A stretch of DNA of 64,000 bases, from NCBI RefSeq assembly GCF_002968285.2, contig NZ_CP134400.1:3038001-3102000 (forward strand). Direction: 5' to 3'. The first letter of the stretch is position 1. Each line of letters opens with the position of its first letter. A program made the translations under genes and the position numbers. The DNA is from Mycobacterium sp. ITM-2016-00318. Its GTDB lineage: Bacteria; Actinomycetota; Actinomycetes; Mycobacteriales; Mycobacteriaceae. The notes beneath the pieces are model-generated. The model was not told where the DNA came from. It worked only from the letters and a program-made list of their open reading frames with translations, and made no database searches. Shown one piece after another: positions 1-64,000 of the stretch.

Positions 1-542
1 TTGAGCTCGGCGACGTCGACCTGCCAGCCATGACGCGACAGCGCATCGGCGAAGTCGCGGCTCGCCGCGATCGGTACGACATCGTCGCCGATGCCGTGCA
101 GAAGTGTGAACGGTGACCGGTCCTCGACACCGGAGAGGCTTCGTGCAGGCACCTCGGCAGAAATGGGATCGGTCGCCATGAAGGCCCCGGCCAGACACAC
201 CGTGTGCCTCACTCGGATGCCCAGCCGAGCAGCGTTGATCGTCAGCCCCGCCGCGGCGAGTCCGCCCATTGACCAGCCCACGACCACAAGGCCGTCCCCT
301 TGCGACGACAGATCGTGGGCGAATCGCGCCGACCGCAGCAGGTCGTCGCGGCCGTTGTCGTCGACGTGGGAGTCCCAATCAGCCGCAACTACCGACAACC
401 CGCGCTCGGCGACGAGCCCGGCGAGCGGTCCCACGGCCGCGCGAGCGTTACTCTGCATTCCGTGCCAGAGCAGAACGGTTGGTTTCGCCGTGTCACCGAA
501 CACGTCGGCCAGCCGGCCGGGTGCATATTCGATTGTGTCCAT
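1..542 (-). CDS. alpha/beta hydrolase (partial, runs off window start)
   Basis: A reverse-strand frame is open from the ATG at 542 to the window edge, giving about 180 residues of N-terminal sequence. Near residue 21 there is a strand followed by LLWHGMQ (oxyanion HG), then VVAADWDS, and a nucleophile elbow GWSMGG, all in the order expected of the alpha/beta hydrolase fold. A later HGIGDDVVP segment fits the strand carrying the acid residue; the catalytic His would lie beyond the window. It resembles small dienelactone-hydrolase-like or esterase proteins; the substrate is unknown. A TAGCCT box at 550-555 lies 7 bases from the ATG, so a leaderless transcript is likely. It is divergent from the gene at 602. 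Confidence 0.75.
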   Translation of the reverse strand, partial: MDTIEYAPGRLADVFGDTAKPTVLLWHGMQSNARAAVGPLAGLVAERGLSVVAADWDSHVDDNGRDDLLRSARFAHDLSSQGDGLVVVGWSMGGLAAAGLTINAARLGIRVRHTVCLAGAFMATDPISAEVPARSLSGVEDRSPFTLLHGIGDDVVPIAASRDFADALSRHGWQVDVAEL

Positions 543-589
543 TCCTCCGAGGCTACGAGGCCATCGAGGGAAACTTGTACCACCGCCTG

Positions 590-595
590 TACCAT
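590..595 (+). promoter_or_regulatory. -10 box for leaderless gene at 602
   Basis: TACCAT ends six bases before the ATG at 602, the spacing of a leaderless mycobacterial promoter. No Shine-Dalgarno sequence is visible. This box is the main reason for choosing 602 rather than the upstream in-frame ATG at 269, which lies in the divergent hydrolase gene. Confidence 0.5.
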
Positions 596-601
596 CTCGG
601 C

Positions 602-1165
602 ATGCCGAGAGAGGACAGCCTCTCGAGTCGATTCGACTATCTCTTCGAGCCCCTCGACGTCGAAGAGTCGGTGCCTGACGCCGCCGACGCATCGTCCAAG
701 GGTGCCGACGACGGCGGCCAAACTCCCACCGCGGCGCCGGTTCGGATGGCTTTCGCCGCATTCGTTCTCGCCACGCTCGGTGTCGTCGCGGTGATTGCGG
801 TGCTGCTCCTTCAGGAGCCCAACGCGCCGCAGAGCCCACTGAACCTTCCCGTCCAGCCGTCCCCGCCTCCGATGTCGGTGGCCAACGTGCCTTCCCAGGC
901 TGACACCGTTGCGCCGCTCCCGCCCACGATCGCGGACGACCCCACGCCGCGAACGATCGAATCCATACCCACACCACAGGTGCCGCCGTCGGTGCAGCAG
1001 CCCGCATTAACGCCCGCGCCCCGCGGACCGCAGGGCGGCGTCTCGAATTCCCCGACGACTCGGGCGCCGATAAGTGTCGCGCCCGAATCGCGTCCGCCGT
1101 TCCCCAACGAAGGACCGCCCCCTGGTGAGAACGGTGGCGGTGGCCTTCTCGGTGGACTGTTGTGA
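602..1165 (+). CDS. proline-rich single-pass membrane protein with TRAPxSVAP tail
   Basis: This 187-residue protein has an acidic cytoplasmic N-terminus (about residues 1-45), one hydrophobic helix (about 49-70) and a long extracytoplasmic tail rich in Pro, Thr, Val and Ser that ends in Gly/Leu (GGGGLLGGLL). Near residue 158 it has TRAPISVAPESRP, which recurs as TRAPMSVAPVPKP in the otherwise different gene at 5060-5935. No enzymatic domain is recognised. The stop overlaps the start of the ligase at 1162 (GTGA), so the two are probably translationally coupled. A role in the cell envelope is inference from topology only. Confidence 0.75.
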   Translation: MPREDSLSSRFDYLFEPLDVEESVPDAADASSKGADDGGQTPTAAPVRMAFAAFVLATLGVVAVIAVLLLQEPNAPQSPLNLPVQPSPPPMSVANVPSQADTVAPLPPTIADDPTPRTIESIPTPQVPPSVQQPALTPAPRGPQGGVSNSPTTRAPISVAPESRPPFPNEGPPPGENGGGGLLGGLL

Positions 1166-2529
1166 CCGACGCGCGGGAATCGTATGAGCGCCTACGTGCC
1201 GCCCACGTCGATGCCGTCAGCGCCGCCCTCGAAGATCACGTCGACCGAATCGATTGGACGCGAGTCCAGATCGAACACCACCAGACCCAGCGGTTGCGCT
1301 CTCTGCTGGCCTACGCCAGGGAGCGGTCGCCGTTTCACGCTCGGCGGCTCAGCGGCATCGATCCATCCGTGGTGACGGCGGCGGATCTGGCCGGGGTGCC
1401 GATGATGACCAAGACTGAGGCGCAGGACGAGTGGGATGACATCGCCACCGTTTCCGACCTCACCCGCGGTCAGGCCGAACGCATCCTTGCTCGCCAGCAA
1501 TGGTTTTCGTATACACCGAGCGACCAGCAGGTCTTCAGTTCGGGCGGATCGAGCGGTGTGCGCGGCATCTACGTCTGGGACTGGCACTTCTTCGTGTCCA
1601 TCGCGTGCTTGGCGTGGCGTCTGCAGGCGCGCGAAGAGCGGCGCGCACCGCGCTCACCGACGAGGCTCGCCGTGCTGGCCGCAGGCTTGCCGCCACACGC
1701 AAGCACGCCGTTGTTCGACGTGCCGACGGCGCCCGGGATGGAAACCGTCGTGATCGCGGCAGGCGCGCCGATCGAGGAGACCATCGCGGCGGTCGCCGCA
1801 GCCGATCCCACGCATCTCGTCGGCTACGCCACCGTCGTCGGACAACTTGCGCGCGCGTCGGTGGCGGGGCGCCTCGACATCCGGCCGGTACGGGTGAGCA
1901 CCAACTCCGAACCGCTCCTCGACGAAGACCGCCAGGCGATCCGCGACGCGTGGGATGCTCCCGTGCACAACCTGTGGGGATCGACCGAGATCGGCGTGCA
2001 GGCGGTCGGCTGTGCCCGAGGTGAGGGCCTGCACGTCTGCGAGGACGAGGTGATTCTGGAACGCGTCGACGAGAGCGGCGCACCTGTCGCTCCGCATGAG
2101 CCCGCCGCCCGTACGCTGGCGACCGGCCTCGCCAACCGCACTTTCCCGTTCATCCGTTACGACCTCGGCGACCAGGTCAATTGGCTTGAAGGACAATGTG
2201 AGTGCGGAAGCGCGTTCGCACGAGTCGCCGATATCGGCGGCAGGCGCGATGACGACTTCCGCTACGACACCGCGACGATACCGGCGAGTGTGTTCCGCCA
2301 TGTTCTCGGCACGGATGCCCGCGTCTCCGAGTATCAGGTGAATCAGACCGCGCATGGCGCCGACGTTTCCGTGGTGGGAGATCCCGACGCTGACGCCTTG
2401 GCATCCGCGGTTGCCACGGCGCTGAGCAGGCACGGGTTGGCGAGCGCGCAGATCACCGTTCGCGTCGTCGACAGATTGCAGCGCCACGAGTCGACGGGAA
2501 AACTCAAGCGCTTCGTTCCGCTGGCTTAG
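1162..2529 (+). CDS. PaaK-like AMP-forming ligase (phenylacetate-CoA ligase / F390 synthetase family)
   Basis: This 455-residue adenylating enzyme begins at a GTG overlapping the upstream stop. Residues about 43-65 (LRSLLAYARERSPFHARRL) are the typical entry of COG1541 proteins. The ATP-binding loop is FSSGGSSGVRG near residue 125, the A5 motif is NLWGSTEIG, and the A7/A8 region reads FPFIRYDLGD followed by CECG and IGGRRDD. The C-terminal domain ends with ESTGKLKRF, containing the expected adenylation lysine. Members activate aromatic or other carboxylates as acyl-AMP and usually transfer them to CoA. The substrate here cannot be told from sequence; there are no paa genes nearby. Confidence 0.85.
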   Translation: MTDARESYERLRAAHVDAVSAALEDHVDRIDWTRVQIEHHQTQRLRSLLAYARERSPFHARRLSGIDPSVVTAADLAGVPMMTKTEAQDEWDDIATVSDLTRGQAERILARQQWFSYTPSDQQVFSSGGSSGVRGIYVWDWHFFVSIACLAWRLQAREERRAPRSPTRLAVLAAGLPPHASTPLFDVPTAPGMETVVIAAGAPIEETIAAVAAADPTHLVGYATVVGQLARASVAGRLDIRPVRVSTNSEPLLDEDRQAIRDAWDAPVHNLWGSTEIGVQAVGCARGEGLHVCEDEVILERVDESGAPVAPHEPAARTLATGLANRTFPFIRYDLGDQVNWLEGQCECGSAFARVADIGGRRDDDFRYDTATIPASVFRHVLGTDARVSEYQVNQTAHGADVSVVGDPDADALASAVATALSRHGLASAQITVRVVDRLQRHESTGKLKRFVPLA

Positions 2530-2629
2530 TCGCACGGAAGCGGGCAATCGCCGAATCCAGACGTTTCCCGCATGTTCACCCCGCTAGCGTGGAATCCATC
2601 GCAGAGAACCGGCGGAAGGAACCATCTCC

Positions 2630-4276
2630 ATGCCCGACGAATTGACGGGGCAAGCGAAGCTGTTCGACGCACTGACGACCAAAGGCACCGCGTTCACCCA
2701 CGAGGAGCGCCTCCGATACGGGCTGCTGGGCCTGCTTCCGACCGCAGAGAAGACACTCGCGCAGCAGGTTGCGCACAGCTGGCACGAGTTCTGCACCCGC
2801 CGTGACGATCTCGACAAGCACATATACCTGCGCGCCCTCCAGGACCGCAACGAAACCCTGTTCTATCGGCTGCTTTACGAGAACATGATCGAAACCATGC
2901 CGATCGTGTACACGCCTACCGTCGGTGTGGCGTGCGAGCGCTTCAGCGAGATCTATCGGCGCCCAAGGGGGTTGTTCGTCTCCTACCCCGACCGGCACCG
3001 GCTCGCCGAGGTGATCGACAACCGTCCTCACCGCGATCCCGACGTGATCGTCGTAACCGACGGTCAGCGCATCCTCGGCCTCGGCGATCAGGGAATCGGC
3101 GGGATGGGCATCCCGATCGGCAAGCTGTCCCTGTACACGCTCATCGGTGGCATCAATCCGGCGCGCACCTTGCCGATCGTTCTGGATGTCGGCACCGACA
3201 ACGTGGAACTGCTGGAGGACCCGCAGTACCTCGGCTGGCGGCACCGCCGGATCAGCGACGAGGACTACTACGCCTTCATCGATGAATTCGTCGCCAACGT
3301 ACGCGACCGGCTCCCGAATGTGTTGCTGCAGTGGGAGGACTTCGCGACCGCGCACGCGCAGCCGATCCTCGAGCGCTACCGCGACCAACTGCTGACATTC
3401 AACGACGATATCCAGGGCACCGCTGCAGTGACTGTCGGTGCCCTGCACGGGGCGTCGAAGGTCGCGGGCAGACCGCTGTGCGAACAGCAGGTGGTGATGC
3501 TGGGAGCCGGGTCCGCGGGCATCGGTGTGCTGGACATGGTGCAGCAGGAGATGATGGCCCAGGGCCTCTCCGCCGCCGACGCCGCGGCGCGGATCTGGGT
3601 GGTCGACGTCCAGGGACTGCTCACCGACGACCGCACCGATCTGTCACCGGGGCAGCAGAATTTCGCGCAGCCGGCGGACCGTGTCGCAGGGTGGGGACTG
3701 TCCGGCCCGGCTCAGCTCGCCGAGGTCGTGCACCATGTGGATGTCGGGATTCTGATGGGACTGTCCACTGCTGCGGGTGCCTTCACCGAGAACATCGTTC
3801 GCGATCTCGCCGGAAAGACCGAGCGCCCCATCATTTTTCCGCTGTCCAATCCGACGAGTCGCGCCGAGGCGCACCCTGCCGAGTTGGACGAGTGGACCGG
3901 GGGGCGCGCGCTCATCGCCACCGGTTCGCCGTTCGCGCCGTTGCAACGCAATGGAATCGAGCGCCCGATCGCACAGTGCAACAACGTCTACATCTTCCCC
4001 GCCATGGGGCTGGCAGTGACCGCGGCGCAGGCCACCCGCGTCACCGACGCGATGATGAGGGTGGCGGCCGCGACACTCGGCGACGCGTCGCCCGCCTTGT
4101 CGAATCCGGATGCGCCGCTATTGCCCGCGTGGTCCGAGCTTCCCGACATCGCCATACGCATCGCCCATGCCGTTGGCCGCCGGGCGATCGCGGAGGGCGT
4201 CGCTCCGCCGCGCAGTGACGACGAGCTGGCCGCGCGCATCTCCGAAGTGCACTGGACGCCGGAGTATCCGGAGTAG
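2630..4276 (+). CDS. mez: malic enzyme (NAD(P)-dependent, decarboxylating)
   Basis: Malic enzyme converts malate to pyruvate plus CO2 and links the TCA cycle to gluconeogenesis and lipid synthesis. The protein has 548 residues, the length I recall for mycobacterial Mez. PIVYTPTVG carries the catalytic Tyr, GIPIGKLSLYT the catalytic Lys, and QWEDF and FNDDIQGTA the metal-binding acidic residues. A Rossmann nucleotide site follows (VMLGAGSAGIG). The ATG at 2630 has a good Shine-Dalgarno GGCGGAAGGA at 2611-2620. It stands alone between a ligase and a convergent amidotransferase. Its presence together with isocitrate lyase in this window fits growth on fatty acids. Confidence 0.93.
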   Translation: MPDELTGQAKLFDALTTKGTAFTHEERLRYGLLGLLPTAEKTLAQQVAHSWHEFCTRRDDLDKHIYLRALQDRNETLFYRLLYENMIETMPIVYTPTVGVACERFSEIYRRPRGLFVSYPDRHRLAEVIDNRPHRDPDVIVVTDGQRILGLGDQGIGGMGIPIGKLSLYTLIGGINPARTLPIVLDVGTDNVELLEDPQYLGWRHRRISDEDYYAFIDEFVANVRDRLPNVLLQWEDFATAHAQPILERYRDQLLTFNDDIQGTAAVTVGALHGASKVAGRPLCEQQVVMLGAGSAGIGVLDMVQQEMMAQGLSAADAAARIWVVDVQGLLTDDRTDLSPGQQNFAQPADRVAGWGLSGPAQLAEVVHHVDVGILMGLSTAAGAFTENIVRDLAGKTERPIIFPLSNPTSRAEAHPAELDEWTGGRALIATGSPFAPLQRNGIERPIAQCNNVYIFPAMGLAVTAAQATRVTDAMMRVAAATLGDASPALSNPDAPLLPAWSELPDIAIRIAHAVGRRAIAEGVAPPRSDDELAARISEVHWTPEYPE

Positions 4277-4283
4277 CGGTCGG

Positions 4284-5039
4284 TTACCTCGGCCGGATGT
4301 AGCGCCCCACGAACCGTCGCAAGATCGTGGGCGGATATTCGATATGCCGTTGTCGTGCCGCCGCTTTCAAGGCGTCAGCGGATTCGGGTTCGAAGTAGCC
4401 GTAGTTCTTGTAGACGTCGATCCTGGTGAGGATGCCTGCCAGGTCCAACTCGGGGTGGAATTGCGTTGCGTACGTGTTGGCGCCGACCCGGAATGCCTGC
4501 ACGGGACAGTCCGGCGAGGAGGCGAGGCGCACCGCCTCGGGCGGCAGGGAACTGGCCGCCTCCTTGTGTCCGCCGAACGCGTCGAACACATCCGGCAACT
4601 CGGCGAACAGTGGGTCCTCGCGACCCGCTTCGGTGAGCGTGACCGTAACGGCGGCAACAGGTTCCGGATAGCTGCGGTCGACGGTGGCACCGATGACCGT
4701 ACCGAGCGTGCCAACGCCGTAACAGCACCCGAGGAATGGAAAATCCCGATCGACGATCTCCTCGACGAGTGTGAGCAACTCAGACTCGGCGCGCTGTTGC
4801 GTTTCGCTCTTCGACTCCGGTGGATCGCTGACGTTGTACGGTCCGCCACCGAGAATGACACCGGACCAGTCGTCGAGATTGACTGGCCCCAAAGGCCGGT
4901 GCGTGAGGCGGATACGGTGCATACCGCTCTCGTCGAGGCCTGCGAAGCGCATCATCGCCTGGTATTCGTTGTCCGCCGCTGCATCTTCGCCGCGTATGGA
5001 GAGCAGCAGGAACGGGGCGAGTTCGGCGTCTGTCGGCAT
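4284..5039 (-). CDS. class I glutamine amidotransferase (GMP-synthase-like)
   Basis: This protein of about 251 residues has the GATase1 fold. The nucleophile elbow is FLGCCYGVGTLG and the catalytic His/Glu pair is in TQFHPELD. VILGGGPYNVSD is the usual oxyanion-loop region. There is no synthetase domain, so it belongs to the stand-alone GMP-synthase-like group; substrate and acceptor are unknown. The ATG at 5039 (MPTDAEL) is preferred over an upstream ATG at 5078 because the longer form would overlap the neighbour at 5060. It lies 20 bases downstream of that gene and probably shares its transcript. It is convergent with mez, seven bases apart. Confidence 0.82.
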   Translation of the reverse strand: MPTDAELAPFLLLSIRGEDAAADNEYQAMMRFAGLDESGMHRIRLTHRPLGPVNLDDWSGVILGGGPYNVSDPPESKSETQQRAESELLTLVEEIVDRDFPFLGCCYGVGTLGTVIGATVDRSYPEPVAAVTVTLTEAGREDPLFAELPDVFDAFGGHKEAASSLPPEAVRLASSPDCPVQAFRVGANTYATQFHPELDLAGILTRIDVYKNYGYFEPESADALKAAARQRHIEYPPTILRRFVGRYIRPR

Positions 5040-5059
5040 TGGGTTCCCGGTGAGAAGTG

Positions 5060-5935
5060 TCAGCAGAAACCGAAGCACCCGCGGCGGCGCGGTTTCTCAC
5101 CCGGCGCGTCGCCGGGAGTGTTGGAATCGCTGCCGGGCACCGGCTTCGGTACCGGCGCGACGCTCATCGGCGCCCGGGTCACGTCAACTCTGGGCTTCGC
5201 GGCGGGAGACGGTTCGCTGTACCTCGGCTGGTACTGACGTTGCGGTGCGGAGTACGTCGGCTCCGCCGGACGAGGAGGTGGGGGCGGCGGAGGCGGAGGC
5301 GGAGGAGCCGGTTTCGGCTCGGGTCCGGGGGCACCCACCACCGCCGGGGCAGCCTTGGTCGGCGCGGGTGGGGCACTGGTCGCACCGGTGAGCGACTGTT
5401 CGGCCGCTGTGCTTGGACTCCGCAGGACGAACCAGCCGCCGCAGATCACCGCGGCGATGAGCGCCACCGCGAGGACCGCAGCCGCCGGCTTCGTGCGGTA
5501 CCAGTGCCATTCGCGATAGTTGGCGGCCGCGAAGTCATGTTCTGGTCGCACATACGGAGCCGACACCAGAGGCGGTTGCAGCGGGCTGTCGAAAAGATGG
5601 ATCCACTCGGGTTCGGCGGCCTGCTCCGGCACGACGTCATAGAGGTCGGTGGGATCAAAGGCCGCCCGGTCCTCCCACGGAGGCACGGATTGCGGTAGCA
5701 CCGGCGTGGGCACGTCGACGATGGGGATCGGCGCGGTCACCGGGTCGTGGTCGTGAATCGGGGGGACATCTTCTGCGGGGCGAGGCTGCTCACGAGCAGG
5801 ATCGGAATACGTGAAGTCTTGGTCTGGGGGGCCACCTGCTTGGCTCGACGCCGAACTAACCAACGATGTGAGGAGCGCCTGATCGGCCGCCCGACGAAGG
5901 GCGCGGCGTTCCATCAGCCGATTTACCCGCCCCAT
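5060..5935 (-). CDS. proline-rich single-pass membrane protein with TRAPxSVAP motif
   Basis: This 291-residue protein has a basic N-terminus, a long acidic/proline-rich cytoplasmic part (about 35-145), one membrane helix (about 151-171) and an extracytoplasmic tail of Ala/Thr/Pro with a run of about twelve prolines near residue 210. The tail holds TRAPMSVAPVPKP and ends with RRRGCFGFC. The TRAPxSVAP motif is shared with the gene at 602-1165. No catalytic domain is recognised. The ATG at 5935 is used; an internal ATG at 5914 is possible. It is probably cotranscribed with the amidotransferase downstream. Confidence 0.78.
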   Translation of the reverse strand: MGRVNRLMERRALRRAADQALLTSLVSSASSQAGGPPDQDFTYSDPAREQPRPAEDVPPIHDHDPVTAPIPIVDVPTPVLPQSVPPWEDRAAFDPTDLYDVVPEQAAEPEWIHLFDSPLQPPLVSAPYVRPEHDFAAANYREWHWYRTKPAAAVLAVALIAAVICGGWFVLRSPSTAAEQSLTGATSAPPAPTKAAPAVVGAPGPEPKPAPPPPPPPPPPPRPAEPTYSAPQRQYQPRYSEPSPAAKPRVDVTRAPMSVAPVPKPVPGSDSNTPGDAPGEKPRRRGCFGFC

Positions 5936-6308
5936 ACGGATAAGCCTAACCGGGACACGACCATGCCGCGTGCGCCTGTTGCCTCACGTGTCAGCCCGGC
6001 GAGGGTGCGTCATCCGCGCCGAGAAATGGGGTCGACACCCGATACTCGGCCCCTCTCACACGCTTGCCGAGCGGCCTTCAGCAAATTTTTGTCCGGTCAG
6101 TCGAAAAGCGCTTACCTCGACAACTCCCATCAATATTCGACGCTGAAGTTAATTAGATCGGCGACATTGTGCCAGCGTGGCGCCGTCAAGCGAGGCTTTC
6201 GGCAGAAAATTTTCTGTTGATCTTGATGATCGTTGGGTACTCGCTGGACACGAAAAGTGACGGCTATCACTGGGCTGGTTAAGCCGGTGCGATGAACAGG
6301 AGAGAGCA
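5936..6308. other. intergenic region, AT-rich, upstream of the repeat-protein/M50 unit
   Basis: About 370 bases hold no convincing gene. The middle (roughly 6070-6235) is much richer in A+T than its surroundings, with TTAATTA and AAAATTTTC tracts, which suggests a regulatory region serving the divergent gene at 5935 and the gene at 6309. A clear ribosome binding site, CAGGAGAGAGCA, precedes the ATG at 6309. No strong -35/-10 pair can be assigned by eye. Confidence 0.5.
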
Positions 6309-7121
6309 ATGAGTCAACAAAGTCTCACCCCCGAGGAGCTGATGGCGGAAAGCGCGACCGCACTTCCGGACAAGGAAGTGATCTCGATTCTCGACCTGAA
6401 TGTCGACGTCGACGTCTTCATCGACGCCGCCGCGCCCATTGACCTTGCCGCAGCCGCCCAGCTGAACGTGGCGGCGCCGATCGACGCCGCGGCCAGTGCC
6501 AACGTGTTGTCGACCAATTCCGATGCGCTCTCCCAGGTCACCCAGAACGGCACCCTTACGCAGATTCTGGATGGCACCGCAACCGCCACGGCCGATCAAG
6601 TCAGCGTCATCGACCAGTCCGATGTGGCCGACGGCGATCCCGAGGATACGGATCCGCCTGATGACGGCGGCACCGTTGAGGTCGGCGACCTTGCCACGCT
6701 CAGTGGTCCGCTGCTCAATGTGGACGTCAACGTCGACCTCGACACCGACCTGGCGGCTCCGATCGCCGGGGCAGTTGCGGCCAACGCCAACGTGGCCGCG
6801 CCGATCAGCGCCAGCGTCGCCGCCAACGTCCTGTCCACGGATTCCATCGCCAGCGCGGTGTCGAACCAGGAAGTAGAAATCTACCAGTCGCTGACTGGCG
6901 ATTCACTGGCTACGTCGACACAGGACGCCGAGATCACGCAGGGCACCTCGCAACCCGCTCCCACTGGTACGGCGTCGACCGCAACCGAAGCGGCTTCGGC
7001 GAGCACTGCGACCGGTGACGCCGGCGGTAGCGCATCCGGTGATGCCGGCGGTAGCACGTCCGGTGACAGCGGAGGCACCTCTGGCGGTACCTCGGACGGA
7101 TCGAGCGGTTCGGGTAGCTGA
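6309..7121 (+). CDS. repetitive acidic protein with leader-like N-terminus, partner of M50 peptidase
   Basis: This 270-residue protein has no signal peptide or membrane helix. Residues 1-30 form an amphipathic, leader-like segment (LTPEELMAESATALPDKEV) reminiscent of leaders bound by PqqD-like recognition elements. Two diverged copies of a module of about 75 residues follow (about 31-103 and 137-211), each with NVDV-, NVAAPI- and ANVLST- blocks and separated by an acidic Asp/Pro linker. The C-terminus is a low-complexity Gly/Ser/Thr/Asp tail with GDAGGS repeats. It has a strong ribosome binding site and sits 43 bases before the M50 gene. I do not recognise a family with known function; the idea that it is the peptidase substrate is inference from adjacency and the leader. 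Confidence 0.8.
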   Translation: MSQQSLTPEELMAESATALPDKEVISILDLNVDVDVFIDAAAPIDLAAAAQLNVAAPIDAAASANVLSTNSDALSQVTQNGTLTQILDGTATATADQVSVIDQSDVADGDPEDTDPPDDGGTVEVGDLATLSGPLLNVDVNVDLDTDLAAPIAGAVAANANVAAPISASVAANVLSTDSIASAVSNQEVEIYQSLTGDSLATSTQDAEITQGTSQPAPTGTASTATEAASASTATGDAGGSASGDAGGSTSGDSGGTSGGTSDGSSGSGS

Positions 7122-7164
7122 CGGGGTTAACCACTGAATCGCTGACACCACAGGGAGCAATGCT

Positions 7165-9729
7165 GTGACCATCGAGGCGCTAGGTAATGAGCGCACGGCA
7201 CCGGCGCAGGCGAAGCTGCGCCGGGCCGACGGTGTTGAGCTGATCGGGGAGATGGCGGGATCGGGCTACCGGGTCCCGCCTTCTCTCGCCCGGCGCACCG
7301 ACGGGCAGACGATCCAGCTCACTCCGCTGCTCTACGCGCTCCTCCGCGAGATCGACGGTCGCCGCTCCCCGGCCGAGCTCAGCACCGCCGTTTCCGAGTC
7401 GACCGGGCGTCCTGTGAGCGAGGAGAACGTTCACCAGCTCATCGAGCAGAAGCTGCGACCCCTAGGTCTACTGGCCAACAAGGACGGCAGCCAACCCGAG
7501 CTGAAGAAGCGGAATCCGTTGCTGGGACTCCGCTTCCGCTATGTCGTCACCGGCGCCGAGCGGACCCGGCGGCTCACCGACCCGTTCAGAGTCCTGTTCC
7601 GGCCCCTGGTGGTCGTGGCGCTTCTCGTCGCGTTCTGCGTCGTGTGCTGGTGGGTGTTCTTCCGTAAGGGTCTGGCCTCGGCCGCGTACGACGCTTTCGA
7701 GCGACCGGGACTGCTGCTGCTGGTGTTCGCGGTGACGGTGGTCAGCGCCGGGTTCCACGAATTCGGGCACGCTGCGGCGGCGAGATACGGCGGCGCCACG
7801 CCCGGCGCCATGGGCGTCGGCCTGTATCTCGTCTGGCCGGCTTTCTACACCGATGTGACTGACTCGTACCGACTCGGCAAGGCAGGACGGCTGCGGACCG
7901 ACCTCGGCGGCTTGTATTTCAATGCCATTGTCGCGGTGGGGATTTCCGGGCTGTGGTTGTGGCTGCAATACGACGCCCTTCTGCTGGTCGTAGCCACGCA
8001 GATCATCCAGATGCTGCGTCAACTTGCACCGCTGGTGCGGTTCGACGGCTACCACGTGCTGGCCGACCTCACCGGTGTGCCCGATCTGTATGGCCGGATC
8101 AAGCCCACCCTGTTGAGCATCCTGCCGTGGCGCTGGGGTGACCCGCACGCGCGGTTGCTGAAGCCGTGGGCACGCATCGTGGTGACGCTGTGGGTGGTCA
8201 TTGTGGTTCCACTTCTCGCACTGGCGCTTTGGACGGCAGTCGTGGCGCTTCCTCGCCTGATCGGCACCGCATGGGCCAGCCTCAACAAGCAGCAGGACGT
8301 GCTCGCCACCGCCTGGGCAGACGGCGACATGATTCAGGCGACCGCCCGTGTGCTGGCGATGACCGTCGTCGTGATCACGGTGGCGAGCGTTCTTTACATG
8401 GTGACTCGATTCACGCGCCAAATCGTGGTCACTGTGCGGCGGGCCACCGCCGATAAGCCGGTGAAGCGCATCCTCGCCGGCATCGTGGGCGCCGCTGTTA
8501 TCACCGCGATCGCCTGGGCGTGGTGGCCGAACGACGAGAATTATCGCCCCATCCAGGCATCGGACCGCGGCACGATCGGCGACATCTTCTACGGCTTGCA
8601 GGTCTCCTCGCTGAGCGAATCCCGGACTGTCAGGGACGCACCACGCCCGGTTGCTGCTTCGAGCAACCTTGTGCGGGGACAACACGGTGTCATGCAAGCC
8701 CTCTGGGATATGCGCACCCCGCCGCCCACGAAGGAGTCGCCGCAACTGGCAGTCATCCTGGTGCCCCGGGCCGGGTCGGTCACCGTGGCCGGTGGTGGCG
8801 GTGGGTTAGTGGCCACCCCGTCGACCTCGGCGAAGGCCGGCTGGGTCTTCCCTGTCGACAAGCCGCTGAAGCCGGAGAAAGGCGACAACCAAGCACTAGC
8901 GGTGAACACCAGAGACAACTCGATGGTGTACGACGCCGCGCTCGCCATGGTCTACGTCGAGGGCTCCGAGGCGATGAACGTCAACGAGGCCCATGCCTAC
9001 GCGTCATGCAATTCGTGTGGCGCGGTCGCGGTGGCCTATCAGGTGGTCATCGTCCTCGACACCGACCCGACCGACGACAACGTGGCCGTGCCGCAGAACC
9101 TCGCCGGTGCCCTCAACTACGACTGCGTCAACTGCATGACCTACGCGCTCGCACAGCAGCTGTTCATCACCATCGACGAACCGTTGACCCCGCGGCAAAA
9201 GTGGGAACTCCAGAGGATCATGTGGGAGATGAGGCTCTACGAAGTCCGAATCAAGGCGGGGACCGAGGATCCGGAGGAGATCCAGGCCAAACTCGACGAG
9301 TTCGATACACGCATTCTGGCCGTCGTCGAGCCAAACCTGGCGCCGTCACTGACTCAGACCCCGACCGCTCCGACCACAGCACCGACCACCGCCGCGCCGA
9401 GCGCGTCGACAGCGCCCTCGTCGTCCGCGCCATCGGAGACTGCTACCGCACCACCCTCGCCGAGCAGCGAGCCCACCGCATCGACGGAACCGACGGCGTC
9501 CGCTGACACCACAACCGGGAACGTCATATCCACCGACCCGACCACGTCGGGGGACAACACCTCGGTGGCGAGCACCCCAGATGGATCCACTTCGACCGAC
9601 CCCACGACATCAAGCGGAACGGATGGCTCGACGTCGACCGATTCCACCACGGACGGCACGGCGACGACCGACTCCACGACCGACTCCACGACTGATGGAT
9701 CGGCCACGGACGGCACTACCTCGCCGTAG
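7165..9729 (+). CDS. PqqD-like domain fused to M50 membrane metallopeptidase with Ser/Thr-rich tail
   Basis: This 854-residue protein begins at GTG 7165 after AGGGAGCA. Residues about 25-105 look like a PqqD/RiPP-recognition winged helix (a variable-length domain with PLLYALLREIDGRRSPAEL). Several membrane helices start near residue 147. The zinc site is HEFGH at 198-202 and the third ligand is probably Asp294 in FDGYHVLAD, as in site-2-protease-like M50 peptidases. After the membrane part, about residue 505, comes an extracytoplasmic domain with two CxxC pairs (C615/C618 and C654/C657), then about 130 residues of Thr/Ser/Asp repeats. The family resembles putative peptide zinc metalloproteases linked to peptide maturation. 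It ends one base before the convergent icl2 stop. Confidence 0.85.
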   Translation: MTIEALGNERTAPAQAKLRRADGVELIGEMAGSGYRVPPSLARRTDGQTIQLTPLLYALLREIDGRRSPAELSTAVSESTGRPVSEENVHQLIEQKLRPLGLLANKDGSQPELKKRNPLLGLRFRYVVTGAERTRRLTDPFRVLFRPLVVVALLVAFCVVCWWVFFRKGLASAAYDAFERPGLLLLVFAVTVVSAGFHEFGHAAAARYGGATPGAMGVGLYLVWPAFYTDVTDSYRLGKAGRLRTDLGGLYFNAIVAVGISGLWLWLQYDALLLVVATQIIQMLRQLAPLVRFDGYHVLADLTGVPDLYGRIKPTLLSILPWRWGDPHARLLKPWARIVVTLWVVIVVPLLALALWTAVVALPRLIGTAWASLNKQQDVLATAWADGDMIQATARVLAMTVVVITVASVLYMVTRFTRQIVVTVRRATADKPVKRILAGIVGAAVITAIAWAWWPNDENYRPIQASDRGTIGDIFYGLQVSSLSESRTVRDAPRPVAASSNLVRGQHGVMQALWDMRTPPPTKESPQLAVILVPRAGSVTVAGGGGGLVATPSTSAKAGWVFPVDKPLKPEKGDNQALAVNTRDNSMVYDAALAMVYVEGSEAMNVNEAHAYASCNSCGAVAVAYQVVIVLDTDPTDDNVAVPQNLAGALNYDCVNCMTYALAQQLFITIDEPLTPRQKWELQRIMWEMRLYEVRIKAGTEDPEEIQAKLDEFDTRILAVVEPNLAPSLTQTPTAPTTAPTTAAPSASTAPSSSAPSETATAPPSPSSEPTASTEPTASADTTTGNVISTDPTTSGDNTSVASTPDGSTSTDPTTSSGTDGSTSTDSTTDGTATTDSTTDSTTDGSATDGTTSP

Positions 9730-9730
9730 C

Positions 9731-12025
9731 TCAGTCCTCCTTGCGAATCAACCGCATCAGCGCTTCGCGGTCGGGCGCCAGCAGATCCTCGATGCGCGGC
9801 TGATTCACCTCGGCGACGATGACCTCACCGACGTCCTTGTTGACCTCGCTGAAAATGCCGTGCGACTTCATCTTCTCGGTCTGATAGATGTTGTCCTCGG
9901 TCGGCTTGATGTAGTACACCGCGTCGGCCTTGAACCGGTGGATCAGCCACAGATGAATCAACGTCATCAGCCGCTTCTGCCGCAGTTGCGATGCGAACGT
10001 GTTCTGGTCGCGCACCGTCAGAATGCTGCGCCCGTTCCTGTCCTTGATGGGATCGACGAGGACATTGGCGAGCTTGTCGTCGCCACCGGCCCCGCCGTAG
10101 ATGCCGAGCTCGAGCACTTCGCCACCTGGGCGCAGCGGACGGAACTGGAGGCGCAGCTTCTCGCCGAGCTGGTAGTGCTCGCCCCACATCGCCAGCCACT
10201 CCTCGAGCAGCTTCTTGGGTACCTCGGTCTGCACGAGGTGCTGATGCTGTGTTGAGCCTTCGCCCATCGACTTCGTGGTGGCCGTCCGGCCGGAGGACGC
10301 TGCCAGGGCGGCGTCGCTACGCGGCCCCCCGACCAGAGTCTGCGGAGTGCGGTACGGCGACTCCACTAGACGCATCTTGCGCTGAAGGCGGGCCAGCGAA
10401 AGCATCCCGTCCTGCTTGAGCGCCCCGGCGAACTCTTCGGCTGCGACGCCGTCGATTTGGTGGCCGCCGTAGGTCATGAAGTTGAAGACGAAGCCCATCT
10501 TGCCGATTTCCTCTGGAAACCGGCGCATCTCGTCATCGCTCATACCGGTGGTGTCCCAGTTGAACGACGGGGAGAGGTTGTACGCCAACATCTTGTCGGG
10601 ATACACGGCGTGGATGGCGTCGGCGAACTGCTTGGCGTCGGCCAGGTCCGCGGTCTTGGTCTCCATCCACAGGATGTCGGCGAATGGCGCCGCGGCAAGG
10701 GACTTCGCGATCGCGTACGGGATGCCGCCGCGCAACTGGTAGTAGCCCTCGGGAGTCTTCGCCCGCTCACAGTCCCAGCCGGCGTCGGCCCGCAGCTCCC
10801 GCGCCTTCTGGCGAGCCTCGTAGAGTGGCGCCGTCGCGGCGAACGTGCGCCAATCGGCGGCGCTCATCTCGAGAGCTTCGCCCTCGCGTTCACGGAACTC
10901 GAGAAGATCCGCGACGGCCTCACCGTAGGTCTCCAACCCCGCATCGTTCTGCCATGCCTCGACAAAACGTGATTCGACCTTGTCGAAGAGGGCGTCGACC
11001 GCCTCGTCGCCGTCCTGTTGCCATGTCGCCACGGCGTCGGCAATGAGCGCCAAGATGCCTTGCCGCTCAAGCCAAGCGATGGCCGCCGCGTACTCGCCCT
11101 CAGGCAGGGCGTAGAGCAGATGCCCGTTGAGGTGTGTGATGCCCGACTCGTAGAAGCTTCGCACCATCGCCAGAAAGCACGACTTGTAGGAGGGGATCCT
11201 GAGGTTGGTGACACCGAGCAGGAACGGCTGGTCGCGCTCGTCGGCGCGGCTGTCGATCAGGTTGGCGGCCTCGGCATCGGTGCGCGCGACGATGATCCCT
11301 GCGACACCCATGATGTCGAGCTGGAAGCGGGCGGTGTTGAGCCGCTTGATCTGTTCGTCCGACGGGACGAGCACCTTGCCGCCCTGATGACCGCACTTCT
11401 TCGTGCCGGGACGCTGGTCTTCGATGTGGTAGCCGGGCACGCCCGCCTCGACGAACCGCCGAATCAGGTTGCGCACGTGCGGGTCTCCGCCATGGCCGGT
11501 GTCAGCGTCGGCGATGATGAACGGCCGGAAGTCGACGGCGGGGGTTGCCGCGCGCTGGTCGTCGGTCATCCGCAGGCGCAGGTACTGCTGGTTGCGGTCT
11601 GCGGTCAGCAGCGCGCGCACCAATCCGGCGGCCTCATCGGGAACCTGGCTCAGCGGATAGCTTGCGAGATCGGGTCCGGGATCCTCGGTCGTCGACCCCT
11701 TTGCCGATGTCGCCCAGCCGCCGAGATAGATGCCCTCGATGCCCATCCGCTTCATCGTGACCGCCTGGCCGGGGGAGTAGGGCCCGAAGGTGGTGATGCT
11801 CTTGTGCTGGGCGAAGAGCTCGCGCAGCCGGTCGTAGAAGGCTGCCGCCGCCTGGCGGGCTACCGGGTAATCAGTGCCGATCGTGCCGCGCTGCTCTACT
11901 ACCTGGCGGGCCGAATAGAGGCGGATGATGCCCTCGAAGCGAGGACTGTCGAAATACCGCTGCATCGCGGCGACATCCTGCTCGAACGGGGTCTGGGGCG
12001 CTGCATCTGTTTCGACGATGGCCAT
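9731..12025 (-). CDS. icl2: isocitrate lyase, long ICL2 (AceAb) form
   Basis: Isocitrate lyase splits isocitrate to glyoxylate and succinate, the first step of the glyoxylate shunt, and also acts as methylisocitrate lyase in propionate metabolism in mycobacteria. At 764 residues this is the long ICL2 type, not the ICL1 type of about 430 residues. The catalytic signature KKCGH is at residues 209-213 (Cys211), and [12 protein letters not shown] and YHIEDQRPG supply metal and substrate contacts. The C-terminal extension is present in full; in M. tuberculosis H37Rv the orthologue is split as aceAa/aceAb, whereas here it is intact. The start ATG follows TAGTGT by six bases, so the message is probably leaderless, and an inverted repeat overlaps that box. 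Confidence 0.93.
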
Positions 12026-12031
12026 GAATCA

Positions 12032-12037
12032 ACACTA
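12032..12037 (-). promoter_or_regulatory. -10 box of icl2 (leaderless)
   Basis: On the reverse strand TAGTGT is followed by six bases and the ATG at 12025. No purine-rich ribosome binding site is present. The box overlaps the proximal arm of the inverted repeat at 12033-12060. Confidence 0.5.
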
Positions 12038-12060
12038 CGGCCCACGTTTCTCCCGTAGTG
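12033..12060. promoter_or_regulatory. inverted repeat (probable operator) upstream of icl2
   Basis: CACTACGG (12033-12040) and CCGTAGTG (12053-12060) are perfect eight-base arms separated by 12 bases. The proximal arm overlaps the predicted -10 box, a placement typical of a repressor site. The cognate regulator is not evident in the window. The alternative of a simple RNA hairpin is unlikely because the site lies upstream of the predicted transcript start. Confidence 0.5.
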
Positions 12061-12089
12061 CCGATTCCGCAGCCACTGCGCCTGAGGTA

Positions 12090-12803
12090 CTACTCGGTGT
12101 AGTCGGCCACCAGCGGAGGCCGCGACAACTGTGAACGCACCGTGCGCGTCAGCTCATCGGCCAGGATCTCGGGCTCGCCCGCGAACAAGCCGTCGAGAGC
12201 CTGAGCGGCAACCACCGCCGGATCGAGCTTCTGATCGGCGGGAACGAACTCCGCCATGTCGGTGTCCATGAAACCGACATGCAGCGCCGCCACGTGGATG
12301 CCGAGCGGTGCGAGCTCCTCCCGGACTGCGTCGGTCATCGCCCAACCCGCGGCCTTGGCCGCCGAGTACGCGCCGAACTGGGCGGCGTGCACCCAGGAGA
12401 GGACCGAGAGGACGTCGAGGATCGCCCCGCCGCCGTTGCCCTCGATCACCGGCACGAAGGCGCGGATAGTCTGCAACGTGCCGAAGTAGTGGGTTTCCAT
12501 TTCCAGCCGGATGTCGTCCACGGGGCCCGACAGCAGGTTCGACTGCGTCGACACACCGGCGTTGTTGACGAGGACGTTCACATCTGCTGCGATCTCGGCG
12601 GCGCGGCGCACCGATTCGGGGTCGGTGATGTCCAGCGCGACGGGCACGACACCGGGAATGTCGATCGTCTCGGGCCGTCGCGCCGCGGCGTACACCGTGG
12701 CTCCCCGCGCGACCAGTTCGGTGGCGAAGCGCTTGCCCAGGCCTCGGTTCGCACCCGTGACGAGCGCGACGATCTTGTCGTCCCGCAGATTGATCGTGGT
12801 CAT
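12090..12803 (-). CDS. short-chain dehydrogenase/reductase
   Basis: This 237-residue classical SDR has the nucleotide motif TGANRGLG at residues 16-23, NNAG at 80-83, and the catalytic YSAAK at 146-150 with an upstream Ser in VLSVLS. The arginines after the second strand (AARRPE) suggest NADPH preference. It catalyses reversible alcohol/carbonyl oxidoreduction on an unknown substrate. GGAGG precedes the ATG. It sits downstream of a small conserved gene on the same strand, 65 bases away. Confidence 0.88.
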   Translation of the reverse strand: MTTINLRDDKIVALVTGANRGLGKRFATELVARGATVYAAARRPETIDIPGVVPVALDITDPESVRRAAEIAADVNVLVNNAGVSTQSNLLSGPVDDIRLEMETHYFGTLQTIRAFVPVIEGNGGGAILDVLSVLSWVHAAQFGAYSAAKAAGWAMTDAVREELAPLGIHVAALHVGFMDTDMAEFVPADQKLDPAVVAAQALDGLFAGEPEILADELTRTVRSQLSRPPLVADYTE

Positions 12804-12867
12804 GTCGACGCCTCCGTTGCGCTATCCGGCAATTCTGTACCAACCGGTCAACAACGCGGGCGCGACG

Positions 12868-13254
12868 CTATTCCCGGCCGCCGTCCAGCAGCGCCCCGAG
12901 TGCCTGCGGATCGGCGACGGTGACGGTGAGCGCAGAGTGGTCGCGGAACCCGATGACCCGCTTGATCTTCTCCCGGAAGTGAATGCACAAACCGCTCGCC
13001 GGATTCGTGCCGAACGTCAGACCGTCGTCGGCCAACGAGAGTCGGGGACCGACCGCCGTCCACCATCGATAAGGACCGGCGACGTGGGTCTCGGAGATGT
13101 TTCCCACCGGCGTGTCGACGCGCAGCAGACCGAAGGTGGCGACGAAGCGGCCGTCGTCGGTGATGGTGACGCCGTCGCGCCACGGCAACGCGCCTGCGGC
13201 AAGCCACATCGGCGCGAACCGCTTGTCGAAGCGGTAGGGGAAGAACTCGCTCAC
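12868..13254 (-). CDS. conserved mycobacterial hypothetical protein
   Basis: This protein of about 128 residues has no signal peptide and no membrane helix. It reads as a compact beta-rich domain with motifs GVTITDDGRFVATFG, YRWWTAVGPRLSLADDGLTFGTN and CIHFREK, which I recall from mycobacterial proteins of unknown function. The start is uncertain: GTG at 13254 gives the N-terminus MSEFFPYRF expected of the family, while a TTG at 13266 would add four residues. No catalytic residues can be proposed. Confidence 0.65.
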   Translation of the reverse strand: MSEFFPYRFDKRFAPMWLAAGALPWRDGVTITDDGRFVATFGLLRVDTPVGNISETHVAGPYRWWTAVGPRLSLADDGLTFGTNPASGLCIHFREKIKRVIGFRDHSALTVTVADPQALGALLDGGRE

Positions 13255-13333
13255 CTCGTTATGCAAGCACGCCGATCACCGTTTCGTCACGTTACGGCCT
13301 CTCATTGGCGGATGTGCCGTGCGGCGGATGGCC

Positions 13334-13348
13334 CCTGGCGACGCCAGG
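13334..13348. promoter_or_regulatory. perfect inverted repeat upstream of ripD
   Basis: CCTGGCG-A-CGCCAGG is a seven-base perfect palindrome about 85 bases before the ripD start, directly followed by the self-complementary TTGTACAA. It lies between divergent genes and could be an operator or a short hairpin. No regulator can be assigned. Confidence 0.35.
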
Positions 13349-13432
13349 TTGTACAAGTAGCTGAGGTGATTTCCGTCCACCAACGGGTCGCCCATTGTGG
13401 TCGCGGTGAACTGAAGGAAGAGAAAGTTCGAC

Positions 13433-13972
13433 ATGAAACGCATCTACGCCTTGGTGGTCGGTGTTGCCGTGTTGATGGCGACGCCCGGTCTGGCGCTCGC
13501 CGACGTCACCCGACCGCTCAGCAACCAGCAGTTGATCCAGTACGTGATCGCTCGAGGCCTCGCGCAGCGTGGGGTCCCGTTCTCCTTCGGTGGCGGCGAC
13601 GTCAACGGCCCGACCCGGGGTAGCGGACCGACGGACAACGCCCTTGGCCTCGACCGGCAAGGCCATGTCGTCGGGCTGGACCCGATGGCCAGCACCGTCG
13701 GCTTCGACGCATCGGGTCTGATGCTGTATTCCTACGCCGGTGTGGGCGTCAAGCTGCCGCGCTCGTCCGGCGCGCAGTACAACGCGGGCCGCAAGGTGCT
13801 GCCGCAGCAGGCGCTGCCCGGCGACCTGATCTTCTACGGCCCGAACGGAAGTCAGAGTGTGGCGATGTACCTGGGAAACAACCAGATGCTGGAGGCCGGC
13901 GATCCGGTGGTGACGGTTTCGCCGGTGCGGACCGCCAATATGGCGCCCTACCTCGTTCGGGTCATCACCTGA
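13433..13972 (+). CDS. ripD: RipD-like NlpC/P60 domain protein, catalytically degenerate, secreted
   Basis: This 179-residue protein has a signal peptide (residues 1-23, cut after ALA) and a single NlpC/P60 domain. The normal catalytic Cys is replaced by Ala93 in VGFDASGL and the normal His by Ser142 in SQSVAMYLG. These are the substitutions described for M. tuberculosis RipD, which binds peptidoglycan without hydrolysing it. Unlike that protein as I recall it, this one stops at YLVRVIT with no Pro/Gln-rich tail. GAAGGAAG upstream of ATG 13433 is a good ribosome binding site. It probably acts in the cell wall. Confidence 0.85.
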   Translation: MKRIYALVVGVAVLMATPGLALADVTRPLSNQQLIQYVIARGLAQRGVPFSFGGGDVNGPTRGSGPTDNALGLDRQGHVVGLDPMASTVGFDASGLMLYSYAGVGVKLPRSSGAQYNAGRKVLPQQALPGDLIFYGPNGSQSVAMYLGNNQMLEAGDPVVTVSPVRTANMAPYLVRVIT

Positions 13973-13990
13973 GCCGATGCGGTCATGCGC

Positions 13991-15670
<1,680 letters not shown>

Positions 15671-15697
15671 AGCCGATTCGCAGCGAATCTCGGCGGG

Positions 15698-17272
15698 CTA
15701 ATCGTGCAGCACGCCGCCGATGACGAGCGCATGCAGACCCTTTCGGTTCACCTTGCCACTGGGCAGCGTCGGTATCTGATCGCTCGTCGCGCGCACCCAC
15801 CTAGTCGGCACCTTGTAGGCCGACAACTGCTCGCGCGTGCGGGCGGCGATCGAATCCATGTCGATGCCGTCGCGCGCAGGCACCACCACCGCGCACACCT
15901 CCTCGCCGCGCACCGGGTCGTCGATCCCGATGACCACGCACTGTGCGACGTCGGCGAACTGTTCGATCACTGACTCGACCTCGAGCGGTGACACGTTCGC
16001 ACCGGCGGCTTTGATGAGCTCGCTTGTGCGCCCGACGTAGAACAGGCGCGGATCGCCCTGCTTGCGGTAGACACGGTCGCCGGTGTGAAACCAGCCGTCG
16101 GCGTCGAACGTCTCGAACCGTTCGCGCTTGTTGTAGCCCGACATCACCCCGATGCCACGGACGAGAAGCTCACCCATTATTCCGTCGCTGACCTGTTCGC
16201 CGTGCTCGTTCACGATCCTCATCTCGGTGTGCGCAAAGCTGCCCGCGGTCTCAGACATAGTGCGGTGCACCGGGAATCCGTCAGGGACGTCGGTCATCGC
16301 GATGTCCAGCGGACCGTCGCGGAGCATCGGTGCGCTGGCGAGGTCACGACCGGCGAATGACGGGTGCTCGCGCAGCCGCTGGGTGAAAGCCGGCCAGCCG
16401 ACTATCCCGGTGGCGCGTTCCTGCTCGATGAGATCGAGTGCCGCCTCGGCGTCGAGCCGAGGCAGGATGAGCAGCGTGACGGGGTCGTGCAAAGCCCCCG
16501 TGGCGGCAAGCAGCCCGCCGATCCAGAAAAACGGCATTGCACAGAGAATCCTGGCCGAGCCCGTCGAACGTGTCACGGTTCGGATGGCAGCGGGCCACGT
16601 CGATGTCTGCCGAACCAGGGTGCCGTGCGTGTGTAGAACGCCCTTCGGGTCCGCGGTGGAGCCGGAGGTGTGCACCATCACGGCCAGATCCGCGGGTGAC
16701 ACCTCCTCTTCGACGGCAGCCAACATGTCTTGCGGCGCAACCTCATCCGGATCGTCGCGCCACGGGGTCGCCCACGACGCGGGGTCGGCGGTCAGCACGA
16801 TGCGTCGCAGATAGGGTGCTGCCCGCACGAACAACGCCGCGCCTGTCTGGCCGGGCAGCTCCGGCAGGGCGGCCTCGAGCCGCTCGACGACGTCGATGTC
16901 GAGCACGGAGGCCGGGGCGACCAGCGCACCGATGTCGGCGAGCCGCAACACCTTCGCGAGTTCTGCGGAGGCGTACATCGTGCTCAGCGGCACGGCCAGC
17001 GCGCCGACGCGGGACACCGCCAGCCACCACACGATCCACTCGACACCGTTGGCGAAGAACAGACCTACGCGAGTGCCCTTGCCGACACCATGAGCCAGCA
17101 ACCAGCGCGCCGCGTCGGCCGACCGCTGTTCGGCCTGTTGGTATGTCAGCCGATCGGTGGGCGTGACGACATAGGTCTGCGAACCGAAGTCGGACACACA
17201 TCGTCGGAGAAGTGCGGGCACCGTTGGCCGGGGATCGCTCACCCGCCGATCTTCGCCGATGGCAGTGGCCAT
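15698..17272 (-). CDS. acyl-CoA synthetase (FadD-like AMP-forming ligase)
   Basis: This ANL-family ligase of about 524 residues activates a carboxylic acid as acyl-AMP and transfers it to CoA. Motifs in order are HTSGSTADPKGV (P-loop), MSETAG (A5), DGWFHTGDRVY (A7), YVGRTSELIKAAGANVSP (A8) and SGKVNRKG with the C-terminal catalytic Lys. There is no FAAL insertion, consistent with CoA rather than AMP product. The start is ATG 17272, with a GTG/ATG alternative six bases upstream. It is divergent from the FAAL gene, with about 50 bases between them, so the pair may share control. Confidence 0.88.
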   Translation of the reverse strand: MATAIGEDRRVSDPRPTVPALLRRCVSDFGSQTYVVTPTDRLTYQQAEQRSADAARWLLAHGVGKGTRVGLFFANGVEWIVWWLAVSRVGALAVPLSTMYASAELAKVLRLADIGALVAPASVLDIDVVERLEAALPELPGQTGAALFVRAAPYLRRIVLTADPASWATPWRDDPDEVAPQDMLAAVEEEVSPADLAVMVHTSGSTADPKGVLHTHGTLVRQTSTWPAAIRTVTRSTGSARILCAMPFFWIGGLLAATGALHDPVTLLILPRLDAEAALDLIEQERATGIVGWPAFTQRLREHPSFAGRDLASAPMLRDGPLDIAMTDVPDGFPVHRTMSETAGSFAHTEMRIVNEHGEQVSDGIMGELLVRGIGVMSGYNKRERFETFDADGWFHTGDRVYRKQGDPRLFYVGRTSELIKAAGANVSPLEVESVIEQFADVAQCVVIGIDDPVRGEEVCAVVVPARDGIDMDSIAARTREQLSAYKVPTRWVRATSDQIPTLPSGKVNRKGLHALVIGGVLHD

Positions 17273-17314
17273 GACCACACCGCCCGGTTAGTGCAACTGG
17301 TGGTAACAGTAAAC

Positions 17315-17320
17315 TATGAT
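17315..17320 (+). promoter_or_regulatory. -10 box of FAAL gene (leaderless)
   Basis: TATGAT, a near-consensus -10 hexamer, is followed by GAGCGC and the ATG at 17327. There is no ribosome binding site, so translation from a leaderless mRNA is expected. Confidence 0.6.
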
Positions 17321-17326
17321 GAGCGC

Positions 17327-19162
17327 ATGGCAGTCGACGCACGGGTCGAACCCGCAGTCCAGCAGGGACTATGGCAGATAGAGGACGTCCTCGACGGGCA
17401 CGGCAACATCGCGTTGCCGCCGGAGATCACCCTGATCTCACTCATCGAACGCAATATCGCCAACGTCGGCGATACCGTGGCGTACCGCTATCTGGACCAC
17501 ACCCGCTCCGAGGGCGGGCACGCCGAAGAACTCACCTGGGCCCAGCTCGGTGTGCGGATGCGCGCCATCGGCGCGGAGGTCCAGCGATTCACGTCCCGAG
17601 GGGATCGGGTGGCGGTCCTTGCCCCGCAGGGCCTGGACTACGTCGCCGGATTCTTCGCCGCCATCAAGGCGGGAACCGTTGCGGTGCCGTTGTTCGCACC
17701 CGAGATGCAGGGCCACGCCGAACGGCTCGCGATCACGCTGCACGACTCACGGCCCGCTGTCGTCCTGACCACGTCGTCAGCGTCGGCGGCTGTCGAGGCG
17801 GCGCTGACCTTGATCGGATTGAAACCGAGGCCGCATGTCATCGTCGTCGACGAAGTCCCCGATTCGGTCGGGGATGCGTTGGTGCCGGTGCCCTTGGACA
17901 CCTTGGACATCTCCCACCTGCAGTACACATCGGGCTCGACGCGCGACCCGGTGGGCGTGGAGATCACGCACAGGGCGGTGGGCACCAACCTGACACAGAT
18001 GATTCTGTCGATCGATCTGCTCGATCGAAACACGCACGGCTGCAGCTGGTTACCGCTCTACCACGACATGGGCCTTTCGATGATCGGCTTTCCTACGGTG
18101 TACGGCGGGCACTCCACGTTGATGTCGCCCGCGGCGTTCGTTCGCCGACCCGAGCGCTGGATCCACGCGCTGTCGGTCGAGTCGCGAACCGGGCGCGTCG
18201 TCACGGCCGCACCGAACTTCGCCTGCGAATACGCCGCGCAACGTGGTTTGCCTACCGGCGGGGAAGATGTCGACCTCAGCAATGTCGTACTGATCCTCGG
18301 GTCGGAACCGGTCAGCACCAAGGCCATCGACGCTTTCACCACCGCCTTCGCGCCGTACGGATTGCCGCCGACGGCGATCAAGCCGTCCTACGGCATCGCC
18401 GAGGCGACTCTGTTCGTCTCGACCATCGCACCGACCGCCACCCCGACGGTGACCCATTTCGACCGCGACAGGCTGGAGAAGGGTGAGGCGGTGCGCGTCG
18501 ACGCCGAAACTCCTGGCGCCGCCCCACACGTCTCATGCGGTCAGATCGCCCGAAGCCAATGGTGCGTGGTCGTGGATTCCGATGACCGCGTTGAATTGCC
18601 CGACGGCCGACTCGGCGAGCTCTGGGTGCACGGCGACAACGTCGGTCGCGGCTACTGGGAACGTCCCGAGGACACGCAGCGGAGTTTCGGCGCCGTCCTG
18701 CGTTCCCGTACCGCCGATAACAGCCACGCCACCGGTGCCCCGGCCGACGCGACCTGGTTGCGCACCGGCGATCTGGGCTTCTACCTCGACGGCGAGCTCT
18801 ACGTCACCGGACGCATCGCGGATCTCATCGTCGTCGACGACCGCCGGCTGTTCCCGGAGGACGTCGAGACCACAACCGCCGACGCCTCCCCGATGGTGCG
18901 CCGTGGCTATGTCGCCGCGTTCACCGTGCCGTCTGCCGACGGCCAGCGACTGGTGATCGTCGCCGAGCGGGCTTCGGGCACCCGCCGCGCTGACCCCGGT
19001 CCCGCCGTCGAGGCCGTGCACACAGAGGTGTCGCGCCGACACGAACTCAGCGTCGCCGACGTTCGGCTCGTTCCGGCGGGCGCCATCCCGCGGACGACGA
19101 GCGGCAAGCTGGCGCGGCGGGCGTGCCGGGCCGCATATCTAAGTGGCGCGTTCGGGAACTAG
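17327..19162 (+). CDS. fatty-acyl-AMP ligase (FAAL, FadD32-like)
   Basis: This 611-residue adenylating enzyme resembles mycobacterial FAALs, which make acyl-AMP and load it on acyl-carrier or polyketide synthase domains. Motifs are YTSGSTRDPVGVEITH, SWLPLYHDMGL, PSYGIAEATLFV, WLRTGDLGFYLDGELYVTGR and TTSGKLARR. GDRVAVLAPQGLDYVAGFFA near residue 90 and the long linker after PSYGIAEATLFV are FAAL-like. No PKS, ACP or mycolyl gene is next to it, so the acceptor is unknown. The first in-frame ATG that fits the promoter is 17327. It is followed 30 bases later by the monooxygenase-like gene. Confidence 0.87.
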   Translation: MAVDARVEPAVQQGLWQIEDVLDGHGNIALPPEITLISLIERNIANVGDTVAYRYLDHTRSEGGHAEELTWAQLGVRMRAIGAEVQRFTSRGDRVAVLAPQGLDYVAGFFAAIKAGTVAVPLFAPEMQGHAERLAITLHDSRPAVVLTTSSASAAVEAALTLIGLKPRPHVIVVDEVPDSVGDALVPVPLDTLDISHLQYTSGSTRDPVGVEITHRAVGTNLTQMILSIDLLDRNTHGCSWLPLYHDMGLSMIGFPTVYGGHSTLMSPAAFVRRPERWIHALSVESRTGRVVTAAPNFACEYAAQRGLPTGGEDVDLSNVVLILGSEPVSTKAIDAFTTAFAPYGLPPTAIKPSYGIAEATLFVSTIAPTATPTVTHFDRDRLEKGEAVRVDAETPGAAPHVSCGQIARSQWCVVVDSDDRVELPDGRLGELWVHGDNVGRGYWERPEDTQRSFGAVLRSRTADNSHATGAPADATWLRTGDLGFYLDGELYVTGRIADLIVVDDRRLFPEDVETTTADASPMVRRGYVAAFTVPSADGQRLVIVAERASGTRRADPGPAVEAVHTEVSRRHELSVADVRLVPAGAIPRTTSGKLARRACRAAYLSGAFGN

Positions 19163-19179
19163 TGACACGGTCCCGCCGC

Positions 19180-19185
19180 TAGGGT
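19180..19185 (+). promoter_or_regulatory. -10 box before gene at 19193 (leaderless)
   Basis: TAGGGT lies seven bases before GTG 19193 in the 30-base gap after the FAAL gene. It gives this gene its own leaderless start even though it follows closely on the same strand. Confidence 0.5.
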
Positions 19186-19192
19186 CAGGCGG

Positions 19193-20377
19193 GTGACGTC
19201 GATAGCCGAAGCCCCCAGCCGGATTGTCGGATTGGCACGCGACATGCGTGAGCTGGTGGCGGCAGAAGCCGCCGAATCCGAGCGCAGCCGCACTCTCACC
19301 CCGGCGGTCGTCGAGGCGATGTGGAACGGCGGGCTGATGTCGGCGTTCAACCCGATCGCGGCGGGCGGTGACGAGCCGTCCTTCGCCGAGATGATCGAGA
19401 CCTGGATCGAGATGGCTTGGCAGGACGGGTCATTCGGTTGGGTCGGCATCGCCAACCTGCCGTCCGCATTCGCCGCAGCGGCCTATCTGCCCGACGCCGG
19501 TTTCGCCGAGGTGTTCACCGACAACGACAACCGGGTCACGATGGGCGGTCAGTTCTTCCCCAACGGTCAGGGCACGGTCGTCGACGGCGGCTACCGGTTG
19601 AGTGGATCGTGGAGTTTCGGCTCCGGCACCGGGCACTCCGAGTACGTCGCCGCCGGCTTTTTCCCGATGGACGACGGGGAGATGCGCTGGATCGCCGAGG
19701 GCATCCCCGACATGCAGGTGGCGGTCGTACCGCGAGAGCAGATCGCGTTCAATGACGGCTGGTTCGTCCAGGGCCTCAAGGGAACCGGCTCCTACGACTA
19801 CAGCGCCTCCGACGTGTTCGTGCCCGCGCACCGCACCTTCGCGCTGTTCTCGCGCACGCCGCGGCGGGGAAGTTCGCCCGCCACGCGGATGGGGCTGATG
19901 TCCGTCACCGCAGCGGGACACGCGTCGTGGGCGCTCGGCGTGGCCAAGAGCATGCTCGATGACGTCACCGAGCTGGCGGCCACTAAGTTCCGGATGAGTG
20001 ACATGGCCTCACTGGCCAGCCGCCCGACCTTCCAGAAAGGTCTGGCGCACCACGTCTCGGCCTGGCGGGCCGCACACCTCCTGGTGCTCGACGCGTTCAC
20101 CACCGCCGAAACGGCGGTCGCCGCGGGCGACGACCTGACTCCGATGCTGCGCGCGGACATGCGCGCGGCCGCGGTGTACGCCACCGATGTGGCACGCGAG
20201 TGCGCCGAGTGGGCTCATCTGGTCGCGGGCACCAGCTCGATCCGGGAAGGCAGCAGGCTCGAGCGGGCGTTCCGCGACGTCTACACCGGCACCCAGCACG
20301 CGTTCATCAGCGAGAAGGTGGCGATCGACGCGGCCCAGATCTGGCTCGGCGTGATCGAGGACCAGTTCGGGCTGTAA
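19193..20377 (+). CDS. acyl-CoA dehydrogenase-fold flavin oxidoreductase (HsaA-like)
   Basis: This 394-residue protein has the acyl-CoA dehydrogenase-like fold used by flavin-dependent two-component monooxygenases of the HsaA/DszC type. Signs are the N-terminal helical region, GSFGWVGIAN, YRLSGSWSFGSGTGHSEY in the middle beta domain, KGTGSYDYSASDVFVPAHRTF, and the C-terminal helical domain with AGTSSIREGSRLERAFRD. The catalytic Glu of true acyl-CoA dehydrogenases is not evident, supporting a monooxygenase or related role. The substrate is unknown. The GTG start is set by the TAGGGT box. Confidence 0.78.
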   Translation: MTSIAEAPSRIVGLARDMRELVAAEAAESERSRTLTPAVVEAMWNGGLMSAFNPIAAGGDEPSFAEMIETWIEMAWQDGSFGWVGIANLPSAFAAAAYLPDAGFAEVFTDNDNRVTMGGQFFPNGQGTVVDGGYRLSGSWSFGSGTGHSEYVAAGFFPMDDGEMRWIAEGIPDMQVAVVPREQIAFNDGWFVQGLKGTGSYDYSASDVFVPAHRTFALFSRTPRRGSSPATRMGLMSVTAAGHASWALGVAKSMLDDVTELAATKFRMSDMASLASRPTFQKGLAHHVSAWRAAHLLVLDAFTTAETAVAAGDDLTPMLRADMRAAAVYATDVARECAEWAHLVAGTSSIREGSRLERAFRDVYTGTQHAFISEKVAIDAAQIWLGVIEDQFGL

Positions 20378-20389
20378 CGCCCCCGCAGA

Positions 20390-20395
20390 TAGGGT
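20390..20395 (+). promoter_or_regulatory. -10 box before gene at 20401 (leaderless)
   Basis: TAGGGT is followed by five bases and ATG 20401. The same hexamer precedes the previous gene, so consecutive genes in this row have separate leaderless promoters. Confidence 0.45.
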
Positions 20396-20400
20396 TTTCC

Positions 20401-21789
20401 ATGCGCGATCGCACCGCAGGGCTGTCCGTAGCCGCGCAACACGCACAGGAGTTCCTCGACGGTCTCGACGATCGCCCGGTGGCCGCCCGCGTCGACGCGG
20501 CGGGGGTGCGCGAGGTGCTCGGCGGCCCGCTGCCCCAACAGGGCGAGGATCCGCAGACCGTCATCGCGGCGCTGGCCGCCGGTGCAGAGCCCGGACTGGT
20601 GGCCACGGCAGGCCCACGCCACTTCGGGTTCGTGATCGGCGGGGCGCTGCCCGCCGCGCTCGCCGCGGACTGGCTGGTGTCGGCGTGGGACCAGAACGCG
20701 GCGTTTCACGCCCTGTCTCCTGCGGCCGCCGCGATCGAGGAGATCACGTCGGCGTGGGTGGTCGATGTGCTCGGACTGCCCGAGCACGCCAGCGTCGGAT
20801 TCGTTACAGGGGGCCAGGGCGCGAACACCACATGCCTGGCCGCCGCGCGGCACGCGGTACTCGCAAAGGCCGGCTGGAACGTCGAGGACGACGGGCTCAT
20901 CGGCGCCCCGCAGATACGCCTCTTCTGCGGCGAGCAGGCCCACGCGACGATCGACACCGCCCTGCGCCAACTCGGCCTCGGCGGCAATACGGCGGTTCGG
21001 GTTGCCGCCGATGATCAGGGCCGGATACGTCCCGACGCGCTGAAAGAAGCGCTGGCTCTTTCGGCCGGTCCGGCGATCGTGTGCGCGCAGGCGGGCAACG
21101 TGGCGACCGGCGCGTTCGATCCCTTCGAACCCATCGCCGATGCCTGTGCCGCCCATGACGCCTGGCTTCACGTCGACGCTGCCTTCGGGCTGTGGGCGGC
21201 AGCGGCGCCCAGCCTCCGCCACCTGACGACCGGCGTCGACCGCGCCGACTCGTGGGCGGTGGACGCGCATAAATGGCTGAACGTGCCCTACGACGGCGCG
21301 ATGGCCATCGTCGCCGACCCGGCTGCCCATGTCGCCGCGATGAGCCTGGCGGGCCCGTACCTGGTGGCCGACGCCGGGCAACGCGACAGCACCAACTTCG
21401 TGCCCGAGAGCTCCCGGCGCGCACGCGTGGTGCCGATCTACGCGGCGCTGCGGTCGCTGGGCCGGGCCGGGGTGGCCGAGATGGTGGACCGCAACTGCGC
21501 TCAGGCTCGGCGGATGGCCGACCGGCTGGCGACGATCCCCGGCGCGCACGTCGTCAACGACGTCGTGCTCAACCAGGTGCTGGTAGCTCTGCCGGGCGGC
21601 GACGACGCCAACAGGGCCGCAGTCGCCGCTGTCCAGCGCGACGGGACCTGCTGGCTGGGCGGCACCACATGGAACGGCCGGTACGTCCTTCGGGTGTCGG
21701 TCTCCAACTGGGCGACGACCGACGACGACATCGACCTTTCGGCCGACGCGATCACGCGTGCGGCACAGTCGGCGACGGCGGCGTCCTAA
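20401..21789 (+). CDS. PLP-dependent group II decarboxylase-like protein
   Basis: This 462-residue fold-type I PLP enzyme belongs to the pyridoxal-dependent decarboxylase group. The cofactor lysine is Lys291 in WAVDAHKWLNVPYD, preceded by LHVDAAFGLW with the Asp that contacts the pyridine nitrogen. GFVTGGQGANTTCLAAARHA is the phosphate-binding region. Members decarboxylate aromatic or acidic L-amino acids, and some act as lyases; the substrate here is not predictable. The ATG at 20401 is chosen because of the TAGGGT box and because upstream codons belong to the preceding gene. Confidence 0.85.
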   Translation: MRDRTAGLSVAAQHAQEFLDGLDDRPVAARVDAAGVREVLGGPLPQQGEDPQTVIAALAAGAEPGLVATAGPRHFGFVIGGALPAALAADWLVSAWDQNAAFHALSPAAAAIEEITSAWVVDVLGLPEHASVGFVTGGQGANTTCLAAARHAVLAKAGWNVEDDGLIGAPQIRLFCGEQAHATIDTALRQLGLGGNTAVRVAADDQGRIRPDALKEALALSAGPAIVCAQAGNVATGAFDPFEPIADACAAHDAWLHVDAAFGLWAAAAPSLRHLTTGVDRADSWAVDAHKWLNVPYDGAMAIVADPAAHVAAMSLAGPYLVADAGQRDSTNFVPESSRRARVVPIYAALRSLGRAGVAEMVDRNCAQARRMADRLATIPGAHVVNDVVLNQVLVALPGGDDANRAAVAAVQRDGTCWLGGTTWNGRYVLRVSVSNWATTDDDIDLSADAITRAAQSATAAS

Positions 21790-21792
21790 GCT
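21787..21792 (+). promoter_or_regulatory. -10 box before gene at 21799 (leaderless)
   Basis: TAAGCT overlaps the stop codon of the decarboxylase gene and ends six bases before ATG 21799. Confidence 0.45.
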
Positions 21793-21798
21793 GCTGCC

Positions 21799-22197
21799 AT
21801 GCCCATGGACCGCGCCGCGCTCGTCGTCGGCGGTATTCGCCTCGCGTCAGGAGTGTCGTTCCTCGTCGATCCGCTTCGCGCGAACCGGCTGTGGGGCGAT
21901 CCCGACGAGCCGGCCCCGACCGCGCGCCTGCTGTTGCGTTCGATGGGTTACCGCGACGCGCTGATCGGCGGACTGCTGATGTCGTCGGCGCTGCGCGGGA
22001 AGAACACGCGCGGTTGGTTTCTCGCCTCGGGCGGGGCCGATGCCGCGGACCTGCTCGGCGGGATGAGCGTGCACTCCGAGATGAAGCAATCGCAGCAGTT
22101 GATCGGCCTCGGAGGCGCGGTCGTGGGTATCGGTGTCGGACTGTGGGGCGCTACCCGGCGGCGCCGCGCTTCCTCAGCGGCGCAAGAAGCGCGCTGA
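21799..22197 (+). CDS. small membrane protein (DUF4267-like)
   Basis: This 132-residue protein has hydrophobic segments near residues 6-24, 52-65 and 105-119 with short loops (GYRDALIGGLL; GGADAADLLGG), consistent with a small integral membrane protein resembling DUF4267 proteins. It ends with the basic segment RRRRAS. No function is known to me. Its 3' end overlaps the convergent TetR gene by 47 bases. Confidence 0.7.
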   Translation: MPMDRAALVVGGIRLASGVSFLVDPLRANRLWGDPDEPAPTARLLLRSMGYRDALIGGLLMSSALRGKNTRGWFLASGGADAADLLGGMSVHSEMKQSQQLIGLGGAVVGIGVGLWGATRRRRASSAAQEAR

Positions 22198-22771
22198 GGC
22201 CGTATTCGAATACGGCGTCGTAGTCGGTCGGTGCCTGCAGCGCCTCCACGAGCGACCGGTCGGGCCAGTCCTCGCTCCACAACGAAGGGTCCTCTTCGTC
22301 ATGCTTGGCGCCGCGAACCGCCGAGAACTGCATGACGGCCGACGAGATGACATGGACCTGAATCGCGCGCAGAATGAGCGCGGCATCGGTTCCGGTGATG
22401 CCGACTTCGGCCAGCTGCGCAGCCAACGTCTGCTGAATCGGTAGAAACAGCAACGGTGTTCGATCGCGCTCATGCGCAATCGCCAACAGATGCTGTCGTT
22501 CGATGAGTACCTTCCGCTGCGAACGGGCGAGTGAGGCAATGCGATCGACAGGTGTCTCGCCATCGGCGGGCAGATGGGCCATCTGGCTCAGTAGCCGGTC
22601 GACGAGACTGTCGAACAGCTTGTCGCGGCCGCCGATGTGCCAGTAGATCGAGGTCGCTGCCACCCCGAGCTCCTCGGCGAGATTACGCATCCTGAAGGCA
22701 TCGACACCGTGAAGCTCGATCAGGCCGGCCGCGGTGTCGAGGATCGTTTCCGCGTCGACGGATTCCTTCAT
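22151..22771 (-). CDS. TetR-family regulator
   Basis: This 206-residue protein begins with a TetR helix-turn-helix: ILDTAAGLIELHGVDAFRMRNLAEELGVAATSIYWHIGGRDKL, within residues 10-53. The rest is an all-helical ligand domain with a TetR_C-type RQHLLAIAHERDRTP segment. Its ATG overlaps the stop of the Rieske gene (22768-22771), so the two form an operon led by the oxygenase. It is the likely binder of the palindrome at 24124-24138 upstream of that operon, which would make it autoregulatory. Confidence 0.88.
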   Translation of the reverse strand: MKESVDAETILDTAAGLIELHGVDAFRMRNLAEELGVAATSIYWHIGGRDKLFDSLVDRLLSQMAHLPADGETPVDRIASLARSQRKVLIERQHLLAIAHERDRTPLLFLPIQQTLAAQLAEVGITGTDAALILRAIQVHVISSAVMQFSAVRGAKHDEEDPSLWSEDWPDRSLVEALQAPTDYDAVFEYGLSALLAPLRKRGAAG

Positions 22772-24093
22772 GGTGTCTCACCCCCCGTCATCCGCTGCGC
22801 CGCCGGCAGATCCAGATAGCCCTCGAGGTTCCTGTGCATGCTGATCACGCGACGCTCCTCGCCTGACAGCGTCAGATGCGTCAAACCGGGCTGATGCAGG
22901 CCGCGCTGCAGGCCCGCGAGCACGGCGATGTCCTGGCTCAGCACCAGGCCGGGGTGCGCCTCGCCGGCTGTCATCCGCATGTCGGCCGGCTTCATCCGTG
23001 GCGCGCTTGGTGGCATCCGGGCCCACAGAATCATCACCAGTTCGCCGTGATCCGGGTCGGGCCCGGGGCGGGCGGCCAACACCGTCAAGTGATCGGCGTT
23101 GGCCAGAAGCGACATGTTCGGGAAGACGTTGTACTGATGCAGCCGCATGATGTGGTCGGTGGTGGTCCAGCTCAGGTCGACCCCGCGTTGGGCGGCGAAT
23201 TCCCTTGTCCGCTCGGCGATCACATCGGAGACCGATTGACCAGGCTGTCGGTCGTCGGGAAACGGGGTGCCCTCCTCGACCCCCATCAGCGCGCCCTGGG
23301 TGCTCACATACGCCTCCCATACGTCGGCGTCCGAGAGTGGTTCCTTGATCTGTGGGCTCGGCACGCCGTAGACCTGCTCGGACTTGCCGGTCCGTCCCCA
23401 GATCACTTGCGGCGCATGCACATCGTCCATGCACCTGTGCAACTCGGGATGCAGTGTCTGGATGTGGTAGGTCTCGCTGAACCCGTCGGCGATCGTCTTC
23501 CAATTGGCATCGACCTCGACGGTGATGGTGGCGTAGCACCGGAAGTCGCCGAGGCCGCACCACGCGATGTCAGCCGGCACCGCCTCGAGCCATTCGTTCA
23601 GCGGCATCGCCTCGACGTCGAGGTTGACGAAGACCAGCCGCTCCCACGTGTCGACGTTGGCTGCGAACAGCGGAACCTCCGACATCCGCAGCGTGCCGAA
23701 GCCTTTGCGGTTGGGCACGCGCTTCAGCGCTCCGGACAGGTCCCACGTCCACCCGTGATATCCGCACTTGAGCTCCCGCAGCTCCGAACCCGCCCCCGAA
23801 CACAGCGAGTTGCCCCGGTGTCTGCACACGTTCTGGAATGCGCGAAGCCGGCCGTCGTCACCGCGGACGACCAGCACCGAGTAGGGACCGCACGTGTATT
23901 CGAAGTAGTCGCCGGGTTCTGCGACATGGTCGACGGTGCAGGCGACCTGCCACACCTTCGGCCACATGCGGCCGCGTTCGAGCTGCGCAAAAGCCGAGGA
24001 GTGGTAGCGGTCAGCGGGGACCCGCGTCGGGCTCGTCGGCGGAGTGCCGATGGCGTCCTCGCGCTGGCTGGGCGCTTGCACGGTGTCCGTCAC
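22768..24093 (-). CDS. Rieske aromatic-ring-hydroxylating oxygenase, alpha subunit
   Basis: This 441-residue protein is a Rieske non-haem iron oxygenase. The 2Fe-2S ligands are Cys90/His92 (CRHRG) and Cys110/His113 (CGYHGW), and the mononuclear iron site is the DGFSETYHIQTLHPELH region near residue 210. These enzymes hydroxylate or demethylate aromatic or quaternary-amine substrates with electrons from a separate reductase. No reductase or ferredoxin gene is adjacent. GAAGGG precedes the GTG at 24093. It is divergent from the amidohydrolase across a TetR-type operator. Confidence 0.9.
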   Translation of the reverse strand: MTDTVQAPSQREDAIGTPPTSPTRVPADRYHSSAFAQLERGRMWPKVWQVACTVDHVAEPGDYFEYTCGPYSVLVVRGDDGRLRAFQNVCRHRGNSLCSGAGSELRELKCGYHGWTWDLSGALKRVPNRKGFGTLRMSEVPLFAANVDTWERLVFVNLDVEAMPLNEWLEAVPADIAWCGLGDFRCYATITVEVDANWKTIADGFSETYHIQTLHPELHRCMDDVHAPQVIWGRTGKSEQVYGVPSPQIKEPLSDADVWEAYVSTQGALMGVEEGTPFPDDRQPGQSVSDVIAERTREFAAQRGVDLSWTTTDHIMRLHQYNVFPNMSLLANADHLTVLAARPGPDPDHGELVMILWARMPPSAPRMKPADMRMTAGEAHPGLVLSQDIAVLAGLQRGLHQPGLTHLTLSGEERRVISMHRNLEGYLDLPAAQRMTGGETP

Positions 24094-24123
24094 GATTGGC
24101 CCTTCTATTCGGCGCCACCGGTC

Positions 24124-24138
24124 TGTAACGGTGTTACA
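24124..24138. promoter_or_regulatory. TetR-type operator palindrome TGTAAC-GGT-GTTACA
   Basis: Six-base perfect inverted arms with a three-base centre sit in the 88-base divergent gap, 31 bases before the Rieske start and 43 bases before the amidohydrolase start. The form matches TetR-family operators, and the only adjacent regulator gene is the TetR at 22151-22771 in the same operon. Confidence 0.65.
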
Positions 24139-24181
24139 TTGGCCACCGTAGCCCTCCGGACCGCCTCGCTAGGGAGTAATC

Positions 24182-25942
24182 GTGTTCGATCTCAAGATCA
24201 CCAACGGGACCGTTGTCGACGGAACGGGTGCGGACCGCTTCGCAGCCGACGTGGGGATCAGCGACGGCAAGATCGTCGAGGTCCGCCGTCGCGGCGCAGG
24301 CGACACGGCGCTCGAAGGGGAGGCCGCAGAGACGATCGATGCACGAGGCAAGATCGTCGCGCCGGGCTTCGTGGACATCCATACGCATTACGACGGCCAG
24401 GTCAGCTGGGACAGCCTGCTGGAACCGTCGAGCGGACACGGCGTCACGACCGTCGTCGCGGGCAACTGCGGAGTCGGCTTCGCGCCTGTGCGGCCGGGCC
24501 GGGAGGACTGGCTGATCGGGTTGATGGAAGGTGTAGAGGACATTCCCGGCGCCGCGCTCACCGAGGGCATTTCCTGGGGCTGGGAGAGCTACCCCGAATA
24601 TCTCGACGTCATCGAGAAGCACGACCTGGCCATCGATGTCGGCAGTCAGATCGCCCACGGTGCGGTGCGCGCTTACGCGATGGGGGATCGGGGCGCCCGC
24701 AACGAGCCGGCCACCCTAGAGGACATCGCCGCCATGGCGCGCCTCGTGCAGGAGGGCATCGAGGCCGGCGCGCTCGGCTTCTCGACATCGCGCACGCTCG
24801 GCCATCGCGCCATCGACGGCGAACCGGTGCCTGGCACGTATGCCGCCGAGGACGAGCTGTTCGGCCTCGGCCGGGCGATGGCCGCGGGCGGGCGGGCGGT
24901 GTTCGAGCTGGCGCCGCAAGGCGTCGCGGGGGAGGACATCATCGCGCCCAAGAAGGAACTCGAGTGGATGCAGCGCCTCGGCGCGGAGATCGACCGGCCG
25001 ATCTCATTCGGCATGATCCAGGTCGACGCCGCTCCCGATCTCTGGCGCGAACAGCTGGACATCTCGGCTGCGGCGCACGAAGCGGGCAGTGAGCTGTACC
25101 CACAGATCGCGGCGCGTCCGTTCGGGATGCTGTTCGGCTTTCCCGGTCACCACGCCTTCACGCATCGTCCGACGTTCCGACGCCTCAAGGCGGAGTGCAG
25201 CCGGACGGAGTTGGCGCAGCGGCTCACCGAACCTGCCGTCAAGGCCGCGATCCTCGCCGAGGACGACCTGCCGCCCGACCCGAAGTTGTTGTTCGACAAC
25301 ATGTTCGCGCTCGTTCAATACTCGCTTGGACGCATCTACGCCCTCGGTGATCCGCCCGATTACGAGCCCACCGTCGAACGCACCGTCGAAAAGATCGCCG
25401 GCGAACGCGGTGAGGACCCGTTGACGACCCTGTACGACCTGATGCTCGAGGAGAACGCGACCTCGATGTTGATGCTGCCGTTCTACAACTACTACTACGG
25501 CAACCATGACGCGATTCGCGAGATGCTGATGCATCCGGCGGGTGTGGTCGGGCTTTCCGACGGCGGCGCGCACTGCGGCATGATCTGCGACGCGTCCTAC
25601 CCGACGTTCCTGCTGACGCACTGGGCGCGCGACCGGTACCGGGGCGACAAGCTGCCGCTGGAGTATGTGGTGCGCAAGCAATCCCGCGACACCGCGCAGT
25701 TGTTCGGTCTGTCGGACCGCGGTGTCGTCGAGGTCGGCAAGAAGGCCGACCTCAACGTCATCGACATGGATGCGATCACGCTGCATCCGGCGCGAATGGC
25801 CTACGACCTGCCGGCAGGCGGTCAGCGCTTGGTTCAGGGTGCGTCGGGGTACTCCGCCACGATCGTCAACGGAGTCGTGACCCGCCGCGACGGCGTCGAC
25901 ACCGGGGCACGCCCAGGCCGCCTCATTCGCGGGGCGCGCTGA
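24182..25942 (+). CDS. amidohydrolase (N-acyl-D-amino-acid deacylase-like)
   Basis: This 586-residue protein has the D-aminoacylase/dihydroorotase-like amidohydrolase layout: a small beta domain ([15 protein letters not shown]), the metal motif [11 protein letters not shown] near residue 64, a TIM barrel, [11 protein letters not shown] with the metal-ligand Asp, and the C-terminal return of the beta domain ([15 protein letters not shown]). It would hydrolyse amide or related bonds; the natural substrate is unknown. AGGGAG precedes the GTG at 24182. It is divergent from the Rieske/TetR operon and probably under the same operator. Confidence 0.85.
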
Positions 25943-25989
25943 CCGAGGCGAGCAGCATCCCGGCTAGCCGGGCGCTCGCAGGTCCGAGA

Positions 25990-26244
25990 TGCGGCGCGGA
26001 CCGCCCATCTCGCACCATCGTCACGATCGCCGAGCCACCCAGAATGCACCCCGACGGTGGGCGCGCAGTGTTCTTCATCGTCGAACCCAACCGCGATCAG
26101 CTCGTGGCGCTCGAGCAGAAGCTGCGCGACAGCCTACTGAAACCCGTTGTCGGAGCGGTGTTCTCCCTCACCGAGGCGCTGGCTGCGTTCGATCCCGCCC
26201 ACCGCTCACCAGGCAAGACGGTCATCCGCGTCGTGGAGCCGTAG
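25990..26244 (+). pseudogene. C-terminal remnant of zinc-type alcohol dehydrogenase/quinone reductase (MDR)
   Basis: The forward frame reads RTIVTIAEPP, then HPDGGRAVFFIVEPNRDQLVALE and LKPVVGAVFSLTEALAAFD, ending PGKTVIRVVEP and a stop at 26244. This matches the last 75 or so residues of NADPH:quinone-reductase-like MDR proteins. The preceding 260 residues, including the nucleotide-binding domain, are absent because the amidohydrolase gene ends at 25942. It is therefore a truncated leftover; an in-frame ATG at 26044 exists but would make only a fragment. Confidence 0.65.
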
Positions 26245-26261
26245 CCAGCCTGGCTGATGCC

Positions 26262-27035
26262 CTACCCGATTGCTTCTGGGTCGCTCCGGAGGTCGTCGGA
26301 GCGTCCGGCTTGCAAACGCGACCACTGGGGGATGGGCCTGCCGTCGATGCGGGTGTTTGAGCCGTCGACGAGCCACTTCTGCGGCCAACCAGCGGGGGAG
26401 TCCTCCCATGGTTCCTGGCGTCCGTAGACGGTGAGATCCATCAGCGCGAGGCTGTAATCCATTGCCTCGACACCTCTTCTCGTCGTCCAGTACGTCTCGA
26501 AGACGCGATCATCGTCGCGCAGATAGCTGACGATGTGCATCATGCCGGCGATGCGACCGACGAGCAGCGCGTCGAGCGAGGGCAGCGCCGAGTACCACGG
26601 CATGCGCCAACCCATGAATTCGCGGTATCGGGCGCTTTCGTCGTAGGGCCCCTGACAGAACACCGCGTACGTGATGTCGCGGGAGTGAAGATAACCCAAC
26701 TCCTGCACCTGGGTGGTCACCCACGTGCACCCTTCGCACTGTTCCGGCGCAGGCCTACGTGGATGCCACATGAAGTAGTACGCCACAAGCTGCCTGCGTC
26801 CCTCGAAGGCATCGAGCAAGGTGACTGGTCCGTCGGGCCCTGTCAGCTGCAGACCCGCATCGACCTCGACCATGGGCAGGCGTCGTCGCGCCGCGGCGAT
26901 GTCGTCGCCTTGGCGAATGTGCGCCTTCTCGCGGGCGCGCAGTCTGTCGATCTCGGCTTCGAAGCGCGCTCGGTCGACGACAGCGGGCGTCGGCGCCTCG
27001 TGGACGGAATCTCGGTGCGGAGACTCGTTTCTCAT
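26262..27035 (-). CDS. DUF899 thioredoxin-fold protein, paralogue A
   Basis: This 257-residue DUF899 protein has LRAREKAHIRQGDDIAAARRRLPMVEVD at its N-terminus, LLDAFEGRRQLVAYYFMW, and EQCEGCTWVTTQ where a thioredoxin-like active site sits (CxxC). It ends DLTVYGRQEPWEDSPAGWPQKW. The reaction is unknown. The ATG at 27035 is preceded by AGGGGAAAAC, a good ribosome binding site. A second DUF899 gene lies two genes upstream in the same operon. The last residues (SDDLRSDPEAIG) lack family features. Confidence 0.83.
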   Translation of the reverse strand: MRNESPHRDSVHEAPTPAVVDRARFEAEIDRLRAREKAHIRQGDDIAAARRRLPMVEVDAGLQLTGPDGPVTLLDAFEGRRQLVAYYFMWHPRRPAPEQCEGCTWVTTQVQELGYLHSRDITYAVFCQGPYDESARYREFMGWRMPWYSALPSLDALLVGRIAGMMHIVSYLRDDDRVFETYWTTRRGVEAMDYSLALMDLTVYGRQEPWEDSPAGWPQKWLVDGSNTRIDGRPIPQWSRLQAGRSDDLRSDPEAIG

Positions 27036-27051
27036 GTTTTCCCCTGAAGCG

Positions 27052-27720
27052 CTATTCGACCAGATCGGTCTGGGCGGGGCCGAACATGCAGAGCTGGTCG
27101 AGCACCGGCTCCGGGTCTGCCGACCAGTCCATCGCCGCGAGCTGCGCGCGGCTGCGACGCCCGGTCCGCCATCGCAACGCCTCGAATCGTGTGGTGCGAA
27201 GCCGTAATTCGGGTCCGTCGTCGGGACCGGCGCGGTACTCGCCATCCTCCACAGCCACGCGCAGCGGAACCGGCGTCCGAAGACTTCTCAGCAGCAGATC
27301 AGCCGAATATCGCACGGCGTCGGAGTCGCGCATGCCCGGCCTACCGATCGCTGCGCGGATGTCATGCTCATGGCTGACGACGTCACCGACGGGCGGTGCC
27401 AACCCGGCGGTTTCGGCCAGTCGACTCAGCTGCTCAGCGGCCTCCGACCAGGCCGCGAGCACCTTGCCGACATTCGCACCGTCGAATCGGGCGACCTGGG
27501 CCGCCGTCTCCTCGTCGGTCGGCGGGCCGGTCAGCCGGCCCTGCCCGATGTCCTCGGCGACCGCGGCCAGATGGGCCACCACGGCCAGGACCGACCAGCC
27601 AGGACAGGCCGCTACCGCGGTGTTCAATTCGGTGTCGTCGAGGTGTGCCACCAACGCGGCGACGCGTTCTCGCGAGTCCTGGTAGATCCGCGCGACGTCG
27701 CGCGGGTCGGTGTTCGACAT
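27052..27720 (-). CDS. maleylpyruvate-isomerase/DinB-like mycothiol-dependent protein
   Basis: This 222-residue protein belongs to the TIGR03083-type actinobacterial family with the DinB-like metal-binding N-terminal helical bundle (VAALVAHLDDTELNTAVAACPGWSVLAVVAHL) and a C-terminal MDMPI-like domain. The histidines in VVAHLAAVAEDI and SHEHDIRAAIG are plausible metal ligands. Members use mycothiol in isomerase or transferase reactions, but many have no known substrate. The ATG at 27720 has AAGG at a normal distance; a GTG at 27729 would overlap the upstream stop. Confidence 0.78.
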   Translation of the reverse strand: MSNTDPRDVARIYQDSRERVAALVAHLDDTELNTAVAACPGWSVLAVVAHLAAVAEDIGQGRLTGPPTDEETAAQVARFDGANVGKVLAAWSEAAEQLSRLAETAGLAPPVGDVVSHEHDIRAAIGRPGMRDSDAVRYSADLLLRSLRTPVPLRVAVEDGEYRAGPDDGPELRLRTTRFEALRWRTGRRSRAQLAAMDWSADPEPVLDQLCMFGPAQTDLVE

Positions 27721-27725
27721 CGCGG

Positions 27726-28424
27726 TCACGCCTTCGGAGAGGAGTCGCTGTCCTCGTAATCGTCGTTCCAGCGCCACCATTCGTAGGGTTTGGTCTGCGG
27801 ATAGCCGTCGGGGGAGTCCTCCCAGGTCTCCTGTCGGCCCAGTGCCGTCATGTCGAGGAAGTGGAAAGTGTTGTCGAACACCTCGTCGCCGCGGTTGTCG
27901 ATGAAGTACGTGCGAAAGATTCGATCGCCCTCGCGGATGAACGCGTTGGTGCCGTGCCATTCCTCGACGCCGAAGTCGGTGTCGAACGCGCCGTTCGGCC
28001 CCGGCACGATCGTGTACCACGGGTGCTTCCAGCCCATCCGCGACTTGATGCGCGCCAGATCCGCCTGGGAACCGCGGGAGACGTACACGAGGGTGGTGTC
28101 GCGGGCGTTCAGATGCCCCAGGTTGCCGATGTGATCGGCCATCAACGAACAGCCCGTACATCCGTGCTCGGGCCACCCGTGCACACCGGGGTCGAGAAAC
28201 GCGCGGTAGACAATCAATTGGCGTCGCCCGTGAAACAGGTCGAGCAGGCCGACCCTGCCGTCGGGGCCATCGAATTCGTAGGTCTTCTCCACCGCCGTCC
28301 ACGGCATCCGCCGGCGTTGCGCGGCCAGCGCATCGCGTGCCCTCGTGTGCTCCTTCTCCTTGACCAGCATCTCCTGTCGCGCAACGTCCCACTCCTGCGC
28401 CGACACGATCGGAGGCGTCTTCAT
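27726..28424 (-). CDS. DUF899 thioredoxin-fold protein, paralogue B
   Basis: This 232-residue DUF899 protein has the same architecture as the gene at 26262: LVKEKEHTRARDALAAQRRRMPW, LLDLFHGRRQLIVYRAFLDPGV, HGCTGCSLMADHIG with CxxC, then DMTALGRQETWEDSPDGYPQ. GGGAGATTGC precedes ATG 28424. It begins an operon with the DinB-like gene and paralogue A, and is divergent from the ArsR operon; the operator at 28454-28473 lies 30 bases upstream of its start. Confidence 0.85.
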   Translation of the reverse strand: MKTPPIVSAQEWDVARQEMLVKEKEHTRARDALAAQRRRMPWTAVEKTYEFDGPDGRVGLLDLFHGRRQLIVYRAFLDPGVHGWPEHGCTGCSLMADHIGNLGHLNARDTTLVYVSRGSQADLARIKSRMGWKHPWYTIVPGPNGAFDTDFGVEEWHGTNAFIREGDRIFRTYFIDNRGDEVFDNTFHFLDMTALGRQETWEDSPDGYPQTKPYEWWRWNDDYEDSDSSPKA

Positions 28425-28453
28425 GCAATCTCCCGTCGTCGGACAACCCAAAC

Positions 28454-28473
28454 GTTCAACATTCCAGTTGAAC
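28454..28473. promoter_or_regulatory. ArsR operator box 1 (GTTCAAC-N6-GTTGAAC)
   Basis: Perfect seven-base inverted repeat with a six-base spacer in the divergent gap between the DUF899 and ArsR operons. The core TCAAC-N6-GTTGA recurs at 28510-28525, 54 bases away centre to centre, close to five helical turns. Confidence 0.7.
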
Positions 28474-28504
28474 AACTTTCCTCCAGCACAGCATGTCCGA
28501 TCGC

Positions 28505-28510
28505 TATAGT
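28505..28510 (+). promoter_or_regulatory. -10 box of arsR-type gene (leaderless)
   Basis: TATAGT is followed by seven bases and ATG 28518. The last base of the box is the first base of operator box 2, so repressor bound there would block polymerase. Confidence 0.55.
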
Positions 28511-28525
28511 CAACAGAATGGTTGA
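28510..28525. promoter_or_regulatory. ArsR operator box 2 (TCAAC-N6-GTTGA)
   Basis: The same half-sites and spacer as box 1, overlapping the predicted transcription start and the ATG of the regulator gene. This supports autorepression. Confidence 0.65.
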
Positions 28526-28850
28526 AGATCAGGTTCTGGACCGTGCGTATGGCGCGCTTGCCGATCCGACCCGCCGATGGCTGTTGCAGACACTGCGCGC
28601 AGGCGATGCCCGCATTTCTGACCTTGCCGCGCCGCTTCCCATGACGTTCGCCGGCGTTTCGCGTCACGTCGGTGTGCTCGAGGCGGCCGGATTGGTACGA
28701 CGTGAGATACGCGGGCGAGAACACTGGCTATCCCTACAACCGGACGGACTGACGATGGCCCAGCAGTGGATCAACGAGCAGTCGGAGTTCTGGTCGACGC
28801 GTGCGGACGCGCTCGCGGCTCGACTGCGCAAGAAGAGGCACCGCCGATGA
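28518..28850 (+). CDS. ArsR-family winged-helix regulator
   Basis: This 110-residue protein is a compact ArsR-type winged helix: ALADPTRRWLLQTLRAGDARISDLAAPL, then the recognition region MTFAGVSRHVGVLEAAGLVRREIRGREHWLSL. No cysteine metal sites are present, consistent with the ArsR group that pairs with SRPBCC proteins. Its stop overlaps the SRPBCC start (ATGA). It probably binds both TCAAC-N6-GTTGA boxes upstream and so controls itself and perhaps the divergent DUF899 operon. Confidence 0.9.
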   Translation: MVEDQVLDRAYGALADPTRRWLLQTLRAGDARISDLAAPLPMTFAGVSRHVGVLEAAGLVRREIRGREHWLSLQPDGLTMAQQWINEQSEFWSTRADALAARLRKKRHRR

Positions 28851-29284
28851 CCGACATGGCGACCGTTCGGGTCGAACGCGTCATGCCCGCCGCGCCGGAT
28901 GTGGTGTTCGACGAGTGGCTCGACCGGGAGTCGTTGCGGGAGTGGATGTGTCCTCGTCCGGTTCAGGTGCTCGACGTCACGGTTGAACCGCATGTGGGCG
29001 GAATGGTGCGCTTCGACATCGACGATGAGGGCACCCGCGTCCTGATCACCGGCCAATTCATGACCATCGAACGTCCGCGGCTGCTGCGGTTCACGTGGAG
29101 CAACTCGAACTGGTCCGACCCGACGCGGGAAAGCGTCGTCAATGTCGCGTTCGAACCGGTCGGCGATGAGGAGACCCTCATGTCGATCGAGCACTCTCTG
29201 CTTCCCCCAGAAGAATTCGACAACTTCCACAGCGGTTGGATCCTCACCGTCGACCAGCTCGCCGGTCGGCTACCCGCGCGATGA
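28847..29284 (+). CDS. SRPBCC (AHSA1-like) domain protein
   Basis: This 145-residue protein has the START/AHSA1 beta-grip fold: VRVERVMPAAPDVVFDEWLDRESLREWM, GGMVRFDID, PRLLRFTWSNSNW, and the C-terminal long helix EEFDNFHSGWILTVDQLAGRL. Such proteins bind hydrophobic ligands and often follow an ArsR gene. It overlaps its neighbours by four bases on both sides, so the three genes are one operon. Confidence 0.87.
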   Translation: MTDMATVRVERVMPAAPDVVFDEWLDRESLREWMCPRPVQVLDVTVEPHVGGMVRFDIDDEGTRVLITGQFMTIERPRLLRFTWSNSNWSDPTRESVVNVAFEPVGDEETLMSIEHSLLPPEEFDNFHSGWILTVDQLAGRLPAR

Positions 29285-29658
29285 CACAGCGCTGGATCGT
29301 CGATGCGATGAACGTGATCGGCAGTCGGCCAGACGGCTGGTGGAAGGACCGCCGGGCGGCGATGATTACGCTGGTCGACCACCTCGAACAGTGGGCCTCG
29401 CCGGGCCACCAGGTGACGGTGGTGTTCGAACGGCCGCCGTCGCCACCGATCGGCTCAACGATGATCGGGATAGCGCACGCACCGCAGGCCGCCGCCAACT
29501 CAGCCGATGACGAGATCGTTCGCCTTGTCAACGCGGATCAGGATCGGCAGAACCTCACGGTGGCGACATCGGATGACGCACTGGCCGAACGCGTTCGGGA
29601 CGCAGGCGCAACCGTCTTTCCGTCCGCGCGATTCCGCGATCTGATCGATCCGCGTTGA
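29281..29658 (+). CDS. NYN/PIN-like (YacP-type) predicted ribonuclease
   Basis: This 125-residue single-domain protein starts WIVDAMNVIGSRPDGWWKDR, the first acidic motif of NYN_YacP nucleases, and has VTVVFERPP, NSADDEIVRLVN and VATSDDALAERVRDAGATVFP with the other conserved Asp residues. This is the usual length for the family. It is translationally coupled to the SRPBCC gene by ATGA. RNA cleavage is predicted from the family; the target is unknown. Confidence 0.82.
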   Translation: MTQRWIVDAMNVIGSRPDGWWKDRRAAMITLVDHLEQWASPGHQVTVVFERPPSPPIGSTMIGIAHAPQAAANSADDEIVRLVNADQDRQNLTVATSDDALAERVRDAGATVFPSARFRDLIDPR

Positions 29659-29738
29659 CGGCAGGCCCGGAGCGCTGATCGGGGCCGTGACGACCGAGGC
29701 TGGACTCGACGCGCTGAGGTGCGCCTAGCGCCGCGGGA

Positions 29739-30038
29739 TCAGCCGTTCTGGGCCATTCCGTAGCAGACCGCATAGTGGTCAGGGGTGCAGGGCACGCCGT
29801 TGACGGTGTCGAAGCCGTTCGGGTTGTTGACGATCTTCGCGCCGCCGCCTGCTGGGGGTGGGACTGGAATGATTGGCGCACTGCCACCACCTGCACCGCT
29901 GATGCACACGCCTTCGAAACGGGTCTGCTTCGTGCCCCACGGGCACTCGGCTTGAGCCGGTGAGGCCACTACCAGGGGCGCGGCGACGAACGCCACAGCG
30001 GAACCGACAACCAGCACTCCGCGTTTCCAATTCACCAT
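29739..30038 (-). CDS. small secreted Cys-containing protein
   Basis: This 99-residue protein has a clear Sec signal (KRGVLVVGSAVAFVAAPLVV, cut after AQA near residue 30). The mature part of about 70 residues has four cysteines (ECPWG, GVCISG, PCTPDH, AVCYG) and a Pro/Gly-rich centre, likely forming two disulfides. It resembles small mycobacterial secreted proteins with no known role. It stands alone. Confidence 0.75.
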   Translation of the reverse strand: MVNWKRGVLVVGSAVAFVAAPLVVASPAQAECPWGTKQTRFEGVCISGAGGGSAPIIPVPPPAGGGAKIVNNPNGFDTVNGVPCTPDHYAVCYGMAQNG

Positions 30039-30103
30039 CTAAGCTCTCCGAACCTTTCACCCGACCGCGACCAGCCTAACCCGCGAACTGCTAGCTTGCG
30101 GCC

Positions 30104-30271
30104 GTGCACCTGTTTTCTCAGAATTGGCGGCGCTCCTGGCAGCGGTCGCCGACCTGCCCGACCAGGCCTTCGACGTGCTGATAACCCTGGCGAGGCCGGC
30201 GCAGGGCCACTGACGAAGAGACCGCAGTGCTGGGCGAGCTGGCCGACGCCCTTCCGGTCTTCCTGGGCTGA
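30104..30271 (+). pseudogene. short gene with compensating frameshifts (about 55 codons)
   Basis: GTG 30104 follows TAGCTT (30092-30097) by six bases, a leaderless start. The sequence then shifts frame near 30117 to read SELAALLAAVADLPDQAFDV, and back again near 30211, where removing one T gives DEETAVLGELADALPVFLG and a stop at 30271. The helical, Leu/Ala-rich composition and matching start/stop frame suggest a small real protein or its remnant. No family is recognised. Confidence 0.4.
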
Positions 30272-30278
30272 ACCGCGC

Positions 30279-30998
30279 TCAGCGGGGCAGGAGCGAGATC
30301 TTCTGCCAGATCTTGTTCGACAGCTCGGTCGTCAGCGTCTCGATCGTGGAAATCGTGTCGAGCACGACTGCGTCCGTACTGTGTTCGGCGCACAGGGCCG
30401 CCGTCTTGGCCGTCAGGCTCAACATCTCGGAACAGTAGGTGAGGTAGTGGTGCAACTGCTCGGCGTCGAGCCCGTGCAGGACGCTCTCGGCGGTGGGGGT
30501 GTAGCTCGGGCTGATCTGTTCGGGATCCTTCGAGAGCTGATGCATATCGATGACGTGGGCCAGCGACCGCAGCCGATACAGAAGTCGCAGCAGTGAGCGA
30601 CGTTCCAGTCGTTCGGGGAACGCCCACAGAAACACCACCGCGATCGCCGCGAACACCAGATCGTTGATCGCGCTCTCGACCAGCGGCACCCAGTCGGTGG
30701 TTTTGGCCAACCCCTCGAGGACCGCCGAACGCAGGCTGAACGCCAGCGCGATCACCGTGGCCCCGACGATGGCGACGCTCGCGATTCGCGCGCCGATCGT
30801 CATGCGTCGCAAGCGGTCTCGCGACTGGCCGGCTTCGTCGGACACCATGACGACGAGTTTGCCGAGGTCGCGGACGGCCTTGGTGAGACCGCGTTCGCCG
30901 AATCGCGCCCGGATTCGACGCTCGAGCTGGGCCACCGTGCCCCCGACGATCTCAGCAGCTAGCTGGATGGTGTCTCCGGCTGGGCTGGTCCGCGCCAC
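30279..30998 (-). CDS. conserved membrane protein with two helices
   Basis: This 239-residue protein has a cytoplasmic N-terminal helix with ARFGERGLTKAVRDLGKLVVMVSDEAGQ, two membrane helices (about residues 72-90 and 110-126), and a C-terminal helical part of about 110 residues with ESVLHGLDAEQLHHYLTYCSEMLSL. No catalytic motif is seen. GTG 30998 follows TACAGT by six bases on the reverse strand, so it is probably leaderless. Function unknown. Confidence 0.72.
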   Translation of the reverse strand: MARTSPAGDTIQLAAEIVGGTVAQLERRIRARFGERGLTKAVRDLGKLVVMVSDEAGQSRDRLRRMTIGARIASVAIVGATVIALAFSLRSAVLEGLAKTTDWVPLVESAINDLVFAAIAVVFLWAFPERLERRSLLRLLYRLRSLAHVIDMHQLSKDPEQISPSYTPTAESVLHGLDAEQLHHYLTYCSEMLSLTAKTAALCAEHSTDAVVLDTISTIETLTTELSNKIWQKISLLPR

Positions 30999-31036
30999 AT
31001 GACGACTGTAAACCGCAGATCAGCCGGGCACGCCGG

Positions 31037-32005
31037 CTACGTCAGCAAGCCTTCCTTGACCAACCAGTCACGCGCAACGATCGCGGGGTCTTCACCGCCG
31101 GTGTCGACCTTGGCATTGAGCTCCAGCATGACCTCGTTGGTCAGCTTGGGGCTGAGCTTCGCGAAGATGTCGGCCACCTCCGGGTGCTCCTCGAGGACCT
31201 TCGAATTGACCACGGCGGACAGGTTGTAGTGCGGGAAGAAGGCCTTGTCATCCTCGAGCACGCGCAGCTTGAGGCCCGGTATGCGACCGTCGGTGGTGAA
31301 GACCTCACCGAAGTTGCACTGGCCGTCGGCCGTGGCGGTGTAGATGACGCCGGTGTCCAGGTTGGTGACCCGCCCGAGCTGCTGTCGACTCAATCCGTAC
31401 GTCTTCAGCATCGGGATGAATCCGTCGTTGCGATTGGCGAATTCGCTTTCGATGCAGAAGGTGAGGTCGGCCTTGTTCAGCTTCACGAGGTCGGACAGCT
31501 TGCTGATGCCGAGCCGCTGGGCTTCTGACTCACGGATCGCGAAGGCGTACGTGTCGTCCATCGGCGCGGGCGGCAGCCAGGTCAGTCCGTTCTTGGCGTC
31601 GGCTTCCTTGGTCGCCAGATACTGCGCCTCTTCGCCTTTGACCGGGTTCTCGTTGCCGAGGTAATTGATCCAACCGGTGCCGGTGTACTCGGGCGAGACA
31701 TTGGCCTCGCCGCTTGTCATCGCGTGTCGTGCGCCGAAACTGCCGGGGATGTTGGTCAGGTTGGTGACGTCCGCACCCGCCGCGGACAGCACCGTCGAGA
31801 ACATGTTCCCGAGAATCAACTGCTCGGTGAAGTCCTTCGCCGCGACGGTCAGCTTGACGTCCTTGAGCGAGTCGTAGTGGCCGATCGTGCCCGGCCGTGC
31901 CTCGAGGATCGCGCCGCTGGCCGACTGCAGACCGCAGCCGACGAGTACACCGGCGAGCAGCACACTCGCCACCGTGAGCGCGCGTCCAGGTCGGATGGTG
32001 GTCAT
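31037..32005 (-). CDS. proX: osmoprotectant ABC transporter substrate-binding lipoprotein
   Basis: This 322-residue OpuAC-type binding protein has a lipoprotein signal ending LLAGVLVGC at Cys24. KLTVAAKDFTEQLILGNMFSTVL and SPEYTGTGW are typical of glycine-betaine/choline/carnitine binding proteins (OpuC/ProX). It captures the osmolyte outside the membrane for the permease pair upstream. It is the last gene of a four-gene operon; the start at ATG 32005 is four bases after the previous gene. Confidence 0.87.
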   Translation of the reverse strand: MTTIRPGRALTVASVLLAGVLVGCGLQSASGAILEARPGTIGHYDSLKDVKLTVAAKDFTEQLILGNMFSTVLSAAGADVTNLTNIPGSFGARHAMTSGEANVSPEYTGTGWINYLGNENPVKGEEAQYLATKEADAKNGLTWLPPAPMDDTYAFAIRESEAQRLGISKLSDLVKLNKADLTFCIESEFANRNDGFIPMLKTYGLSRQQLGRVTNLDTGVIYTATADGQCNFGEVFTTDGRIPGLKLRVLEDDKAFFPHYNLSAVVNSKVLEEHPEVADIFAKLSPKLTNEVMLELNAKVDTGGEDPAIVARDWLVKEGLLT

Positions 32006-32009
32006 GGCG

Positions 32010-32798
32010 CTACAGCCCTTTCGGCGCGGCGACGATCTCGGCGACCCGTGCCAACCAGTCGATGAACAGAGCAAGCGCCGCGACGAGCACCGCGCCGACG
32101 ACCAGCGTCACCGTCTGCTGCAGCTTGATGCCGGTCGTGATCAACTGCCCGAGCCCACCGGCACCGGTGAACGACGCGAGGGCTGCGGTTCCGACGATGA
32201 GGACAAGAGCGGTACGGACACCGGCCACGATCACGGGAAGTGCCAGGGGCAGCTCGATCCGGAGGAGGGTGGACCAGGCCGACATCCCCATACCGCGGGA
32301 GGCCTCGACCAACCGCGGTTCGACGCCGTCGAGACCGGTGACGGTGTTCGCGACGATCGGCAGTGCGCCGTAGACCGTGAGCGCGATGATCGCACCGATT
32401 TCACCGATGCCGAACAGCACGGCGCCCAGTGCGATCAAACCGATCGCCGGTGCGGCCTGTCCGAAGCCGGCGACGGTGATGATCGGCTGCGAGTAACGGC
32501 GGAATCGCCCGCGGGTCAACGCTATTCCCAGGGGGATGGCGACCACACACGTCAGCAACGTGGCCGCAAGGCTGATGGTCATGTGCTCGCGGAGCAACGT
32601 GAGCAACTGCGGCACCGCGAGTGAGCGCCGTTCGGTCTCCGACACGTCGGCGTTGTAGACGTAGAGAAGGGCACCCACGACCACCACGATGCAGAGCACG
32701 GGCTGAAGGACCAACCGGCCGAGGCCAAGCCGACGACCCTGGCCACGCGACTCGGAATCGCCTGTGATGCTCTCGATTTCGGTGATGACCACTGTCAC
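32010..32798 (-). CDS. osmoprotectant ABC transporter permease (ProW/OpuCB type), second copy
   Basis: This 262-residue protein has about six membrane helices. The EAA-like loop EASRGMGMSAWSTLLRIELPLALPVI is the contact to the ATPase. An N-terminal extension with one extra hydrophobic segment (VLCIVVVVGALLYVY) precedes the core. The start overlaps the ATPase stop. Together with the permease at 33954 it would form the heterodimeric channel. Confidence 0.87.
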   Translation of the reverse strand: MTVVITEIESITGDSESRGQGRRLGLGRLVLQPVLCIVVVVGALLYVYNADVSETERRSLAVPQLLTLLREHMTISLAATLLTCVVAIPLGIALTRGRFRRYSQPIITVAGFGQAAPAIGLIALGAVLFGIGEIGAIIALTVYGALPIVANTVTGLDGVEPRLVEASRGMGMSAWSTLLRIELPLALPVIVAGVRTALVLIVGTAALASFTGAGGLGQLITTGIKLQQTVTLVVGAVLVAALALFIDWLARVAEIVAAPKGL

Positions 32799-33961
32799 GA
32801 GGGTGCCCCTGACGGCTGCTCGCTGCGCCGGAGGTCGCTCATCGCGTCCATGATCGTTTCGATACTGATGACGCCTTGATAGCTGTTGCGTCTGCCGGTC
32901 ACCACCACCACCCCGTGCGATGAGGTGAGCATCACGTCGAGAGCGTCATTGAGCGTCGAGGCGACGTTGACGACCTCGAGTTCCTCGTCCCGTGCGACAT
33001 TGTCCAGCGCATTCGCCTGCTCGAGTTCGGTGAGCGACAACCACCGTTGCGGCCGGTCCTGGTCATCGAGCACGATCACATGCTCGCGGTCGAGCGAGCG
33101 GGCCGCCGCAATGGCTTCCGCGGCGTCGCCGCCTACCCGCGCCACGGCGGCCGCGTGCAGATCGACGTCGCGCACCCTGGTCAGGGTCAGCTGTTTGAGC
33201 GCAGCGCCTGCGCCGACGAAGCCGCGCACGAAGTCGTCGGCGGGTTCGGCGAGAATCCGTTCGGGGGAGTCGTACTGCACGATCTTGGAGCCGGCCTGAA
33301 GTATCGCGATCCGGTCGCCGAGCTTGACCGCTTCATCGAAGTCGTGAGTGACAAAGACGATGGTCTTGCGTAACTCGTCCTGCAGCCGCAGCAACTCGTC
33401 CTGCAGCCGTTGCCGGGTGATGGGGTCGACCGCGCCGAACGGTTCGTCCATCAACAGCACCGGCGGGTCGGCGGCCAAAGCCCTCGCAACTCCGATGCGC
33501 TGCTGTTGGCCGCCCGACAGTTCGCGCGGGTAGCGGCCGCGGTACTGCGACGGATCGAGGCTCACCAGTTCGAGCAGTTCATCGACACGGGTAGAGATGC
33601 GCTTCTTGTCCCACTTCAGCAGGCGGGGCACGATCGCGATGTTGTCGCCGACGGTCAGATGGGGGAACAGTCCCGCACCCTGGATCACGTAGCCGATGTG
33701 GCGCCGCAGCTGGTCGGGATCGCGCTTGGTCACGTCGTCATCGCCGATGAGGATGCGTCCACTCGTCGGCTCGATGAGCCGGTTGATCATCTTCATGGTG
33801 GTGGTCTTGCCGCATCCCGAAGGCCCGACGAGCATGACGATCTCGCCGGCCGGGATCTCCATGGTGATGTTGTCGACAGCCGCCTGCGATTGCGCGGCGT
33901 ACTTCTTGGTCACGCCATCGAGCAGGATCCTGGCGCCGCCAGTGGTTTTAGATTCAGACAC
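32795..33961 (-). CDS. proV: osmoprotectant ABC transporter ATPase with CBS domain
   Basis: This 388-residue ATPase has Walker [11 protein letters not shown] near residue 43, signature LSGGQQQR and Walker B VLLMDEP. Two CBS-like stretches follow, ending in SHGVVVVTGRRNSYQGVISIETIMD, which in OpuA-type systems sense ionic strength or nucleotides. It energises uptake of compatible solutes such as glycine betaine. It overlaps the first permease gene by eight bases and the second by four. Confidence 0.9.
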   Translation of the reverse strand: MSESKTTGGARILLDGVTKKYAAQSQAAVDNITMEIPAGEIVMLVGPSGCGKTTTMKMINRLIEPTSGRILIGDDDVTKRDPDQLRRHIGYVIQGAGLFPHLTVGDNIAIVPRLLKWDKKRISTRVDELLELVSLDPSQYRGRYPRELSGGQQQRIGVARALAADPPVLLMDEPFGAVDPITRQRLQDELLRLQDELRKTIVFVTHDFDEAVKLGDRIAILQAGSKIVQYDSPERILAEPADDFVRGFVGAGAALKQLTLTRVRDVDLHAAAVARVGGDAAEAIAAARSLDREHVIVLDDQDRPQRWLSLTELEQANALDNVARDEELEVVNVASTLNDALDVMLTSSHGVVVVTGRRNSYQGVISIETIMDAMSDLRRSEQPSGAPS

Positions 33962-34601
33962 GTATCCCCCTCGGGACGGTGAGGCGGGTGAAGAAGTTCA
34001 AGACTGTGTCCAGGATGACCGCCAGGATAAGGATGCCCACCGTCGCGGCGACGATGGAGTTGGTCGCGTTGGCCCCGCCCATGCGGGAGATGCCGGAGAA
34101 GATGTAGCCGCCGAGGCCAGGTCCGAGCGCGTACGCCGCAATGGCGGCGATGCCCATCAGCATCTGCGCCGAGATGCGCACGCCTGTCATGATGACCGGC
34201 CAGGCCAGCGGCAACTCGAGCCGGATGAGAGTGGCGAAGCGGCTCATCCCCATCCCGCGTGACGACTCGATCAAGGTCTTGTCGACGCCGTTGAGGCCGA
34301 CGACGACGTTGCGCAGGATCGGAAAGATGCCGAAGAACACCAGCAGGATCACTGAAGGTACGACACCGAGTCCGACGATGCCGACCAGTACGCCGAGTAG
34401 CGCATAGGAGGGGATGGTCAGGCCGATGGCGGTGAGGCTGTTGCCGAGCGCCACGCCGACCGGCGACCGATAGATCAGCACGCCGATGGCAAGAGCGATG
34501 ACTGTAGCCAGGATGAGGGTCTGAACCACGAGGCTCATGTGCTGGTAGGCGAGGAACGACAGAACCGGCCAACGGTCCTGAACGAACTCGACGAAGCCCA
34601 T
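33954..34601 (-). CDS. osmoprotectant ABC transporter permease, first gene of operon
   Basis: This 215-residue permease has five to six helices and the loop ESSRGMGMSRFATLIRLELPLAWPVI, closely related to the partner permease. MGFVEFVQDRW is chosen as the N-terminus (ATG 34601) because it matches ProW-type proteins; upstream in-frame codons lack homology. It is the operon's first gene, so the promoter lies in 34602-34951. Confidence 0.85.
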   Translation of the reverse strand: MGFVEFVQDRWPVLSFLAYQHMSLVVQTLILATVIALAIGVLIYRSPVGVALGNSLTAIGLTIPSYALLGVLVGIVGLGVVPSVILLVFFGIFPILRNVVVGLNGVDKTLIESSRGMGMSRFATLIRLELPLAWPVIMTGVRISAQMLMGIAAIAAYALGPGLGGYIFSGISRMGGANATNSIVAATVGILILAVILDTVLNFFTRLTVPRGIRV

Positions 34602-34951
34602 GACTTGATAAGCCCCCGGGTGGGTATGCGTTTGTTGCCTCGGCTTTTCTCCGAGCCGCTGATCGCTAGTTCCCAAAACGAACCCTGACGAAACCTCCTT
34701 CGTTGAACGGCGGACGCGCGGCCCGAAAGACACCGCCGCCGAGCGGGATGGCCGGAAACGCCGACCGCATGCCACAACGGAGCGGCGGCCCGGCGAAAAC
34801 AATTGCGCTGGGTGAGAATACGTACAACACCTCTGTTTTGGCCTCTGCTGCGTTCATCATGTGCCCACCCGTGTGAATTCGGTATTGGCAGAATCTACTA
34901 CCGAGCGTAGTATTCGCGATAAGCCCTACCGAAACGCACCCGGAGGTGCCC
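34602..34951. promoter_or_regulatory. divergent regulatory region between proXV-type operon and DUF4383 gene
   Basis: About 350 bases contain no gene. The half nearest 34951 is A+T richer and contains a palindrome TACTAC-CGAGC-GTAGTA at 34896-34912, about 45 bases upstream of the DUF4383 start. It probably holds the promoters of both divergent units; no -35/-10 pair is clear. Confidence 0.45.
34896..34912. promoter_or_regulatory. inverted repeat TACTAC-N5-GTAGTA
   Basis: Perfect six-base arms around CGAGC. The flanks GAAT and ATTC extend the symmetry with a shift. The site looks like a TetR- or MarR-type operator, but no regulator gene is adjacent. Confidence 0.5.
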
Positions 34952-35419
34952 GTGAAGTGGAGTTTCGCCCAAGTCGCGCTGCTGATCATCGCCGCGTTCC
35001 ACGTCATTCAGTCGATCGTCGGCTTCATCATCGAGCCGAGCTTCGCAACCGGCCCTGACGCACCGACCGCACAGGTGTGGGGGATGGACTACAACGGCTG
35101 GCACGCAGTGGCAGGGCTGGCGTTGTTCGCTCCCGGACTGGTGTTCGCACTTCGCAAGTCGTGGTCGGTGCTCTACCTTCTCCTCGCCGCTGTCGGCGGG
35201 GCGCTACCCGGCATCTGGGCGTTCTTCTCGAACCAGGTCGCCTACGTCTTCGCCTTTCCCAACAACATCACCGACGCGGTGGTCCACCTTGTGACGTCGG
35301 CGGTGATGATCGGCGTAGCGCTGATACAGATCCGGCTCGATGGCGGCTTGAAGAACACGCTCGCCGATCTGCGATCGACGGGGAGGAGCGCTGAAGAGCG
35401 ATCAACGCTAGAGGGCTAG
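34952..35419 (+). CDS. DUF4383 membrane protein
   Basis: This 155-residue protein has four membrane helices (about residues 6-24, 50-66, 75-92 and 110-128) with conserved WGMDYNGWHAVAGL and FPNNITDAVVHL, typical of DUF4383 proteins. Function unknown. GTG 34952 is chosen because GGAGG at 34942-34946 is correctly spaced; an in-frame GTG at 34946 overlaps that site. Its stop TAG is the last three bases of the CTAG where the insertion sequence entered, so the protein is intact. Confidence 0.82.
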   Translation: MKWSFAQVALLIIAAFHVIQSIVGFIIEPSFATGPDAPTAQVWGMDYNGWHAVAGLALFAPGLVFALRKSWSVLYLLLAAVGGALPGIWAFFSNQVAYVFAFPNNITDAVVHLVTSAVMIGVALIQIRLDGGLKNTLADLRSTGRSAEERSTLEG

Positions 35420-37184
35420 GAGACTGCTGAATTATTGCGGCGTGGCGGGGGTGCTTGTGCTGGGGTTTTCGGGATCATTAGATGGTGCTGGGTCGATCTG
35501 ATGATCAGCGAGAGTTGTTGGATGCCGAGTCGGTGGCCGGGCATCTTCTGAAGTCCGACAGTGTGTTTGCGTTCCTGTCCGCACATCGGAGTGAGTTGTT
35601 TCCTGAGGAGATGTTCGCCGATCTGTTTCCCTCGCGGCGGGGTCGGCCCAGTGTTCCGGCTGAGGTGATGGCCAGCGTGATCACCCTGCAGGCGCTGCAC
35701 GGCCTGTCGGATAACGAGACCGTCGACGCGGTCACCTTTGACCTGCGGTGGAAGGCGGCCTGCGGATTGCCGATCACCGCACCGGCGTTTCACTCCACGA
35801 CGTTGACCTACTGGCGGCGCCGACTGGCGGCCTCAGCTCGGCCGAACCGAATCTTTGAGGCGGTCAAAGCCGTCGTCACCGAGACCGGCGTGTTGGCCAA
35901 GAAGACGCGGCGGGCGTTGGATTCCACCGTCCTCGATGATGCGGTGGCTACTCAGGACACCGTGACTCAGTTGATCGCCGCGATCCGGCGGGTCCGCCGC
36001 GAGGTTCCCGCCGCCGCGGCGGTGATCGAACAGCACTGCACTGCTCACGATTACGACGACCCGGGCAAGCCCGCGATTGCCTGGAACGACAAGGCCGCCC
36101 GTGACGCATTGGTAGATGGCCTGGTCAGTGATGCTCATCGAGTGCTCGGGCATCTACCCGAGCACGAACTCGATCCTCGGGCTGCTGAGGCGGTGGCGTT
36201 GTTGGCGCTGATCGCCGGCCAGGACGTCGAACCGGTCGAGGGCTCCGATGGCACCGACGGGCACTGGCGTATCGCGCAGAAGGTCGCCCCGGATCGGGTG
36301 ATCTCCACTGTGGATCCCGACAGCCGCCACGCCCATAAGACGGTGCACCGCCGTCAGGACGGGTTCAAAGCCCACCTCGCGATCGAACCCGACACCGGGA
36401 TCATCACCGACTGCGCGCTGACCAAAGCCAGCGGATCTGACAACCACGAAGCCGTCATCGGGTTGGCCCTCCTGGAGGACGAGCCGAGCCCGGTGCGAGT
36501 GCTCGGCGATTCGGCCTACGGCACCGGTGCGACTCGCGCTGCGCTCGCCGAGGCCAAGCACACCACGATCATCAAACCGATACCCCTGCGCTCCCCGGTA
36601 CCCGGCGGATTCACCACCGATGACTTCACCATCGATTTCGACGCCCGCACCGTCACCTGCCCGGCCAACCACACGCTGCCGATTCCGCCCAGCGGCGGAG
36701 TCGGTTTCACAACACGTTGCCGCTCATGCCCTTTAGCGTCTCAATGCACTACCGCGGTTAACGGACGCAAACTCACCCTCAGTGAGTACGAACCGCTGCA
36801 GCGCGCAGCCCGCAGTCGAGCACGCGACCCCGAGTGGCAAGCCGAGTACCGCCAGCATCGGCCCATGGTCGAACGCTCCATCGCCTGGCTCACCCGCAAC
36901 AACCGCAGAGTCCGCTACCGCGGCGTCACCCGCAACGACCACTGGCTGCACCACCGCAGCGCCGCACTCAACCTGCGTCGCCTCATCTCACTGGGCCTGA
37001 CTCACACCGGAACTACCTGGGCTATCGCCTAACACAGTTGGATTCCGGCCTTGCCGACCGCGAGATCCAGTGTCACGCTCGATTTCGGCGGGGCGACCTC
37101 TTCTGTCGACCCACGGGTCTGACTTCACACCGCCGCACGACGGCTCGAGGCGCCCCGCCCCAACGCCACTAATTCAGCAGTCTC
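35420..37184 (+). mobile_element. IS1182-like insertion sequence, complete, 1765 bp
   Basis: The ends are perfect 15-base inverted repeats (GAGACTGCTGAATTA at 35420-35434 and its complement at 37170-37184), with further similarity inward. The four bases CTAG are duplicated at 35416-35419 and 37185-37188. One transposase gene fills it. It landed between the convergent DUF4383 and MOSC genes, which would originally have been about 15 bases apart, and damaged neither. Confidence 0.9.
35482..37032 (+). CDS. IS1182-family transposase (DDE)
   Basis: This 516-residue transposase has the N-terminal LFPEEMFADLFPSRRGRPSVPAEVMASVITLQ region and helix-turn-helix typical of IS1182/IS5-like enzymes. Catalytic Asp residues probably include LDSTVLDD and VLGDSAYG, with a Glu in the C-terminal RPMVERSIAWLTRNNRRVRYRG. 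A CxxC pair in RCRSCPLASQC is usual. The frame is open throughout, so the element may be active. Confidence 0.92.
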   Translation: MVLGRSDDQRELLDAESVAGHLLKSDSVFAFLSAHRSELFPEEMFADLFPSRRGRPSVPAEVMASVITLQALHGLSDNETVDAVTFDLRWKAACGLPITAPAFHSTTLTYWRRRLAASARPNRIFEAVKAVVTETGVLAKKTRRALDSTVLDDAVATQDTVTQLIAAIRRVRREVPAAAAVIEQHCTAHDYDDPGKPAIAWNDKAARDALVDGLVSDAHRVLGHLPEHELDPRAAEAVALLALIAGQDVEPVEGSDGTDGHWRIAQKVAPDRVISTVDPDSRHAHKTVHRRQDGFKAHLAIEPDTGIITDCALTKASGSDNHEAVIGLALLEDEPSPVRVLGDSAYGTGATRAALAEAKHTTIIKPIPLRSPVPGGFTTDDFTIDFDARTVTCPANHTLPIPPSGGVGFTTRCRSCPLASQCTTAVNGRKLTLSEYEPLQRAARSRARDPEWQAEYRQHRPMVERSIAWLTRNNRRVRYRGVTRNDHWLHHRSAALNLRRLISLGLTHTGTTWAIA

Positions 37185-37201
37185 CTAGGCGGGCCGGGCC
37201 G

Positions 37202-37870
37202 TCACGTTGCGCTCGCGCCTGCGCGGCGACGCGCGTAGGCCTTGAGCTCTGCGGATAGCGCATCCGCCTGCAGCAGGTGCGGAAGCAGCTTTCGATCCGA
37301 CATCCTGGCACGGAACACAAGGTCGATGGTGACGTTGTGGTCGGGCCGGGATTCGATGAATATCGCATCTCCCGCGCGCACGGTTCCCGGTGTGATGACC
37401 CGAAGGTATGCACCTGGTTTCGCCGCGCGGGTGAAGGTCTTGATCCAGTTGCCGATCTCGAGGAATGCCGAGAACGTGCGACATGGTGTCCGAGGGGCGG
37501 ATACCTCCAACAGCGGACCGTCGTGCCCGATGCGCCATCGTTCGCCGATCACCGCGCCGGTCACCTCGATTCCCGACGTCGTGACATTCTCCCCGAACAT
37601 GCCATTGCTCAGCGGCCGTGCGAGCTCGGTCTCCCAGTGATCGAGATCCTCACGGGCATACACGTAGACGGCCTGATCGTCGCCACCGTGCAGCTTCTGA
37701 TTGCCGATCGTGTCGCCGACAAGGCCGCTGGCGAGGCCACTTCGCATGGGGCCCGGCGCCCGCACCATGACCGCTTCGTCTGTCGACACCTTGTCGATGC
37801 CGGTACGCCTCGACGGCGCGTCGGGGTTCGGGCGGACTCGTGCGAGGTTGACCGACAGGACTGATGCCAC
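37202..37870 (-). CDS. MOSC domain protein
   Basis: This 222-residue MOSC protein has KLHGGDDQAVYVYAREDLDHWE, FGENVTTSGIEVTGAVIGERW and SAPRTPCRTF with the conserved Cys of the sulfurtransferase-related fold. MOSC domains bind molybdenum-cofactor sulfur or handle oxidised N-compounds; the substrate is unknown. GTG 37870 (VASVLSVNLARVR) follows TACCCT by six bases and is preferred to the ATG at 37933. The stop is 14 bases from the right end of the insertion sequence. Confidence 0.84.
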   Translation of the reverse strand: MASVLSVNLARVRPNPDAPSRRTGIDKVSTDEAVMVRAPGPMRSGLASGLVGDTIGNQKLHGGDDQAVYVYAREDLDHWETELARPLSNGMFGENVTTSGIEVTGAVIGERWRIGHDGPLLEVSAPRTPCRTFSAFLEIGNWIKTFTRAAKPGAYLRVITPGTVRAGDAIFIESRPDHNVTIDLVFRARMSDRKLLPHLLQADALSAELKAYARRRAGASAT

Positions 37871-37990
37871 GGGGACAGGGTATTGGTCCACGGTGACGCG
37901 CGCTCTCGCGGCGGTAGACCGACGCCCAGGCACAAACGGCGCCCGGCCCGTGTTGCGATGGGAGTAGACCCCTGAGGCGAGGAGGCACGT

Positions 37991-38872
37991 GTGAAGGTCC
38001 GGTTCGGAGTAGGGCTGGGGGCCGATCGAGGTCCCGACCAGCTGGCCGAAGTCGTCGATTACCTCGAGGCCGCCGACGTCGACTCACTCTGGTTCTCCGA
38101 ACTCGTCTACTCGGACCTTGTGGACCCGTTCGTCGGCATGGCGTTCACGTTGGCGCGCACGACACGGATGAAGGTGGGCACTTCGGTGGCGGTACTGCCG
38201 GGCCGTCACCCGGTGCTGGTCGCCAAGCAGCTCGCATCGCTGGCCGCGCTCGCTCCCAAGCGGGTGCTGCCGGTCTTCGGTCTGCGTTCGGCGTTACCGG
38301 CCGAGCGCGACCTCTTCGTCGTGCCCGACGGTAAGCGCGCGGCAGTCTTCGACGAGTCGCTGAAACTGCTGCGCATCGCGCTGCGGGAGGACAACGTCGA
38401 CTTCTCGGGAGACTACTTCAGCGTGCGGGACGCGCAGGTACTCCCAAAACCGGCTCCGCCGCTGGATATTTGGATCGGCGGAGCGACGGACGCCGCCTTC
38501 CGGCGGATCGGAACGCTCGGCGACGGCTGGTTGGGCAGTTTCCTGACCCCCGCCGAGGCGGGCCTGGCGCGACAAGCGATCATCGCCGCCGCGCAGGAGG
38601 CAGGCCGCGAGATCGAACCCGACCATTACGGAATCAACCTGGCAGTCGGCGACGGTGAACTACCCGCTGCGGTGCTGGCGGCCGTTCGCAAACGCAGGCC
38701 CGATCTGGATCCGGCCGAGCTCGTCGCGTCCGATTGGCCGACCCTGCACCGGCGACTCGACGACTACATCGCAGCCGGCTTGACGAAATTCGTCATCAGG
38801 CCTGCGGGAGGTAGCGACATGGAGACCTTCCTCGAGACGTTCGTCTCCGAACTCATGCCGCGCCAGAACTAG
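37991..38872 (+). CDS. LLM-class F420-dependent oxidoreductase (TIGR03854-like)
   Basis: This 293-residue luciferase-like TIM-barrel protein has VRFGVGLGADRGPDQLAEVVDYLEAADVDSLWFSE, GTSVAVLPGRHPVLVAKQLASLA and LDIWIGGATDAAFRRIGTLGDGWLG, typical of mycobacterial F420-dependent members. It probably uses F420H2 or FMN to reduce or oxidise an unknown substrate. GAGGAGGCACGT precedes GTG 37991. It is divergent from the MOSC gene, 120 bases away. Confidence 0.85.
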   Translation: MKVRFGVGLGADRGPDQLAEVVDYLEAADVDSLWFSELVYSDLVDPFVGMAFTLARTTRMKVGTSVAVLPGRHPVLVAKQLASLAALAPKRVLPVFGLRSALPAERDLFVVPDGKRAAVFDESLKLLRIALREDNVDFSGDYFSVRDAQVLPKPAPPLDIWIGGATDAAFRRIGTLGDGWLGSFLTPAEAGLARQAIIAAAQEAGREIEPDHYGINLAVGDGELPAAVLAAVRKRRPDLDPAELVASDWPTLHRRLDDYIAAGLTKFVIRPAGGSDMETFLETFVSELMPRQN

Positions 38873-38993
38873 AAGCGCGCCACGAGTTCTGCGCGAGGGC
38901 TGCAATTCGACCACGACCGCGACCGATATGCAGATCTCGCGTGCCTGTGCCTCAGAGAGCAGGCCAAGGAGTGGGCAGCAGGGGTATAGCGCC

Positions 38994-38999
38994 TATCGT
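38994..38999 (+). promoter_or_regulatory. -10 box of hrpA (leaderless)
   Basis: TATCGT is followed by seven bases and GTG 39007. It sets the start of hrpA 66 bases inside the longest open frame. Confidence 0.5.
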
Positions 39000-39006
39000 T
39001 TTTGGA

Positions 39007-42000
39007 GTGGCCGAACCGTCCGTTGCACAATTGCGCAAGCGACTCGACGGTCTGACCATCAGGGACGCCGCGCGGCTCGGCAGGCGGCTGAAGAACCTCC
39101 GCGGCGCGGACCCGGACAAAGTGGCACGGATCGCTCAAGAGCTCGCAGCTGCCGAGGCGCTCATCGCCACACGGGAGGCCGCCCGGCCCGCGATCACCTA
39201 CCCGGACCTTCCAGTCAGCGAGCGGCGCGACGACATCGCCGAAGCGATACGCGCGCACCAGGTGGTCGTGGTGGCGGGGGAGACCGGGTCCGGCAAGACG
39301 ACTCAGCTGCCCAAGATCTGTCTCGACATCGGTCGCGGGATTCGCGGCACGATCGGACACACCCAGCCCCGTAGGCTGGCCGCCCGCACCGTCGGCCAGC
39401 GCATCGCCGACGAACTGGGCACGCCGCTCGGCGAAACGGTCGGCTACACCGTGCGGTTCACCGATCAGGTCAGCGATCGCACGCTGGTCAAGTTGATGAC
39501 CGACGGCATCCTGCTCGCCGAGATCCAGCGCGATCGCCGGCTGCTGCGGTACGACACCCTCATCCTCGACGAGGCCCACGAGCGCAGCCTCAACATCGAC
39601 TTCCTGCTCGGATACCTTCGCGAGTTGCTACCGCGTCGACCGGATCTGAAGGTGATCGTCACGTCGGCGACCATCGAACCGGAACGCTTCGCGGCGCACT
39701 TCGGCGGAGCCGAACATGGGCTCAGCGGCGGAGCCGAACATGGGCTCAGCGGCGGAGCCGAAAATGGACTCAGCGGCGGTGCTCCGATCGTGGAGGTGTC
39801 GGGGCGCACCTATCCTGTCGAGATCCGTTACCGCCCATTGGAAGTGACTGTTCCGTCGACCAACGACGACGACCCCGACGATCCAGATCACGAAGTGGTG
39901 CGCACCGAGGTGCGCGACCCGACCGAAGCGATCATCGACGCTATCGAGGAGCTCGAGAAGGAACCGCCCGGCGACGTCCTGGTCTTCCTGTCCGGTGAAC
40001 GCGAGATCCGGGACACGGCAGAGGCTCTGCGACATCTCAAGAACACCGAAGTGCTGCCGCTATACGCCCGGCTGCCGACCGCCGAACAGCAGCGGGTCTT
40101 CGCCCCGCACACCGGCCGCCGGGTTGTACTCGCCACCAACGTCGCCGAGACGTCGCTGACCGTGCCGGGGATCCGCTACGTCGTCGACCCCGGCACTGCC
40201 CGGATCTCTCGCTACAGCCGCAGGACGAAGGTCCAGCGGCTGCCGATCGAGCCGATCTCACAAGCGTCGGCCGCACAGCGGGCGGGCCGCTCCGGCCGGG
40301 TGGCGCCCGGCGTATGCATTCGACTGTACTCCGAGGACGACTTCGCAACGCGACCGCGCTACACCGACCCCGAGATCCTGCGGACCAATCTCGCGGCGGT
40401 GATCCTGCAGATGGCCGCGCTCGCGCTCGGCGATATGGAGAGCTTTCCGTTTCTCGATCCGCCGGAGCGGCGCAGCGTTCGTGACGGGGTGCAGCTGCTG
40501 CAGGAGCTCGGCGCGTTCGACGGTGACGGTGCGCTCACCCCGCTCGGCCGCAGGCTTGCGCAGTTGCCCGTCGATCCGCGTCTGGCCCGCATGATCGTGG
40601 CGGCCGAGTCGGAGAACTGCGTGCGCGAAGTTCTGGTGCTGGCCGCGGCGCTGGCCATCCCGGATCCGCGCGAGCGGCCCGCGGACAAGGAGGAGGCGGT
40701 CCGCCAGAAGCACGCCCGGTTCGCCGACGAGAACTCCGACTTCCTGTCCTACCTCAACCTATGGCGCTATCTGCGGGGGCAACGAAATGAGCGCTCCGGC
40801 AGCTCATTTCGGCGGATGTGCCGCGAGGAGTTCCTCCACTATCTGCGCATCCGCGAGTGGCAGGACCTCACCGGCCAGTTGCGCAGCATCGCCCGCGACA
40901 TGGGCATCCGCGAGCAGGACGAGCCTGCCGACGCCGCACGCATCCACGCCGCGGTGACCGCAGGCCTGTTGTCGCACATCGGGATGCGCGAGGGCGATAG
41001 CCGCGAATTCCTCGGCGCGCGCAACTCGAAGTTCGTGCTGGCGCCCGGTTCGGTGCTCACGAAACGTCCACCGCGCTGGATCGTCGTCGCCGACCTGGTC
41101 GAGACCAGCAGGCTCTATGGGCGCACCGCCGCGCGGATCCAGCCGGAGGACGTGGAACGCGTTGCCGCACATCTGGTACAGCGCACGCACAGCGAGCCGC
41201 ACTGGGACGCCCAGCGCGGTGCGGTGATGGCCTACGAACGGGTGACGCTGTACGGCTTGCCGCTCGTGACGCGCCGCCGCGTGAACTACGGGCAGATCGA
41301 CCCGCCGCTCGCCCGCGAGCTGTTCATCCGCCACGCGCTGGTCGAGGGGGAGTGGCAGACCCGTCATCACTTCTTCCGCGACAACACCCGCCTGAAAGCC
41401 GAGCTCGAGGAGTTGGAGGAGCGAGCCCGGCGTCGTGACCTGCTGGTCACCGACGATGACATCTATGCGCTGTACGACGCGCGGGTGCCCGCGGATGTCG
41501 TGTCCGCGCGGCATTTCGACGCGTGGTGGAAGAAGCAGCGGCACAAGACACCGAACCTGCTCACCTTCGCCCGCGACGACCTGCTACGCACTGACGACGG
41601 GGCGGGGGCCGACCGGCCGGACACGTGGCAGACCGGCGATGTCGCCCTGCCGCTGACATATCGCTTCGAGCCAGGTGCGGCCGACGACGGCGTGACGGTG
41701 CATGTTCCGATCGACGTTCTCGCCCGTCTCGGCGGTGATGTATTCGCATGGCAGGTGCCCGCGCTGCGCGAGGAACTGATCACCGAGCTCATCCGCTCAC
41801 TACCGAAGACCCTGCGCCGCAACTTCGTTCCCGCCCCCGATACGGTGCGCGCGGTGATGGCCGGGATCGACCCGGCCGCCGAGCCCCTGCTGGAGGGCTT
41901 GCAGCGCGAATTACGCCGTCGCTCCGGTGTTCTGGTGCCCATTGACGCGTTCGACCTGGGCAAGCTGCCGCCGCATCTGCGGGTGACGTTCGCCGTCGAG

Positions 42001-42978
42001 TCCGCCGACGGCGCCGAGGTCGCAAGGGGCAAGGACCTCACCCTTCTACAGGAGGAGTTGGCGACGACGGCGCAAAGCGCTGTCGCCGATGCGGTCGGCG
42101 GCGAGCTGGAGCGCACAGGACTGCGCGGGTGGCCCGATGATCTGGTCGAAGTTCCGCGGATCGTCGAACGCTCGGTCGGTGGTCGAATGGTGCGCGGCTA
42201 TCCCGCGTTCGTCGACGCGGGCAACTCGGTCGACCTGCGGGTGTTCGCGACATCAACCGAGCAGGACGGCGCGATGCGGCCCGGTATTCGACGGTTGCTG
42301 CGGCTGAGTGTGGCGTCACCGGTGAAAGCGGTTGAGCGGCAGTTGGATGTGCGGACCCGCTTGACACTCGGCACCAACCCGGACGGCTCGCTGCGCACAC
42401 TTCTCGACGACTGCGCCGATGCCGCGGTGGATGCGCTGGTGTCGCGGCCGGTATGGACTGCACGCGAGTTCGCCACGCTGCTTGACGACGTGGCGGACAG
42501 GTTGGCCGCGGTGACCGTCGACCTCATTGGCCATGTCGAGAAGGTGCTCGTTGCCCTGCACGAGGTGAATCTGCTGCTGCCTGAACGACCGTCGGCCACG
42601 CAGGCCGACGCCATCGATGACATCCGCGCACAGCTGGACCGGCTGCTGTCTCCGGGCTTCGTGACAGCGACCGGGCGAGCACGTCTGAGGGACCTGGTCC
42701 GCTATGTGACCGCCATCCAGCGACGTCTCGACCGGTTGCCCCACGGGATCGAGGCTGACCGGCAGCGCATGCGGCAGGTGCATTCCGTCGAGGATGCCTA
42801 CGACGAACTCCTGCGGGCACTCCCGAGCGCGCGACAACAATCGAATGCCGTCCGCGACATCGCTTGGCAGATCGAGGAGTTGAGGGTGAGCCTGTGGGCC
42901 CAGCAGCTCGGTACCCCGCGCCCGGTCAGCGAGCAGCGGATCTACCGGGCGATCGACACGGTTGCGAGCGGGGGATGA
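39007..42978 (+). CDS. hrpA: HrpA-type DEAH-box RNA helicase
   Basis: This 1323-residue helicase has Walker A AGETGSGKTTQ (about residues 94-104), motif Ia TQPRRLAA, DEAH in LILDEAHERS, SAT in VTSATIEPE, motif V TNVAETSLTVPG, and motif VI QRAGRSGR. HA2, OB and the long DUF3418 C-terminal part follow. HrpA helps rescue stalled ribosomes in E. coli and is otherwise poorly defined. The GTG at 39007 gives the family-like N-terminus AEPSVAQLRKRLDG. Residues 233-256 contain three copies of an eight-residue repeat absent from most homologues, and a hairpin is embedded near residue 595. The stop overlaps the next gene. Confidence 0.93.
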   Translation: MAEPSVAQLRKRLDGLTIRDAARLGRRLKNLRGADPDKVARIAQELAAAEALIATREAARPAITYPDLPVSERRDDIAEAIRAHQVVVVAGETGSGKTTQLPKICLDIGRGIRGTIGHTQPRRLAARTVGQRIADELGTPLGETVGYTVRFTDQVSDRTLVKLMTDGILLAEIQRDRRLLRYDTLILDEAHERSLNIDFLLGYLRELLPRRPDLKVIVTSATIEPERFAAHFGGAEHGLSGGAEHGLSGGAENGLSGGAPIVEVSGRTYPVEIRYRPLEVTVPSTNDDDPDDPDHEVVRTEVRDPTEAIIDAIEELEKEPPGDVLVFLSGEREIRDTAEALRHLKNTEVLPLYARLPTAEQQRVFAPHTGRRVVLATNVAETSLTVPGIRYVVDPGTARISRYSRRTKVQRLPIEPISQASAAQRAGRSGRVAPGVCIRLYSEDDFATRPRYTDPEILRTNLAAVILQMAALALGDMESFPFLDPPERRSVRDGVQLLQELGAFDGDGALTPLGRRLAQLPVDPRLARMIVAAESENCVREVLVLAAALAIPDPRERPADKEEAVRQKHARFADENSDFLSYLNLWRYLRGQRNERSGSSFRRMCREEFLHYLRIREWQDLTGQLRSIARDMGIREQDEPADAARIHAAVTAGLLSHIGMREGDSREFLGARNSKFVLAPGSVLTKRPPRWIVVADLVETSRLYGRTAARIQPEDVERVAAHLVQRTHSEPHWDAQRGAVMAYERVTLYGLPLVTRRRVNYGQIDPPLARELFIRHALVEGEWQTRHHFFRDNTRLKAELEELEERARRRDLLVTDDDIYALYDARVPADVVSARHFDAWWKKQRHKTPNLLTFARDDLLRTDDGAGADRPDTWQTGDVALPLTYRFEPGAADDGVTVHVPIDVLARLGGDVFAWQVPALREELITELIRSLPKTLRRNFVPAPDTVRAVMAGIDPAAEPLLEGLQRELRRRSGVLVPIDAFDLGKLPPHLRVTFAVESADGAEVARGKDLTLLQEELATTAQSAVADAVGGELERTGLRGWPDDLVEVPRIVERSVGGRMVRGYPAFVDAGNSVDLRVFATSTEQDGAMRPGIRRLLRLSVASPVKAVERQLDVRTRLTLGTNPDGSLRTLLDDCADAAVDALVSRPVWTAREFATLLDDVADRLAAVTVDLIGHVEKVLVALHEVNLLLPERPSATQADAIDDIRAQLDRLLSPGFVTATGRARLRDLVRYVTAIQRRLDRLPHGIEADRQRMRQVHSVEDAYDELLRALPSARQQSNAVRDIAWQIEELRVSLWAQQLGTPRPVSEQRIYRAIDTVASGG
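39703..39774 (+). repeat. three tandem 24-base repeats inside hrpA
   Basis: Units start at 39703, 39727 and 39751. The first two are identical (GGCGGAGCCGAACATGGG...) and the third differs at a few bases. They encode GGAEHGLS, GGAEHGLS and GGAENGLS, in frame, in the loop after the SAT motif. Confidence 0.92.
40783..40811 (+). repeat. perfect 10-base inverted repeat inside hrpA
   Basis: CGAAATGAGC (40783-40792) and GCTCATTTCG (40802-40811) flank a nine-base loop. The sequence encodes NERSGSSF in the helicase and looks like a small palindromic insertion, or a chance hairpin. Confidence 0.6.
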
Positions 42979-43283
42979 ACGAGCCGGCCAAAGCGGATGA
43001 CGGCCACTACGTCGTCATCAACGGCCGCCGATGGCGCGCGACGGACCCCGCGATACCCGAGGAACGACGTGAAGAGCTGACCAAACTCCTGATGGCTTGG
43101 CGCCGCGAGGTGCGCCGCACGAAGGGAACAGTGGGGGAATCGGCGGCCCGCGCGGGTGTTCAGGCGGCCAAGGTCGCGCTGGGCGAGCGGGGCTCGCCGC
43201 CGTGGTGGGAGCAGAGCGATAGCGAGCGTCAGGCGCGGTGGCAGAACAAGGTGAACGAGCCGGGCGACGGTGACACCGACTGA
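42975..43283 (+). CDS. conserved actinobacterial protein (HYVVINGRRWRATDP family)
   Basis: This 102-residue soluble basic protein has HYVVINGRRWRATDPAIP, then a helix (ERREELTKLLMAWRREVRRTKG) and ARAGVQAAKVALGERGSPPWWE. I have seen this family annotated variously, without an established function. ATG 42975 overlaps the hrpA stop (ATGA), so it is translationally coupled to the helicase; a role near RNA metabolism is only a guess. Confidence 0.75.
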   Translation: MNEPAKADDGHYVVINGRRWRATDPAIPEERREELTKLLMAWRREVRRTKGTVGESAARAGVQAAKVALGERGSPPWWEQSDSERQARWQNKVNEPGDGDTD

Positions 43284-43366
43284 TTGTTGGGATCGGTAGC
43301 GATAGGCCTCCTGTGCAGTTACCCCATCGACGCCACAGGCGTGGCACATGAGCGAAGGATTACGTC

Positions 43367-43776
43367 ATGAACAAGGGAAAGAGGATCCTGGCCGGGACGC
43401 TGCTATCGGTAGGCGTCGCTGTCGCCGGGGTGGGGCTGGCCGAGGGCACCGCCACGGCCGGACCGATCGCCCCGCTGCCGCAGAGGGGTGCCTGGCCCGG
43501 TTGCCCCGAGGACAGCCCCGAGGGGCCGTGCACCTGGTGCCCGGGCGACCCACCCGTGGAGACCGGCAACAAGGCTGTCTACCCCGTGGTCTGGATGAAA
43601 GCGTCTGCCACACCTACTGGTACGTCTACAGCGGGCAGGGCAACGTGGCTCACAACATCTTCGAAGGCGAGGCGCCGCCTCCGCCTCCGCCGCCTCCGCC
43701 GAACCTGACTCCGCCGCTGCCGCCGGGGTGGTGCTGGTCGCTGTTCCTCCCGACGACGAGCTGCCCGAACGGCTGA
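43367..43776 (+). pseudogene. secreted Cys/Pro-rich protein with one frameshift
   Basis: ATG 43367 has a ribosome binding site (GAAGGA) and a signal peptide (LAGTLLSVGVAVAGVGLAEG, cut after ATA). The mature start (WPGCPEDSPEGPCTWCPGDPP) continues in frame to near 43593. There the sense reading moves to the next frame: VW-DESVCHTYWYVYSGQGNVAHNIFEGEA, a proline run and PTTSCPNG, stop 43776. Adding one G near 43594 would restore one protein of about 137 residues with six to seven cysteines. As written, the first frame ends at 43708 with a nonsense basic tail. It is either a sequencing error or a real frameshift. Confidence 0.7.
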
Positions 43777-43808
43777 CCGGAAACGAGGACCTGTCCGCTG
43801 TGGCCCGT

Positions 43809-43814
43809 TACCAT
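43809..43814 (+). promoter_or_regulatory. -10 box before gene at 43821 (leaderless)
   Basis: TACCAT is followed by CACCGG and ATG 43821. It sets the start of the short gene inside the longer open frame from 43728. Confidence 0.45.
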
Positions 43815-43820
43815 CACCGG

Positions 43821-44114
43821 ATGTTCCGAATCGATGGGATAGATGGCGAAAGCATTGTCGTCGACGGCAACTGGGTCGAGAAGCTGCGCACCAACACCTC
43901 GCGTGGCCGCAACCCGGCGGACAGGTACTCCGGAACTCAGGTCAAGGAGTTCAGCCGACGCAAGAAGCTTTTCGGCGGCCAAAAGGAGAAGTTGCTTCAG
44001 GTCATCGTCAACGTCGGCACGTTCTACTCGCTGAATGTGCCCGCCGAGCGCCGCGCCGAAGTCGACGCGCTGATCGCCGAACTCGAGAAGGCACGAGAGA
44101 GCGCGACGTCTTAG
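43821..44114 (+). CDS. small conserved hypothetical protein
   Basis: This 97-residue soluble protein starts MFRIDGIDGESIVVDGNWVEKLRTN and has EFSRRKKLFGGQKEKLLQVIVNVGTFYSLNVP, then a C-terminal helix (ERRAEVDALIAELEKARES). It reads as a small beta-rich domain with a helix. Function unknown. Its TAG stop shares four bases with the convergent gene's TAA (TTAG at 44111-44114). Confidence 0.65.
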   Translation: MFRIDGIDGESIVVDGNWVEKLRTNTSRGRNPADRYSGTQVKEFSRRKKLFGGQKEKLLQVIVNVGTFYSLNVPAERRAEVDALIAELEKARESATS

Positions 44115-44518
44115 CCGGCGGAGTCACGCCGGTAGTCGGCCAGCGTGTAGGTCTGTCCGAGACGCCGTCTGCGTTCGGCTTCTCGGACTACGCGTTCGCG
44201 CTCTTCTGCCGGCGCGTGGATCAGCTGGCGGTACAGCTCGTTGTCGACGGCATAGATGCCGTCGATCGGCTCGCGCAGGTGCTCGAGATAGATTCTGTCG
44301 GCGTAAGCGAGCGGGTCGGCGCCGTCATTCTGGCGCCGAGCGAACTCGTCGCCGAGTCGTTTGAGCGCTTCGCTCTTGGTGCTGCCCGATACCGACCAGT
44401 CCGCTCCAGGGTAGAACGCCGTCCAAACGCCGCCGTGGGTGGTGATTTGCGGCTCCATGTGAAAGGCGTACTGCTGCAGCTGTTCAAGAGCCGCGTCATC
44501 ATCGTCATGGCTGTTCAC
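44111..44518 (-). CDS. small soluble protein downstream of an ESX-like gene
   Basis: This 135-residue acidic protein begins at GTG 44518 after AGGAGGTCATA. Residues about 25-60 (THGGVWTAFYPGADWSVSGSTKSEALKRLGDEF) faintly resemble the HicB-like fold (strand, strand, TxxEA helix), and a helical C-terminus follows (AERRRRLGQTYTLADYRR). It is 27 bases downstream of the gene at 44546. A partner or immunity role is speculative; no known family is claimed. Confidence 0.6.
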   Translation of the reverse strand: MNSHDDDDAALEQLQQYAFHMEPQITTHGGVWTAFYPGADWSVSGSTKSEALKRLGDEFARRQNDGADPLAYADRIYLEHLREPIDGIYAVDNELYRQLIHAPAEERERVVREAERRRRLGQTYTLADYRRDSAG

Positions 44519-44545
44519 TATGACCTCCTGAGCAACCGGGCCGTC

Positions 44546-45199
44546 TCATGCCGATCCGTTGGTGTCGTCGGTCGGACTCCAGTACGTGCTGACGCTGAGG
44601 TCGGGATAAAGAATAGAGCATCGATACGAACCGAACGTCCCGCGTGGCCGCAGACACCAGACGATCGGTCCTTGCGGAAGCGGCTGCTCCAGAGGTGTTG
44701 GCGCATATGGGAATTCGTAGTCGAGACCTTGGATGCGCCCGGCCAGTTCGGCGCTCTGCCGGCTGATCGAGTCGACGACTCCCTTCGCACGGGAGAGCTG
44801 CAGGCGCAGGGCGGCCAAGATGGCGCGCTGAGCCGCCGGTGAGATCGCAACTGCACCCGCTTGCCGCGTCGCTTGCGTCTGACCGGCGATTGCGTCGAGC
44901 CGCAGTACACCGCGTTGGGCGGCTGCTGCCGCCACAGTCATCTGTTCTTGCAGCCCATGGTCGGTTCGCCCAGCCAACCTCAGCGAGGCCGCGTTCCGAG
45001 TCGCGAACCTCCTGTGTGCAGCGATGGATGCGCCAGAAGAATCACCGACCATCTCGGTAGTCATTGCCGTCGACCCGGCCGCTACAGCGATATCGCCGAG
45101 CGTGACCGCTCGCGGTCGGGGGACGTGCGGCGACACCAAGGACTTGACCCGCTCGATCGCCGCCTTGACGAGTGCGCATTCGGCCACCACCGACATCAT
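44546..45199 (-). CDS. mycobacterial helical protein with conserved LRPRGTFGSYRCS tail
   Basis: This 217-residue protein has a long alanine-rich helical N-terminal part (about residues 1-145), similar in style to ESX-associated proteins, and a conserved C-terminal piece: GLDYEFPYAPTPLEQP, GPIVWCLRPRGTFGSYRCSILYPD and SVSTYWSPTDDT. There is no signal peptide. I recall comparable mycobacterial proteins annotated DUF4226 but am not certain. The start may be ATG 45199 or 45196. It forms an operon with the small gene downstream. Confidence 0.6.
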   Translation of the reverse strand: MMSVVAECALVKAAIERVKSLVSPHVPRPRAVTLGDIAVAAGSTAMTTEMVGDSSGASIAAHRRFATRNAASLRLAGRTDHGLQEQMTVAAAAAQRGVLRLDAIAGQTQATRQAGAVAISPAAQRAILAALRLQLSRAKGVVDSISRQSAELAGRIQGLDYEFPYAPTPLEQPLPQGPIVWCLRPRGTFGSYRCSILYPDLSVSTYWSPTDDTNGSA

Positions 45200-45263
45200 T
45201 CAAGTATCGGCGCTGCGAGAGGTCGTCCCATCACCAATTGGTCGAAAGCGTAAAACGGCCCGG

Positions 45264-45269
45264 TACTGT
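45264..45269 (+). promoter_or_regulatory. -10 box before gene at 45277 (leaderless)
   Basis: TACTGT is followed by seven bases and GTG 45277. Confidence 0.45.
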
Positions 45270-45276
45270 CGCGCGG

Positions 45277-45600
45277 GTGACGGTCTATGCGCTCAACCTC
45301 TTCGACCTCGCCAGCCGCGACGAGTACCTCGCATACTCGAAGCGATCGCCGGAAGAGGTGGCCAAGCACGGCGGTCGCGTCGTCGCGCTCGGGCAGTTCC
45401 GTGAGTCCGTCCTCGGCGACATCGAACCGCGCACCGTCCTCATTCTCGTCGAATGGGACTCGAAGGACGCCTTCGATAGCTATTGCAATGATCCCGAGCT
45501 CGCCGATCTGCATGTCCATCGGGAGAACGGCTCGTCCTCCTACGTCTGGCATCTGTTCGACCGGTTGGATGATTTGCGGCCGCTCCTGAAGCCGCACTGA
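45277..45600 (+). CDS. DUF1330-like ferredoxin-fold protein
   Basis: This 107-residue protein is a dimeric alpha/beta-barrel-like domain: VTVYALNLFDLASRDEYLAYSKRSPEEVAKHGGRVVALGQ, then RTVLILVEWDSKDAFDSYCNDPELADLH. Members of DUF1330 have no established reaction. GTG 45277 is chosen from the TACTGT box and from the family-like N-terminus; upstream codons lack homology. Confidence 0.75.
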   Translation: MTVYALNLFDLASRDEYLAYSKRSPEEVAKHGGRVVALGQFRESVLGDIEPRTVLILVEWDSKDAFDSYCNDPELADLHVHRENGSSSYVWHLFDRLDDLRPLLKPH

Positions 45601-45727
45601 CAACAACAACCGGAACGAGCCTCCCGACCGACAATCTTGGGATCGGTAGCCGGCCAACGCGTATTGACTCGGCGGCACAGGCAACGCCAACGGGGCGACG
45701 CCCGATGGAAGGAAGCGTTAGCGTCGG

Positions 45728-46357
45728 CTACCTCGACGCGTCGAGGATCTTGATCGCGAAGACGAGCGAGTCTCCGGGCTGAATCCCGGCTCGGGGCTCG
45801 CCTTCGGGGTACCCGTCGGCTGAGGCCATCGCGACACCGACCGTGGATCCGACCTTCTGTCCCGCGATGGCCTTCTGGAAGCCCTTCACGACGCTGTCGA
45901 GTGAGAAGTCGACGGGGGTTCCACGCTCCTAGCTGTTGTCGAACACCGCCCCGTCGCGTCCGTTGACGCCCATGTAGCAGACCAGGACCGTGGCGTTGTC
46001 CGCGACGACGGGCCCGTCGCCCGGCTTGAGGGTCTGCACCTGGGTCTCGGTCACGCTGAACGGAGCCTGCACGTCGACGCGTGGCGCCGCCGTATCGGTG
46101 GAGCCGGTCACCGCGACACTGCCGGTGGAGCCGGGCACTGTCCATTCGGGTGTGCCGCCGCCCGCAGGCGCGGCAGTGGGGCACGTGCTGTCCGGGGTGG
46201 GGGATTCGGGGACCGAGAACGGGTTCGCTTCAATCGAGGACGAAGTGGTGGTCGACGAAGCCGCCGTATCCGAGTCCGATCCGCATGCCGCGGGCATCAT
46301 GAGCAGGGGAGCCGCAGACGCTACGACCGCGAGAGAGGACATTCGAGTGAAATTCAC
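45728..46357 (-). pseudogene. FKBP-type peptidyl-prolyl isomerase lipoprotein with in-frame stop
   Basis: The reading frame from GTG 46357 has a lipoprotein signal ending MMPAAC, a Ser/Thr-rich linker, and an FKBP domain: TLKPGDGPVVADNATVLVCYMGVNGRDGAVFDNS. TAG at 45931-45929 interrupts it where the family usually has Trp (TGG). The same frame then continues ERGTPVDFSLDSVVKGFQKAIAGQKVGST and IQPGDSLVFAIKILDAS to a stop at 45728. The isomerase active site is split, so the product is inactive unless the stop is an error or is read through. TACGGT precedes GTG 46357 by seven bases. Confidence 0.82.
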
Positions 46358-46420
46358 GGTCGCAACCGTACAGCGGCATTGCTGCTTAAACGCGTTGCCG
46401 CGGGGGAATCCCGGTTTGTT

Positions 46421-48040
46421 ATGAGACAAAGCGGCTGGGATTCAGATAAATCCCGACCGGCCACAGGAGGGCGACACCGTGCCGATGGCCGGTCGATCGG
46501 CCGTTCGTCGCGAGTCTCGGTCAAGGCGCTCGGGGGATTGGTCGTGAGCGTGATAGTCGTTCTCGCCGCGATCGCATGGAACACCTACCACGACGTGTCG
46601 GAAGGGATCACCACCTCGACGGCATTGGACGGTGCCTCGCCGTCAACGGGAGCCGAGCAGAACATCCTGCTCATCGGTTTGGATAGCCGCCGCGACCAGC
46701 AGGGCCGGCCGCTCGACGAAGACATTCTCGGGGCGATGCACGCCGGCGACGAGACGTCGGGCAGCTATGACGCGGACGTGCTCATCGTGGTGCACGTACC
46801 GGCGGGGGATGGGCCCGTCACCGCGATCTCCGTTCCCCGCGACGACTACGTCGAACTGCCCGACTGCCCGACGCCGGATTGTCAGGGCAAGATCAAAGCG
46901 GCGTACCGGCTCGCGTACGAGAGTGTCATTGACTCTCAGACCACTGACGACAGCCAGTCGTCGGCTGCGTCGACCGATATGGCGGCGCGTGAACAAATGG
47001 CGCGGGAGGCCGGCCGCAAGGCGCAGATCAACGCGGTGAAGGATCTGCTGCAGATACCCATCGATCACTTCGTCGAGATCACCCTGGGCGCTTTTTTTCA
47101 GATCGCGCGCGTGGTGGAGCCGATCACGGTGTGCCTCAGCGAGGACACGTCCGACCAGTACTACTCCGGCGCCGAGTTTCATGCGGGCACTCAACAGATC
47201 GACGCGGCGCAGGCGATGTCGTTCGTGCGGCAACGACGCGACGCCAACGACGTTCTGTTCACCGACCTCGATCGAACCCGCCGACAGCAGGCCTTCATGG
47301 CGTCGGTCGTCAATGCAGTACGCCACGGGGGTACGTTGTGGAACCCCGTCAAGCTGCACGCCCTGCTGGACGTCGCCAAGCAGAACCTTGCCGTCGACGC
47401 AGGCTTCGACCTGGCAGAACTGGTTCCGTTCGCGTCGGCGGCGATCGATAGGTCGGTCGAGTTCTATACGTTGCCCGTCACTGATTTCCGCACCCTGCCG
47501 GACGGCGAAGACGTCAACATCGTCGACGCAGAAGCTATCCGAACCATCACTCAGCAGCTGTTATCCGGTGAAGACCCGTCCACCGCCCAATCTAGGACAG
47601 AGAGCGACCGCGCCTCCGCACAGCACGTCACCCTCGACGTGGTCAACGCCGCCGGCCTAGACGGGGTGGCGGCCGGTGTCCAGAAGGCGCTGGCGAAGGA
47701 CGACTTCATCGAAGGATCAGTCGGCACCGCCGACTCCGTGAGCGCGGCGAGCAGCATCACCTATGGCAGTGGAGCGCAATCCGCCGCCGAGTCACTGGCC
47801 GACGAGACAGGCCTGAGCGCCGTCGCCTCCGATGCCGTTGCACCCGACACCGTGTTGCTCACCGTCGGCACCGACTTTCCCACGTCCGAGTACGTCGACG
47901 GGCTGGCCTCCACAGCGGACGCCACCACAACGCAGATACCGAGCCCGACCACGGTGGCCGCGACAGCCATTGGTGAGGCAGCTCCGACGCCGACGAATCT
48001 CACCGTGATGAGCACCGGCAGCGTCCCCTGCGTGAGATGA
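46421..48040 (+). CDS. LytR-CpsA-Psr (LCP) family cell-wall ligase
   Basis: This 539-residue protein has a basic cytoplasmic N-terminus, one membrane helix (VSVIVVLAAIAWNTYHD, about residues 41-58), the LCP catalytic domain (ILLIGLDSRRD; DADVLIVVHVP; AISVPRDDYVEL; FVRQRRDANDVLFTDLDRTRRQQ) with conserved Arg/Asp residues, and a LytR_C-type domain (VTLDVVNAAGLDGVAAGVQKAL). LCP enzymes attach arabinogalactan or other glycopolymers to peptidoglycan in mycobacteria. ATG 46421 is used; a TTG at 46379 would overlap the FKBP region. Confidence 0.9.
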   Translation: MRQSGWDSDKSRPATGGRHRADGRSIGRSSRVSVKALGGLVVSVIVVLAAIAWNTYHDVSEGITTSTALDGASPSTGAEQNILLIGLDSRRDQQGRPLDEDILGAMHAGDETSGSYDADVLIVVHVPAGDGPVTAISVPRDDYVELPDCPTPDCQGKIKAAYRLAYESVIDSQTTDDSQSSAASTDMAAREQMAREAGRKAQINAVKDLLQIPIDHFVEITLGAFFQIARVVEPITVCLSEDTSDQYYSGAEFHAGTQQIDAAQAMSFVRQRRDANDVLFTDLDRTRRQQAFMASVVNAVRHGGTLWNPVKLHALLDVAKQNLAVDAGFDLAELVPFASAAIDRSVEFYTLPVTDFRTLPDGEDVNIVDAEAIRTITQQLLSGEDPSTAQSRTESDRASAQHVTLDVVNAAGLDGVAAGVQKALAKDDFIEGSVGTADSVSAASSITYGSGAQSAAESLADETGLSAVASDAVAPDTVLLTVGTDFPTSEYVDGLASTADATTTQIPSPTTVAATAIGEAAPTPTNLTVMSTGSVPCVR

Positions 48041-48041
48041 C

Positions 48042-48734
48042 CTACGACGGGTGAAGCAGGGCGATGAGGAACTCGGAGTCTTCAGTGAACGGCCGCAGGT
48101 CCCAGGTTGACAGCAGCAGATCCGGTGTGAAGCCAGCCTCTGCTGCGTCGTCGAGGAACTGGCCGAAGGCGTAACCGCGACCCGCGCCGAAGCCGATCAC
48201 CGCTCGACCGTCGGCTGCGAGGTGGGCACGGAGCCGGGTCAGAACCTGCACGCGGGTACTCGGGGCGAGGAACGACATGACGTTGCCGGCCGACACAATG
48301 AGGTCGAACGGCTCAGTGATGCCCCGCGCGGGCAGGTCGAGCTCGGCGAGGTCGCCGACAAGCCACCGGGGTCCTGGGTGGTCCTGTTCGGCCGCCTGGA
48401 TCAGCACCGGGTCGACGTCGACACCGACCACGTGATGACCGGCCGCCGCGAGATGTCCGCCCAACCGGCCGGGGCCACAACCGGCATCCAGAATGCGGGC
48501 GCCGCGGGACGCAACCGCGTCAACCAGACGAGCCTCGCCGGCCAGATCCTCCCCGGCGCGCGCCATGGAACGGAAACGTTCGACGTACCAATGCGAATGT
48601 CCCGGATTGGCTGCGACCTTCTGCATCCACTTGCTCGGCTCGACCACGTAACCATTGTGGCGAGCCAAGCACGCACGCGCTGCACGGGGCGCTCCATAGG
48701 CGTACTCCCGCACGAGGATCGCAACTCCGGTCAT
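48042..48734 (-). CDS. SAM-dependent methyltransferase (class I)
   Basis: This protein of up to 230 residues has the Rossmann SAM site ARILDAGCGPGRLGGHLAAAGHHVVGVDVD, then PRWLVGDLAELDL and DLIVSAGNVMSF. The acceptor is unknown. ATG 48734 directly abuts the stop of the lipoprotein gene upstream; however the family usually starts near VEPSKWMQKVAANPGHS, so GTG 48647 is a serious alternative. It is the third gene of an operon with a hydrolase and a deazaflavin reductase. Confidence 0.84.
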   Translation of the reverse strand: MTGVAILVREYAYGAPRAARACLARHNGYVVEPSKWMQKVAANPGHSHWYVERFRSMARAGEDLAGEARLVDAVASRGARILDAGCGPGRLGGHLAAAGHHVVGVDVDPVLIQAAEQDHPGPRWLVGDLAELDLPARGITEPFDLIVSAGNVMSFLAPSTRVQVLTRLRAHLAADGRAVIGFGAGRGYAFGQFLDDAAEAGFTPDLLLSTWDLRPFTEDSEFLIALLHPS

Positions 48735-49520
48735 CTAGCCGAGGAACCACTCGAGCGCGCGCCGCGTCCGGTCGCCGGGCACCACGTGGCCCCCCGCGAA
48801 CTCCTCGTAGGTCAGCGGATAACCCGCCCGCTCGAGCCGGGGGCGCAGCCGGCGGCTGGTCTGGTCGATCGGCAACACTCGGTCATCGACACCGTGAGTG
48901 ATGAAGATGGCCGGCTCACCGACCGGTTCCCCGGGAGCGGCGAAACCGGGGGAGAAGGCAATGACGTGGCTGAACAGGTCGCCGTTGGTGAGCCCTAGCG
49001 ACAATGCGTACGAGGCGCCGTCCGAGAAGCCCGCGACGGCCAGATGTCGGGGGTCCACCGCGTAGCGGTCGAACATATGGGCCAGTGCCGTGTCGACTCG
49101 CGCCACGTCGGTCCCGAACGACTCGACAATCACGTCCCAGGTCGCGTCCGCGCTCTCGACGGCCACCAGCAGCAGGCCCGCCGCGTCGGCGAGCGGCAGG
49201 AACGGGTCGATTCCTCCGCGGGCATCGCCGCCGGCGCCGTGCAGCATCACGGCCAGCGGCGTCGGGGTGTCCGGGCGGTAGCCGGTGGGGACGTAGAGCA
49301 GCGCATCGGTCAGCTGGTGGAATCCTGGCGCGGCGGGTGCGGCGGTCGGCGGGCGAGGCCGCGCATGTAAGCGGCCGCCCGAGGGGTCCATCGGAGCCGT
49401 CGCTGGGGCGGCCGTCTCTAGTAGGTGATTGCCTGTGGGACCGCCGCCGTTCGGCGCCTCCATCGCGCACGCCGCCGCCGTGAGGATCAGCAGTGCCATC
49501 GCCGGAGTTCTCCCGAGCAC
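48735..49520 (-). CDS. alpha/beta hydrolase lipoprotein (PHB depolymerase/feruloyl-esterase-like)
   Basis: This 261-residue protein has a lipoprotein signal with lipobox LTAAAC and a proline-rich linker, then an alpha/beta hydrolase core: LAVMLHGAGGDARGG (oxyanion), VAGFSDGASYALSLGL (nucleophile Ser), ITHGVDDRVLP (acid) and EFAGGHVVP (His). It is likely an anchored extracytoplasmic esterase. The GTG start at 49520 lies nine bases after the upstream gene's stop. Confidence 0.83.
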   Translation of the reverse strand: MLGRTPAMALLILTAAACAMEAPNGGGPTGNHLLETAAPATAPMDPSGGRLHARPRPPTAAPAAPGFHQLTDALLYVPTGYRPDTPTPLAVMLHGAGGDARGGIDPFLPLADAAGLLLVAVESADATWDVIVESFGTDVARVDTALAHMFDRYAVDPRHLAVAGFSDGASYALSLGLTNGDLFSHVIAFSPGFAAPGEPVGEPAIFITHGVDDRVLPIDQTSRRLRPRLERAGYPLTYEEFAGGHVVPGDRTRRALEWFLG

Positions 49521-49529
49521 CCTACGGTG

Positions 49530-50051
49530 CTACCCGGACGGCGTGGGGTTATGCGTCGTCTCGGTGAACGCCACGACCGGAATGCGCCGTCGGCCGGCCA
49601 TTTGTTCGTAGTCGGCATAGTTTGGAACGAACTGCTTCGCGAGGTCGAACAGCCCGTCGCGTTCAGCACCGGTCATCTCCTCGGCGACGAAGGTGCCGGT
49701 GTAGCCACGCGCCGACAGCGTGACGCGGGGATTCGCCTTGATGTTGTGGTACCAGGCGGGATGGCGCTCGCCGCCGTAGTTGGATGCGATCGTGATGACC
49801 CGGCCGCGGTCGGTGAAGTAGGTCAGCGGGGTGCTGTGCTGCTTGCCCGTCTTGGCGCCGGTGTGAATGAGCAGTACCTCGGGCAGCACCAGCGACATCG
49901 ACAAGTGACCGTTCGTCAGCTTGATGACGGCGCGGTCGATGCGCCAGCCGTAACGCTTGAGGAACCGGCGCGCGGCGTCCGCGCTCATCAGCTTGGCGCC
50001 TGCCTTGAACAATGGCGACGGTGCTGTCGGTTCGACCTCGGGGATGCCCAT
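49530..50051 (-). CDS. deazaflavin(F420)-dependent nitroreductase-family protein (Ddn-like)
   Basis: This 173-residue protein has the split-barrel Ddn/FDOR fold: VLLIHTGAKTGKQHSTPLTYF, VITIASNYGGERHPAWYHNIKANPRVTL and DYEQMAGRRRIPVVAFTE. Such proteins use F420H2 to reduce quinones, nitroimidazoles or enones. ATG 50051 is preferred to longer frames that run into the gene-free region; TACCGT lies eight bases upstream. First gene of an operon with the hydrolase and methyltransferase. Confidence 0.85.
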   Translation of the reverse strand: MGIPEVEPTAPSPLFKAGAKLMSADAARRFLKRYGWRIDRAVIKLTNGHLSMSLVLPEVLLIHTGAKTGKQHSTPLTYFTDRGRVITIASNYGGERHPAWYHNIKANPRVTLSARGYTGTFVAEEMTGAERDGLFDLAKQFVPNYADYEQMAGRRRIPVVAFTETTHNPTPSG

Positions 50052-50352
50052 GCTTGGCGACGGTATCTTAACGACTTGGGCGTGGCGACGAACGTGAGTT
50101 GACATAATGTGGCTTATCGGCATTTTCTCGACCTCGGTGAAGGGCGGTGGCGGCCCGTTCCGTCCGCAAATGGCACCACGTCTTTTGCTCCGCGAATGAT
50201 CGTCGCATTTGAGCACCGAGTTCGACACAGTCACCGTGAGCACAGATGACCGCGAGGTGGGCGCAAATATCTCGCTTGCGGACCGGGCGCCGCCGACTCC
50301 GTACCGGTGCCCCTTGAGGTCCTCTCCAAAAGCTTACTCCCGCAGAGGGATA

Positions 50353-50365
50353 CGTCACTGTGACG
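50353..50365. promoter_or_regulatory. palindrome CGTCAC-T-GTGACG (site 1)
   Basis: Perfect six-base arms with a one-base centre, preceded by TA. Nearly identical to site 2, 239 bases downstream. Confidence 0.6.
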
Positions 50366-50591
50366 GAACGATGTGGGCCGGGGCCTCTACTCGACATCGC
50401 GCATCTGGATGCGATCCGGTATCCAATCGCCTGGACACCAACGTCCACGCCAGCCCATAGCCCACAACCAATGGGCAGTCGGTCGGCCCGCGGCACATGG
50501 CGTTGATTGCCGCTGACCACTCAGTCGGAGTCGACGTGACCGCAGACGAGCTTTTCTATTCCCCACCGCTACCCTGTCTCGCGTCTATTTA

Positions 50592-50604
50592 CGTCACAGT
50601 GACG
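50592..50604. promoter_or_regulatory. palindrome CGTCAC-A-GTGACG (site 2)
   Basis: Same arms as site 1, again preceded by TA, differing only in the central base. Lies 270-280 bases before the gene at 50873. Confidence 0.6.
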
Positions 50605-50872
50605 ATAGACCACAGGGTGGCTGTATGCGTGAAACACGTTGGTGCGCAAACATTTTATGGGTTGGCTCCCGATGGGCCGTTCATGTCGGCGCGACCACGG
50701 CCGAGCGCTCGGCAAATTGGTGCTCGCCGGCACCATCCTCAGCTGAATGCTGCTGACCGTTCTCGCTGTAGCGTGCAGCCAGGCCCGCCGTTCGGCGCAA
50801 GCTCTCCCGCGGAATGATCGCCTATCGACAACCGGCTGACAGCGCAGGCAACCGTGCGGCACAGTGATCCTT

Positions 50873-51262
50873 ATGACCAGCCGAAAGACGCCGGGGCCCA
50901 AAGAGGTCAAGGCCGCAGCACAAGCGGCCGCAGAGACCGCGCAGTCGATCGCCGGCGGTGCGATGCGGATCCCGCCCGCAACCCTTCAAATCGCCGCTCA
51001 ACTCCCGGATATGCTCGAGAACATAGCGACCGCCACCGAACGCCTGAACGAAGCGATCGATCGTGCCGAACGATTCCTGGCGCTGGCTGATCCCATGATT
51101 CGGACCATGGATCACCTGCTACCCCAGCTCGAGTCGCTTGTCGCGACAAGCGATGAGGTCTTCAAGACCGTTTCATCGCTTCCCGGTGTCTCGACAATCG
51201 GTCGGCTTGCAGGCGGCCCTACGCCATCAACGCGAAAGCGCTCAAGTCCTAAAGGGCCTTAG
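50873..51262 (+). CDS. small helical protein upstream of P450
   Basis: This 129-residue soluble protein is mostly amphipathic helix (EVKAAAQAAAETAQSIAGG; LPDMLENIATATERLNEAIDRAERFLAL; MDHLLPQLESLVATSDEVFKTVSSLPG) with a basic C-terminus. The heptad-like spacing suggests a coiled coil. The TAG stop directly abuts the P450 ATG, so they are cotranscribed. No family is recognised. GTG 50864 is an alternative start. Confidence 0.65.
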   Translation: MTSRKTPGPKEVKAAAQAAAETAQSIAGGAMRIPPATLQIAAQLPDMLENIATATERLNEAIDRAERFLALADPMIRTMDHLLPQLESLVATSDEVFKTVSSLPGVSTIGRLAGGPTPSTRKRSSPKGP

Positions 51263-52618
51263 ATGACCGCCGCCGACCGACCCGCCGAGACGGCGACGAT
51301 CAGACCACCACCACCGCCGGGCCCCCGGGCGATCGCGCCGCTGCGCCCGTTCGTCGCCGCCGCCTGCGGTGCTGGCTATCTGGTCGCGGGCGAATGGTTG
51401 ATACGTCGACTCTTCGCGCGGTACGGACCAATGGTGTCGATCCCGCTACCCGGCATCCCCGTGGTTCTCATCAAGGACCCGCAATTGGTCAAGCAGGTGT
51501 TCACCGAGAAGCCCGACGTCCTCCTGGGCGGCAAGGGAGTGCGCCCGTCGGCGCTCATCTACGGAACGGGCTCGATGTTCGTGCAAGAGGAGCCTGAGCA
51601 TCTTCGCCGACGAAAGCTGTTGACGCCGCCGCTGCACGGCAAGGCACTCGAGAACTATCGGCCCATCATCGCCGACAGCACGCAGGAGGCACTGACGTCG
51701 TGGCCGGCGGACAAGCCGTTCGAGATGTTGCATGCAGCCCGTGATCTCGCGCTCGACGTGATCGTCCGCGTCATGTTCGGAGTCGAAGACCACGCCGAAC
51801 GCAGCCGTCTCGGGCACCCCTTCGAGACACTGCTCGACCTGGGATCGTCGGAACAGCTGATCGTGCGGGTCGCACTGCACTCGGTCGGCGGACTCAAGCG
51901 CTGGCCCAAGCTCGACCGCGCCAACCGGGGCATCGACGATCTGCTGACGCCGATGATCGCGGCCCGCCGCGAGGACCCTGGCTTGGAGAACCGCACGGAC
52001 ATCATGTCGCTGTTGCTCACCGCCCGCGGTGAGGACGGAGAGCATCTGAGCGACAAAGAGGTTCGCGACGATCTCGTGACGCTGGTGCTCGCGGGCCATG
52101 AGACGACGGCGACGACGCTGGCCTGGATGGTCGACCTGCTGCTGCATCACCCTGACGCGATGGCGAAGGTACAGGCGGAGGCCGACGCAGCCGAGTCGAC
52201 CACGTACACGCAGGCGGTGATCAACGAAACGCTCCGCATCCGCCCACCCTCGCCCTTCACCGGGCGCTACACAGTCGGCGACTATCAACTCGGCGGATAC
52301 ACGGTGCCGGCCGGGACCCGAATCGTTCCGCATATCGGCGAAGTGAATCTCGACGCCACGACCTACGACCGACCACAGGAATTCCGGCCTGAGCGTTTCC
52401 TCGACGCGAACCCGCCGACGTACGCCTGGATCCCCTTCGGCGGCGGCATCAAGCGTTGTCTCGGTGCGAGCTTCAGCATCCTGGAGCTGACCGTGGTCCT
52501 GCAGACGCTGCTGAGTTCCGGCCGATTCGAGGCCGTACATGACCGCGGGGACCGTCAGGTCCGACGCGGGATCGTTTTGCTGCCCCATCGCGGGGTTCGC
52601 GTCCGCTACCAATCCTGA
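51263..52618 (+). CDS. cytochrome P450 (CYP135/138-like)
   Basis: This 451-residue P450 has the I-helix VLAGHETTATTLAW, the K-helix ExxR in NETLRIRPP, and the haem loop FGGGIKRCLGA with Cys399 as thiolate ligand. The proline-rich N-terminus (RPPPPPGPRA) and hydrophobic segment fit mycobacterial CYP135/CYP138-like members, whose substrates are mostly unknown. No ferredoxin is adjacent. It follows the helical gene directly. Confidence 0.9.
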   Translation: MTAADRPAETATIRPPPPPGPRAIAPLRPFVAAACGAGYLVAGEWLIRRLFARYGPMVSIPLPGIPVVLIKDPQLVKQVFTEKPDVLLGGKGVRPSALIYGTGSMFVQEEPEHLRRRKLLTPPLHGKALENYRPIIADSTQEALTSWPADKPFEMLHAARDLALDVIVRVMFGVEDHAERSRLGHPFETLLDLGSSEQLIVRVALHSVGGLKRWPKLDRANRGIDDLLTPMIAARREDPGLENRTDIMSLLLTARGEDGEHLSDKEVRDDLVTLVLAGHETTATTLAWMVDLLLHHPDAMAKVQAEADAAESTTYTQAVINETLRIRPPSPFTGRYTVGDYQLGGYTVPAGTRIVPHIGEVNLDATTYDRPQEFRPERFLDANPPTYAWIPFGGGIKRCLGASFSILELTVVLQTLLSSGRFEAVHDRGDRQVRRGIVLLPHRGVRVRYQS

Positions 52619-52665
52619 CGGGTCATAATTCTGCGAGCCTTTTGCCGAAGACGAAGGAGTCGCCG

Positions 52666-53925
52666 ATGGAGATCGACCCGGCCGCGACCGCCTGGGTGCT
52701 CGCCTGCACAGCACTGGTCCTGTTGATGACACCCGGTCTCGCCATCTTCTACGGCGGTATGGTCCGGTCGACGGGCGTGCTCAACATCATCATGATGTGC
52801 TTCATCTCCATCCCCGTCGTGACGATCGCGTGGTTGTTCGCCGGCTATTCGCTCGCCTTCGGTCAGGACGCCGGCGGTGGGCTCATCGGCAACCTCGACC
52901 ACTTCGGCCTGCTCGGAATCGATCCGACGACCGTCCGGTCCGGTATCCCCGAACTGCTCTTCCTCACTTTCCAACTCGGCTTCGCGATCGTCACCGCCGC
53001 ACTGGTCTGCGGTGCGATCGCCGACCGCGCCCGGTTCTCGGCATGGATGATCTACGTCGCCGTCTGGACCGTGGCCATCTATGCGCCCGTCGCGCACTGG
53101 GTCTGGGGCCCCGACGGCTGGCTGGCCTCGTTCGGAACTGTCGACTATGCGGGCGGCCTGGTCGTCGAGATCGTGTCCGGGGCGTCCGCGCTGGCGCTGG
53201 CGCTTGTGCTCGGCCCGCGGATCGGGTTCAAGTCCGAGGCGATGCGTCCGCACAACCTTCCGTTCGTGCTGCTCGGTGTGGGGCTGCTGTGGTTCGGCTG
53301 GTTCGGCTTCAACGCGGGCTCGGCGCTCGCCGCGGACGGCAAGGCCTCGGTGGTCTTCCTCAACACGCTGATCGCCGGCTGCCTCGGGATGCTGGGCTGG
53401 ATCTTCGTCGAACGGCTTCGGGACGGGCGGCCGACGACGTTCGGCGCGGCCTCCGGTGTGGTCGCTGGACTGGTCGCCATCACACCGTCGTGCGGATTCG
53501 TCGCGCCGATAGGCGCATTCGTCGTCGGACTGGCCGCAGGCGTGGTGTGTTCATTCGCGGTCGGCTGGAAATTCAAGGCCGGCTACGACGACTCGCTCGA
53601 CGTCGTCGGTGTGCACTTCGTCGGCGGGGTCGTCGGCACCTTCCTGATCGGGCTCCTCGCCGCCGAAGTCGTGTCCGGTGGCGTCGAGGGCCTGTTCTAC
53701 GGCGGCGGACTGTCCCTGCTGGGCAAGCAGGCGCTGGCGATCCCGGTGGTCGCGTTGTTCGCGTTCGTCGTGTCGTTCCTCATCGGCAAGGTCATCGACG
53801 TGACATTCGGGTTCCGCATCGAGCGCGAAGACGAGATCTCCGGGATCGATCTCGCCCAGCACGCGGAAACCGCGTATACCGAAGGCGTGCACGGCGCGGC
53901 GCAGAAGCGGCCGGGCCTCAACTGA
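52666..53925 (+). CDS. amt: ammonium transporter
   Basis: This 419-residue Amt-family channel has about 11 helices. Conserved pieces are MTPGLAIFYGGMVRSTGVLN near the N-terminus, APVAHWVWGPDGWLAS with one pore His, YAGGLVVEIVSGASAL, FNAGSAL and VGVHFVGGVVGTFLIGL with the second pore His. ATG 52666 has GAAGGAG upstream. No glnK follows, unlike many amtB-glnK operons; the molybdopterin gene is convergent, one base away. Confidence 0.92.
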   Translation: MEIDPAATAWVLACTALVLLMTPGLAIFYGGMVRSTGVLNIIMMCFISIPVVTIAWLFAGYSLAFGQDAGGGLIGNLDHFGLLGIDPTTVRSGIPELLFLTFQLGFAIVTAALVCGAIADRARFSAWMIYVAVWTVAIYAPVAHWVWGPDGWLASFGTVDYAGGLVVEIVSGASALALALVLGPRIGFKSEAMRPHNLPFVLLGVGLLWFGWFGFNAGSALAADGKASVVFLNTLIAGCLGMLGWIFVERLRDGRPTTFGAASGVVAGLVAITPSCGFVAPIGAFVVGLAAGVVCSFAVGWKFKAGYDDSLDVVGVHFVGGVVGTFLIGLLAAEVVSGGVEGLFYGGGLSLLGKQALAIPVVALFAFVVSFLIGKVIDVTFGFRIEREDEISGIDLAQHAETAYTEGVHGAAQKRPGLN

Positions 53926-53926
53926 T

Positions 53927-56170
53927 TCACACTGCGGCGGCGCTCTTTACGGCCTCGATGCGGGCAGGCACGTGCTTGTGCCACGGCGTGCCTGCGTAGG
54001 GGTCGCGCCACTCCGTCGACGTGAGCGCGTTGGGAGCGACACCGGGCACCTGCACCTCGCCTTGCTCGTTGACGTACTCGAGCCCGAGCCCGTTGGGTAA
54101 CGACGCGTGCCCGGGCAGCATCGCCTCGCTGATCTCGACGCTCGCCTCGGCACTGCCCGCCGCGGTGGTGATGCGCGCGCGTCCACCGGCCACCAGGCCC
54201 AGAGCCTGGGCATCCTCGACGCTGACCCGCAGCGCACCGTCGGTGTCGCGCTTACGCCAGGTCGGGTCGCGGAAGATGTCGTTGGCGGTGTATGCGCGAC
54301 GTTCGCCCGCCGAGAGCACGACGGGAAACTCCGACGTCGTCAACGCAGACTGGGCATCACGCAATCCCCGGATCTCGTCGAGCATTTCGCGCATCTCCAG
54401 CGCAATCTTGTGATCGGGATGCGCGATCAGCGCGAAGTCGTCCGCGTACTCGTGCGCGGTGAACGTCACGCCCGAACGGCTTTCCAGAATCGCCTCGAAC
54501 AGGGCATTGCCGTCGGCGTGGCCGGCGCGCCGCACCGCGTCGGGATAGGTCATAGCCGTCTTCTGCGCCAGCCCCCACAGCGCCGCAGCGCCCCTCAGAT
54601 GCTCGGGCAGTGTCGAACCCAGCGTCTCGTAGAGAATGAACGGGAGCACCCGCGACATCGCCGGGTTGGCGCTGACCGCCCCCAGGAACGCCTGCGCGTA
54701 CGCGTCCAGGCCCTTGTCGGCGGCGTCGCGCAGCGGCTTCAGGTCGACCTCGTCGACCACATCGAGCGCCCGCACCAGCCGGGCCCAGATCTCGGGCTCC
54801 GGCAGTGTGCCCGGCAGCGGCGCCATCAGCGGATGCCGGAAATGAAAGGTGTTGTGCGGGAACTCGAGATTGAAGAACGTCGCCTCGGGCTTCTCGAACT
54901 GGCTCGCCGCGGGCAGCACATAGTGGGCGAGCCGGGCCGTCTCCGTCATCGCGACGTCGATGACCACCATCAACTCCAACGATTGGAACGCCTCCCGGCA
55001 CGCCGCGGAGTCGGCCACCGAATGCGCCGGGTTGCTGCTCTCGACGATCATCGCCCGAAAGCGGTCCGGATGGTCGGTCAGAATGTTTCGCGGCACAACG
55101 TTCGACGGCACCAGACCCGAGATCACCGGTGCACCGGTCACCGGCGTCCGCCCGACACCTCCGAAGGTGAACAAGGGCGCGAATGCCGAATGCAGATGCT
55201 GGCTTCCACGTTTGGCGAAGTTGCCGGTGAGAATCCACAGCAGCTTGTTGAGATAGGAGCACAGGGTGCTGTTGGGTGCCTGCTGGACGCCGAGGTCTTC
55301 GAAAACCGCCACTGAGCTCGCACCGGCGATGCGCCGCGCCGCCGCGCGGATCAACTCTTCGTCGACGCCACACCGCTGCGCGTAGTCGCCGACGGGCACG
55401 TCGCGAAGCGCATCCCGAACGGCGTCGGTGCCATTGACGTGGTCAGCCAGAAACCTTTCGTCGCAGAGGTTTTCTCCTACGAGCACCGCAGCCATCGCCG
55501 CGAGGCACCACGCGTCGGTTCCGGGCCGCACCCGAAGGTGCATGTCGGCCATCTTCGCGGTGTCGGTGATGACGGGATCGATGACGATCATCGCGCGGGC
55601 GGGGTCCTTGGCGATGTCGTTGAGCACCGTGCGGGCCCTCGGGAAGCTCTGCGACATCCACGGGTTCTTGCCGACGAACACCGACACCTCGGCGTGTTCG
55701 AATTCTCCTCGTGTGTGCCCGCCGTACAGATGAGCGTCGACCCAGGCCTCACCGGTCTTCTCCTGTGCCAGAGCGTTCGACCGGTACCGCGCGCCGATGG
55801 CTTTGAGGAAGGCCCCCGAATAAGCGCCGCCGAGGTGGTTTCCCTGGCCGCCGCCGCCGTAATAGAAGACCTTGTCGCCGCCGTAGGTGTCCCGTATACG
55901 TGTAAACCCCTCGGCGATCTCGGTAATCGCGGTGTCCCAGTCGATCTCCTCGTAGCTGCCGTCGGCACGCCGTCGCATCGGGGAGGTCAGCCTGGCGCGG
56001 TTGTTCTGATAATGGTCGAGCCGCAGCGCCTTGTTGCAGGTGTAGCCCTTCGACGCAGGGTGTTCCTTGTCGCCGCGGATCTTGGCGAGCGTGCGCCCCT
56101 CCAGTTGCACGGTGACGCCGCAGTTGCACTCGCACAGGATGCAGGCGGTCGCCTGCCAGTCGTTGGTCAT
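53927..56170 (-). CDS. molybdopterin oxidoreductase (FdhF/NarB-like)
   Basis: This 747-residue enzyme has an N-terminal 4Fe-4S site Cys10-x2-Cys13-x3-Cys17-x27-Cys45 (ACILCECNCGV ... GYTCNKA) and molybdopterin-binding domains: YYGGGGQGNHLGGAYSG, VFVGKNPWMSQSFPRAR, IDPVITDTAKMADMHLRVRPGTDAW, FGGVGRTPVTGAPV, and a C-terminal MopB_CT (DIFRDPTWRK; NALTSTEWRDPYAGTPWHK). No obvious selenocysteine or typical Cys ligand at the Mo position is seen. The substrate is unknown. It overlaps the TetR start by four bases. Confidence 0.88.
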   Translation of the reverse strand: MTNDWQATACILCECNCGVTVQLEGRTLAKIRGDKEHPASKGYTCNKALRLDHYQNNRARLTSPMRRRADGSYEEIDWDTAITEIAEGFTRIRDTYGGDKVFYYGGGGQGNHLGGAYSGAFLKAIGARYRSNALAQEKTGEAWVDAHLYGGHTRGEFEHAEVSVFVGKNPWMSQSFPRARTVLNDIAKDPARAMIVIDPVITDTAKMADMHLRVRPGTDAWCLAAMAAVLVGENLCDERFLADHVNGTDAVRDALRDVPVGDYAQRCGVDEELIRAAARRIAGASSVAVFEDLGVQQAPNSTLCSYLNKLLWILTGNFAKRGSQHLHSAFAPLFTFGGVGRTPVTGAPVISGLVPSNVVPRNILTDHPDRFRAMIVESSNPAHSVADSAACREAFQSLELMVVIDVAMTETARLAHYVLPAASQFEKPEATFFNLEFPHNTFHFRHPLMAPLPGTLPEPEIWARLVRALDVVDEVDLKPLRDAADKGLDAYAQAFLGAVSANPAMSRVLPFILYETLGSTLPEHLRGAAALWGLAQKTAMTYPDAVRRAGHADGNALFEAILESRSGVTFTAHEYADDFALIAHPDHKIALEMREMLDEIRGLRDAQSALTTSEFPVVLSAGERRAYTANDIFRDPTWRKRDTDGALRVSVEDAQALGLVAGGRARITTAAGSAEASVEISEAMLPGHASLPNGLGLEYVNEQGEVQVPGVAPNALTSTEWRDPYAGTPWHKHVPARIEAVKSAAAV

Positions 56171-56757
56171 CGGGATTTCCCTTCGGCGGTCGCGGCATTG
56201 AGAAGGCCGCGGAGCTGACGCTGGACGAGGTCGAGTGGTTTGACGTCTCGGGACGCGCGGGCGACGACGATCGCGCCCTCGATCGATGTGGTCACCAGCA
56301 TCGCCAGTTCTTCGGCGTGCGCCGAGTCGACACCTTCGTTGACCAACCGCTGACCGATCAGCTCGGTCCAGAGCGCGAACGCGGCCGCCGCGCGTTCGAT
56401 GACCTTCCCTGTGCGCTCAGGATTGTCGGGATCGCCCGCCTCGACCGTCACCGCGACGATCGGGCAGCCCGCGCGGTAGTCGCTGGCGGCCAGCTGTTGG
56501 CGGTACATCCCGATCAGCTCGTCCAACAGCTCGACGGAGCTTTCGGCGGCCTCGATCTTGGCCGCGATGTATGCGCCCGCGTAATCGGTCGCCTCTTCGA
56601 GCAGCTGCATACGGCCGCCGGGGAAATAGTGATAGGCCGATCCACGCGGCGCGCCGCTGTGCTTCAAAACATTCGATATCGCGGTGGCCGCGGCACCGCG
56701 CTCGCGTATCAACAGGGCGGCGGATACGACCATGCGCTCCCGCGGATTGCTGACCAC
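56167..56757 (-). CDS. TetR-family regulator
   Basis: This 196-residue protein has a TetR DNA-binding domain (MVVSAALLIRERGAAATAISNVLKHSGAPRGSAYHYFPGGRMQLL) and a helical ligand domain with LIGMYRQQLAASDYRAGCPIVAVTVEAGD, the LmrA/YxaF-like TetR_C subfamily. GTG 56757 is preferred because the upstream ATG at 56778 would put the likely operator palindrome at 56764-56775 inside the coding region. The gene directly precedes and overlaps the molybdopterin gene, so it probably controls that operon including itself. Confidence 0.85.
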   Translation of the reverse strand: MVSNPRERMVVSAALLIRERGAAATAISNVLKHSGAPRGSAYHYFPGGRMQLLEEATDYAGAYIAAKIEAAESSVELLDELIGMYRQQLAASDYRAGCPIVAVTVEAGDPDNPERTGKVIERAAAAFALWTELIGQRLVNEGVDSAHAEELAMLVTTSIEGAIVVARASRDVKPLDLVQRQLRGLLNAATAEGKSR

Positions 56758-56763
56758 GCTATA

Positions 56764-56775
56764 TATGCTGGCATA
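56764..56775. promoter_or_regulatory. palindrome TATGC-TG-GCATA upstream of TetR
   Basis: Perfect five-base arms, seven bases upstream of GTG 56757, embedded in a TA-rich stretch. Its position fits an autoregulatory operator for the adjacent TetR gene. Confidence 0.45.
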
Positions 56776-56780
56776 CATAA

Positions 56781-56840
56781 CCGCGAGCGCGCAGCCGTGT
56801 ACGGTTTCGGTCGCAGAATTTGTACGTGAGTGAGCGCTCG
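56781..56840. repeat. dispersed 60-base palindromic repeat, copy B
   Basis: Matches copy A (13991-14050) without gaps, 48 of 60 bases by hand count, with full identity in the outer left decamer CCGCGAGCGC, the core ACGGTTTCGG and the right decamer TGAGCGCTCG. It lies between the TetR start and the end of the PsiE-like gene. Confidence 0.65.
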
Positions 56841-56852
56841 CCGCCCACGAAG

Positions 56853-57377
56853 TCAGGACTTAGAGGGCTGCTTTTCGTCCTCGTCGCAGTCCTCGCCGAC
56901 GTCGTTGGTGTCGCGGCGGCGCTCACGCAGCACGAAGGCTGAAAGAGCGAGTGCCAGGACGACGCCGGCGAGAACGCCGATTTCCACGACCGCGCGCGAG
57001 AAGGCCGGGCCCTTCTCCAGGAGCGTCGCGGCTTCCACCGAGAGCACCACGATCTCTTTGATGCCTGCCAGGATGCCGACGATGAGGAAGGGCTCGGCGA
57101 CGATCTCGTGTGACCGGAGGCAGGCCCGCACGGCGTAGAGCAATTCGACGAAAATGAAGATGAGCAGCAGCCCGTCGAGAATGTCGAGCATGACGGCCTT
57201 GGCGGGGGCATTGCGCAGCGTCAACATCGTGTTGAATTGCGCGACCAGCAAGGCGACTGATCCGACGATCAGAACGACGGCTATCCCCCAGTAGACCGCG
57301 TCTTCCAACCGCCCGAGAACCCGGTCAGCGAGGCGCTGGCGTTCTTCGTCGCCCTCGGATTCAGATTTCTCGGCCAT
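56853..57377 (-). CDS. PsiE-like membrane protein
   Basis: This 174-residue protein has four membrane helices (about residues 30-50, 65-85, 98-115 and 128-147) with an acidic C-terminal tail (DTNDVGEDCDEDEKQPSKS). DILDGLLLIFIFVELLYAVRACLRSHEIVAEPFLIVGILAGIKEIVVLS resembles the phosphate-starvation-inducible PsiE family, whose role is unknown. ATG 57377 overlaps the tspO stop (TGATG), so the two genes are coupled. The palindromic repeat follows its stop. Confidence 0.8.
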   Translation of the reverse strand: MAEKSESEGDEERQRLADRVLGRLEDAVYWGIAVVLIVGSVALLVAQFNTMLTLRNAPAKAVMLDILDGLLLIFIFVELLYAVRACLRSHEIVAEPFLIVGILAGIKEIVVLSVEAATLLEKGPAFSRAVVEIGVLAGVVLALALSAFVLRERRRDTNDVGEDCDEDEKQPSKS

Positions 57378-57859
57378 CAACGGTTCAGCATCCAGATGCG
57401 GGTGGACAGTGCCGTTGCGAAGGCGCACCACAGCGGATAAGGCGTCAGCACCACTCCCCGGCTCGGCTTGAGCTTCGCGGCCCGCCTCGCCAGATCGGCA
57501 CTACTCACGGTCAACGCCGCTGCGGCGACGGCCGAGGTGCCGAGCATGCGGCGGTTGAAGAACAACCATGACCAGCTGCCGTTTAGCAGCAGGTTGACCG
57601 CGAGGGCTTTCCGATACGCGCTCGCCTTCTCTGGCTGACGCTGCTCCTCGAACTGGTTTACCGTCGAGGCCGACACAGCGGCGATGTCCGCATAGAGGAT
57701 GGGCCAGACGATCGGGAATGCCTGCCGCGGCGGCTGGAAGGACGGTTTACGCAGCTTGGCATACCATTTCGAGTCGACCGCGGGTCGGCTGGCCAGGCTC
57801 CCGGCCGCCGCCGTGACGAAAACAGCCGATGCCGATTTCGCAAGTGTGCCAGGACGCAT
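57377..57859 (-). CDS. tspO: TspO/MBR family membrane protein
   Basis: This 160-residue protein has about four to five membrane segments and family motifs KWYAKLRKPSFQPPRQAFPIVWPILYADIA, LLLNGSWSWLFFNRR and YPLWCAFATALSTRIWMLNR. TspO proteins bind tetrapyrroles and similar ligands. The first helix is somewhat degenerate. ATG 57859 or GTG 57865 may be the start; TAAATA lies six bases before the ATG. Confidence 0.83.
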   Translation of the reverse strand: MRPGTLAKSASAVFVTAAAGSLASRPAVDSKWYAKLRKPSFQPPRQAFPIVWPILYADIAAVSASTVNQFEEQRQPEKASAYRKALAVNLLLNGSWSWLFFNRRMLGTSAVAAAALTVSSADLARRAAKLKPSRGVVLTPYPLWCAFATALSTRIWMLNR

Positions 57860-57907
57860 GATCACTATTTAACCCCGGCGCGGATTTCACAAACGCCGTA
57901 GCGACGT

Positions 57908-57913
57908 TAGCGT
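57908..57913 (+). promoter_or_regulatory. -10 box before gene at 57920 (leaderless)
   Basis: TAGCGT is followed by GACCGG and ATG 57920. Confidence 0.45.
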
Positions 57914-57919
57914 GACCGG

Positions 57920-58443
57920 ATGGCACCGGCGTGGCAGCTGCGGGTAGGTAGCGCAGCCGACCTGGACCTCGTCGAATCCTTATGGGTGGCCGTCCATCCC
58001 GCCACATCGAATCCATGCCGGAAATGGCGCCCTATGTCGACGACACCGAGACCTGGCGGGCCCGCAGGAAGCTCTACGAAGAACTGCTGGCCAAGTCGGA
58101 CACCCTGCTGATGTTGGCGATCGTTGATGACGAGCCGATCGGATACGGCCTGACGCACCTGATGCCCGTCGCCGGCTCATGGCTCGAGGACACCTGGCGC
58201 ACCGGCGACCGCGTCGGTGAGATCGAGTCGCTCAGCGTGCTGCCCGCCTATCGCGGAACCGGGCTCGGCTCGGAGCTTCTCGAGCGACTGGAAGCGCACC
58301 TGCACGAACTCGGCGTCGACGACATGATTCTCGGCGCGCTCGCGGGCAACACCGACGCCATCCGGCTGTATCAACGGCACGGATATCGACCGACCTGGCT
58401 TTACCTGTCCAAGTTGGCCGGGCGGGACCGCAGAAGCCGATAG
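57920..58443 (+). pseudogene. GNAT N-acetyltransferase with one frameshift
   Basis: From ATG 57920 the frame reads MAPAWQLRVGSAADLDLVE and SLWVAVH, then breaks near 58000. The next frame continues RHIESMPEMAPYVDDTETWRARRKLYEELLAK and the acetyl-CoA-binding core ESLSVLPAYRGTGLGSELLERLE (Q/RxxGxG/A). One base inserted in CATC-CCGCC would join them into about 175 residues. An internal ATG at 57982 gives the C-terminal 153 residues and could still be translated. The 3' end overlaps the convergent permease by 43 bases. Substrate unknown. Confidence 0.75.
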
Positions 58444-59804
58444 CCGCCGTAAAGTGCCGCCGCCACAACGAAGTTGACGAAGTAGGCGACATCGGCGCCG
58501 TGCCAGGCCGCCGCGACGGGGCCGGTGAACAGTGAGGTGTTCATGAACGGGACGGCGGCGGCGTAGGCCGCTACGAAAGCGACCACAGCGGCGATCGCGT
58601 CATCACGCTCGGTGTGTTCATCGGCGGGATTGAACGACACCCGGCCACGCACACGCAGCGCCCAGTCGGTCACCACCACCGCGACGAATGCCGGAATCCA
58701 GTAGCTCACCAGTAGGAGCATGTGCTCGAATCGGGACGCCGTCTCGCCGCCGTGCAGCCACAGAATCAGCGCGAACGCGATCGCAGTGACGACCACCGCC
58801 GATATCGGCCTGCGCACACGCACCCCGATGGTCTGCAGCGCCAGCGATCCGCTGTAGTCGTTCATGACGCCGGAACCGATCGACGCGAGTGCGATGATCA
58901 CCAGTGCAAGCGCCCCGAGGACGCCCCCGCCCATCACCGACCTGACGCCGTCGGCGGTGTGCTCGGATACTAGATCGCCTGCTGCGATGCCGATCCCCTG
59001 CACGAAGATGTACGCCGAAACGATTCCGGCGAACGTGCAGCCGAACACCCGCAGCCGCGACGAGTCGGCGGGCAGGTACCTGCTGAAGTCCGCCGCGTAG
59101 CTCGCCCACGAGATCGACAGGCTCAGCGCGATGGTCACCTCCAGCACGAAGGCGCCCGCGAGATCGGCGCCGTGCACGCTTGCAGGGGTGACGATCTGGT
59201 GTCCCGCGGCCAGCTTCGTCGCGAACACGACGAAGGTGACCAGCAGAACCACCGTCAGCACGGCTTGGATGCGGTGAATCATCTCGTAACCGAAGAAGCC
59301 GACCACACCCTGTACGGCCAGGACGATGAGGACCGCACTCCAGAACGGAATGCCGAGAAGTACGGAGAGCGCTTCCCCGCCGAACAGCCCGACCAGCGCA
59401 TCCCATGCGTTCGACGAAAGCCACTGCAGCACACCGGGAAGCACCACTCCACCGCCGAAGGCCATCCGGGAGTTCGGCAGCTGCGCCGTGCCCGTGCGGG
59501 GACCCCATGTGGACAGATATCCCACGACGAGTGAGCCGAGCACCGTGCCGATCACCATGGCGAGCAGGCCGAGCCAGAATCCGAGGCCCAGCGCGATCGC
59601 CAGCGCGCCGGTGAAGACGCCGGTCATATTGACCTGTGGCGCGAACCATACGGTGAAGAGTCGCCACGGGCTGCCGTAACGCTGGTCCTCCCGGATCGGC
59701 GCGATGCCGTGCGTTTCGACCGACAGATCCCCCGCGCCGGACGGCGTGCGGCCGCTGAACGTCGGCGCTGTCAGCGCGCTCGATGACTGGCCCCCTTGTG
59801 TCAT
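58401..59804 (-). CDS. NCS1 family permease (purine-cytosine permease-like)
   Basis: This 467-residue transporter has about 12 helices and an N-terminal GIAPIREDQRYGSPWRLFTVWFAPQVNMTG typical of cytosine/purine permeases. GPRTGTAQLPNSRMAFG and ISWASYAADFSRYLP are family motifs (NCS1 substrate and sodium contacts). It probably imports a nucleobase or related heterocycle by ion coupling; the substrate is unknown. The ATG at 59804 begins MTQGGQSSSALT. No nucleobase deaminase gene is adjacent. Confidence 0.87.
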   Translation of the reverse strand: MTQGGQSSSALTAPTFSGRTPSGAGDLSVETHGIAPIREDQRYGSPWRLFTVWFAPQVNMTGVFTGALAIALGLGFWLGLLAMVIGTVLGSLVVGYLSTWGPRTGTAQLPNSRMAFGGGVVLPGVLQWLSSNAWDALVGLFGGEALSVLLGIPFWSAVLIVLAVQGVVGFFGYEMIHRIQAVLTVVLLVTFVVFATKLAAGHQIVTPASVHGADLAGAFVLEVTIALSLSISWASYAADFSRYLPADSSRLRVFGCTFAGIVSAYIFVQGIGIAAGDLVSEHTADGVRSVMGGGVLGALALVIIALASIGSGVMNDYSGSLALQTIGVRVRRPISAVVVTAIAFALILWLHGGETASRFEHMLLLVSYWIPAFVAVVVTDWALRVRGRVSFNPADEHTERDDAIAAVVAFVAAYAAAVPFMNTSLFTGPVAAAWHGADVAYFVNFVVAAALYGGYRLLRSRPANLDR

Positions 59805-59855
59805 GGGATCTATTCGATCATGACGGGATCAGTTGGCCGACAGCACCGCTAAATT

Positions 59856-60568
59856 CGTGCAGAGACCGGGACCCATACCGAGGACGGCAGACCACAGGCG
59901 CGGGCGCTGGGCATCGTCCTGCGCGGCAATCCGGGTCCGCTCAACGGCAATGGCGAGATGACCGGCACCAAGTGGATCGACGAGGCCGGGTCGTTCAATC
60001 TGCCTGTGGTGCTGTCGAATACGCACTCGGTCGGCGTCTGTCACACCGGTGTCATCCGCTGGGTAACCGGGTCAATCCTCGACTGGCCCCAGTGGCTGCT
60101 ACCGGTGTGCGCGAAACATGGGACGGCTACCTCAATGACATCAACGGCGGCCATGTGCGACCCGAACACGTCGAAGCCGCACTCGACGCCGCCGGACCGG
60201 GACCCGTCGCCGAAGGTTCCGTCGGCGGCGGGACCGGCATGAAGTGCTACGAGTACAAGGTCGGGAGCGGCACCACGGGCAGCCACTTCTCCGGCGACAT
60301 CTTCCTGGCCTTCTCCACCGCCGACGCGCCAAGGCTGGCCAGCGCGTTCCCGATCGGACCTGTGGCGGCCGACGAATTCGGCACCATCTCTTTCATTCCG
60401 TGGGGCCGGATGGACGACCTCTATACCGCGGTGGTGCAGTCGGTCGAGGAAGCGGTCCTCAACGCGCTCGTCGTCAACGACGACATGGTCGGTCGGGACG
60501 GGCACCGGTCACCGCGCCTGCCGCATGATCGATTGGTGGCGCTACTGGATGAAAGACATAATCGATAG
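59856..60568 (+). pseudogene. decayed P1/DmpA-family (S58) aminopeptidase
   Basis: Pieces of a DmpA-like peptidase lie in order: RALGIVLRGNPGPLN directly joined to GNGEMTGTKWIDEAGSFNLP, NTHSVGVCHTGVIRWV, LLPV-RETWDGYLNDINGGHV across a frame break near 60108, GPVAEGSVGGGTGMKCYEYKVGSGT joined to SGDIFLAFSTADAPRLA, then YTAVVQSVEEAVLNALV and GRDGHRSPRLPHDRL. From family knowledge about 50 residues are missing after GPLN and about 60 around the autocleavage Gly-Ser, including the nucleophile. So it cannot be an active peptidase. Some coding continues to the stop at 60568. Confidence 0.75.
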
Positions 60569-60600
60569 AACCAAAGATGAGCTAACGATCGGAGCATGGA

Positions 60601-62076
60601 GTGGTCAGGGCGGAACCGACTCGCTCCGCAGCTTCCCATCAGCCGATTCGACGACCACGGGCGCTGATCGTCGGGCTGAGCATCGTGGTGCTGACCGTCG
60701 CCGTGCTGCAGACCGCCGTGGTACCCGTACTCGGCATCATCGCCGACCAGCTCGACGCATCCACCGTCGGGGTCAGCTGGGCGGTCACCGCGAACCTGCT
60801 TGCCGCCGCGGCCGCCACCCCGCTGATCGGCAGGCTCGCCGATCTGCACAGCAAGAAGCGGGTGCTGCTGATCGTGCTGGGCGTCGTGCTGGCGGGATCG
60901 GTGCTGGCCGCCACCACGTCGTCGCTGCCGCTGCTGATCGCCGGCCGGATCCTGCAGGCCGCCTCGTTCGGCCTCTATCCCGTCGGCGTCGCGATCTTGC
61001 GTGAGGAACTGCCCGAGGGCCGGATGGTCTCGGCGATGTCGGTGCTCTCAGGAACTCTCGGTTTCGGCGGTGGCACCGGCCTCGTGGTGGTGGGACTGCT
61101 GGTGGACCACGGCGCCAACTACCACCGCGTCTTCTGGCTCACCACCGCATTCACCGTCGTCGTCATCGCCATCGTGATCCTCGTGGTGCCCTCCCGCCCG
61201 CGCAGTGCGACGGGATCGATCGACTGGCTCGGCGCCGTCGGCCTGGCCGCCGGCCTTTCGGCGATGCTGTTGGCCATCACCCAGGGCAACACCTGGGGCT
61301 GGACGTCGCTTCGCACGCTGGGCAGCGCGGTCGTTGGAGTCCTCATCACGGTCGGCTGGTGGCTGTGGGAGCGGCGGGCCAGGCAACCGCTGGTCTCGAC
61401 GAGAATGCTGAGCCGGCGCCCGATCATGCTGACCAACCTGGCCACCATCTTCGTCGGCATGGGGCTGTACTTCGCGTTCCTCGGGCTGACGTTGTTCGTC
61501 CAGATTCCCCCCGAGGCAGCGGGATACGGTTTCGGCGCGACCGTGCTGGAGGCCAGCGTCATCTATCTGCTGCCCGGTGCCCTCACCGGCTTCATCGTCG
61601 CCCTGGCCAGCGGCCGGTTCATCGACCGCTTCGGCGCCCGGCCGGTCCTCGTGGTCGCTGCCGCCGTCGGCATCACCGGCTTTCTGTTCATCGCGTTCAT
61701 GCATTCGGCCCCGTGGCAGGTCATCGTGGCCTGCATCCTGGCCAACGCGTACATCAGCCTCGGCTACGGCGCGCTACCCGCGCTGGTGGTCAGCGAGGTC
61801 ACCGCAGGCGAAACGGGTGTCGCCACCGGCATGAACGCCATTGCGCGCACCATCGGCAGCTCCATCGCCGCCGCGCTGGTCGCCGTCCTGCTCGGACGGA
61901 CAGGAGGCGACCCGGCTGTGCCCTTGGAGAGCAGCTTCGTCGCGATCTTCGTCGGGGGCGCGGTGACCGGCGTGCTGGCGATGGTGCTCATCGCGCTGTC
62001 GCGGGTCCAGGCGGGCGGTAACGAAACCGTCGAGGCACGCTACGAATCCCGTGCCATGAACCACGAATGGGGTTAA
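60601..62076 (+). CDS. MFS transporter (drug:H+ antiporter-2 type)
   Basis: This 491-residue protein has about 14 helices, as expected for DHA2-type exporters. Motif A is in LIGRLADLHSKKRVL, motif C in GTLGFGGGTGLVVVGLLVDHGANYHRVFWLT, and GRFIDRFGARPVL is the second motif-A copy. A basic short N-terminus precedes helix 1. GTG 60601 has GGAG six bases upstream. The substrate is unknown. Its stop TAA shares the palindrome TTAA (62073-62076) with the convergent gene. Confidence 0.88.
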   Translation: MVRAEPTRSAASHQPIRRPRALIVGLSIVVLTVAVLQTAVVPVLGIIADQLDASTVGVSWAVTANLLAAAAATPLIGRLADLHSKKRVLLIVLGVVLAGSVLAATTSSLPLLIAGRILQAASFGLYPVGVAILREELPEGRMVSAMSVLSGTLGFGGGTGLVVVGLLVDHGANYHRVFWLTTAFTVVVIAIVILVVPSRPRSATGSIDWLGAVGLAAGLSAMLLAITQGNTWGWTSLRTLGSAVVGVLITVGWWLWERRARQPLVSTRMLSRRPIMLTNLATIFVGMGLYFAFLGLTLFVQIPPEAAGYGFGATVLEASVIYLLPGALTGFIVALASGRFIDRFGARPVLVVAAAVGITGFLFIAFMHSAPWQVIVACILANAYISLGYGALPALVVSEVTAGETGVATGMNAIARTIGSSIAAALVAVLLGRTGGDPAVPLESSFVAIFVGGAVTGVLAMVLIALSRVQAGGNETVEARYESRAMNHEWG

Positions 62077-62501
62077 CGCAGCGCGGCCAGATTGGTGACG
62101 GACTGCGCAACCTCTGACTTGACGAATCGAGCCACCAGCCGACCCACCGGTGTGCTGAGCACACCGCCCGACAAGTCAGCGACAACGTGGAACTTGGCGC
62201 CTTGCTTCCTGGGCTGGACCTCGATCGTCAAGCCGATCCTGATACCGCCGCGACCGGCACCGCTCATCTCGATCAGGTTCGGCTCGTCGTATCGGGTCAC
62301 CCGCCAGTGGATGATGTTGCGGACACCCTTGAGTCTGATGCACGCGGACACGCAGGTGCCGACCTCGATCTCCGACGGCACCTCGCTGCGCCAACCGCCG
62401 AATATGGTCAACCACTCGTCGAAGCGGTGCAGATCCGAGGCCAGTTTCCAAGCCTGTTGCGGAGCCAGGTCGGTCGGCACTGCCACATCAACGTTCGCCA
62501 T
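62073..62501 (-). CDS. SRPBCC (polyketide-cyclase-like) protein
   Basis: This 142-residue START-fold protein has VDVAVPTDLAPQQAWKLASDLHRFDEWLTIFGGW, KGVRNIIHWRVTRYDEPNLIEMSGAG and the C-terminal helix GRLVARFVKSEVAQSVTNLAAL. These proteins bind lipids or act as polyketide cyclases; no PKS is nearby. ATG 62501 is used because AGGTGA lies at the right distance; GTG 62510 would add three residues. Confidence 0.82.
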   Translation of the reverse strand: MANVDVAVPTDLAPQQAWKLASDLHRFDEWLTIFGGWRSEVPSEIEVGTCVSACIRLKGVRNIIHWRVTRYDEPNLIEMSGAGRGGIRIGLTIEVQPRKQGAKFHVVADLSGGVLSTPVGRLVARFVKSEVAQSVTNLAALR

Positions 62502-62754
62502 TACGTTCACCTACCCCCGAGGACCCGACCCCGAAACTAAGCTGACAGTTCTGGAGGACGCGTGCACTCCCCGGCTGGCGACTGCCAGCCGTTGTTCGTT
62601 TGCGACCGCACCCGCGAAATCTGTCCCCTGCACCGCGCACCGGCGAGTGATTCCATCGTGAATGTGTAAATTCGTTGCGGAATCGCTTGCGAAGGGCGAC
62701 GCAATCCGCGATTGTTTACCCCGAAAGCTACGGGGGCTTTAGGGAGGAACCGCC
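62502..62754. other. intergenic region upstream of potA-like operon
   Basis: About 250 bases with no gene. It ends in a strong ribosome binding site AGGGAGGA at 62741-62748 and contains an in-frame TAG at 62740 that blocks any longer N-terminus of the next gene. Promoter elements for the potA-like operon probably lie here. Confidence 0.45.
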
Positions 62755-63951
62755 CTGACCGACATACACACCACCCAGTCGGACCAGACGACGGGACGGG
62801 ACCGGACCGCGCGCGCCAAGGGCAGCCCGGTCATCGAGATCGACAACGTCACGAAGCGCTTCTCCGATTATGTGGCTGTCAACGAGGCCGACTTCGCGAT
62901 AGGTTCCGGCGAGTTCTTCTCGATGCTCGGTCCGTCGGGTTGCGGCAAGACGACCACGCTGCGGATGATCGCCGGCTTCGAGACCCCGACCGAGGGCGCC
63001 ATCCGGTTGGAGGGCCGGGACGTTTCGCGGGTGCCTCCGCACAAGCGCAACGTCAACACCGTGTTCCAGCATTACGCGCTGTTTCCGCACATGACGGTGT
63101 GGGACAACGTCGCGTACGGGCCGCGCAGCATGAAGAAGGACAAGGCGGAGGTCAAGCGACGCGTCGACGAACTGCTCGAGATCGTTCGGCTCACCGACTT
63201 CGCCAAGCGCAAACCGGCCCAGCTGTCCGGCGGGCAACAACAGCGAGTGGCGTTGGCGCGCGCGCTGGTGAACTATCCCAGCGCGCTGCTGCTCGACGAG
63301 CCGCTCGGTGCGCTCGACCTCAAGCTTCGCCAGGTGATGCAGTTCGAGCTCAAGCGGATTCAGCGCGAGGTCGGCATCACGTTCGTCTACGTCACCCATG
63401 ACCAAGAGGAAGCGTTGACGATGAGTGACCGCATCGCGGTCATGAACGCAGGCAACGTGGACCAGATCGGCAGCCCTACCGAGATTTACGATCGGCCGTC
63501 GACGGTCTTCGTGGCCAGCTTCATCGGACAGGCGAACCTGTGGGCGGGCAAGCAGACCGGACGGGCCGACGGTGAGTTCGTCCAGGTCGAGGTGCTCGGC
63601 AGCTCGCTGAAGTCCAGGGCGGGCGACACGACCATCGAGCCCGGCGGTCAAGCCACGCTGATGATCCGGCCGGAACGGGTTCGGGTGTCCATGGAGGCGC
63701 CGACCGGTGACGTCGCAGGAGTTCCCGCGACGGTCACCGACCTCACCTTCCAGGGGCCTGTCGTGCGGTTGCTGCTTGCCGCGCCGGACGACTCGACGAT
63801 CGTCGCGCATGTCGGGGCCGAGCAGGATTTGCCGCTGCTGCGTCCCGGCGACAGCGTCCATGTCAGCTGGGCACCCGAGGCGTCGTTGGTGCTTCCCGCC
63901 GCCGACATTCCCACCACCGAGGACCTCGAGGAGATGCTCGACGACTCGTAG
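62755..63951 (+). CDS. potA: PotA-like ABC transporter ATPase (spermidine/putrescine type), CTG start
   Basis: This 398-residue ATPase has the core [22 protein letters not shown], Walker [11 protein letters not shown], signature [15 protein letters not shown], Walker B ALLLDEP, the H-loop [11 protein letters not shown], and a C-terminal TOBE domain ([16 protein letters not shown]). The essential first strands need codons upstream of the first ATG/GTG (GTG 62872). Between an in-frame TAG at 62740 and that GTG, the only near-start codon with ribosome-binding spacing is CTG 62755, seven bases after AGGGAGGA. It would power polyamine or related uptake with the permease that starts next. Confidence 0.85.
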
Positions 63952-63972
63952 CGGATGCGCACGCGAGGAGCA

Positions 63973-64000
63973 ATGACGACTCCGCATTCGATCCCTTCCC
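63973..64000 (+). CDS. start of next ABC transporter gene (partial)
   Basis: ATG 63973 follows GAGGAGCA by normal spacing and begins MTTPHSIPS before the window ends. In potA operons the next gene is a permease or substrate-binding protein; the nine visible residues do not decide. Confidence 0.5.

Follow-up and report, generated by a model that had tools for sequence, protein, structure and literature searches.

The window, a 64,000-nucleotide stretch of Mycobacterium sp. ITM-2016-00318 DNA (contig NZ_CP134400.1, positions 3,038,001 to 3,102,000), comes from a genome assembled as a single contig of 5.46 Mb. Two neighboring genes on its forward strand, 43 nt apart, encode a repeat protein and a membrane protease, and the closest named relatives of both are from Mycolicibacterium/Mycobacterium. 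Both open reading frames given in the initial annotation, along with the HEFGH motif and Asp294 of the protease, were confirmed in the sequence. The features, with the evidence used for each, are as follows.

6309..7121, + strand: repeat protein (candidate substrate), 270 aa, ATG start (ORF; upstream homologue in relatives)
6309..6398, + strand: leader, spanning residues 1-30; its LPDKEV core occupies residues 19-24 (6363-6380) (conservation)
6390..6617, + strand: module 1, residues 28-103 (module alignment, small-precursor profile)
6519..6617, + strand: alternating Ser/Ala/Gln/Ile stretch in module 1, residues 71-103 (periodicity counts)
6711..6941, + strand: module 2, residues 135-211, without a leader of its own (module alignment, small-precursor profile)
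6843..6941, + strand: alternating stretch in module 2, residues 179-211 (periodicity counts)
6945..7118, + strand: S/G/T/A/D tail of the repeat protein, residues 213-270, a mycobacterial feature (composition, tail counts)
7165..9729, + strand: predicted RRE-M50 protease with ectodomain, 854 aa, GTG start (ORF, family scans, model)
7222..7485, + strand: predicted RRE/PqqD-type domain of the protease, residues 20-107 (domain scan, predicted structure)
7603..8520, + strand: membrane protease core, residues 147-452 (sequence, predicted structure)
7756..7770, + strand: HEFGH, protease residues 198-202 (sequence)
8044..8046, + strand: Asp294 of the protease, in DGYH (sequence)
8842..9330, + strand: ectodomain of the protease, residues 560-722 approximately (relatives, predicted structure)
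9007-9018 and 9124-9135, + strand: ectodomain CxxC pair, residues 615-618 and 654-657 (sequence)
9331..9726, + strand: S/T/P-rich C-terminal tail of the protease, residues 723-854 (composition, model)

Genome contigs were scanned with the protease alignment, which confirmed 286 relatives, and the best 80 of these were examined. They span Mycolicibacterium, Nocardioides, Arthrobacter, Pseudarthrobacter, Kribbella, Sinomonas, Pedococcus, Actinokineospora and others. A match to the repeat-protein profile lies directly upstream on the same strand at 79 of the best 80 of 286 loci, 78 of the matches being intact and one (L070) a fragment whose sequence breaks into an unrelated gene. At L026, the sole locus without a match, the start of the protease also runs into unrelated sequence; both loci were scored as misses. 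Among these best 80 of 286 relatives the protease is thus not widely found apart from the repeat protein, as would be expected of the dedicated pairing proposed earlier. Spacing was determined for 78 pairs including the window (start codons were picked by script, and two of the 80 pairs gave no start), and is a gap of 1-50 nt in 70 pairs and touching or overlapping in 8. Among 602 ORF families with members at three or more of the 80 loci, no conserved neighbor besides the pair was found; twelve families have non-pair members in both mycobacterial and other loci, with positions scattered over both strands, and at most 11 of the 80 loci share any one of them. Among 21 near genomes, three have both proteins and 18 have neither.

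At E <= 1 the repeat protein has no match in Pfam or NCBIfam, and its sequence contains neither a hydrophobic membrane segment nor a recognizable Sec signal, in agreement with its first description as non-secreted. Its two modules, correctly recognized at the outset, share 36 identities over 77 columns (score 143, versus a maximum of 78 in 1000 shuffles). The leader-like character of the N-terminus is borne out by residues 19-30, whose mean conservation of 0.93 is the highest among the stretches compared (residues 213-270 were left out of the comparison, as gaps inflate their value), with 0.35 for residues 1-5. The leader consensus is LTxEELxAExxxALPDKEVxS, and among the 79 repeat-protein matches (best 80 of 286 relatives) 73 carry LPDKE and five LPAKE, the remaining one being the truncated L070.

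Within both modules the conserved residues alternate. Odd positions of residues 71-103 and 179-211 follow the pattern S-A-A-A-Q-V/A-I-Q-I-A/G-A-A-A/S-Q-S-I-Q across 73 aligned proteins (one out-of-frame row of alignment A6 was dropped from A7), with mean conservation of 0.82 and 0.87, respectively, versus 0.48 and 0.42 at even positions. This contrast was equaled in 5 (71-103) and 0 (179-211) of 100000 permutations, and 67 of 80 proteins contain the spacing Q-x5-Q-x11-Q-x5-Q two times, seven contain it once and six lack it, a total of 141 versus 0.1 expected from shuffles; the proteins in these controls are mutually related, so that the control values are not probabilities of independent events. 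In stretches 1-30, 31-67 and 139-175 the odd/even difference is at most 0.09. An unbroken two-residue period, ladders of Gln and an 18-residue repeat are the pattern expected from a beta-solenoid or a curlin-like stack. The strict every-second-residue code (S-A-A-A-Q-x-I-Q) may be read as in beta-solenoids and curlin-like amyloids, by analogy. Structure prediction for the repeat protein gave a poor model with a mean pLDDT of 56, and the fold search with this model, which gave no match, is uninformative in either direction. Against the sequences of solved structures, the repeat-protein profile found nothing useful (best E 0.81) and the small-precursor profile described below found no match. The poor model, the empty fold search and the lack of a match to curlin or another family are counted against the interpretation given below.

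Tails rich in Ser, Thr, Gly and Asp had been described for both proteins; both end in a low-complexity tail, that of the protease being S/T/P-rich. That of the repeat protein is not general: a tail of at least 20 aa occurs in 26 of 26 mycobacterial relatives versus 3 of 53 others. Since it is rare outside the mycobacterial proteins, it is apparently dispensable for the basic function. The last residue is Ser in the window protein and Gln in most non-mycobacterial ones.

The N-terminal domain of the protease was predicted to adopt an RRE fold, a winged helix of three strands and three helices. The earlier designation of this domain as PqqD-like holds on the predicted fold, although the window domain itself has no Pfam PqqD match; the PqqD family (PF05402) is matched by 13 of 38 relatives' domains (best E 4e-4). 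PF21782, a methyltransferase winged-helix family, ties with PqqD at 13 of 38 relatives, and in the fold-search list non-RRE winged helices reach scores similar to those of RREs, the top row being one of them. The list includes TbiB1 (5v1u, 5v1v), a lasso-peptide RRE solved with its leader; it is a stand-alone RRE of another pathway, and other winged helices score almost as well. That the RRE fold is not exclusive here, and that PF21782 ties with PqqD, are likewise counted on the opposing side.

The core of the protease combines HExxH (HEFGH, 198-202) and a distant Asp (D294) in a multi-segment membrane region, the traits of M50/site-2 proteases. PF02163 scores 10.6 bits at residues 190-220 against a gathering cut-off of 27.2, which is a score threshold and not a defining trait. 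The structural prediction supports a site-2 protease-like core with the C-terminus outside, and from the positive-inside rule we infer that the zinc site is cytoplasmic. Beyond the core the protease has a predicted folded C-terminal ectodomain (about 560-722) that was absent from the initial annotation, and for which no Pfam family scored above its cut-off. AGOG, Thioredoxin_3 and zf-C4pol were rejected as candidates for the ectodomain (E 0.05-0.55, below cut-off), and the protease profile matched only the low-complexity tail region among the sequences of solved structures.

The most similar known protease is that of the daptides. MpaP/DapP is an RRE fused N-terminally to a site-2 protease and acts on substrates with a conserved leader motif (PMC10036551); the window protease shares the fusion, its substrate has a conserved leader motif as well, and the daptide-like proteases form its sister group in the tree described below. 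However, it scores 110 bits on the daptide protease family (NF041824, cut-off 300) and carries an extra ectodomain and tail, its substrate is a putative beta-repeat protein that does not end in Thr, and the pair loci, as judged from the recurrence of ORF families, lack a conserved decarboxylase, aminotransferase or methyltransferase neighbor. The protease is a relative of MpaP, yet the locus is not a daptide system. The epipeptide protease EpeP (YydH/LiaK, NF058609) is also a membrane M50 protease, thought to cut and export an RRE-less or leader-bearing small product (PMC10885120); the window protease reaches 40 bits of the 225 required, with the match limited to core residues 175-305.

Of 118 genomes drawn evenly from the class, 39 contain a match to the protease core, of which 23 were called close (22 with E <= 1e-60, plus G102, cut at a contig end and 71% identical over 48 residues) and 16 weak. 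Nine weak loci were examined, eight of them from as many of the 16 weak genomes and the ninth a weak additional locus in G022. The two of these nine that were scanned, L104 (G022) and L106 (G037), are above the daptide cut-off (405 and 483 bits), and five close second- or third-tier proteases score 81-117 bits on that family.

Six second-tier loci encode, instead of a two-module protein, small precursors of about 70 aa that consist of a leader and one module. Three lie upstream of the protease in each of L088, L089, L091 and L092 and one in L093; in L090 the contig ends before any precursor, and three are present on another contig of the same genome. Their leaders carry LPDREAMSL or LPDREQMSL, and a nine-member profile of these precursors recovers both window modules, with E values of 2e-8 and 9e-6. 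Two-module forms with a single leader also occur among small-precursor relatives (P0251, L119). Even where there are two modules there is one leader per polypeptide, so that leaders follow the number of chains rather than of modules, a distribution as expected for a recognition signal. The small-precursor search gave at least 8000 matches; the 120 listed are unnamed or called 'hypothetical protein' except for one 'predicted peroxiredoxin', and 117 of the 120 contain the motif A.[AS].[AS].Q...[IVLF].Q (0.07 in shuffles), which also occurs in two of three distant precursors tried.

Five of the 23 close-protease genomes (G057, G106, G118, G129 and G119, with loci L097, L095, L096, L094 and L098, respectively) have neither module nor ectodomain, and other small ORFs lie upstream of the protease. 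In L094-L096 and L098 these ORFs have leaders with LLPERT, LLPDRT or LLPGRE, and those of L097 are relatives of the L094-L096 ORFs. Some close relatives of the protease thus seem to serve other cores. More distant relatives serve other precursors. Outside the system region of 15 loci (L088-L102), no ORF family recurs in three or more except within one taxon, the exceptions being families shared within one genus (L088, L090 and L092) or one family of genomes (L095-L097).

At L088-L092 and L099, the C-terminal CxxC...CxxC part of the window protease has its match in a separate ORF located 3' of the local protease gene, and L089 has a second ectodomain-like copy on the opposite strand. Several of these separate ORFs contain, as judged by eye, a signal sequence, and are apparently secreted. 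The match indicates that the window protease is an RRE-protease and that protein joined in one chain. The locus was first described as a minimal two-gene system; judged from the sequences of its relatives, it is better viewed as a three-part system in two genes. Among the 118 genomes the ectodomain was found in 17 and the module profile in 17, with 16 shared and all within the close 23; the genomes are mutually related, so that the accompanying Fisher values are not probabilities of independent events. At both mismatches, G102 and G126, the locus lies where a contig ends.

The module profile picks out 18 of 296 genomes of the phylum, and 14 of the 18 are listed as lying outside the class. Twelve of these 14 loci have a protease; L125 ends at a contig edge, and L114 has three precursors and an ectodomain with no protease within 6 kb. 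Nine of the 14 have an ectodomain, which is part of a fusion at four loci (L121-L124) and a separate protein at the other five. Gene order and strand vary: L116 and L118 have precursors oriented opposite to the protease, and at L115 the ectodomain precedes the precursors by several kb. Counted against the interpretation below are the five close-protease genomes without module or ectodomain, L114 with its lack of a linked protease, and the opposite-strand precursors of L116 and L118.

A tree of 51 protease cores separates 43 family rows from eight labeled daptide-like with a split support of 100/99 (two of the eight were scanned against NF041824, and both pass its cut-off), and the tandem-precursor group forms one clade (99/99). 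Rooted on the daptide-like rows, the tree requires two changes for the fused form, versus one change in 46% of bootstrap trees. The fused two-module form was considered as a derived state, and the tree does not settle the order of the forms.

Taking together what is evident from the sequences (the conserved pair, the leader, the module code, and the third component with its fusion), the locus is interpreted as a system in which a leader guides the maturation of a beta-repeat protein, with a probability of about 0.58. The proposal of a dedicated leader-bearing substrate and an RRE-guided M50-type protease is supported by the pairing and the predicted RRE fold. The repeat protein would be made in the cytoplasm and captured through its leader by the RRE domain, a recognition step that is well supported, with the binding itself presumed. 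The zinc site would then cut between leader and module 1 on the cytoplasmic side, and the membrane protein would help the freed repeat protein to pass outwards, where the modules may stack into a beta-solenoid or amyloid-like assembly that the CxxC ectodomain and the S/T/P tail could hold, cap or template at the envelope. No export channel is known for such a system, which counts against the interpretation. The suggested order of capture, cutting, passage outwards and assembly is modeled on EpeP, which, according to a review, is thought to perform both cleavage and export, and whose deletion did not fully abolish the product (PMC10885120).

The nature of the product bears on the alternatives. 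Tandem leader-bearing precursors of about 70 aa, and the use of M50 proteases by daptide and epipeptide systems (PMC10036551, PMC10885120), would also suit a secreted bacteriocin or signaling-peptide system, in which short peptides cut from the precursors would act on other cells, the two-module protein being a precursor fusion. We consider this improbable, as the cores are near-constant across genera rather than varied, the two-module proteins are 200-300 aa long, and no immunity-like conserved neighbor was found. That the cores hardly vary, that K, R, H, C and W are scarce in the mature region (together a median of one residue in both mycobacterial and other proteins, with maxima of 3 and 5) and that modifying or immunity genes are not conserved neighbors all speak for a product that is probably structural rather than antimicrobial.

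Regulated proteolysis is given similarly little weight. Here the leader protein would be a cytoplasmic regulator or chaperone client, the ectodomain would sense the envelope, the cut would signal, and the repeats would stay inside; site-2 protease-like enzymes generally often act in signaling, and the missing export channel and Sec signal would fit. The substrate, however, has no DNA-binding or other signaling family in Pfam or NCBIfam, its conserved part beyond the leader is the repeat code, and there are several near-identical substrates per locus. A leader-bearing precursor beside a protein with a predicted RRE fold follows RiPP logic, and the protease is related to MpaP, but no modifying gene is a conserved neighbor of the pair, so that the earlier RiPP-like label is not supported in the strict sense; a hidden RiPP pathway, with modules modified by enzymes encoded elsewhere before the protease removes the leader, is the least likely of the three, given a mature region with almost no K, R, H, C or W (Ser, Thr, Asp and Asn could still be targets).

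The favored reading, leader-guided maturation of a beta-repeat protein, can be extended, tentatively and with less confidence than the maturation itself, to a curli-like system of actinobacteria that works by RiPP logic, in which the RRE reads the leader of unmodified amyloid-like subunits, the site-2 protease cuts and exports them, and the CxxC ectodomain nucleates or anchors the assembly. The likeness to CsgA/CsgB and other functional amyloids lies in repeats with regularly spaced Gln and small residues and in a possible anchored nucleator. In contrast, no curlin family was matched (Pfam, E <= 1), the Gln spacing in the window is 6-12-6, and an RRE-protease takes the place of the Sec route and outer-membrane channel of curli.

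RRE domains and RRE-fused site-2 proteases are already known from peptide natural products (daptides, epipeptides). Here, leader recognition of this kind is coupled to a large family of conserved putative beta-repeat substrates with no conserved modifying enzyme; no description of these substrates, of the ectodomain or of their fusion was recognized in the open-licence literature searched. If the maturation reading is right, RiPP-type leader recognition would be linked to surface assembly, a site-2 protease would be predicted to act in export, and an abundant family of unnamed proteins would become directly testable. If the curli-counterpart reading is true, structural surface proteins would have a route that depends on a leader and not on Sec. 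The system is present in many actinobacteria and may represent a new way of maturing bacterial surface proteins.

Pfam and NCBIfam domain searches with the repeat protein (window 6309-7121, + strand) returned no match, and the name 'peptidoglycan-binding protein', which several of its public homologues carry, is probably a mis-annotation. At two related loci the linker between the modules is enlarged by more repeats, of the type VVDSAGNVVGxLDxxTG (L063, 8439-9977, + strand; L074, 3540-5099, + strand). The divergent ORF in the window (5060-5935, - strand) encodes 291 aa, including a single membrane segment and extended runs rich in proline; a Pfam search with this protein gave no family.

At locus L099, the protease ORF (5941-8229, + strand) runs on into sequence resembling a ParA/MinD-like ATPase, in which GKGGVGKTT was recognized by eye as a P-loop; a separate ectodomain ORF follows. 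Locus L078 has a second, partial protease-like ORF (9782-10579, + strand; E 6.7e-49) upstream of the intact pair. Second ectodomain copies are found at L089 (4498-5316, + strand), divergent from the operon, and in genome G040, on another contig (contig 122). Three precursors and one ectodomain are encoded at L114 in genome G289 (5032-7045, - strand) with no RRE-protease within 6 kb of them; the protease of this genome may be unlinked or lost.

Close RRE-proteases at L094-L097 (genomes G129, G106, G118, and G057, respectively) are paired with small ORFs in which an LLPxRT leader is retained while the cores differ considerably, and the ectodomain is absent from these loci. The leader-protease unit may thus serve other cargoes, too.
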